DNA of 29,462 nucleotides from a virus. The notes under the pieces were generated by a model. It ran no database searches. It had not been told where the DNA came from and was given only the letters and a program-made list of their open reading frames with translations. Location of the stretch: the IMG/VR virus record IMGVR_UViG_3300029915_000918, positions 1 to 29,462 of that record; one strand, 5' to 3'. Both the position numbers and the translations under genes were made by a program. Positions 1 through 29,462 of this stretch are shown piece by piece. Numbering within the stretch: position 1 is the stretch's first letter; each line of letters begins with the position of its first letter.

Positions 1-165
1 GGTTCCGCTCCACCCGTGGGTCCGTCAACTCAGAAAAATATTTCAGGGGATTGTCCATATCCCCTTCTCACCGATTCCCCCCGTTTTGCATATAGCAAGA
101 TTGGTCCATTTATATGCGTCGGCCCTGCAATCGAGGCTGATGCGAGCGCGGCAGGCGAGGAGCGC

Positions 166-810
166 ATGATAGCCTCTAAGACTGTGCGGAAAGATTCACT
201 CAGAGTACTGATCGTCGACGATCATCCCATGGTGCGCGAAGGGCTGGCTGGCATCTTTGCGCGCCATAACATCAGTGTCACCGGCCTGGCCGCGAATGGG
301 CAGGCGGCAATCAATATGTTTCGCCAGGAGCGGCCGGATGTGGTGCTGCTGGATCTGCGCTTGCCCGACCGCAGCGGCATCGATGTGTTGCGGGCGCTGC
401 TGGAGATTGATCCCTCGACGCGCGTGGTCATGCTGACTTCAGCCCAGGGAGACGCCTCGGTTTATGAGGCGATCCGCGCCGGCGCCTGCGGCTATCTGCT
501 CAAAGGCATCGAAGGCAGCGCGCTGGCCGAGCAACTGCGGCGCGTGGCAAATGGCGGCAAGGCGCTCTCTCCCGAAGCAACCGACAAGCTGGCCAGCTAC
601 ATCGGCTCGCCCAAGCTGAGCGAACGCGAAATCGAAGTGCTCACCCTCATCTCCAAAGGCAAAAGCAACAAAGAAGCGGCGCTATTGCTCTTTATCACCG
701 AAGACACCATCAAGATGCACATGAAAAATATCTTGCAGAAGTTGCAGGCAAGCGATCGAACGCAAGCCGTGGTCATCGCCCTGCAGCGGGGTTTTCTCAC
801 TCTCGGTTGA
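166..810 (+). CDS. NarL/FixJ-family two-component response regulator
   Basis: A 214-residue cytoplasmic DNA-binding response regulator. The receiver domain spans about residues 12-130, with the acidic pair D18-D19, the phospho-acceptor D63 in a VVLLDLRLP strand, T91 and the conserved K113. A LuxR-type helix-turn-helix follows at about 150-195 (LSEREIEVL, then the recognition helix around TEDTIKMHM). Phosphorylation by a sensor kinase normally promotes dimerisation and promoter binding. The frame is open from position 16, but ATG 166 is chosen because GAGGAG lies just upstream and the receiver fold begins soon after. No histidine kinase is visible nearby, so it is an orphan here or its kinase lies to the left. 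A palindrome lies just after the stop. The target genes cannot be told from sequence. Confidence 0.93.
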   Translation: MIASKTVRKDSLRVLIVDDHPMVREGLAGIFARHNISVTGLAANGQAAINMFRQERPDVVLLDLRLPDRSGIDVLRALLEIDPSTRVVMLTSAQGDASVYEAIRAGACGYLLKGIEGSALAEQLRRVANGGKALSPEATDKLASYIGSPKLSEREIEVLTLISKGKSNKEAALLLFITEDTIKMHMKNILQKLQASDRTQAVVIALQRGFLTLG

Positions 811-829
811 TCTGCGCATCGGAGGCGCT

Positions 830-853
830 CCACCTACCCAAAAGGGTAGGTGG
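830..853. promoter_or_regulatory. Perfect 10-bp palindrome after the response regulator
   Basis: CCACCTACCC and GGGTAGGTGG flank an AAAA loop, 20 bases after the regulator's stop codon. It could be a terminator stem, but no T-run follows on the plus strand. The core TACCC-AAAA-GGGTA also looks like a symmetric operator for a dimeric NarL-type regulator, although the spacing differs from the NarL 7-2-7 site. Function undecided. Confidence 0.5.
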
Positions 854-996
854 AAATACCCCCTTCACAGATGCGCCGATTCTTCTCTGCTTTGTTACGC
901 TTTGCATAGCAGTTCTGTAAGTTGCTCTTCCGGCCCGCCCAAGCGACCATAGAGCGCTTGTCAAGCTTCGTGTGTTATCCAGTTATTGATCCGGCC

Positions 997-1135
997 CTTA
1001 AGGAAGCTCTGAATAAGTCAGGAAGTTGAAGGGTACGGGCTTTAGCCCGTACATAAAGCCTGCAAATTCAACGGGCTTTAGCCCCCGAGGAAATGCTGAC
1101 TTTGAAAATCGGCACTTGTTCAGATATCCCTTAAG
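997..1135. repeat. MITE/REP-like element with imperfect terminal inverted repeats
   Basis: A 139-bp element bounded by 20-base arms, 997-1016 (CTTAAGGAAGCTCTGAATAA) and the inverted copy at 1116-1135, matching at 16 of 20 positions. Inside are two GGGC-TTTA-GCCC hairpins: a near-perfect 20-base palindrome at 1033-1052 and a shorter one at 1073-1084. It carries no credible gene; a 144-codon frame through it reads out of the repeat into the protease gene and is spurious. Non-autonomous repeats of this build are usually dispersed in many copies, but only this copy is visible here. The stretch 854-996 shows nothing recognisable. Confidence 0.6.
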
Positions 1136-1146
1136 TATTACAACAC

Positions 1147-1194
1147 CGTGCCCCATCCATTTCCGCGTTCTTTGCGAGAATGGATGGGATGCCG
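1147..1194. repeat. Hairpin repeat, REP-like
   Basis: CCCATCCATT at 1152-1161 pairs perfectly with AATGGATGGG at 1179-1188. Imperfect pairing extends outward to about 1147 and 1194 around a 17-base loop. It sits 11 bases after the 997-1135 element and may be part of the same composite intergenic repeat. The rest of the gap to the protease start (1195-1326) holds only the leader of that gene; I see no clear -35/-10 pair. Confidence 0.45.
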
Positions 1195-1326
1195 TATTGC
1201 AAATCAATAGGGCCGGATCAATAATAGCTGCTCTGGCTGGTCTTCCAAGCCCTCCCCCATCCTTGCCAGCAATTCGTTTTTCGTTGATTCAACTTTCCCA
1301 TGACGCACCCGATCTGGAGATTGCCA

Positions 1327-4300
1327 ATGACGTTGAAGCTGCTTCGCACTACCTTCCTGCTTGCAATCGTTGCGTTTTGCGTGGTGAATGCGCGCGCTCA
1401 AAGCAGGCCGCAAATCACGCAGGCCATCGATGCCTCCGTTCGCCACACCATCGCCAATAGTGTGCCGGCCGAAGTGCATTCGGCCAGCGATCTGGGCCGC
1501 GCCTCCACGACGCTTCCCATGAAGGATATGATGCTGCGCCTCAAGCCGTCGGCGGCGCAAACCGCGTCACTGGCCCGGTTCATGGACGACGTGCAAAATG
1601 CCAAGTCGCCGAGTTATCATCACTGGCTCACTCCGGCTCAATTTGGCGCGCAATATGGCGTCGCGGATGCCGACGTGCAAACCATCACGGCCTGGCTCGT
1701 GGCGAACGGATTTACCGTGCATGAGGTCGCCAAGGGCAAGGGATGGATTCGCTTCTCCGGCACTGCGGGGCAAGTCGAGAATGCGTTTGCGACCGAGATT
1801 CACGGCTATCAGGCCGCGGGAGTCAAGCATTACGCCAACGCGCTTCCCATCTCTCTGCCTCAGGCGCTTGCGCCGGCGGTGGCCGGTCTGGTGAGCTTGA
1901 ACAGCTTCATCAAATCTCCTCTGCACACAGACCTGGCGCAGTTGAAGCGCGGCGCGAATGGCAAGTTGCTGCGTGCCAGTAGCGCGGCTCCAGTGGAAAG
2001 CGGCCTCTCGGGCGTACTGGATCAAGGGTTAGCCGCGCATCCCAACTTCACCTCGCAGGGGTCACCCGAGGAGACGTTTCTCACTCCCGGCGACTTTGCC
2101 AAAATCTATAACACTTCTTCGCTGCTCAGCGCGGGCAACGACGGCACTGGTGTGTCCATCGCCATCGTTGGGCGCTCTGACATCAGCCTCTCCGACGTTG
2201 AGGCATTTCGCACCGTCTTTGCGCTGCCCTTCAACGATCCGGCGGTGATTTATGCCAGCAGCGATCCGGGCGTGATCTCGGGCGATGACGAAGAAGCGAT
2301 TCTCGACCTGGAGTGGTCCGGCGCGGTCGCTCCCAAGGCCAAAATCAATTACGTGATCGGCGCCAGCACTTATTCAACCGACGGCGTGGACATCTCTGCC
2401 GCGTACATTGTTGACAATGCCGTGGCTCCCATCATGTCGGTCAGTTTCGGCGTCTGCGAGCAGAAGACCAGCCAGGACCAACTGGACTTTTACAACAACC
2501 TCTGGAAGCAAGCCGCGGCGGAAGGCATCTCGGTCTTTGTCTCCTCTGGCGACGCGGGCTCCAGCGCGTGCGACGTTCCCTCGGAGTATCGGGCCTCGAA
2601 GTATGGTCTGGGCGTGAATGCGCTCGCCTCCACGCCCTATAACACCGCGGTTGGCGGCACGGAATTTGCCGATACCGATGTGAACAGTTATTGGAATACA
2701 ACCGTTGGCGCGGATCAGTCTTCGGCCAAAGGTTACATTCCCGAGGCGGTTTGGAACGAGAGCTGCAATACGAATCTTTCCATCAGCAGCGATAACTGCT
2801 TCTACGATCCAACCTACGAGCAAACTTATGCCACCGGCGGCGGCGCCAGCAACTGTTCCGTGCATCCCGTTGGCGGCACGGCCAGCATCTTAACCGGCCT
2901 TTACGATTGCACCAAGGGATACGCCAAGCCAAGCTGGCAAACGGGCACGGGCGTTCCCAGTGACGGAGCCCGCGATCTTCCCGATGTTTCGCTGGCCGCC
3001 GCCAGCCTCCACGACGGCTACATGATCTGCTACAACGGTTCCTGCCAATGGACCACCAGCAGTAATGGCGTTGTAACTCTGGATGCGGCCTCGATCATTG
3101 GCGGAACCTCGGCGGCTTCTCCCTCGATGGCTGGAATCATGGCCTTGGTGGAGCAAGAGAATGGAACCTTTCAGGGGCTTGCCAATTACAAGTTATATGC
3201 TCTGGCGGCGCAGCAATCAGACGCCAGCGCGTGTGACGCCTCGGCGGAAACCGATCCGACGCAGTCAAACTCCTGCGTCTTCCACGACGTGACCGCGGGC
3301 AGCAATGCGCTGAGCTGCCAAATCGGCAAAACCGACTGCACCGTCGCCATCAGTGGCAGCACCAGTTTTGGCTTGCTGACCGGCTACACGGCTGGTGCTG
3401 GATACGATCTGGCCAGTGGGCTTGGTTCAGTGAACGCGGCCAACCTGGTCACTGCGTGGAGCAATCTGTCCACGCTGCCCACCAAGACAACGCTAGCGGT
3501 TTCGTCCACCAGTTTTGTTCACGGAAGCTCCGTCCATGTCACGGCCAAGGTCAGTCCCGCCTCTGGCGCCGGAACCCCAAGTGGCCAAGTTGCGCTCAAG
3601 GCTAGTGGAACTGGCTTGCCCAGCAGCCCGATCGCATCCGACACACTCACCAGTGGAAAATACAGCGCGGCTGTTGGCAACCTGCCGGGTGGAACTTATC
3701 AACTGACCGCCTCGTATCCCGGCGATGCGACGTATGCCAGCAGCGTTTCCGCCCCTGTCTCCATGACAGTAACTCCCGAAAACAGCGTGCTGACGCCAGG
3801 CACCTTCGCGCCCAGCCGATTTTCCGTGCTTGGCCGGCATCCGATTGTTTCTGCCACAACCGTTACGCTTGGAACCAGCTTCTTCATCCAGGTCCAAGTC
3901 GCGGGCAACTCCGGCAAAGGCGTGGCGACTGGAACCGTGGCGCTCTCCGACGGAACCAAGACCTTCGGAACCTATCCGCTCGATCATGACGGCTCAATCT
4001 ATATCGAATGCGGGCCTGAAACCGCATGTGACTATCCGCTGGGTAACTATACCTTCACGGCCACTTACTCGGGAGATAGCAGCTTCAATGCCTCCACCGT
4101 TACTTTTCCCTTCGCGGTTACCCAGGGAAGACTCAACTACGCGGTCAGCATCAGTTCCGCCACGCCCCCTGCGGGAACAACTGTTATCGGCCAAGTCTAC
4201 TTTGAATATGACCCAGCCGTTTTGCCAACCGGCCAGGTGACATTAAACCGCGACGATACCAATGCTGTTTTGGCCTCGGGAAGCATCGGCAGCGACGGAG

Positions 4301-5799
4301 TGGCCAACATTCCCTTCGTGGCGGCAGCGGGAACTTATAACGTCACGGCCACTTATGCCGGAGACGCAAACTACACTCAGGGCACTTTGGTTGAGTATCC
4401 ACAGTTGACCACCACGGCTGCCGGCAGCGCCGCCACTACGCTGACGCTGACGCCCAGTTCAACCGTGGCAACCATGGGTGGACGCACACAGATCACCTTG
4501 CTCGTCAATCCCGTTAAGTCCGCCTCCACTGTTCCCACCGGAACCGTGACACTGCATAGTCCCGACGGATCGCAATCGCTGACTTATAACCTGACTGGCG
4601 GCCAGGTCTCGACTTACCTCACCTGGAACACCGCAGGCGCTCAATCTTACTACGCCACGTATAACGGCGACGCGAACTTTGCCGGCAGCAATACTTCGCT
4701 GACAACCTTCAACGTCGCGCAGGCCAAGCCCTCCATCCAATTGCAGACGCTTTCCAGTTATGCTGCGGTCGGTGCGCAAACCAGTGTTACGGCTTCTTTC
4801 GTGAGCGCCTTGTCATCTACTTCCGTAACCGCGCCCACCGGAACCATTCAGTTCTACGATTCCGTGGCCGGAGCCGCGCCTGTAGCCATCGGAACCGCCC
4901 TGCCGATGAATACGGGAAACGCCAGCAGCCTTGTCGCCACGCTCGCGCCCGTGCTTCCGCAGGGGAGCAACAGCATCACCGCGGTCTACTCCGGCGACTC
5001 GAACTGGGCCTCGACTACCTCGACCGCGGCGGTTACGGTTCTGGTTACAACGCCAGACTTTACCGCGACGGCCACGCCTGCCAGCCTCGTCATTACCGCG
5101 GGTCAAACCGCGACCGTGGCCATCGATACGCAGAGCATTCTCGGTTTCACCACCCCCATCGCTCTCAGTTGCGGAACGCTGCCCGTCGGCATCGCCTGCG
5201 ACTCCGTCACCGTGACGCCGGGCGCATCGGGCTCCATCACCCTCACATCAACCGCGCCAGGAACGGCTGCCAACAGTGCCTCGGCCCAGTCGCGCATGTG
5301 GTTTACCGCTTCTGGCGGATTTGCCATGGCTGGCCTTCTTCTGCTGGTCTCTCCCAAGCGCCGCCGCTACCTGCGGTTGTTCAGCGTCCTGTTTGCAATG
5401 AGCCTTGCGCTTGCGGCGACGGGTTGCGGCGGCGGCAGTGCCAAGACAACCAGCATGGCGCTCACCTCCTCAAGCACCAAGGCGGCCTTCGGCGTCAGCA
5501 TCAACTTGCAGGCCACGCTAAGCTCTACCGATGCGGTCACCGGAACGGTAACATTTTATGACGGAACAACGTCGATCGGATCTTCCGCTGTCACAAACGG
5601 ATCGGCTACCCTGAGCACCAGCGCGCTGGCGGTTGGAACCCACCCCATTACCGCCAAGTACTCTGGCGACAACCACAACCAGTCCAGCCAGAGCGCGGAT
5701 ACTCTCGAACAGACAGTTACCGGCGCATTCACCCTTACTCTCAACGCAACGGCGGGAACTCTGAGCCACTCCATCTCAGTGCCTGCCACACTCCAGTAA
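1327..5799 (+). CDS. Secreted S53 (sedolisin/kumamolisin) peptidase with Ig-like repeats
   Basis: A 1490-residue exported serine-carboxyl peptidase, probably used for scavenging protein at acidic pH. ATG 1327 is preferred over ATG 1300 because GGAG lies 7 bases upstream and the protein then opens with a signal peptide (LLRTTFLLAIVAFCVV, cleavage near ARAQ). The Pro-kumamolisin activation domain covers about residues 70-195, the S53 domain about 245-710. The family residues are present: E323 and D327 (EAILD), oxyanion D409 (SSGDAG), nucleophile S595 (GGTSAASP) and a C-terminal Ca-site-like DLASGLGS. About six Ig-like (Big_3 type) repeats follow (PTGTV.../YSGD...), to about 1290. Odd is an internal membrane hairpin (1324-1370) with KRRR between two hydrophobic stretches and a lipobox-like LAATGC (C1367), followed by one more Ig-like domain. 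Processing would remove the propeptide autocatalytically. Confidence 0.93.
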   Translation: MTLKLLRTTFLLAIVAFCVVNARAQSRPQITQAIDASVRHTIANSVPAEVHSASDLGRASTTLPMKDMMLRLKPSAAQTASLARFMDDVQNAKSPSYHHWLTPAQFGAQYGVADADVQTITAWLVANGFTVHEVAKGKGWIRFSGTAGQVENAFATEIHGYQAAGVKHYANALPISLPQALAPAVAGLVSLNSFIKSPLHTDLAQLKRGANGKLLRASSAAPVESGLSGVLDQGLAAHPNFTSQGSPEETFLTPGDFAKIYNTSSLLSAGNDGTGVSIAIVGRSDISLSDVEAFRTVFALPFNDPAVIYASSDPGVISGDDEEAILDLEWSGAVAPKAKINYVIGASTYSTDGVDISAAYIVDNAVAPIMSVSFGVCEQKTSQDQLDFYNNLWKQAAAEGISVFVSSGDAGSSACDVPSEYRASKYGLGVNALASTPYNTAVGGTEFADTDVNSYWNTTVGADQSSAKGYIPEAVWNESCNTNLSISSDNCFYDPTYEQTYATGGGASNCSVHPVGGTASILTGLYDCTKGYAKPSWQTGTGVPSDGARDLPDVSLAAASLHDGYMICYNGSCQWTTSSNGVVTLDAASIIGGTSAASPSMAGIMALVEQENGTFQGLANYKLYALAAQQSDASACDASAETDPTQSNSCVFHDVTAGSNALSCQIGKTDCTVAISGSTSFGLLTGYTAGAGYDLASGLGSVNAANLVTAWSNLSTLPTKTTLAVSSTSFVHGSSVHVTAKVSPASGAGTPSGQVALKASGTGLPSSPIASDTLTSGKYSAAVGNLPGGTYQLTASYPGDATYASSVSAPVSMTVTPENSVLTPGTFAPSRFSVLGRHPIVSATTVTLGTSFFIQVQVAGNSGKGVATGTVALSDGTKTFGTYPLDHDGSIYIECGPETACDYPLGNYTFTATYSGDSSFNASTVTFPFAVTQGRLNYAVSISSATPPAGTTVIGQVYFEYDPAVLPTGQVTLNRDDTNAVLASGSIGSDGVANIPFVAAAGTYNVTATYAGDANYTQGTLVEYPQLTTTAAGSAATTLTLTPSSTVATMGGRTQITLLVNPVKSASTVPTGTVTLHSPDGSQSLTYNLTGGQVSTYLTWNTAGAQSYYATYNGDANFAGSNTSLTTFNVAQAKPSIQLQTLSSYAAVGAQTSVTASFVSALSSTSVTAPTGTIQFYDSVAGAAPVAIGTALPMNTGNASSLVATLAPVLPQGSNSITAVYSGDSNWASTTSTAAVTVLVTTPDFTATATPASLVITAGQTATVAIDTQSILGFTTPIALSCGTLPVGIACDSVTVTPGASGSITLTSTAPGTAANSASAQSRMWFTASGGFAMAGLLLLVSPKRRRYLRLFSVLFAMSLALAATGCGGGSAKTTSMALTSSSTKAAFGVSINLQATLSSTDAVTGTVTFYDGTTSIGSSAVTNGSATLSTSALAVGTHPITAKYSGDNHNQSSQSADTLEQTVTGAFTLTLNATAGTLSHSISVPATLQ

Positions 5800-5847
5800 C
5801 CCACGGCACGGCGTTGCCGGAATTGGCGCAGTTCGGCCAGCTCTAAT

Positions 5848-5884
5848 GCCAGGTGGCTTTTTGCTCAGCAAAAAGCCACCTGGC
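5848..5884. terminator. Perfect 17-bp hairpin, bidirectional terminator
   Basis: GCCAGGTGGCTTTTTGC (5848-5864) pairs without mismatch with 5868-5884 around a TCA loop. It lies 49 bases after the protease stop. The A5/T5 block inside the stem lets it act in either direction. It closes the protease gene before the tRNA remnant. Positions 5885-5958 show nothing further. Confidence 0.75.
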
Positions 5885-5958
5885 GCAGTACTCAAAAACT
5901 CTGTGTGCATTCTGAAAATACTCTTGGGAGCCTTGCATTAAATTCATAGGATTCTAAA

Positions 5959-6053
5959 TGGTGGGCGAGGCGGGGATTGAACCCACAACCCCCGGCTTAG
6001 AAGGCCGGGGGTTTAGTCCAATTCAGCCGGTGCTCTAACACTGACTGCGCCTC
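5959..6053 (-). tRNA. tRNA-Arg(TCT) 3' remnant at the prophage attachment site
   Basis: Read on the minus strand, this holds an anticodon stem CCGGC/GCCGG with loop CTTCTAA (anticodon TCT, plus-strand 5999-6001), a T arm GTGGG-TTCAATC-CCCGC (5970-5986), the 3' acceptor strand CTCGCCC (5963-5969), discriminator A and an encoded CCA (5959-5961). The matching 5' acceptor strand GGGCGAG is absent. Two D-arm-like stretches exist instead (6012-6028 and 6031-6050), neither forming a proper stem. So it is not a working tRNA gene. It fits the displaced 3' end of a tRNA target after phage integration: host 3' half on the left, phage att sequence on the right, integrase beginning about 420 bases away. 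An intact tRNA-Arg(TCT) is expected at the other prophage end. Confidence 0.75.
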
Positions 6054-6181
6054 TTGGCAATTCGTTCTTAATTTTGTGGTCCAACTGTTGTACGGAATTG
6101 GGCTTGCGCCATTTTCTGTCTTCAAGAATGGAATGTCATCGCCGTGTGTGTATGTGATGGGGGACACACATGTTTATGGTT

Positions 6182-6361
6182 TTATACCTGTTTTGTCGGT
6201 TTTCTTTGGGGTTCTTCCTGGGGTTTCAGCTCGGAATCACAGGCGGTCCTAATGCAGTAACGTATCGCGTTCGTTCGGTCGAACCCATACTTGGCGGCAA
6301 GCCTATCCAAGTCTTTCAGCATGGCCAGCGTCAGCCCCAAGTTGATTCTCGTAACTCCCAT
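6182..6361 (-). CDS. Ribbon-helix-helix (CopG/Arc-like) small regulator
   Basis: A predicted 59-residue protein with the beta-alpha-alpha pattern of a ribbon-helix-helix DNA-binding dimer: strand TRINLGL, helix A around MLKDLDRLAAKYG, helix B around RTNAIRYCIRTA, then a charged tail. Such proteins are typically autorepressors or excisionase/repressor-type regulators. It is divergent from the integrase, so the stretch between them (6362-6470) is the likely shared control region. The frame stays open upstream to 6481 with Met codons at 6403 and 6424; ATG 6361 is chosen because it directly precedes the fold, but no good Shine-Dalgarno marks any of them. Between the tRNA remnant and this gene (6054-6181) only a weak TGTGTGT/ACACACA inverted repeat is seen (6145-6170). 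Confidence 0.6.
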   Translation of the reverse strand: MGVTRINLGLTLAMLKDLDRLAAKYGFDRTNAIRYCIRTACDSELKPQEEPQRKPTKQV

Positions 6362-6470
6362 GATGTGATCGTAGAAGCGTCTGGATGCACGTGCGGGCGT
6401 CATAAATGTGCATTTGCGACACATAGACGTGCGCCAGGTCACAGGGAAACGATAGAGGGGGTGGCCTAAA

Positions 6471-7655
6471 ATGGGACGCATCCCAAAATATCACGTGAAG
6501 AATGCAGCGGACGGTGCGCAGACTCGCAAAGACAAGTTGCAGCACACCGCCGATCACCATAACTGTCCTGCGTGTATCGAGGCTAATGTGCTTTTAATTC
6601 AAATCGACTCTGATTTTTCTCGCCTTCCTTTCAGACAGGCTTCCGCCCTTTGGATGGTTATGCGAAGGCAACGGAGGAACCTGAAGCCTCGCACCCATGA
6701 ATCCAATCAGGGTTACATTGATGCGCTCGAAAAGTTTTTCGGCGCGATCCGTCTTTGCGACATCACACCAGGTCACCTACGTGCCTATCAGATCGCACGT
6801 GCGAGTAATATCATTTCGATCAACGGCCGTGAGCAAAATCCATGGACGAGGGCGGCTGGGCATTCGATCATCAACCATGAGATTTCCGCGCTGGGCCAGA
6901 TACTCAAGCATTGCAAGTTATGGGAGAAAATCAAGCCCTATTATTCGCCCGAGGGAATCCCCAAATGGAGCCCGCGCGACATTCTTTCGGAAGAGGATGA
7001 GGAGGACTTGTTCTCGAAGGCCGCAAGCCACCCCGAGGCCGCGCTGGCTTATTGGGTTGCCTGCATCACGAACAACACAACGGCGGCTGGCTGTGAGCTG
7101 CGCGGCTTGCGGCTCAAGAACATCTTTCTACGGGATAAGGACGACATCTCTGAAATTTACATCCCGGAAGATGCCGTCAAGAACAACTCGCGCCCCCGCA
7201 AAATCGCATTGAACCGTACGGCGCGGTGGGCTGTTGAGCAGTGCTACAAGAGGGCATTGGAGATTGGCTGCACGGACCCCAACCATTACCTGTTTCCTTT
7301 CCGCCTCAACCGGATAAAGAAAGGTGAGCGGGCATCGGTAGGAAATGCCAAGTATGATCCGACGCGGCCGGCAACGCGCTGGTTTCTGCGTAAGAGTTGG
7401 GATAAGTTGCGCAAGGTCACCGGTTTTGTGAACCTCAACCCGCATGACCTGCGGCATCAGTGCATTACGCGCCTTTTGGAGAGCGGCGTGGAGCCGGAGA
7501 CGGTACGGGCCATTGCTGGCCACGTGACCGAACAAATGATGCAGTATTACAGCCATCACCGCCGCCAGACTAAATACGACGCGGTGATGGCTATCGAACT
7601 CAACAAAAAGGACCGCATTCAACCGGGGCCGCGCATGTTGCGCAAGAGCGCATAA
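6471..7655 (+). CDS. int: Phage tyrosine recombinase (integrase)
   Basis: A 394-residue site-specific recombinase that would integrate and excise the prophage at the tRNA-Arg site. The N-terminal part has CPAC near residue 34, then a SAM-like core-binding domain at about 60-150 (helices around ALEKFFGAIRLCDITPGHLRAYQ). The catalytic domain follows from about 175 to 375, with the tetrad visible: R211 (CELRGLRL), H325-R328 (HDLRH), H351 (AGH) and the nucleophile Y360 (QYYSH). GAGG lies upstream of ATG 6471. It is the first rightward gene after the attachment-site remnant, as expected for an integrase next to its att site. It is complete and undamaged. The arm-type DNA-binding domain at the extreme N-terminus is not clearly recognisable. 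Confidence 0.93.
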   Translation: MGRIPKYHVKNAADGAQTRKDKLQHTADHHNCPACIEANVLLIQIDSDFSRLPFRQASALWMVMRRQRRNLKPRTHESNQGYIDALEKFFGAIRLCDITPGHLRAYQIARASNIISINGREQNPWTRAAGHSIINHEISALGQILKHCKLWEKIKPYYSPEGIPKWSPRDILSEEDEEDLFSKAASHPEAALAYWVACITNNTTAAGCELRGLRLKNIFLRDKDDISEIYIPEDAVKNNSRPRKIALNRTARWAVEQCYKRALEIGCTDPNHYLFPFRLNRIKKGERASVGNAKYDPTRPATRWFLRKSWDKLRKVTGFVNLNPHDLRHQCITRLLESGVEPETVRAIAGHVTEQMMQYYSHHRRQTKYDAVMAIELNKKDRIQPGPRMLRKSA

Positions 7656-7669
7656 ATGAGAGGCGCAAT

Positions 7670-7708
7670 CTGGAAGACGAGGCGGCCCTACTCTGCCTCG
7701 TCTTCCAG
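7670..7708. terminator. 14-bp inverted repeat between convergent genes
   Basis: CTGGAAGACGAGGC at 7670-7683 pairs perfectly with 7695-7708 around an 11-base loop. The right arm codes for the last residues (LEDEA) of the leftward gene at 7688-8020, so the left arm is an inverted copy of coding sequence just beyond its stop. It probably serves as a bidirectional terminator between that gene and the integrase, although no T-run follows. Confidence 0.55.
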
Positions 7709-8020
7709 GCCGGCGAAGTAGAACTCCATCATAGCGTTGAAGGCCATGGCGGCAAGCTGATGCTTGCGGGTGTGGAAGTGGTCATGTAGTACGCCGGAGA
7801 GGTACTCGGCACCATGGTTATGCGCGTGGTTGATGATGACTTCCGGGTTTGTTCGTGCCAAAGTTCCGCGCGATCTGTCTCCGGCTTTGGCGCGTTGGTT
7901 GAAGCTGTCTTTGCCATACTTCTCATTCCCGTAGCGGCCAATATCGTTCATCGCCTCAAGAAACTTGGCGTTCAGAAAATCGTATTGCGTTGAGCTTACT
8001 TCAAGCACAGCCTCGCTCAT
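7688..8020 (-). CDS. Phage protein of unknown function, His-rich C-terminal half
   Basis: A 110-residue protein. ATG 8020 is chosen because GAGGAG lies just upstream; the frame is open to 8056. The sequence shows GRYGNEKYGKDSF around residues 27-39, then a histidine-rich stretch (NHAHNHG, HDHFHTRKHQ) and a helical FNAMMEFYF end. The spacing of a KYG motif and later His residues recalls phage MazG-like or dATP/dGTP diphosphohydrolase proteins, but the resemblance is weak and I do not claim the function. It is the last leftward gene of the small-gene block and converges on the integrase, with which it shares a hairpin. Confidence 0.7.
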   Translation of the reverse strand: MSEAVLEVSSTQYDFLNAKFLEAMNDIGRYGNEKYGKDSFNQRAKAGDRSRGTLARTNPEVIINHAHNHGAEYLSGVLHDHFHTRKHQLAAMAFNAMMEFYFAGLEDEAE

Positions 8021-8099
8021 GTTCTCCTCATATTGGTTGTGTATCTTACGAAACAATCCGAAAGAAGATCATGCACTCAAGCCTCTTTCGCGACGTGAC

Positions 8100-8315
8100 T
8101 TATTGCCTCATGATCGGATAGAAGCACTCAATCGTGTCGTGAACTGTCTCGTGTGGCTGTGATTCATTCATCTTAACGGGGCCATTCACGCAATAGGTCC
8201 AATCGCGGCACCCGGCAATCGCTTTTTCCCGATCATCAAAGACGCCAGTAAACTCAAAGTTCCCAGTTGCTTCTACGGTCTTTTCTCGATACTGCAATAC
8301 CACGTAATATGGCAT
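8100..8315 (-). CDS. Small phage protein of unknown function
   Basis: A 71-residue protein beginning MPYYVVLQYREKTVEATG, with AAAGGAAAG upstream of ATG 8315. The alternating hydrophobic pattern followed by GVFDDREKAIAGC suggests a compact alpha/beta fold, and the protein ends without hydrophobic segments, so it is probably cytoplasmic. I do not recognise the family. It lies 79 bases from the next leftward gene and belongs to the block of small genes between integrase and tail fibre, a place where phages carry lysogeny or host-interaction genes. Confidence 0.6.
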   Translation of the reverse strand: MPYYVVLQYREKTVEATGNFEFTGVFDDREKAIAGCRDWTYCVNGPVKMNESQPHETVHDTIECFYPIMRQ

Positions 8316-8356
8316 ACACTTTCCTTTCTTCAGGTGCTGTAATTCCAATCGCGGCG

Positions 8357-8587
8357 TTACCTATTGCTCAACTGTTCAATCTTCCCCATCAACTCAGCTA
8401 CTTTGCGCTCCAGAAGCGCGATCCGATCATTCGTCATGTCGGATTCGCCTTTCTTGTCACGGTCGCATGTGCACCGGGAGATGTCCTCCCATCCGTCCGC
8501 ATACACCGCTGTCCCATAGCACGCAGGCATAATCTTTCCACCCAACTCCGGGCATTTGTGGCAGTACGGCGGGCATTTATGCGACAT
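8357..8587 (-). CDS. Small Cys-rich phage protein with C-terminal coiled coil
   Basis: A 76-residue protein starting at ATG 8587 behind GAGG. The N-terminal half holds seven cysteines, arranged CPPYCHKC, then MPAC and RCTCD, which could bind zinc. The C-terminal third (NDRIALLERKVAELMGKIEQL) is a heptad-like coiled coil that would dimerise it. There is no signal peptide. It could be a small regulator or a structural adaptor; the family is not recognised. It ends 42 bases before the next leftward gene. Confidence 0.6.
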   Translation of the reverse strand: MSHKCPPYCHKCPELGGKIMPACYGTAVYADGWEDISRCTCDRDKKGESDMTNDRIALLERKVAELMGKIEQLSNR

Positions 8588-8607
8588 CGGATTCCTCGCA
8601 GCAGCGC

Positions 8608-8883
8608 CTAGTTGTAAGTCGTGCTGATCTGGCACGGAAGCGCCTCGCCTTCGGCCTCTTTGCGGAACGTGGTTCGCGTTTCCTTGCCGTCGCCGTCGAT
8701 CCAGTCGCGCTCGACATCCATCTCGTCTTGGTCGATTTCTTCAAAGAGGCTGTCAATGCTTTCTTGGCCGTCTTTGGGGCCGCACAGTTCAAGCATGAAT
8801 TTCTTCATGCCGCCTTCGTCGCAGCGGCCCGCGTAAATCTCCCCATGCTCTCCGATGTGCCATGCCCTGATTGGTTGTTCCAT
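8608..8883 (-). CDS. Acidic phage protein of unknown function
   Basis: A 91-residue protein starting MEQPIRAWHIGEHGEIYAG. The first half looks beta-rich with RCDEGG; the middle is strikingly acidic (SLFEEIDQDEMDVERDWIDGDGKE). GAGAG lies upstream of ATG 8883; the longer open frame to 9024 overlaps the preceding gene and has no better start. There is no membrane segment. Acidic small phage proteins of this size include DNA mimics and inhibitors, but nothing in the sequence proves such a role. Confidence 0.6.
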   Translation of the reverse strand: MEQPIRAWHIGEHGEIYAGRCDEGGMKKFMLELCGPKDGQESIDSLFEEIDQDEMDVERDWIDGDGKETRTTFRKEAEGEALPCQISTTYN

Positions 8884-8945
8884 TTCGCATCTCTCTTTCT
8901 GCGCCTGTGGCGCGACTACTGTAGTGCCAGCGGCGACGTTGCAAT

Positions 8946-9236
8946 TCACTTCCGCACGAATCCGAAGATGGTTGCGGCGTGATAGGCCAGATCGATGCCG
9001 CCCAAGATCAATGCGGCCAGCCATACTACGCCTCTGCCACGCTCGCGCACAGACTCTATCGCCCCGATGCGCAAGCCGTGATCCTCAAGCGTGGCCTCAA
9101 TGATCGGGATGCGCCCGCGCTCGTTCTCTTGGGTGTCGTCGCCGAACATCTTGGTATGGAACACGCGCAGATCAGCGCGCAATCCTCTCACTTCGTCGGT
9201 TAGCTCGTTGATAGCGGACTGCTCAGAGGGTGCCAT
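8946..9236 (-). CDS. Coiled-coil protein with one membrane helix, holin-like candidate
   Basis: A 96-residue protein. Residues 5-65 are helical with heptad character (INELTDEVRGLRADLRVF, then IEATLEDHGLRIGAIE). A single hydrophobic helix follows, at about residues 70-90 (VVWLAALILGGIDLAYHAA). This N-terminal coil plus C-terminal membrane helix layout is that of XhlA-type haemolysin/holin accessory proteins and related small phage membrane proteins. The position next to the tail fibre genes is also usual for lysis genes. No endolysin is seen beside it, so the lysis role is inference. GGAG lies 10 bases before ATG 9236. Confidence 0.6.
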   Translation of the reverse strand: MAPSEQSAINELTDEVRGLRADLRVFHTKMFGDDTQENERGRIPIIEATLEDHGLRIGAIESVRERGRGVVWLAALILGGIDLAYHAATIFGFVRK

Positions 9237-9273
9237 GCGCGCGTAACTCCTGATTTGACTATCTCTCTAAATG

Positions 9274-9301
9274 CAAAAGCCCCGCGAGTGCGGGGCTTTT
9301 G
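9274..9301. terminator. Rho-independent terminator hairpin
   Basis: CAAAAGCCCCGC (9274-9285) pairs perfectly with GCGGGGCTTTTG (9290-9301) around GAGT. The GC-rich stem with flanking A4/T4 works in both directions. It lies just after the leftward gene ending at 9318 and before the membrane protein gene. Confidence 0.85.
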
Positions 9302-9317
9302 TCTAGAAGGCGGCGGG

Positions 9318-9683
9318 TTAGGCCACGTCCGCCTCGACTTCGGCGTACAAAGACTCCACGAGCGGGATGAACGTGCTCTTGAAGTAGGTGAAGAACGCCT
9401 CGGCGTCGGTGAGCGTCTTGGCATCGGCTTCGAGGTTGATGCCTTTGTCGGCGGCATCCGTAGCCACGTCGCCGATGACGCCGGTGGCTTGTTTCACAAG
9501 GCCCAACACCGCGTCCTTCACCTCCGGCTGATCTTTGATAGCGGAGGTAAGAACCTTCTCTGCCTTGACAACAAACTCGACAGGATGGACGATGGCATAC
9601 TCGACAACTTCCTCCACGCCCTTGCCCACGTCCTCGGCACCGACCTTGATGTCGTGCCCGATAGTGTCGAAAACATTGCCCAT
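9318..9683 (-). CDS. Phage protein of unknown function, mostly helical
   Basis: A 121-residue acidic protein, beginning MGNVFDTIGHDIKVGAEDVGK behind AAAGG. It is predicted almost wholly helical, with amphipathic segments (VGKGVEEVVEYAIVHPVEFVVKAEKVL, then a C-terminal AEAFFTYFKSTFIPLVESL). There is no signal peptide or strong transmembrane span, though the Val/Ala-rich amphipathic helices could lie on a membrane. It has its own terminator at 9274-9301 and stands about 190 bases from the next gene upstream, so it may be a separate transcript. The family is not recognised. Confidence 0.7.
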   Translation of the reverse strand: MGNVFDTIGHDIKVGAEDVGKGVEEVVEYAIVHPVEFVVKAEKVLTSAIKDQPEVKDAVLGLVKQATGVIGDVATDAADKGINLEADAKTLTDAEAFFTYFKSTFIPLVESLYAEVEADVA

Positions 9684-9833
9684 GCGAATAACCTTTCTTT
9701 GGCCTGTTGGCCGGTTGATGGTTGACAGTTGTTACTTGGCCGACGTGTGCCCGGTCCAAATATGGTATTAAGTTGCGCGGCGGATATTAAGCCCTGCCGC
9801 ACTCAGTTGCATCGCTCAACCTCTGACATAAAT

Positions 9834-9861
9834 ATGGCCCGGATCAATCAATCCGGGCCAT
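9834..9861. terminator. Terminator hairpin ending the tail fibre operon
   Basis: An 11-bp perfect stem (ATGGCCCGGAT with ATCCGGGCCAT) around CAATCA, 13 bases after the stop of the last tail gene. In the leftward direction the stem is followed by an AT-rich ATTTATG, a weak tail. Between it and 9683 I see nothing else. Confidence 0.7.
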
Positions 9862-9873
9862 TCTGAACGGCGC

Positions 9874-10218
9874 TTACGTGGTGGCAGTAACGGTTGTGCT
9901 CAAGGTTCCGGCAGGGAGCTTCGAGTCGGCAATCAACTTGGCAAAGATTGCTTGAGCTATCGTGTCGCCGAGGGTTTGTCCGGCGGGCGCGGTCACTACG
10001 GCGTTCCACATATCCAACATGGAACTATCCCGATAGGTGATCGTTTCTTGCCAGCCGGTCGTTGTTTCCGTAAGGGTGATGTCTAGTTCGCCCGTGCCGC
10101 CCAGGGCAAGATCAGGCGTAGATGTGTACCAAACGGAAGTGATCGCGAGCGCCGTGACAGTGCGCGGGTTGTTGAGGTCGCCTACTGTGACCGGCGTGGT
10201 GAGCGTAAAGGTGGTCAT
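9874..10218 (-). CDS. Tail-associated phage protein of unknown function
   Basis: A 114-residue protein rich in Thr and beta-branched residues (MTTFTLTTPVTVGDL, ALAITSVWYTSTPDLALGG). AAGGAG lies 5 bases before ATG 10218. It follows the fibre gene by 8 bases and ends the tail operon just before a hairpin. Lambda-like phages often have a small gene here that aids fibre folding or decorates the fibre. That role is inferred from position only. Confidence 0.7.
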   Translation of the reverse strand: MTTFTLTTPVTVGDLNNPRTVTALAITSVWYTSTPDLALGGTGELDITLTETTTGWQETITYRDSSMLDMWNAVVTAPAGQTLGDTIAQAIFAKLIADSKLPAGTLSTTVTATT

Positions 10219-10226
10219 AATTCTCC

Positions 10227-11969
10227 TTAGTAAATGCGTTGGCAGAGGACAGTGGACCCGATATACGACTGAAACGTGTCGGCTGAATTGGTTTTCTGCA
10301 AGTAAAACTTAAAAGTGTGCGCCCCCGCTGATAGCCCCGTGAGGCTCATCACGAAGGAACTCGAGATAGTTCCGCCGATGGTGGGGTAAGTTAAAAGCGC
10401 CCCCTGGACATAAGCCCCATCCACGCACAAATTGACGTAGCAGCCATCCCCTGCGGTGCCTACCGTTTGTGCACCGGACATACTCCCATAAAAATTGAAG
10501 GTGTCCGCAGATGAAGCCGCGTTTGAACTGAAGGTCAAGCCAGGGATGGGCGTTCCTGGACTGGCAATCACGCTGGTTGCTGTTGCCGTCTCACTGGCTA
10601 TGGCCGTGAGCACACGAGAGGCGGTGGTCAAAGCTGTGCCGTCAGCAAAGAGCACCTTGGTGGCGCTCAGTGTGCCGGTGGTAATGTTGCTGGCGTTGAG
10701 GTTGGTTACGGCAACGTTGGCCGCGTTGAGGGTGCCCGTGGTGATCATGTCGGCGGTGATAGCTCCCGTTGCTATCTTGGACGACGTAATAGAGCCGTCA
10801 ACGATCAAAGAGGCGTCATCGCAACGGCGGAAGTAGCAGTCGTCTACATAGACATTTCCGCCTACCGGAGAGGTGGATACAATCGCACACTTGACGCTCG
10901 TGGCCCCGGCTGGCGCGGTCGCCGTAAAGCTGTATTGCGCCCACGACGTTGCGGGGGTGAAGTTATATTGAGGTTCGCTGAGGAGAGTTCCCGCTGCATT
11001 GTAAAATTGCGGGCGTATCCCAACGGTTCCGCTCGTGAGGGCCGCATCTGCCATAGCCCAAACCTGGAGTAAAAACACCTGCCCGGCGGCGCAAGGGACA
11101 TTGTTGGAATTGAGTATCCTATAACCGCCGCTACCGTTTGGCAGCAAAAGAGATTGCGCCCCACTGCGAAACTGCGCGGTAGACGGCGCGGATAAAGTAG
11201 ACGAGCTACTCCAGCTTGTCATCCCCAACTCAAAGCCGGGGTTGTAGCAAAGGTTTGTCCAGTCGCAGACGGTCAGCGATGCCGCCGTGATAGCGCCAGC
11301 GGCAAGCTGATTAACTCCAATCGCGCCCGCTGCAATCTGCCCGGCGGTGATCGACCCAAACAAATTGGTAGTGCTCACGTTCAGAACGTCCCACGTGCCC
11401 GCCGTGTTGACGTAGAGCTGCCCATCCGCGTCGTTCCATACGATCTTGCCTACTGGGTAGCTTGCGTTTGGCAACGTGGGCAAGGTTGAGACAACTGAGG
11501 GGGCGCTGATCGTGGTCGCATAAAGGGACGCCGCCGCCGTTGCCGCCGTGGCAACAGCCGCCACCTCTGCCGCCGCCGCCTGCGCGTTCGAGATAACCGA
11601 TTGCAACGCCGTGCGCTGTGTCGCGATCTGCGCCCAAAGATTGGCCAGCGAGGTTTGTATGCCGGGCCACAGCCCGCTTGTGGTTCCATCTGGCCAGATG
11701 GTTGCCCAGTTCGAGGGAGCGCCCGCCGTGATGAGCGTGGAGCTTATGTTGCTCACCGCCGTGTTGTAGGCGCTGCTTGATACGCTCCACGTGGAGGCAA
11801 GCGTATCAAGCGAAGTCTTCACGGCTAACTCGGCGGTGTATTGCGCCATGAGGTTGATCTTGTCCTGATTGGATAGATAGTTGACGTTCTCAGGGTCACT
11901 GCCAATCGTGGTGGTTGACGGGACCAAACTAATCGAGCTTCCTGTTTCAGTCCAAGGGCTATTAGGCAT
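10227..11969 (-). CDS. Tail fibre / receptor-binding protein with CBM-like jelly roll
   Basis: A 580-residue late protein. ATG 11969 follows GAGGAG and overlaps the end of the tail-tip gene by 8 bases, so translation is probably coupled; the frame also offers GTG 11975. The N-terminal region is Ala-rich and helical (to about residue 165). Next come fibre-type GAI/GTL repeats (GSITAGQIAAGAIGVNQLAAGAI), a domain that looks like a carbohydrate-binding jelly roll (about 235-390; NPGFELGMTSW to NVYVDDCYFRR, as in CBM4/9-like modules), a second run of GAITADMITTGTL-type repeats, and a beta-rich C-terminal tip. The likely role is recognition of the host envelope or capsule polysaccharide. Confidence 0.8.
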   Translation of the reverse strand: MPNSPWTETGSSISLVPSTTTIGSDPENVNYLSNQDKINLMAQYTAELAVKTSLDTLASTWSVSSSAYNTAVSNISSTLITAGAPSNWATIWPDGTTSGLWPGIQTSLANLWAQIATQRTALQSVISNAQAAAAEVAAVATAATAAASLYATTISAPSVVSTLPTLPNASYPVGKIVWNDADGQLYVNTAGTWDVLNVSTTNLFGSITAGQIAAGAIGVNQLAAGAITAASLTVCDWTNLCYNPGFELGMTSWSSSSTLSAPSTAQFRSGAQSLLLPNGSGGYRILNSNNVPCAAGQVFLLQVWAMADAALTSGTVGIRPQFYNAAGTLLSEPQYNFTPATSWAQYSFTATAPAGATSVKCAIVSTSPVGGNVYVDDCYFRRCDDASLIVDGSITSSKIATGAITADMITTGTLNAANVAVTNLNASNITTGTLSATKVLFADGTALTTASRVLTAIASETATATSVIASPGTPIPGLTFSSNAASSADTFNFYGSMSGAQTVGTAGDGCYVNLCVDGAYVQGALLTYPTIGGTISSSFVMSLTGLSAGAHTFKFYLQKTNSADTFQSYIGSTVLCQRIY

Positions 11970-14900
11970 ACACACTCCTCACTGCGGCGTTGACAACGCT
12001 CATGGCGCTGGTAGGGCAAACGGCGACGGTGTAGGACGTGGTGTTTGCCCCGACCGTGACCAGATCAAAAAGGTAGTTAGCCACCGCCGTGGGATCGGAC
12101 CCGGTGAAGGCGACAACGTTGAAGGCTGAGGGCGTTGGATAATTGCTGGGCCATGTCCACGAGATAGTGAGCCAAACGATTCCGGCCGTGGTGAGGCTGC
12201 CGTTTGAATTCACTGTGACGCCGGCGCTGGCCGTTGCGCTTGCGCCGCTCCCGCTCGTGTTGGTGGCGCTCTGCGTAAGCGTGACAACTGGCGGGTCGGG
12301 ATAAGGCGTGATGTACGCCGGAATGAGGCTCTGAAGGCCGCCGGCAGCCACTGACAGCACCGCAACAATCATGTACATGCCGGTGCGGAGCGTGGTATCC
12401 GTCCATGTTGTTCCGGTCCCATCCCACAGCACGGTCGCGGTGTCCCACGGGTAATAGTCCTGGCTGCCTTGGTAGCGAATCTCGTAGTGATCCGCCCCGG
12501 TGACGGCGGCCCACGTGAGAACCGGCAACCCACTCGCGTTGACTGCGCAACTAAAGCCGGTGACGTTGGCGGGTACGTTGGTGGAGGCTTGCACAGTAAT
12601 CACGCCGGTAACCGGGCTGCCTAGCAAGTTCCCTTGCCAATCGAAGCCGGTCGCGCTCACGTTGTAGGTTGTGCCGATGGTGCCCGTAAAGGTGCAGCTC
12701 TGCCCTTGGATGTTGCCGAGCGTGTTCCATGCGCCGCTGGAGGCTTGCACCTGCACCTGGGCACCCACGGCGGTGTTATTGTTGCGCCAGCCAACCGAGA
12801 CAACCGCCGAGTTGGATGAGCCGGTGAGGGTGCCATTCTGGTATTGCTCAACCAACGTGAGGTCGGTGATGACCGGCGAGGAATCGGGAACGCCCACAAT
12901 CTCACCGTAGTCGGGTACCACGTCGGTGTAAATGGTGGCGTTGTACTCCATGGCCCCAATGTCAAAGTTGAAGTCGCCGGATTTTTTGATGTTGATGACG
13001 CGGAAGAGCTTGGCTGGTTGAGCGCCGGCGCTTTGTCCATAAGCCCAGGCGCTATCTTTCGAGGGCACGGCGGAGAATTGGCCAGAGATGGAAACCACCG
13101 AACCGAAGGCCCCGACCGCAAGGGCGGTGACGCTCATGTTGTCAATCACGTTGGCATCGTAGAGCGTAAGCACACCGCCAGCGGCAAGGCTGCCTGTGCT
13201 ACCTGAGAGCGTAATGATTGAGCCAGAGTATCCGGTAACGATGTATTCGTTCCCGGCAGGATCAACCGCCTTGACGATACGTCCGGCGGGTAGCGCGGCT
13301 GTCATGATGACGTTGAGGCCAGAGATGGATTGCACCAGCGCAGTTCCGCGTTGCACCACGGGATGCTGTACGCTCACCGTCCAGCCGGCGGCTGCGGCAA
13401 AGGTGAGGTCGGTGCGATCAACACTTAGCGTGTTGAGCGTGGAACCGGCTTGCACACGGCCGCCCACGGCCCATTGCACAACATCAGACTGAAGGGCGAT
13501 CACCGACCCAATCGAGCAGCACACAGCCTCCACGGGCGCGCTAAATTGCACGGTGCGGAGCGTGAGTTTGGTGGACATCAAATGAAAGTAACCCCAGCGC
13601 CATGCCTGGTCGCGGCTTGTGCAGCCTGTTATTTTTGTGCGCGTGATTTTAGGCTGCAAACCACTGTTGATGTCTGCCGCTGTCATAACGGAGACGGGCA
13701 AGTCCATGCGGTAGTCGCGGGCGGCGTCGGCGAAGTCAGCCTCGATCAGTGTGCAGCGATCATCGAGCGCGACCCACGATTCGGTGAAGCTATCTTTCTT
13801 TGTGTTGCCCACGGTGAAGAGCTGTACCGGATCGGCGGGCGCGTCAAGAATCACGCTGTACCGCATTCCAAGTTGGATAATGGAAGCGCGGCTCATGGCG
13901 CCGATAACTCCCAGAGCGTGCCACGCATCCCCAGATTGATCGAAGGTTCCCGCGAAGATATGCCGACGCACCTGAGTCCCGTTTTGATTCGTCACCATCT
14001 GATCATTGAATGCGGCCCACGCGGCGAAGGCGGGAACGTCTATCATGTTGGCGGCGATGCCCATGCCGTAGAGCGGATTGACGAGCACGTCATAGGCCAC
14101 GATGGCCGGGTTATCGTGCTCGTAGGCGGAGAGCTGCGCGGGGATCACGGTATCCGCGCCGATGTCATGAGTAATGGTGGCCATGAGCTGTATGCTGCCG
14201 CCGTTGAGTTGTGACGTGGCCAGGGCCTTGACGCCCACGAGGATCATGTTCGGGTAAGAGAGATTCGACCAAAAAATCTCGTTGATATTCCACAGCCAGC
14301 AATCGCAGACCGTTTGTGAGCTGGTTGCATCGCTGTAGTAGATGTAGTGGTTGTTATCCCACTCCCACGCAACCTTGGTTACGCGCACGTCCCATTGACC
14401 GGCGGCGAGGCCGTAGACGCTCACGGTGTCAAAGAATGCGGAGAAAGTGCAATTCTCAACTACACGGTAACCCTGCCACCAATCAGTAGCGATGGCTTGG
14501 TTGAGGTTTGGGTCGCACGGCTGCCACTCTCCTTGGAACGTGGAGGAAGTGTTTGAAGTGGTGCCGTCCATGTTGACGGTGGTCACGGTTTCTGTCTTGC
14601 TCCACAGATCGCCGGGAGCGTGGGAGCCATTGTCGCTGGCGTAGACGATGCCGGAGTTGGCAAAGCGATCCGTGGGCACAACAACCCACGCGGGCCAGGT
14701 CTGCGAACCGTCGCTGTGCGTGGTGGCAACGGTTTTTGTGTTGTTGGGGAAGAGCGGCGCTGTCCAGTTGTTCTGGTTATGCGGCGATACCTCAATCTTG
14801 TAAATCACTTTGAGCGGCACATCGTTTCCATCGCCGGTGATGCGGTAGAGACCCGAGGGGAACTTGACGGTGATGTCGAGGCCCTGCACGTTGGTGCCCG

Positions 14901-15795
14901 TGCCCTGCACCACGATAGACCCGTTCGAGACGAGCATTTCAATCTCTTGCGGGTATCCGTTGGTTGTGCGGTCAAAGCCGTCGATAGGCGCTTGATTGTT
15001 GGTGCCCAGGCGCACCTGATAAGAAGAGTTACTAAAAACCGAGATCGGCTGTTGGTTGATGAGCACGTTGGAAATGCTCACAGCCTGCCCCCAGCCGTAG
15101 CAGACGAGGCAGTTGATATAAGCATCTTTACCGTCGAAGTTGACGTAAGACGAGATGACGTTTCCGCACCAACCCATCGTGCCGTACCCTTTGGGGACGG
15201 GCGTACCGGCCTGTGCAAGTCCCTTGGGGCCGGTGGGATCGTAGGTCGATGACCACGAGGCGGCGCTGGGCTGGCCCGGTTGGAATGCCCAGGAGATGAG
15301 CATACTGCCGGCCATCATGGCGGCGGCTCCGATCCAACCGGCGGCGGTGGCCGACATACCCATCTCTGCCGCAAAGCCAGCAAAACCGACGCCGACGCCG
15401 GTGAAACATGCGACCAGCGTTAGCAGCGCCACCATGGAGACCATCTCCCAAATGCGTCCGCCGGCGGCGCGCGGAAAGAGGACTATCTCGTCTCCCGGTT
15501 CGACCGCCGTTGACCACAACTCAGCGTCTGGGATAAGTGATCCGTTCAGGCTGCATTTGTAATCGTCCAGATGAATTTCGGCGCGGGTCACAAGCGCAGC
15601 CGCGCTCTCATCGTCGAGTGGAGCTATCTCGATCACGCGGCGCTCTTCCACGTGGAAGGGATTCATATTTTCAATGATGCGAACGGGGCGAAGGCTTAGT
15701 GTGTCAGGTATCTCAGGCAACACATACGGCGCGGGGGTGGCCTCGGCGATAGAGACAATCTGCGGATTTAGAGACGGGATGAGACTTGTTTCCAT
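11962..15795 (-). CDS. Tail tip protein, fused lambda I-like and J-like modules
   Basis: A 1277-residue central tail-tip and host-specificity protein. Residues about 40-115 look like the beta-grasp N-domain of tail assembly protein I (MNPFHVEERRVIEIAPL to PGDEIVLFPRAAGG). A Gly/Ala-rich hydrophobic stretch follows (about 120-180; VALLTLVACFTGVGVGFAG), as in the I protein C-domain. The J-like part then starts (PKGLAQAGTPVPKGYGTMGWCGNVISS), with the hub region in the middle and fibronectin-III-like domains from about 1020 on. In lambda the two are separate genes. GAGG lies upstream of ATG 15795, and the gene overlaps the K-like gene by 28 bases. Together with the downstream fibre gene it forms the host-contact end of the tail. 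Confidence 0.85.
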   Translation of the reverse strand: METSLIPSLNPQIVSIAEATPAPYVLPEIPDTLSLRPVRIIENMNPFHVEERRVIEIAPLDDESAAALVTRAEIHLDDYKCSLNGSLIPDAELWSTAVEPGDEIVLFPRAAGGRIWEMVSMVALLTLVACFTGVGVGFAGFAAEMGMSATAAGWIGAAAMMAGSMLISWAFQPGQPSAASWSSTYDPTGPKGLAQAGTPVPKGYGTMGWCGNVISSYVNFDGKDAYINCLVCYGWGQAVSISNVLINQQPISVFSNSSYQVRLGTNNQAPIDGFDRTTNGYPQEIEMLVSNGSIVVQGTGTNVQGLDITVKFPSGLYRITGDGNDVPLKVIYKIEVSPHNQNNWTAPLFPNNTKTVATTHSDGSQTWPAWVVVPTDRFANSGIVYASDNGSHAPGDLWSKTETVTTVNMDGTTSNTSSTFQGEWQPCDPNLNQAIATDWWQGYRVVENCTFSAFFDTVSVYGLAAGQWDVRVTKVAWEWDNNHYIYYSDATSSQTVCDCWLWNINEIFWSNLSYPNMILVGVKALATSQLNGGSIQLMATITHDIGADTVIPAQLSAYEHDNPAIVAYDVLVNPLYGMGIAANMIDVPAFAAWAAFNDQMVTNQNGTQVRRHIFAGTFDQSGDAWHALGVIGAMSRASIIQLGMRYSVILDAPADPVQLFTVGNTKKDSFTESWVALDDRCTLIEADFADAARDYRMDLPVSVMTAADINSGLQPKITRTKITGCTSRDQAWRWGYFHLMSTKLTLRTVQFSAPVEAVCCSIGSVIALQSDVVQWAVGGRVQAGSTLNTLSVDRTDLTFAAAAGWTVSVQHPVVQRGTALVQSISGLNVIMTAALPAGRIVKAVDPAGNEYIVTGYSGSIITLSGSTGSLAAGGVLTLYDANVIDNMSVTALAVGAFGSVVSISGQFSAVPSKDSAWAYGQSAGAQPAKLFRVINIKKSGDFNFDIGAMEYNATIYTDVVPDYGEIVGVPDSSPVITDLTLVEQYQNGTLTGSSNSAVVSVGWRNNNTAVGAQVQVQASSGAWNTLGNIQGQSCTFTGTIGTTYNVSATGFDWQGNLLGSPVTGVITVQASTNVPANVTGFSCAVNASGLPVLTWAAVTGADHYEIRYQGSQDYYPWDTATVLWDGTGTTWTDTTLRTGMYMIVAVLSVAAGGLQSLIPAYITPYPDPPVVTLTQSATNTSGSGASATASAGVTVNSNGSLTTAGIVWLTISWTWPSNYPTPSAFNVVAFTGSDPTAVANYLFDLVTVGANTTSYTVAVCPTSAMSVVNAAVRSVYA

Positions 15796-16157
15796 CGATA
15801 GAAGCCCTCAATTCGAGCTTGCCACGGAAACGAGTTATACCGCTCTCTGAGCACCCCTGCGCCCTCACGGCTGTGCAGCATGTAGCCATCTCCGCAGACC
15901 ACGCCGATATGCCAGCGCGGGTTGAGAGAGCGAATCAGGATTGCATCGCCCGGTTGCGGGTCCGCAACTAAATCCCAATCGGTAACGGCAAGCGCCACGG
16001 CGGTTACTTCGCTGGCGTATTCCGGGACCGGAAAGCCGAGGCGGCGCTCTACCTCCAGAAGCAACCCTACGCAGTCATAGGATTCTGGCCCGCGCGCATC
16101 CTTGCGCCATGGCTTGCCCAGTAAGTCAGCCCACAGTGAGTAAGGAATTGTCTGCAT
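15768..16157 (-). CDS. NlpC/P60-type tail peptidase, lambda K-like
   Basis: A 129-residue enzyme of the NlpC/P60 cysteine peptidase family, which cuts peptide links in peptidoglycan. C29 (YDCVGLL), H83 (WHIGVV) and H95 (YMLHS) are positioned as the catalytic Cys-His-polar set, with QPGDAIL before the His as usual. In lambda-like phages the K protein works at the tail tip during assembly or DNA entry. The lambda K N-terminal Mov34-like domain is absent, so this is the single-domain version. Its start overlaps the stop of the L-like gene as TGATG, so it is translationally coupled. Confidence 0.88.
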   Translation of the reverse strand: MQTIPYSLWADLLGKPWRKDARGPESYDCVGLLLEVERRLGFPVPEYASEVTAVALAVTDWDLVADPQPGDAILIRSLNPRWHIGVVCGDGYMLHSREGAGVLRERYNSFPWQARIEGFYRWKQVSSRL

Positions 16158-16822
16158 CAGTTTTGCGCCGCCAGCACTGTGCCGTTGGTTCCGATGCCAG
16201 GGAAGGCTCCGAAGCGGCCCGCGTTGTTATGCACCTGGCAGCCGTTCGCTCCGTTGTAAGTTCCATCGCAGTTGGTGAGCGAGCCAGTGTATCCGCACCA
16301 GATGCTTTTGTAGTGCGAAACGTACATGCAGAAATTGGCGCGGTAAAGGTACTTGGGAAAGAGCTGACGCAATGGCGACGGCGCGGAGAGTGAGAACGTG
16401 ACCAGCTCCGCCGTGCAAACGGACTTCATGACCGTGGTGGACACGGCCAGGTCAGGTTCGCCGGCGGGGTGCGCCGTGTTGTAGACGTACACATTCGCAA
16501 TGGCCCCGGCAATGCCGCCGTACTGCTCAATGACGCCTTGCAGGATGCGCATGGTGTTGGACGCCTTGAGGGTCATGGTGGGGAGTTGACCTTTTCCAGG
16601 CTGCTCAGCGGTGAATTCAAAGTTGAAGGGTTGATAAGTCTGCGCGCCGTTGCCGTCTCCGGCGTCGAACTGGATAGGATCAACGTTGCGCGCAAAGCGC
16701 ATATGCTGTCCATTCCAGATGATGTCGAGCAACAAAAGCCAAGCATCTCCAGAGGCGAGCACGAACTTATCGCGCTGAGCAGCAAGGGAGAGCACGGCCA
16801 TGGGAGAGACAGCAGCGGGCAT
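16157..16822 (-). CDS. Minor tail protein, lambda L-like, with four-Cys cluster
   Basis: A 221-residue tail-tip protein. The N-terminal two thirds are beta-rich (MRFARNVDPIQFDAG), matching the L/DUF1833/DUF2163 type. The C-terminal part carries four cysteines, C165, C176, C185 and C195, in the order NFC...WCGY...NCDG...GCQ, and ends RFGAFPGI. That pattern is the one used by L-type and BR0599-type proteins, where in lambda the cysteines hold an iron-sulfur cluster. GGAGG lies 6 bases before ATG 16822, inside the end of the M-like gene. Position between M and K supports the call. Confidence 0.85.
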   Translation of the reverse strand: MPAAVSPMAVLSLAAQRDKFVLASGDAWLLLLDIIWNGQHMRFARNVDPIQFDAGDGNGAQTYQPFNFEFTAEQPGKGQLPTMTLKASNTMRILQGVIEQYGGIAGAIANVYVYNTAHPAGEPDLAVSTTVMKSVCTAELVTFSLSAPSPLRQLFPKYLYRANFCMYVSHYKSIWCGYTGSLTNCDGTYNGANGCQVHNNAGRFGAFPGIGTNGTVLAAQN

Positions 16823-16823
16823 G

Positions 16824-17756
16824 TTAGACCTCCGTTAATTCAAAGTTGACGCCATAGCGCTTGACGCCGTTGCCCCAGCCGATGTCAGAGACCTCGGGCA
16901 ACTTTGTGAAGCGAACCAGGCAGCCCAGCGGCTGGGTTCCCGCCATGCGGCCGTAGGGCGTGAGTGGAGTGAGCAACGCACAGGCAGCCTCATCCCACGT
17001 GACCGATGCGGAGCCATCGAACATGATGACCGAGGCGGTGGAGTTGGTGAGCGTGACGGTGAGGCCCACGCGAAAGCTGGCCGCATTGGCCGGCACGGTG
17101 AACTGATAGCCGTAGGTTTGCCAGCCGACGCCGATGGTTGCGGCGGTGCCGTTAACCGTTGACAGCGCGCCGCCGCTGGCATTCAGGAAAGATATGCTCA
17201 CCTGCGCGCCAAGAACACCCGCCGCAAGTGTGCCCTGGATCGCATCCAGAGCCGCTGTGAAGACGTAGACCTCGCCGGGAGTACAGGACACCGCCTGATC
17301 GCACGTGAGCGCGCCTGTGACGGTTGTGTTCGCGGCAATGGTCTTTGCGGCTAGGGTTCCGAACCTGATTGCCTGGGAGCCGTTCGCAGCCGGGGTAGTG
17401 ACGATGCCGATGAACTCCTGAGCCGGCGCGCTGGAGATGGCCCACCCCGAGACAAGATCGGATGCCGTGAGGGCGGGGAACTCAAAGGACCAGTTGGGCA
17501 AGAGATTGGGATAGAGAAAACTGTTTCCGCCACGCCCGGTAGTGGACATGAAGAATTCATCGAGTGCGCGGGTATCTTCAAGCACAAGGTTGCGGACGTT
17601 GATCTTCCACGTGCGCCGGGCGCGGGTGAATCGCGGGCGTGTGGAGACGTACCCGCTCTCCGCCTGATCCTTGATCGTGTCATCCTCGGTAGTCTTCGAG
17701 GTGTCCATGGACGGTTGGCGCGAAAGTGATGGAAAGATAAGTGGGAGCGTCGCCAT
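16824..17756 (-). CDS. Minor tail protein, lambda M-like, with inserted jelly-roll domain
   Basis: A 310-residue protein. The ends look like an M-type minor tail protein of about 110 residues: an N-terminal part with FPSLSRQPSMDTS and RARRTWKINVRNL up to about residue 85 (GGNSFLYPN), and a C-terminal part (GCLVRFTKLPEVSDIGWG to NFELTEV). Between them about 170 residues form a CBM4/9-like jelly roll (NWSFEFPAL..., GSQAIRFG..., GWQTYGYQFTVPANAASFRVGL...). The insert resembles the one in the fibre gene at 10227. It would be displayed on the tail tip and may bind sugars. The divergent Z-like gene starts 51 bases away. Confidence 0.8.
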   Translation of the reverse strand: MATLPLIFPSLSRQPSMDTSKTTEDDTIKDQAESGYVSTRPRFTRARRTWKINVRNLVLEDTRALDEFFMSTTGRGGNSFLYPNLLPNWSFEFPALTASDLVSGWAISSAPAQEFIGIVTTPAANGSQAIRFGTLAAKTIAANTTVTGALTCDQAVSCTPGEVYVFTAALDAIQGTLAAGVLGAQVSISFLNASGGALSTVNGTAATIGVGWQTYGYQFTVPANAASFRVGLTVTLTNSTASVIMFDGSASVTWDEAACALLTPLTPYGRMAGTQPLGCLVRFTKLPEVSDIGWGNGVKRYGVNFELTEV

Positions 17757-17807
17757 GTCTCAACCATGCGGCGATTATGGGAAAGGCCGCAAAATTGGAT
17801 CATGCAG

Positions 17808-18518
17808 ATGAAAGTGACAGTAGATATGAGCGAGGCAGTGGCTGGACTGGCTGACTTGCAAAAGCGGCAGATACCGTTTGCCATGGCCAGGACATTGACG
17901 GGATGCGCCAAGGCTGGCCAAGGTAAGGTGCAAGAGAGCTTGGGTGGAAAATTTACCCTGCGCAACAACTTCACTCGGCAAGGCATCCGTATCAAGCCGG
18001 CGGAAAAGAATGGCGCGGTGATCGAGGCGGATGTGCACACCGACACGGCCAACCGCAAGACAGGCGCGCCGGATTATTTGCTGCCGCAAGAGGACGGCGG
18101 CGAGAAAATTCCGCACGAAGGCCACGAGTACCTGGCTGTGCCTACCCGCTATCTGCGCCAGATGGCCCCAGGAGCGATTCCTGAGGAGCTAAGGCCGCGC
18201 AGCCTATTGGGCGCTGTCGGAGGCCGCTACACGGCCATTACACGCAAAAAAGGCCAGATCGCACTGCGCAACCAAAAACAGGTGCGCGGGTTTGTGTTCT
18301 TCCTACAGGACATCTCAGACGGGCACAAGGCTATCATGGGCCGATACTGGACGGATCGGGACGCTTATCCGTTTTATCTGCTCATTCCTGATGCGCACAT
18401 CAAACCAAAGCTCGATATGCAACGGGACGTGGAACGCGCCGCGCAGGCGGCATTCCCAGAGCTATGGGCGGAAACTTGGCGTTCCATCATGGCGAAAGGG
18501 TTAAAAATTCAAGGTTGA
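17808..18518 (+). CDS. Minor tail protein Z-like, in reverse orientation
   Basis: A 236-residue protein with the features of Z-type tail proteins: an N-terminal helix pair (AGLADLQKRQIPFAMARTL), then FTLRNNFTRQGIRI, an EDGGEKIP motif, a lavPTRYLR strand, and a C-terminal helical end. In lambda, Z lies upstream of U and is needed for tail completion and DNA positioning. Here it is on the plus strand between tape measure and M, opposite to every other tail gene. ATG 17808 is chosen over 17766 because only it has a GGA upstream; ATG 17802 is also possible. It needs a promoter of its own within the 51 bases dividing it from the M-like gene, or read-through from the left. Confidence 0.65.
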   Translation: MKVTVDMSEAVAGLADLQKRQIPFAMARTLTGCAKAGQGKVQESLGGKFTLRNNFTRQGIRIKPAEKNGAVIEADVHTDTANRKTGAPDYLLPQEDGGEKIPHEGHEYLAVPTRYLRQMAPGAIPEELRPRSLLGAVGGRYTAITRKKGQIALRNQKQVRGFVFFLQDISDGHKAIMGRYWTDRDAYPFYLLIPDAHIKPKLDMQRDVERAAQAAFPELWAETWRSIMAKGLKIQG

Positions 18519-18548
18519 AGGCTGAGTTTGGACGGTATACTTACTGGC

Positions 18549-19058
18549 ATGTCCTCAAACCAAGCCAGAATGACCGTAGCAATCACTGGGATGCTCAGCG
18601 AGCCGCGCGCCATGATCGCAGCAAAAATCAACGCCACCGCCAATGCCCGCTTTGTTGAGCGTGTTGCTTTTGATACGGATTTTCTAATCGCTGCCCGGCT
18701 TGACACAGGAAAAGCAAAGGCGGCGGTAGTAAACGGAACGTTGATTCTCTCTGAATCTCAGCTTGACGAATATCTTCGCGCGGGGGAGTTTCCCTGGCAT
18801 GAGCGCAAAAGCAGAGTGAGTAACGGCGCTGGATTTCATGTCTCAGATATTGTATGGAAAGAGAAATTGCCAGAGGCGAGTCGATGCCGTATTCAGTACG
18901 CCGACCAGCAGGGAGAGCTTATAGATATGGAGGTCACTGTGATTTTTCCATTGGGGATTCATCCAAACGGCCATGAGTACGTTGGAGCTTACAGCGATGG
19001 CGGGTTCAAGACGTTCCGAAAAGATAAGGTGATCCGACTTGAACGTATGGAAGAGTGA
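18549..19058 (+). CDS. BRCT plus WYL-like fusion protein
   Basis: A 169-residue protein that looks like two ligand- or partner-binding modules joined. Residues about 8-82 match a ligase-type BRCT domain (VAITGMLSEPR, then VAFDTDFLIAARLDTGKAKAA and GTLILSESQLDEYL), though the usual Gly-Gly turn is ANA. Residues about 113-169 match a WYL-like fold: IQYADQQGELID, FPLGIHPNG, and the ending FRKDKVIRLERME like the FRLDRI motif. There is no HTH or enzyme domain. BRCT domains bind proteins or DNA ends, WYL domains sense ligands or nucleic acid. A TTG at 18528 with AAGG upstream is an alternative start. It is in the inverted cassette and reads more AT-rich than the flanking tail genes. Confidence 0.65.
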   Translation: MSSNQARMTVAITGMLSEPRAMIAAKINATANARFVERVAFDTDFLIAARLDTGKAKAAVVNGTLILSESQLDEYLRAGEFPWHERKSRVSNGAGFHVSDIVWKEKLPEASRCRIQYADQQGELIDMEVTVIFPLGIHPNGHEYVGAYSDGGFKTFRKDKVIRLERMEE

Positions 19059-19093
19059 TAGTAAACTGAGGGCGCAACTTTAGGGAGAGATAG

Positions 19094-19525
19094 ATGAACC
19101 GCAGTTTCAAATTTATGATCTTGGCATTAGCTTCCGCTTTTCTGTTGATTTGTGTGATCGTGCCAAAAATACCAAATTATGACGCCGGGATTATTGCGCG
19201 CGCAAACAGTTCACCGTCAACCTCAACAAGCTCGTCATCCTGCACCTCAGACGATTTTTCTCTGGCTAAAACCAAGGCAATTACTGAATACGATGCCGCG
19301 AAGCTCACCGGCATCATAACGAGTCATTGTGCGTCCGCCGCAGGTGTGCAACTCAAATGGACCGCGTTCAATTCTGACGGAACCGTTGCATTTTCTAACG
19401 ATTTCTGGCCCGCGAGTACGACCAACATCCCGCCACACTCAGACTATGCGTTTGAGATGATGGAGTCAGCCCCGCGCGGCAAATGGACATACCGCGTGGA
19501 GCCGATCAAGGTAACCATCTGGTAG
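19094..19525 (+). CDS. Membrane-anchored or secreted small protein, possible moron
   Basis: A 143-residue protein starting at ATG 19094 with GGGAGAG upstream. A hydrophobic N-terminus (FMILALASAFLLICVIVP, residues 7-24) acts as signal peptide or membrane anchor; a Ser/Thr-rich linker (SSPSTSTSSSS) and a beta-rich outer domain with two cysteines (C50, C79) follow. I do not recognise a family. It is the last gene of the inverted cassette and ends 5 bases from the stop of the convergent tape-measure gene. An exported protein encoded against the late operon suggests expression in the lysogen, for example as a surface or superinfection factor; that is inference. Confidence 0.7.
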   Translation: MNRSFKFMILALASAFLLICVIVPKIPNYDAGIIARANSSPSTSTSSSSCTSDDFSLAKTKAITEYDAAKLTGIITSHCASAAGVQLKWTAFNSDGTVAFSNDFWPASTTNIPPHSDYAFEMMESAPRGKWTYRVEPIKVTIW

Positions 19526-19530
19526 CCGCA

Positions 19531-21582
19531 TTACACCTGCATCGCGCCCTTGATCCCTTGGATCATGGGTCCGTTTGAGGTCAAGTCCTTTAGTACCACC
19601 TGAAGCACCATCCCATCTAACCCCCCGCCTGACTGCTGTGTCGAATCCACCTGCTGGGGCGTCCCGTTATTGATCAGATTGACTTGCACGTTGCCCGACC
19701 CGCTGCCCGCGCCCTTGCCTATTTGCGCCAGCGAGGCAGCGCTCGACATAAGAGAACCGGAACCCACGGCCCCAGTGCCGTTTGATGCGGTAACGGATTT
19801 CTTTTTGAACAAACCCTCCAGCGCTCCAATCCCTTCACCGACCAACCCGCTTGGTCCGCTCTTGCCGTCTCCGCCGCTCTTTCCTCCACCGCCGCTGCCG
19901 TCCCACCCTTTACCGCCTTTACCGGCCGAATCACCGAACAGTTGCCCAAAGAGATAAGACTCCGCCGTCTGCCCAACATCCTTGAGCATGTTGGCGCGAA
20001 TCTGCTTCCATTGCTTATCCCACTTTTCTCCCAGGTCAAAGAGTGGGTCAAAGAGTCCGTGGGCGTATTTCTCTGCCTCATTGGTGATCTGACTGTAATC
20101 TTTCGGCCCTGTAACTTTCTGCATCTTGGCGGTCTGGAATACGCTCAGGTCTGCCGGTGGATTGACTATCTTTTCCCAATCGATAAGCCCTTGCGCCGTG
20201 AGAGCGGCGTATGCCTCTTCGATTTGCCGCGCAGAGGCCGCACGTTTGGCGTCCAGCACTACCAACTGGCCCTCAATCTCAAGGTTCTTTGCTTGGAGGG
20301 CATTGAGCTTGATTTCCGTCTCAAGACGATCCTTGCCGGTCTTAGTGGTGCCCGAGGCGAGAGTATTCATCTGATCAGTGAGGGCGCGGCGTTCGGTGAT
20401 GAGTTTGGTCTGCTCCGCATCGTATCCGGCATTTTGGAGGTTGCCTTTTTGGGTGAGGTAATCGGCCTCGGAAACGAGCCCCTGTTTGTGCGCGTCCTCC
20501 AAAATAGAGAGCATGGTTTGAAAGTGAACGCGGGCGCGTGTCTCGTCTAACTTGGCCTCGGCATCAGCAAGTTGGCGGAGGGAGTTATTCACTTGCTCTT
20601 GTGCGCGCGCCAACTCCTGTGCGGTTCGCTTTTGCTCGCCAGCGGCGCGCTTTTGTTTGGCATCGTCTTCCGGGGTGGAGGTTGCAGGTTTCGGGTCGGA
20701 TGGAGGCAAGCCAGGAGCTTTCGGTACAGCCGGGGCGCTAGGAAGCGTGTAAAGCAAAGGATTCCAGTACCCCATGAACGAAGTCAGCGCATCCTTTGTG
20801 GCATGTCCACTGGACAATTCATTCATCAGCCCCGCAATGGCGGGGGCAACTTTGCTGGTTATTGTAAGCGCGAATTTTTGCCATGCCGCTTCGAGGTCCG
20901 CAACCGATTCGTGCATCTCCTTCATCTTCTGAATATCGTCATCAGTAAATATGGCGGCGTGTGATTTCGCCTCATCCAGTGACCCACTCAGGGAATCCAA
21001 AACAGGGATCAAGTCTTGGCCAGACTTTTTGAATAACTCAGTGGCAATCGCATTCTTATCGATACCGGCTGGCAGGTCGCGGAACTTATCGGCAACCATC
21101 CGCATCACGGCCAGCATATCGTCGCCTTTGGCGCGCAGATCAGCAACCGAGATTCCGAGGTCAGCAAAGGCTCTTGTGGCTTTCGGGTTGCCCTGCTCTG
21201 CCTCGTGAACAGCGGTAGAGATGTTTTTGAAGCCTTTGGTAAGAGCCTCAAACGTGGTGCCCGTCGAGGCGGCAACATACCGCAACTCAGAGAGGTTTTC
21301 GGCGGAGATTCCGGTCTCCTCGCGGAGCCTGCCAATCTCAACGCCGGCCTCCATGGTTGACTGAATCATTTCCTTGAAGCCGCCAACAATCTCCCGTGCG
21401 CCGAGGGCGATACCGGCAGTTTCCAAACCGTGTTTCAGTGATTCGCCTATCTCGTCGAGGGCGTCTGATGTTTCCTTGGCTTTGGCTTGCGTTTCGGCCA
21501 TATGGTTATCAATCGCCTTGAATAGCTCTCCAGTTTTGTCTTCACCGGCTACGACAATGACAACGCCGCTTTTACTTGCCAT
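19531..21582 (-). CDS. Tail tape measure protein (lambda H-like)
   Basis: A 683-residue protein that sets tail length and leaves the tail with the DNA. It is largely helical: coiled stretches at the start (LFKAIDNHMAETQAKAKETSDALDEIG), a hydrophobic segment near LETAGIALGAREIVGGF, a typical tape-measure block (LREETGISAENLSELRYVAASTGTTFEALTKGF), a long coiled coil at about 310-450, and a Gly-rich C-terminus. At about 0.15 nm per residue the tail should be near 100 nm. AGAGG lies before ATG 21582, which overlaps the chaperone gene by 11 bases. It is short for a tape measure but within range. Confidence 0.9.
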   Translation of the reverse strand: MASKSGVVIVVAGEDKTGELFKAIDNHMAETQAKAKETSDALDEIGESLKHGLETAGIALGAREIVGGFKEMIQSTMEAGVEIGRLREETGISAENLSELRYVAASTGTTFEALTKGFKNISTAVHEAEQGNPKATRAFADLGISVADLRAKGDDMLAVMRMVADKFRDLPAGIDKNAIATELFKKSGQDLIPVLDSLSGSLDEAKSHAAIFTDDDIQKMKEMHESVADLEAAWQKFALTITSKVAPAIAGLMNELSSGHATKDALTSFMGYWNPLLYTLPSAPAVPKAPGLPPSDPKPATSTPEDDAKQKRAAGEQKRTAQELARAQEQVNNSLRQLADAEAKLDETRARVHFQTMLSILEDAHKQGLVSEADYLTQKGNLQNAGYDAEQTKLITERRALTDQMNTLASGTTKTGKDRLETEIKLNALQAKNLEIEGQLVVLDAKRAASARQIEEAYAALTAQGLIDWEKIVNPPADLSVFQTAKMQKVTGPKDYSQITNEAEKYAHGLFDPLFDLGEKWDKQWKQIRANMLKDVGQTAESYLFGQLFGDSAGKGGKGWDGSGGGGKSGGDGKSGPSGLVGEGIGALEGLFKKKSVTASNGTGAVGSGSLMSSAASLAQIGKGAGSGSGNVQVNLINNGTPQQVDSTQQSGGGLDGMVLQVVLKDLTSNGPMIQGIKGAMQV

Positions 21583-22330
21583 CGGTCAACCTCTTTCTTT
21601 TTTCCGATTGTGCCCTGAATGCAGTTACAAACGCACGTGCTTTGGCTTCGTCACTCTCGAACGCTGGCGCGGGCTTGCCGCGTTGCTTGCGGCCCATGAG
21701 TTGATCGGGCGTGATGGGATCGGCGTCGGCGTTCTTGTGAGGCAGCAGAAGCCAACTCACCATCCAGGCGGATTCCTCGCGGCGCTCGCGCGTCTCGCGT
21801 TTATGGCGGGCTGCTCGGCCTTCGAGAATCAGAATCAGCTCACTGAATTGGAGACGGTAGAAGGCATCGGGCGTGAACTCCATTTCACCGCAGACGATGC
21901 GGAAAGCATCTTCCCACGTGGTTTGCTTGCGCGCGGCGCGTTTCGATTTCGCGCGCTGAGGTTTCGCTTGGGCAACTCCGCCGTAATACTGGTTGAGGGC
22001 TCGCCGGATCGCCAAGACGCCTTGCTCTGCCCAGTTATGCCGCTCACTCAACCACTGCAAGTCTTCCATGGTGAGCGTCTCGCGGTGCGCCTTGGCGTCC
22101 TCTTGTAAGGCTGCCCACAGGTAGAGGCGGAGGTTATCTTCGTTGACGGCAAGCGCCCATTCCCGCTCACCCGTGGCTGGGTTGATGCGATGGCCGACCT
22201 CCTGCCAGGCCGGGGTCTCTTTGCCGCCGGCGTTGCGGATCAGTATCTCTGAGCCGAGATTGATTTCCACGCGCCGACGGCGGTCGAAGTCAACAAAGAT
22301 CGGTTCCTTGTAGAGCACTATGTTCTTCAT
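21572..22330 (-). CDS. Tail assembly chaperone, G and T functions in one frame
   Basis: A 252-residue protein directly before the tape measure, the place of the tail chaperones. The N-terminal half (to about residue 125) resembles a G-type protein (strands at the start, then NEDNLRLYLWAALQEDAKAH and LEWL-like helices). A basic linker (AKSKRAARKQ) joins it to a T-like half with WEDAFRIVCGEMEFTPDAFYRLQFSELILILEG. In lambda the second part is reached only by a -1 ribosomal frameshift; here both halves lie in one open frame, so no frameshift is needed. GAGGGG lies just before ATG 22330. Function is assigned by position and layout rather than strong sequence similarity. Confidence 0.72.
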   Translation of the reverse strand: MKNIVLYKEPIFVDFDRRRRVEINLGSEILIRNAGGKETPAWQEVGHRINPATGEREWALAVNEDNLRLYLWAALQEDAKAHRETLTMEDLQWLSERHNWAEQGVLAIRRALNQYYGGVAQAKPQRAKSKRAARKQTTWEDAFRIVCGEMEFTPDAFYRLQFSELILILEGRAARHKRETRERREESAWMVSWLLLPHKNADADPITPDQLMGRKQRGKPAPAFESDEAKARAFVTAFRAQSEKRKRLTDGK

Positions 22331-22351
22331 ATTCCCCTCACCTGAAAAAAT

Positions 22352-22379
22352 GGGCGGCGCTCATTACGAGACGCCGCCC
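22352..22379 (-). terminator. Rho-independent terminator after the tail tube gene
   Basis: GGGCGGCG/CGCCGCCC form an 8-bp GC stem with three more pairs inside. In the leftward direction it is followed by A and six T. It lies between the abundant tail tube gene and the chaperone gene, so it probably attenuates rather than stops the late transcript and lowers the downstream tail-gene level. Confidence 0.82.
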
Positions 22380-22425
22380 TCCCTAAAACTGACGCTGAAT
22401 CACAGGAACCGCGCCCTCATAATAC

Positions 22426-23169
22426 CTACTGCGTAGTAACTCCGAACCCGGTATTGGCGGAGTTGGAAAGCGAGAACGTTGCGTCCTGCAAATCCTTCAT
22501 CTTGCCGGACCATTTGTAACTCGGAATGACCACCGTTCCCGCGTACACATCGACGCCGGAGCCGGTACTCTGTTTCGGAAAGAGATAGATTTGCAGCGGA
22601 GTGCGATTGATGAGCGCCTGCAAAAATCCTTCCTGGCCAGCATCGCCGGCGATGTAATCGAGCTTGGCGGTCGCGGTGAAGTCGAGCAGCCCCAACATGC
22701 GGCCCTTCCACGATCCGCCATGGTCACTGGAGTCCAATTCGTCCGCCTTGAACTCGCCGTCAAGGTCTTTGAGGCCGGCAAGAACCTGCATGGCACCGCC
22801 GGCGGGCAGCACATAGCCCAACTGGGCAAGATAGCCTTGCAGTTTGCAGGGCGTCACGTTGACGGCGGTTACGGTTTCATTGGCCGTGCCGGTCCCGCCG
22901 GTGTAAACAGCATCGCTATTCACATCGGGCGTGTAGGTTGTGGTGAGCGCGTTGACGCCCACGGCCAGCGCGCCGGGAGGGATGGCAATCACCGCCGAGC
23001 CGTTCACCAAATCCACGGACGCGGAAGCGAATGCGCCACTGACGATTTTCACGGCTCCGGTGGGCGTAGCCCCGGTGCCGGTGACGGCAACAGTGACCGC
23101 AACCGCCTGCACTGCGGTGACGGTAGTAGGTGCCGGCGTGACAGTTACTGTTGGCACTAGCAAAGACAT
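22426..23169 (-). CDS. Major tail tube protein with N-terminal Ig-like domain
   Basis: A 247-residue structural protein, start supported by GGAGG upstream of ATG 23169. Residues about 5-102 form an Ig-like (Big_3-type) domain: VTVTPAPTTVTAVQAVAVTV, ATPTGAVKIVSG, GALAVGVNALTTTYTPD. The rest (about 105-247) is a tail-tube fold (KLQGYLAQLGYVLPAGG, LDGEFKADELDSSDHGGSWKGRMLGLLDF, then LQIYLFPKQ and GTVVIPSYKW). Ig domains on V-like proteins usually sit at the C-terminus and face outward, binding cell-surface sugars weakly; here it is N-terminal. The domain resembles the Ig repeats in the host protease. Placed between U-like and G/T-like genes, as expected. Confidence 0.82.
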   Translation of the reverse strand: MSLLVPTVTVTPAPTTVTAVQAVAVTVAVTGTGATPTGAVKIVSGAFASASVDLVNGSAVIAIPPGALAVGVNALTTTYTPDVNSDAVYTGGTGTANETVTAVNVTPCKLQGYLAQLGYVLPAGGAMQVLAGLKDLDGEFKADELDSSDHGGSWKGRMLGLLDFTATAKLDYIAGDAGQEGFLQALINRTPLQIYLFPKQSTGSGVDVYAGTVVIPSYKWSGKMKDLQDATFSLSNSANTGFGVTTQ

Positions 23170-23184
23170 TTTTGTTTCCTCCGG

Positions 23185-23676
23185 TTATAAGCCCATGAAA
23201 CTCATGTTGATTGACGGGTCGAATCGTCCTACCTCGACATTCACATGGAAACTAATATCCACGCAAACCTGATCAGATGAGGACTTATCAACGTAGCCGG
23301 TTTCGACTTCGCCGGGATAAGTGTCCGAGACAAGCTGGCCCAGGGTTGGATCGATGCAGATGACCCGCCACGCATAAAGTACAAGCGGATCGGCAACCGT
23401 GCTGACGGGAACGGCAGGGATGGGCGGCGTTGCGGTTGGATCACCGGCAGTGCCGGCAACGGAGAGGCGCACAGTGATGACTGCCTCAACGTGCGCCGCT
23501 CTTTGATCGCAGTCATAGCCGATGTCGATTTTGGTGGAGAAAACATTGAAGGCTATTTCAGATTGGCCCACGGCTTCAAAGCGGTCACGGTAGGCAATGG
23601 CCGGCGATCCGGGCGCGTTGAGCAGCGCAAGGATCGCCTGGGCGGCTTGTTCCCAAATGGTGGTCTGGCCGGCCAT
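23185..23676 (-). CDS. Tail terminator / minor tail protein, lambda U-like
   Basis: A 163-residue protein with an N-terminal helix (TTIWEQAAQAILALLNAPG) followed by mixed strands including IDIGYDCDQRAAHVEAVITVRL and a C-terminal VDISFHVNVEVG. This layout and the place directly upstream of the tail tube gene fit a U-type terminator, which caps the tail and joins it to the head. A Pro/Ala-rich loop (TATPPIPAVPVS) is inserted in the middle. ATG 23676 overlaps the stop of the SSB gene as TGATG, so it is preferred over the TTG just before. Similarity is by pattern and position only. Confidence 0.65.
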   Translation of the reverse strand: MAGQTTIWEQAAQAILALLNAPGSPAIAYRDRFEAVGQSEIAFNVFSTKIDIGYDCDQRAAHVEAVITVRLSVAGTAGDPTATPPIPAVPVSTVADPLVLYAWRVICIDPTLGQLVSDTYPGEVETGYVDKSSSDQVCVDISFHVNVEVGRFDPSINMSFMGL

Positions 23677-24056
23677 CAAAAGGCCGCCTCGTAGGCTTCA
23701 TCGGGCGCGGCGGCGCGCTGGGAGCCGTCTTTGCCGTCAAGCAGTGCGAGTTCGTGGGCAATGACGTTGGTGCGCCAATGCTTGACGCCGGCGTCGTCTT
23801 CCCAACTGGTAGTACGGAGCTTGCCTTCAACGTAGACCTTGGAGCCCTTGCGCATGTAATCGCGGGCGACTTCAGCCAGGCGGCCGTAGAAGAGGACCGA
23901 ATGCCACTCGGCATGATCCTTCCACTCCTCACCTTTCTTGATGCGCTCGTTGGTGGCCAGGGAGGCCGTCGTCAGCAGCGTTCCACTGCGCAGGGTGCGG
24001 GTCTCTGGGGGCTGGCCGATGTTGCCCAGCAGGATAACTTTGTTCACGCTTTTCAT
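23676..24056 (-). CDS. ssb: Single-stranded DNA-binding protein
   Basis: A 126-residue SSB. The OB-fold begins at the start (SVNKVILLGNIGQPPETRTL) and runs to about residue 105, with the family blocks ASLATNERIKKGEEWKDHAEWH, LAEVARDYMRKGSKVYVEGKL and the WRTNVIAHEL strand. The disordered tail is very short, ending DEAYEAAF: acidic with a terminal Phe, so it may still recruit partners as the usual DDIPF-type tip does. ATG 24056 follows GAGG; the frame also opens 12 bases earlier. An SSB between connector and tail genes is an unusual place, since phages generally keep it with replication genes. Confidence 0.92.
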   Translation of the reverse strand: MKSVNKVILLGNIGQPPETRTLRSGTLLTTASLATNERIKKGEEWKDHAEWHSVLFYGRLAEVARDYMRKGSKVYVEGKLRTTSWEDDAGVKHWRTNVIAHELALLDGKDGSQRAAAPDEAYEAAF

Positions 24057-24115
24057 AGCTTTCCTCACGGTCAGGATTGAGCATTCGATTGATTGTTTCG
24101 GTGATCACTTTTGCC

Positions 24116-24418
24116 TCACGCGCGTTTGAGATACATTTCGGTAGTCTGCATATCCCGCTGCTCGGGCAGCGAGAGGACGGTATAGGCTATGCCGCCCACG
24201 GTGATGGGATCGGGTGGCTTGGGGGTGGCAGAGAATGCGTTGTAGGGGATGCTCAGAGAGACGGTGTTACGCTCTACGCCGCCGGGAGCGCCGCCGTGCG
24301 TAAAGACGTCCGTGTGGGTGTCGAGGATTCCTTTCACGGCTGGCTCTCCGTTCCAAATTACCGGCGTAGACGCGCCAAAGTCGGCGAAGAAAACAGCGAG
24401 GTCGGAATCCCCGAACAT
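24116..24418 (-). CDS. Head-tail connector protein, lambda FII-like
   Basis: A 100-residue protein with MFGDSDLAVFFADFG, then GILDTHTDVF and a C-terminal VGGIAYTVLSLPEQRDMQTTEMYL. This order of an N-terminal helix, a GxxD strand and a final GxxYxVL...T.M.L strand set is typical of FII-type head completion proteins, which fit between head and tail tube. It lies 3 bases after the gene upstream and before the SSB and U-like genes, which supports the call. Confidence 0.7.
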   Translation of the reverse strand: MFGDSDLAVFFADFGASTPVIWNGEPAVKGILDTHTDVFTHGGAPGGVERNTVSLSIPYNAFSATPKPPDPITVGGIAYTVLSLPEQRDMQTTEMYLKRA

Positions 24419-24421
24419 GGT

Positions 24422-24724
24422 TTACTTGCCTTTCTTGGCGGCGGCGAGTTCCGCCTCCAGGTTGGCAATGCGGGCCTTGAGAACATCGTCGCTGGACGGC
24501 TGCGCGGCCCGCTTGGTGGCCTCTTCCGCAGACTTGATTTCTACCTTGACGGCAGCGACGTTCTCGGGGGTTGCCTCGGCTACGCGATCATGCTGCACCA
24601 GGTACTTGTAGTTATGGACGGACATTTCCACGACGTCTCCCTTTTCCAGACGCTCACCGTCCACAACCATGTCAACGCGCAACACGACGTCGATCTTCTT
24701 ATTAACCTTGTTCGTTGTCAGCAT
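24422..24724 (-). CDS. Small head-cluster protein of unknown function
   Basis: A 100-residue protein between the capsid gene and the FII-like gene, with GAGG upstream of ATG 24724. The N-terminal half (KKIDVVLRVDMVVDGERLEKGDVVEMSVHNYKYLVQHDRV) looks like a small beta barrel; the C-terminal 25 residues (DDVLKARIANLEAELAAAKKGK) are a coiled coil. Genes in this place can be head completion (W-like) or capsid decoration proteins. I cannot tell which. Confidence 0.7.
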   Translation of the reverse strand: MLTTNKVNKKIDVVLRVDMVVDGERLEKGDVVEMSVHNYKYLVQHDRVAEATPENVAAVKVEIKSAEEATKRAAQPSSDDVLKARIANLEAELAAAKKGK

Positions 24725-24757
24725 TTCTTCCTCTCTTCACACGTGAAGTTCATGTTT

Positions 24758-24783
24758 CCCAGGTCTCAGAATCGAGACCTGGG
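24758..24783. terminator. Hairpin after the capsid gene
   Basis: CCCAGGTCTC (24758-24767) pairs perfectly with GAGACCTGGG (24774-24783) around a six-base loop. It lies 24 bases past the stop of the capsid gene in the leftward sense. Only three T-equivalent bases follow, so it may stabilise the capsid message or cause partial termination. Confidence 0.65.
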
Positions 24784-24806
24784 CCACCCGAGTTATTCGG
24801 GACTAC

Positions 24807-26837
24807 TTACGAGATTGCAATGTAGGGGTTGGCGACGAAGGCGGCAACGTGACGGCAAGCAACGTCGTGCAGCGCGCGCTGGGTGACGACAATCGCGCCG
24901 CTGGCGGCTTGGGTATACGGATCAACAACAATCTCACGCGCGCCCCAATCGGCAACGACCAACTGGCCCCAATCGCCAAAGATGGAGTTGTGCAGGATGG
25001 AGCCGGTAACGCCCGCCTTGGTTCCATTCTTGGCGAGCTGGTTGGTGACGGCCGCGCGATAGCCGGCGGGGCCTTGCGTGTCGATGCCCAGCGGGTCTTT
25101 GGGGCCGTCATCCCAGATGGGGAGGGCATAGCCGGATGCAAACTTCGGCGTGGCCTTGAGCTGAGCGCGAACCTCGGGCGTGAACATAAATCCAGAGGTG
25201 GCCACATCCGCATTCGCGGCAGCAGCGGTGGCTTCAAACGCCAGAATGTCAGCCCAGGTGAGCGGCTTGCCACCGTCACTGAATGCAGTGCCGGAAGGCG
25301 AAAGCAGGGTAAGGCCGGTGAGGTTCATCAGGCCAACCGGGTTCGCTCCGCCGATGGGGCCACTGAGCGCGGCCAAGTCGATGGCAAGCACGATCACCGT
25401 GTCCTGATCGGCGCGGGCCAGGCCTTCAACATCGGGCGCGGTTTCTGCCAGCAGTTCGACGGTCCATGCGGTCTGCGCCGAGATGCGGTGCGGAGTCACG
25501 GAAATGAAATCCATGGAGAGATCGGACGGGGTAACAGCCGCGCCCTCACCCACCCACTGCGCAGTGCCGGCACCGGACTGGCGGGGCAACCGGATGACCC
25601 CGGTCAAACCGCCCAGGCGGTGCGCGCCAAGCTGCTCAACGCGGGGCCGATTGCGCAAAAGCTCGATAACTTCAGGCCGCGTGTAGGTTGCCACGGCGGC
25701 AGACTCGGAAGTAACCGCGATTTGTCCGGCTCCGCTGCCGATGCCCTGCGTACCCAGGGCGCGCGACATAGAGTCAGGAATCAGCGGGCCTTCCGTGGTG
25801 ATCTTGAGGCGCTTCTTCAGTTCATCCGAGAATTCGCGTTCAAGGGCCGCATCGCAGAGGCGGGTAGGGAACGCGCCGGGGCGGGCAGCATTGGTGAGCG
25901 AACGGACAAGCCGGAAGACACTGAAGCGCTTCTGATCGGACTTATCCATTTCGCTGAAAAGGTTGGTTCCGGCGGTGCCTACCTTGCTGGCATCGTTGGC
26001 CACGCAAATCTTGCGCGAGACGAGATCGCGGAACTTGTCTGACGTGGTGCCATCGGCGATGGCTTTTTGCATTTCGTCCGTGGTGACGTACTTGCGGAAG
26101 TCGGAATCGGTCGCAACGGCTATGATGTCCTTTTGCCGCGCAAGCTCAAGTTCCGCTACGGATTTTTCGACCGGTTCGGCCATGTTTCTGTTCTCCTGTT
26201 TCGGTGGAAATTCAATGACAGGGGGAGCAGCGGGCGCGGGTTCCGCGCTACGCCGCAAGACGGTTTCGATTTCAACCGGGAAATTTTGGTCGCCGGATTC
26301 AGAGCGACCGGCACCGACGGTGAAATCGGCGGGCACGGTGACGAGAGATGCGTCGAACGGCTCCCAATCGGTTACGCGGCATTCGTCGGGCGCATCGGGG
26401 TTATCCTCATCCTCGGTACGCACCATCTTGTGAACGCGGTAGCCAACGGACGCCGACGTAAGAATCTTGTCGTCGTAATCCTGGCGCTTTTCTTGCGCAA
26501 ACGCCGAGCGGCTGAACGGACCCTCAACCACAAGACGGCCGTCTTTGATTTCGTACTTGTCAACAACGCCGAGCTGTTTGTTGGGATCGTGATTGAAGTT
26601 ATTGGGAACCTGGCCGGAATCGAGGCGATCCGTGCGAATGCTCTTCTTATCGTGCTGAAGAATCTCATTCGCCGCGCCCTCCCAGTAGTTCCGCAGATAC
26701 GGAGTTTCGCTAGAGACAGCAAAGCGGAACCGGCCCGGATCGGGGCCGGAAAGCCGCTCGCCCTCTTTTGGCTCCGCGTCAACTTTTGCGGCCCGATACT
26801 GCATTGGAAGCGCCGCCGGTATGCTCTTGGTTCTCAT
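24807..26837 (-). CDS. HK97-type prohead protease fused to major capsid protein
   Basis: A 677-residue single frame with two head functions. Residues about 20-185 form a U35/S78 prohead protease with H83 (NFNHDP), S130 (SASVGYR) and D162 (PFDASLVTVPA) placed like the catalytic set. The rest from about 219 is a capsid protein: a helical delta-like scaffold part (AELELARQKDIIAVATDSDFRKYV) and an HK97 fold (LIPDSMSRAL, WVGEGAAVTPSDLSMDFISVTPHRISAQT, NPVGLMNLTG). ATG 26837 lacks a good Shine-Dalgarno; upstream codons overlap the methyltransferase. An in-frame ATG at 26183 with AGGAG upstream could start the 459-residue capsid part alone. The fusion would carry protease into the prohead at a fixed ratio. 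Confidence 0.88.
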   Translation of the reverse strand: MRTKSIPAALPMQYRAAKVDAEPKEGERLSGPDPGRFRFAVSSETPYLRNYWEGAANEILQHDKKSIRTDRLDSGQVPNNFNHDPNKQLGVVDKYEIKDGRLVVEGPFSRSAFAQEKRQDYDDKILTSASVGYRVHKMVRTEDEDNPDAPDECRVTDWEPFDASLVTVPADFTVGAGRSESGDQNFPVEIETVLRRSAEPAPAAPPVIEFPPKQENRNMAEPVEKSVAELELARQKDIIAVATDSDFRKYVTTDEMQKAIADGTTSDKFRDLVSRKICVANDASKVGTAGTNLFSEMDKSDQKRFSVFRLVRSLTNAARPGAFPTRLCDAALEREFSDELKKRLKITTEGPLIPDSMSRALGTQGIGSGAGQIAVTSESAAVATYTRPEVIELLRNRPRVEQLGAHRLGGLTGVIRLPRQSGAGTAQWVGEGAAVTPSDLSMDFISVTPHRISAQTAWTVELLAETAPDVEGLARADQDTVIVLAIDLAALSGPIGGANPVGLMNLTGLTLLSPSGTAFSDGGKPLTWADILAFEATAAAANADVATSGFMFTPEVRAQLKATPKFASGYALPIWDDGPKDPLGIDTQGPAGYRAAVTNQLAKNGTKAGVTGSILHNSIFGDWGQLVVADWGAREIVVDPYTQAASGAIVVTQRALHDVACRHVAAFVANPYIAIS
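26171..26210 (-). promoter_or_regulatory. Internal ribosome-binding site for the capsid part
   Basis: In the leftward sense an AGGAG precedes the in-frame ATG at 26183 by about 10 bases, exactly where the protease part ends (after a Pro-rich linker) and the capsid scaffold domain begins at residue 219. A purine-rich site at a domain border is unlikely to be chance and recalls the nested C/Nu3 arrangement of lambda. Confidence 0.6.
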
Positions 26838-26880
26838 ACTTTGACGTTGCGCCCGAAACGGAAAAGGCCGCCAATTCGGC

Positions 26881-27532
26881 TCACACAGTAATGAGCATCT
26901 CCTGGCTGAGCCGCTGTGCCGCAATTTCGCAGTAACGCTCCTCGCGCTCGATGCCGATTGCAGACAAGCCCAGGGCCTTGGCAGCTTCCAACGTGGTTCC
27001 ACTGCCCATGAATGGATCGAGCACGGACTTACACGTGTCGGGCGCTTGCAGAATGGCCCAGCGCATCACGTCTTGCGGTTTCTGTGTGGGGTGTGTGCGT
27101 ACATCTTTGCAACCGGGCTGCACAAGAAACCCGTTCCATCGATAAGCGATGCGGCGCACGGCCTTGTTGAGATTGGTCCAAGCCAGTTCGCAGTCGGCAA
27201 AGTCTGTATTGCCGCGTAGCTTGTCCCACACGAGCCAGCACTTCGAGGGCGGAAGTTGAAAGTAATTGCCGCCGAAAATGATCTGATACGGCGCGCATGA
27301 GCGGATGAGGTCGATCAGCTCCGCATCGGGCGGAGACGCATCCCAGTCACTCAGCAAAACCGCTCTCATGACGCTTGACGCCTTTACCTGGCCGGTGTTT
27401 AGCGGAGCCCATATTGAGGCCATACGGCGGATCGGTGCAGAGAAGGGCAGCTTTTACGCTGCCCTCCGCTAACACCTCTCGGCAATCGCCGCAATAGATG
27501 GTGATGCCGGCATGTTCGTAATACGGAGTCAT
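26881..27532 (-). pseudogene. Beta-class N6-adenine DNA methyltransferase, frameshifted
   Basis: Two overlapping frames make one enzyme of about 216 residues. The first (27347-27532) starts MTPYYEHAGITIYCGDC and holds the catalytic TDPPYGL, ending at a TGA. The second (26881 to at least 27365) continues as SDWDASPPDAELIDL, has FGGNYF, WLVWDK, HPTQKP and the AdoMet motif DPFMGSGTTLEAAKALG. Motif IV before motif I marks the beta class, and DPPY indicates adenine-N6. The join needs a +1 shift near 27347-27365. The halves are otherwise well kept, so the break is recent, an assembly error, or a programmed shift at TGA-C. It lies just before the protease/capsid gene and would protect phage DNA. Confidence 0.8.
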
Positions 27533-27544
27533 TGACGCGCTTTC

Positions 27545-27991
27545 TTAGCTGAACAAGTGGAAGCTGAAACAGCGCGGGTTGGTGGTGGGCGCGGTTGTGG
27601 TGATGGTGAAGCTGGTCCCGATAACGCGCGCGGAGATGGTGGGCGGCGCAGTGGCCGGCGTGGTGTTACAGGTAACGCCCAGATTGGTGCCCAGCGAGGA
27701 ATCTTCCTGCACGATGATGTGCGACCCGGACGCAACCGAGGTGTCATTGACCACCACGGTGGTAGCGCCGGCGGCCACAACCACGGCCCCGGTTAGGTCG
27801 TTGGCGCAAATTGCCGGAGCCGACTTTGAAACGCAATCGAGGCCGCCGTAGATGGGATGGCCCAGCGTGTCATACGCGATGGGCGTCTGCTGTGCGCTCT
27901 GCGCGGTGGCCGACAACATCACCATCGGGACACACATGCACATCGCAAAAAACATAAAAACCAATCCGAACACTGCAAATTTCAATTTCAT
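27545..27991 (-). CDS. Secreted beta-rich protein of unknown function
   Basis: A 148-residue protein. A signal peptide is clear (FAVFGLVFMFFAMCMCVPMVMLSATAQ, cleavage after about residue 30). The mature part is Thr/Val-rich with paired cysteines (GLDC, AICAND, VTCNTT, RCFSF) and repeated short strands (GAVVVAAGATTVVVND, GTSFTITTTAPTTNPRCF), so it is probably a disulfide-bonded beta sandwich. GGAGAG lies before ATG 27991. It stands inside the late operon 67 bases after the collagen-like gene. Its role is unknown; an exported protein here could modify the host surface or decorate particles outside the cell. Confidence 0.72.
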   Translation of the reverse strand: MKLKFAVFGLVFMFFAMCMCVPMVMLSATAQSAQQTPIAYDTLGHPIYGGLDCVSKSAPAICANDLTGAVVVAAGATTVVVNDTSVASGSHIIVQEDSSLGTNLGVTCNTTPATAPPTISARVIGTSFTITTTAPTTNPRCFSFHLFS

Positions 27992-28058
27992 GCTCTCTCC
28001 ATACTTGCTTGGTTGAGCCTCTTGATAAGAGGACGTTGATTTGCCAGAGATGAAGATG

Positions 28059-29045
28059 TCATCTCAAGTTGACCCAACAATTAGTGCCGTCGTACAAGCC
28101 AGCGAGGATGTTGGCCGCGTTGGCGGCACTGGTCAAACTGAAAGTCGAGGTCGCCACAAATCCGGCGTCGGTTCCGAGATGCCAAACACAACCGGTTCCG
28201 CCGGTAACGCTTGCCCCTCCCGTTCCATCCTGGATGAGAATGATTTCAAAAAACGATCCATTCACCAGGCCGCTGATATTTAGGGCGCGCGTGGGAATGG
28301 TGCTACTGAGCGTCACCTCGCCGCAATAGCCTGGGCTATTATTCATCGCTACAGTTACAGGGATTCCGTCTGCTAAGGTGACGCAAGCTGAAACCGGAGC
28401 GCCGAACGCAAAATTGAAGACGGCCGCAGTTGGGGTTCCAGTATTTGTAACAGCAGGCGGGGAGCCGGGAGTACCAATCGATGTTGCGCCGACGGCGATG
28501 GTTGGCGTTGCGCCAGTTGGCCCAGTTGGCCCGATTGCGCCGGCTGGCCCAGTTGGACCGATTGCGCCGGCTGGCCCAGTTGGACCTGCCGTCACCTGCA
28601 CAAGAGGCGCAAGCGGTGGAGTGTAGTTGTCAAGGTTGCAAACGCCGCTTTGACACCAGTCACTCGTAGATGTTGCCACGCTATGCGGTTGCAAGCATCT
28701 GTATCCAGGCCCCAGAGCAGAACCACTCACGGTGGTTGTGAGGGTCAGCCGAAAACAGATATTCTTCGGACTCGTAAGAGACGTGTCAGCAATGGGCATT
28801 GAAAGCACACCGCCCACCACATACACCTCAACGGGCAACGATGTTACCTGGCCGCCGCCCCCGAGGCGATAGGATGCGGACATGCCATTGGCGAGCGTGG
28901 GTTGCCAATGCAATAAGCCCGTGATGAGATTTCCCGACGAATCGGAGAAATGCGAAGAGGTCACGGTGACCGTCTGCGCGGGGAGCGATGCGATTCCGGC
29001 AAGCATCACGAGGGTAATGGCGGCAATTCGTAGCAAGCTCCTCAT
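28059..29045 (-). CDS. Secreted protein with collagen-like Gly-X-Y repeats
   Basis: A 328-residue protein. It starts at ATG 29045 (GAGG upstream), overlapping the portal stop by 4 bases (ATGA), so it is coupled to the portal. Signal peptide: SLLRIAAITLVMLAGIASLPAQ. Next comes a beta-rich domain of about 125 residues with cysteines, then nine Gly-X-Y triplets (GPTGPAGAI twice, then GPTGPTGAT) that would form a short collagen-type triple helix, followed by the GSPPAVTNTGTPTAAVFNFAFG segment typical of trimeric collagen-like fibres and a C-terminal beta domain. The product is likely a secreted trimer. A Sec signal is very unusual for virion parts, so it may act on the lysogen or lysing cell surface instead. 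Confidence 0.78.
   Translation of the reverse strand: MRSLLRIAAITLVMLAGIASLPAQTVTVTSSHFSDSSGNLITGLLHWQPTLANGMSASYRLGGGGQVTSLPVEVYVVGGVLSMPIADTSLTSPKNICFRLTLTTTVSGSALGPGYRCLQPHSVATSTSDWCQSGVCNLDNYTPPLAPLVQVTAGPTGPAGAIGPTGPAGAIGPTGPTGATPTIAVGATSIGTPGSPPAVTNTGTPTAAVFNFAFGAPVSACVTLADGIPVTVAMNNSPGYCGEVTLSSTIPTRALNISGLVNGSFFEIILIQDGTGGASVTGGTGCVWHLGTDAGFVATSTFSLTSAANAANILAGLYDGTNCWVNLR
28519..28587. repeat. 27-bp tandem repeat coding the Gly-X-Y triplets
   Basis: Units at 28519-28545 and 28546-28572 differ at a single base, and a third partial unit runs to about 28587. Each codes for nine residues (GPTGPAGAI). The near identity at DNA level suggests recent expansion and a repeat number that may vary between strains. 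Confidence 0.8.
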
Positions 29046-29462
29046 TCGTTTTCCTCTTTCGTCAAGTCCCACAGCGCGGCGTTGGCGGGGTGCATCCCGC
29101 GCGTGAGACTGCGGCTGGGTTTCACTTTTGGTTTGGCCGGGGCTGGTTTTGTGCCGGCCTTTGGCTTGGCGGGTTTTGCGGGCGACGTTGGCTTTTCGTC
29201 TTCCTCTTTTGGGGCCTCGCCGGTGGCGTCTTCTGGCGTTTCGTCTTCGTTGTTAATTTCACTTGTTCCCTGACCGCGGATGTCGGTGCCAAGCGCGATG
29301 CCCAGATCGTCGGCAAGTTTCTGTTCGCGTTCCAACTCTGTGTAAGTTTCTTCCAGGTCACGGCCCACGCTGTTGAGGATGCTTTCGTGGGTATCAAAAC
29401 CGTTTTGCACGAGCAACGTGTTAGCCTGCACATCCTTGAGCGGATCAATCCACGGCCAGCGG
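29042..29462 (-). CDS. Phage portal protein, C-terminal part (cut by window edge)
   Basis: At least 139 residues, open through the right edge. The part WPWIDPLKDVQANTLLVQNGFDTHESILNSVGRDLEETYTELEREQKLADDLGI is like the end of lambda-type (Phage_portal_2) portals, in which an EDPLKEVQA-type segment precedes an ELG-E-W helix. A long acidic then Lys/Pro/Ala-rich tail (TPEDATGEAPKEED, PAKPKAGTKPAPAKPKVKP) follows, likely disordered. A GTG at 29431 is not the true start, since homologous sequence continues upstream of it. The portal forms the DNA entry ring of the head and usually lies after the terminase genes, which are expected to the right. Confidence 0.83.
   Translation of the reverse strand, partial: RWPWIDPLKDVQANTLLVQNGFDTHESILNSVGRDLEETYTELEREQKLADDLGIALGTDIRGQGTSEINNEDETPEDATGEAPKEEDEKPTSPAKPAKPKAGTKPAPAKPKVKPSRSLTRGMHPANAALWDLTKEENE

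What the first reader, a model, noticed from the sequence alone, without database searches (positions are those of the whole stretch)
18549..19058. Small BRCT plus WYL-like fusion encoded by a prophage
A ligase-type BRCT domain joined to a WYL-like domain without enzyme or HTH parts is an unusual combination. BRCT binds proteins or DNA ends, WYL senses nucleic acids or nucleotides in many defence regulators. A counter-defence, lysogeny or DNA-damage-sensing role is possible.
Basis: inference. Interest (0 to 1): 0.65.

Follow-up and report, generated by a model that had tools for sequence, protein, structure and literature searches.

The report
Prophage BRCT–WYL protein in cargo slot
A soil-bacterium prophage carries a small two-part protein, one part shaped like a broken-DNA-end binder and the other like a single-stranded-DNA sensor, in a genome slot where its relatives carry superinfection-immunity genes or a restriction system, so it is probably an accessory gene protecting the infected cell or the prophage rather than part of the virus particle.

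Summary
ORF 18549-19058 (+, 169 aa) is a BRCT domain (residues ~5-82) joined to a WYL domain (~100-166). Profile searches, an AlphaFold model (pLDDT 86) and Foldseek place the halves with RFC1/LigA BRCT and PafBC/BrxR WYL. It belongs to a rare, real family: 10 members aligned (nine besides the window), dN/dS about 0.17 between close phage copies, 7 of 397 Terriglobales genomes with a relative. The four residues that bind a 5'-phosphate in Rfc1 (T, G, R, K) are invariant. The WYL Arg-x-x-Arg is conserved, except Lys at the second position in the window. The host is Granulicella-like. The gene lies between an antisense gpZ-like tail gene and the tape-measure gene. In related phages this slot holds superinfection-immunity proteins, a complete type II restriction-modification set with Vsr, WYL proteins with other N-termini, or decayed WYL remnants. 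In an unrelated phage a 31%-identical copy sits between a Cro/CI-type regulator and an O-like replication gene. Most likely it is a lysogen-benefit cargo protein sensing DNA ends and ssDNA; that role is inferred, not shown. WYL-BRCT fusion was listed in one phrase by Makarova et al. 2014; the stand-alone family and its setting appear undescribed in what I could search.

The parts
18549..19058 (+). BRCT-WYL protein gene, 169 aa, ATG start
18561..18794 (+). BRCT domain, residues about 5-82; invariant T13, G14, R20, K55 (phosphate-site residues of the RFC1/LigA type)
   Evidence: residue roles from PMC9359705
18795..18848 (+). flexible linker, residues about 83-100, low pLDDT at 90-94
18849..19046 (+). 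WYL (Sm-like) domain, residues about 101-166; Y117, G136, K154, R157, D159 invariant; Y144 and R160 nearly so (K160 in the window)
   Evidence: residue roles from PMC11804915
17766..18518 (+). gpZ-like minor tail protein (phrog_1924), antisense to the other structural genes, 30 bases upstream of the BRCT-WYL ATG; marks one border of the cargo slot
19094..19525 (+). 143-aa predicted membrane-anchored protein following the BRCT-WYL gene; homologues in the same slot of L142, L095, L101
19531..21582 (-). tail tape-measure protein; the other border of the slot
16824..17756 (-). virion/tail structural protein beyond gpZ, conserved in relatives
24807..27002 (-). prohead protease/major capsid protein, used to find related phages
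6471..7655 (+). tyrosine integrase of the prophage
5959..6028 (-). tRNA-Arg, probable attachment site next to the integrase
   Evidence: attachment role inferred

Best explanation
The gene encodes a small soluble DNA-binding adaptor made of a LigA/RFC1-type BRCT domain and a WYL domain. Shown computationally: the two domains, invariant phosphate-site residues in the BRCT, a conserved arginine pair in the WYL, purifying selection, and a position in a variable antisense cargo slot between gpZ and the tape-measure gene. Inferred: the BRCT docks on a 5'-phosphorylated DNA end, nick or ss/ds junction, the WYL holds adjacent single-stranded DNA, and the protein therefore marks broken, linear or gapped DNA, such as incoming or replicating phage DNA. 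As prophage cargo it most likely helps the lysogen withstand other phages, either by occupying or blocking such DNA or by signalling its presence to a partner.
For: Domains. Invariant T13/G14/R20/K55 match the Thr/Gly/Arg/Lys of Rfc1 that bind a 5'-phosphate (PMC9359705). R157 and R/K160 fit, by motif position, the PafBC arginine pair whose loss abolishes ssDNA binding (PMC11804915). dN/dS about 0.17, both halves constrained. Slot contents in relatives: PF14373 superinfection immunity (L084 E=5e-14, L094, L099); in L177 an HhaI-like C5 methylase, Vsr and an MvaI/BcnI-family endonuclease; WYL proteins with other N-termini in L090 and L169. Remnants in L146 and (weaker) L083 show gain and loss. 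The gene has lower GC (0.51) than the window (0.58).
Against: No binding, expression or phage-resistance data. Five of the seven genomic copies (G281, G164, G344, G372, G176) sit among ordinary chromosomal genes, and no defence genes were seen beside them, so the family is not tied to defence. The same T/G/K pocket binds phosphopeptides in other BRCT domains. The window's own second WYL arginine is lysine. No sigma-70-like promoter above chance was found, and the 30-base gap suggests co-transcription with gpZ, perhaps in the late phase.
Confidence: 0.42

Rival explanations
1. A lysogeny/DNA-damage control factor: the WYL/BRCT unit senses ssDNA or broken DNA and modulates a separate phage repressor or replication initiator, a split version of HTH-WYL regulators.
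For: In L143/L144 the gene overlaps the end of a Cro/CI-type HTH gene, faces a divergent HTH gene and is followed by an O-like replication initiation gene. In the G. aggregans prophage it lies between an excisionase-like HTH gene and a primosomal gene. WYL proteins are DNA-damage sensors (PafBC, DriD).
Against: In the window and L142 no regulator is adjacent; the gene is in the tail region, far from the integrase. The L143 copy is the most divergent (31%, long branch). No HTH is present in any member.
Confidence: 0.28
2. A replication/repair or DNA-end accessory for the phage itself, for example protecting or handling genome ends, nicks or gaps during replication or packaging, expressed with gpZ.
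For: The BRCT is of the ligase/RFC1 type. The gene starts 30 bases after the gpZ-like tail gene on the same strand. The phage carries an SSB-like gene in the structural region (23676-24068).
Against: It is absent from most close relatives with the same capsid and tail genes, so it is dispensable for replication and assembly. Chromosomal copies exist outside phages.
Confidence: 0.17
3. A phosphoprotein adaptor: the BRCT pocket binds a phosphorylated host protein and the WYL binds a nucleotide ligand, with no role of DNA ends.
For: The T-G...K pocket is shared with phosphopeptide-binding BRCT domains, and tandem-BRCT chains rank high in the fold search.
Against: The closest sequence relatives are LigA and RFC1 single BRCT domains, which bind DNA, and the invariant Arg20 at the Rfc1 Arg174 position favours the 5'-phosphate type.
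Confidence: 0.1
4. A decaying passenger with no function in the prophage.
For: The slot carries broken remnants in L146 and L083.
Against: Intact in the window and L142, with dN/dS about 0.17 in both domains.
Confidence: 0.03

Closest known systems
BRCT domain of NAD-dependent DNA ligase LigA and of RFC1
   Same: Sequence (1l7b 1.7e-9, 2ebu 2.3e-4 with the family profile) and fold; T, G, R, K of the 5'-phosphate site invariant
   Different: No ligase or clamp-loader parts; one member's BRCT carries an N-terminal membrane anchor; the usual BRCT Gly-Gly region reads N-A
WYL domain of PafBC / BrxR
   Same: Sm-like barrel matching PafBC at 1.7 A over 59 columns; R-x-D-R motif and WYL-motif tyrosine
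   Different: No HTH and no WCX domain, so not a transcription factor by itself
WYL proteins fused to other domains, including BRCT, listed by Makarova et al. 2014 (PMC4012209)
   Same: Same pairing of domains named in the text
   Different: That paper gives no family, context or function for it in the passages read; whether its example is this family is not known
GapS2 anti-phage protein (NCBIfam NF047932) and PADLOC candidate PDC-S48
   Same: 6 and 9 of 10 members match, best 6.9e-6 and 9.4e-9; for PDC-S48 the match is its C-terminal BRCT-like stretch, 337-406 of 411
   Different: The window protein itself does not reach the GapS2 model at E 0.1; the rest of PDC-S48 is absent here
Superinfection-immunity (Imm_superinfect, PF14373) cargo genes of related Granulicella-type phages
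   Same: Same slot, same antisense orientation
   Different: Membrane proteins with no sequence relation to BRCT-WYL

Membership tests
BRCT domain, LigA/RFC1 subtype | BRCT fold with phosphate-site T-G, R and K | tested here: met
   one member above the Pfam gathering score; residue roles PMC9359705
BRCT domain, LigA/RFC1 subtype | binding of 5'-phosphorylated DNA | not testable with these tools
   needs EMSA
WYL domain | Sm-like SH3 barrel with conserved basic groove residues | tested here: met
   the window has K in place of the second Arg
WYL transcription regulators (PafBC, BrxR/CapW, DriD) | N-terminal HTH DNA-binding domain | tested here: not met
   the model has only BRCT + WYL; no HTH family match
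NAD-dependent DNA ligase | adenylation and OB domains; TIGR00575 cut-off | tested here: not met
   16.1 bits against a cut-off of 444
GapS2 anti-phage protein (NF047932) | match above the family cut-off over the whole protein | tested here: inconclusive
   6 of 10 members match, best 6.9e-6, but not the window at E 0.1; coverage and cut-off not shown for the matching members
Prophage moron / cargo gene | non-essential, variable gene inserted among structural genes, replaced by others in relatives | tested here: met
Prophage moron / cargo gene | own promoter and terminator, expressed in the lysogen | tested here: inconclusive
   the consensus scan found nothing above chance; expression not testable here
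Superinfection-exclusion gene | protects the lysogen against other phages | not testable with these tools
   inferred from slot neighbours only

The most novel reading that the evidence does not exclude
A minimal two-domain anti-phage protein that recognises linear, resected or gapped DNA with a ligase-type BRCT (5'-phosphate end) and a WYL domain (ssDNA) at once, carried by prophages as superinfection immunity, with the WYL half as a common module to which different N-terminal parts are attached.
Probability: 0.2. Interest if true: 0.7.

Novelty: new variant of a known kind. Interest (0 to 1): 0.45.

Why it matters
If right, it shows WYL sensing separated from transcription control and joined to a DNA-end-binding module in a protein of only 169 residues, with paired residue predictions that can be tested directly. 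It also reveals a reusable cargo slot in Acidobacteriota prophages that carries superinfection-immunity and restriction genes, a place to look for new defence genes in a poorly studied phylum.

Tried and rejected
tblastn of the protein in 50,697 phage records gave nothing; plasmids gave only a Rhodococcus hit at E=0.4, opposite to an annotated gene, taken as chance. Single-sequence pattern scans of viral and genome contigs found no relatives; relatives came from whole-genome searches around Granulicella and from alignment-based scans. Hits elsewhere in Acidobacteriota (396 genomes) and in 388 Pseudomonadota covered only the BRCT part, in open frames of roughly 700-900 aa, taken as LigA. The best viral structure match, a Serratia phage JS26 protein of the same length, has a BRCT but no recognisable WYL on reading its sequence; the profile match covers only its first half. 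The 'TGA inside' flag for the G. aggregans copy is its natural stop: the 153-aa ORF is complete. The VIA-align list is filled by BRCT chains and says nothing about the WYL half. Promoter and terminator scans were at chance level. GapS2 papers in the library did not describe the protein's domains.

Full report
Observation. The ORF at 18549-19058 (+) exists exactly as described; the same start is used by its closest relative (L142). On its own the window protein scores modestly: DNA-ligase BRCT families at 4e-4 to 1.6e-5 and a PADLOC WYL model at 0.027, with nothing in Pfam. With ten family members the picture is clear. The profile reaches LigA (1.7e-9) and RFC1 (2.3e-4) BRCT structures; WYL models match up to 6 of 10 members (best 1.3e-4) and Pfam WYL matches 3 of 10. 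One member passes Pfam's BRCT gathering score. AlphaFold gives two confident domains (blocks of pLDDT mostly 88-94) joined by a loose linker. Foldseek finds RFC1 BRCT first (E=1.3e-4), LigA, then PafBC (E=9.6e-4, 1.7 A over 59 columns, 29% identity) and BrxR for the second half.

Is it a gene under constraint? Against L142 (79% identity) dN is 0.105 and dS 0.60, with similar ratios for each half. So it is a maintained gene, not a chance frame. Its GC content (0.51) is lower than the window's (0.58), which suggests recent arrival (inference).

Where it is. The window is a 29.5-kb virus record. Its left 6 kb is host chromosome: the response regulator is 85% identical to Granulicella aggregans. 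An integrase follows beside tRNA-Arg. The right-hand part holds capsid, tail and tape-measure genes, nearly all on the minus strand. Three genes run the other way between the tape-measure gene and a conserved structural gene: a gpZ-like tail gene (phrog_1924, 3e-26), the BRCT-WYL gene, and a small membrane-anchored protein.

The slot. Searches with the capsid protein and with gpZ gave related phages. In all relatives where the region is held, gpZ is antisense and what lies between gpZ and the tape-measure gene varies. BRCT-WYL plus the membrane protein occurs in the window and L142 (80% identity). The membrane protein without BRCT-WYL occurs in L095 and L101. A superinfection-immunity protein (PF14373) was confirmed in L084, L094 and L099 (1e-13 to 1e-14); near-identical proteins are seen by inspection in L082, L092 and L102, and a similar one in L170. 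L177 holds a C5 methylase (M.HhaI 8e-54 and a closer cytosine methylase 3e-93), Vsr (4e-12) and an MvaI/BcnI-family endonuclease (47% to annotated enzymes), i.e. a complete type II restriction-modification set. L090 and L169 hold WYL proteins with other N-termini. L146 keeps only a WYL tail interrupted by a stop and L083 a short, weaker remnant. This is a cargo slot with turnover, and at least two of its occupant types are known protective genes.

The family. Among 397 Terriglobales genomes 7 carry a relative. Wider samples of Acidobacteriota (396 genomes; the only full-length hit was the same G. aggregans copy) and Pseudomonadota (388) gave otherwise only BRCT matches inside long frames that fit LigA. 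Alignment-based scans of the viral contigs found full-length relatives in L142 and in L143/L144, and WYL-only matches in L145 and L146; L090 and L169 add further WYL-only proteins. Five genomic copies lie among ordinary chromosomal genes (for example between tRNA-synthetase-like genes in G281), with no defence genes nearby as far as read by eye; the G146 contig is short. G281 carries an N-terminal membrane segment and a short domain that also occur in L169, where the BRCT is missing, so the BRCT and WYL modules recombine. A tree joins the window and L142 (96/95) and places G281 next (84/91); the L143 branch is long and its position unsure.

Other phage settings. In L143/L144 (two metagenomes, 9998 of 10000 bases identical) the gene overlaps a Cro/CI-type HTH gene, a second HTH gene is divergent, and an O-like replication initiation gene follows. 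In the G. aggregans prophage it lies between an excisionase-like HTH gene and a primosomal gene. These settings favour an early or lysogenic role, and are the main support for the leading rival.

Mechanism. Across ten members T13, G14, R20 and K55 are invariant. In yeast Rfc1 the corresponding Thr166, Gly167, Arg174 and Lys209 bind a 5'-phosphate at a DNA end (PMC9359705), although another structure of Rfc1 shows a different mode (PMC9293004). In PafB, R211/R214 and Y196 are needed for ssDNA binding (PMC11804915); by motif position these fit R157, R160 (K in the window) and Y144. The simplest reading is a protein that meets a 5'-phosphate end and the single strand beside it. That is inference from residues; no binding was tested. 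Given the slot, protection of the lysogen against other phages is the most likely use (about 0.4), with control of lysogeny or induction next (about 0.3).

Known or new. Makarova et al. 2014 list BRCT among the domains fused to WYL (PMC4012209), so the pairing is known. I found no paper on a stand-alone BRCT-WYL family, its residue pattern or its slot, within an open-access library only. GapS2 and PDC-S48, proteins linked to or proposed for defence, match several members; for PDC-S48 the matched stretch is its C-terminal BRCT-like end, which is a lead rather than membership. I rate it a new variant of a known kind.

Noticed in passing
L177 5349-7802: A complete type II restriction-modification set (C5 methylase, Vsr, MvaI/BcnI-family endonuclease) occupies the same slot between gpZ and the tape-measure gene in a related phage.
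   Followed up: yes
L084 10002-10367, L094 18183-18398, L099 17641-17841, L170 5258-5776: Superinfection-immunity (PF14373) proteins occupy the slot in several relatives, with a convergent DUF2846-like secreted protein beside them in some (L170 judged by sequence inspection only).
   Followed up: partly
window 17766-18518: The gpZ-like tail gene is antisense to the rest of the structural genes in all relatives seen; why a structural gene is kept in that orientation is unexplained.
   Followed up: partly
window 23676-24068: An SSB-like protein is encoded among head-tail genes and is conserved at the same place in relatives (59-66% identity).
   Followed up: no
window 19094-19525: A 143-aa membrane-anchored protein with a strongly conserved C-terminal half follows BRCT-WYL; also alone in the slot of L095 and with another protein in L101. 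No family match.
   Followed up: partly
L090 17817-18884 and L101 13939-14505: An uncharacterised cysteine-containing domain (43% identity over 140 aa) with an N-terminal hydrophobic segment is fused to WYL in L090 and stands alone in L101.
   Followed up: partly
window 26881-27423: N6/N4 DNA methylase upstream of the capsid gene, apparently truncated at its N-terminus (profile match from position 148 of 221) and overlapping the long capsid ORF's start.
   Followed up: no
window 1300-5799: Host-side 1499-aa kumamolisin-type protease with six Ig-like repeats next to the attachment tRNA.
   Followed up: no
L145 5671-6276: A phage protein with a WYL domain near its N-terminus followed by a Cys/His-containing tail (SWIM-like by eye), convergent to terminase-like genes.
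   Followed up: no
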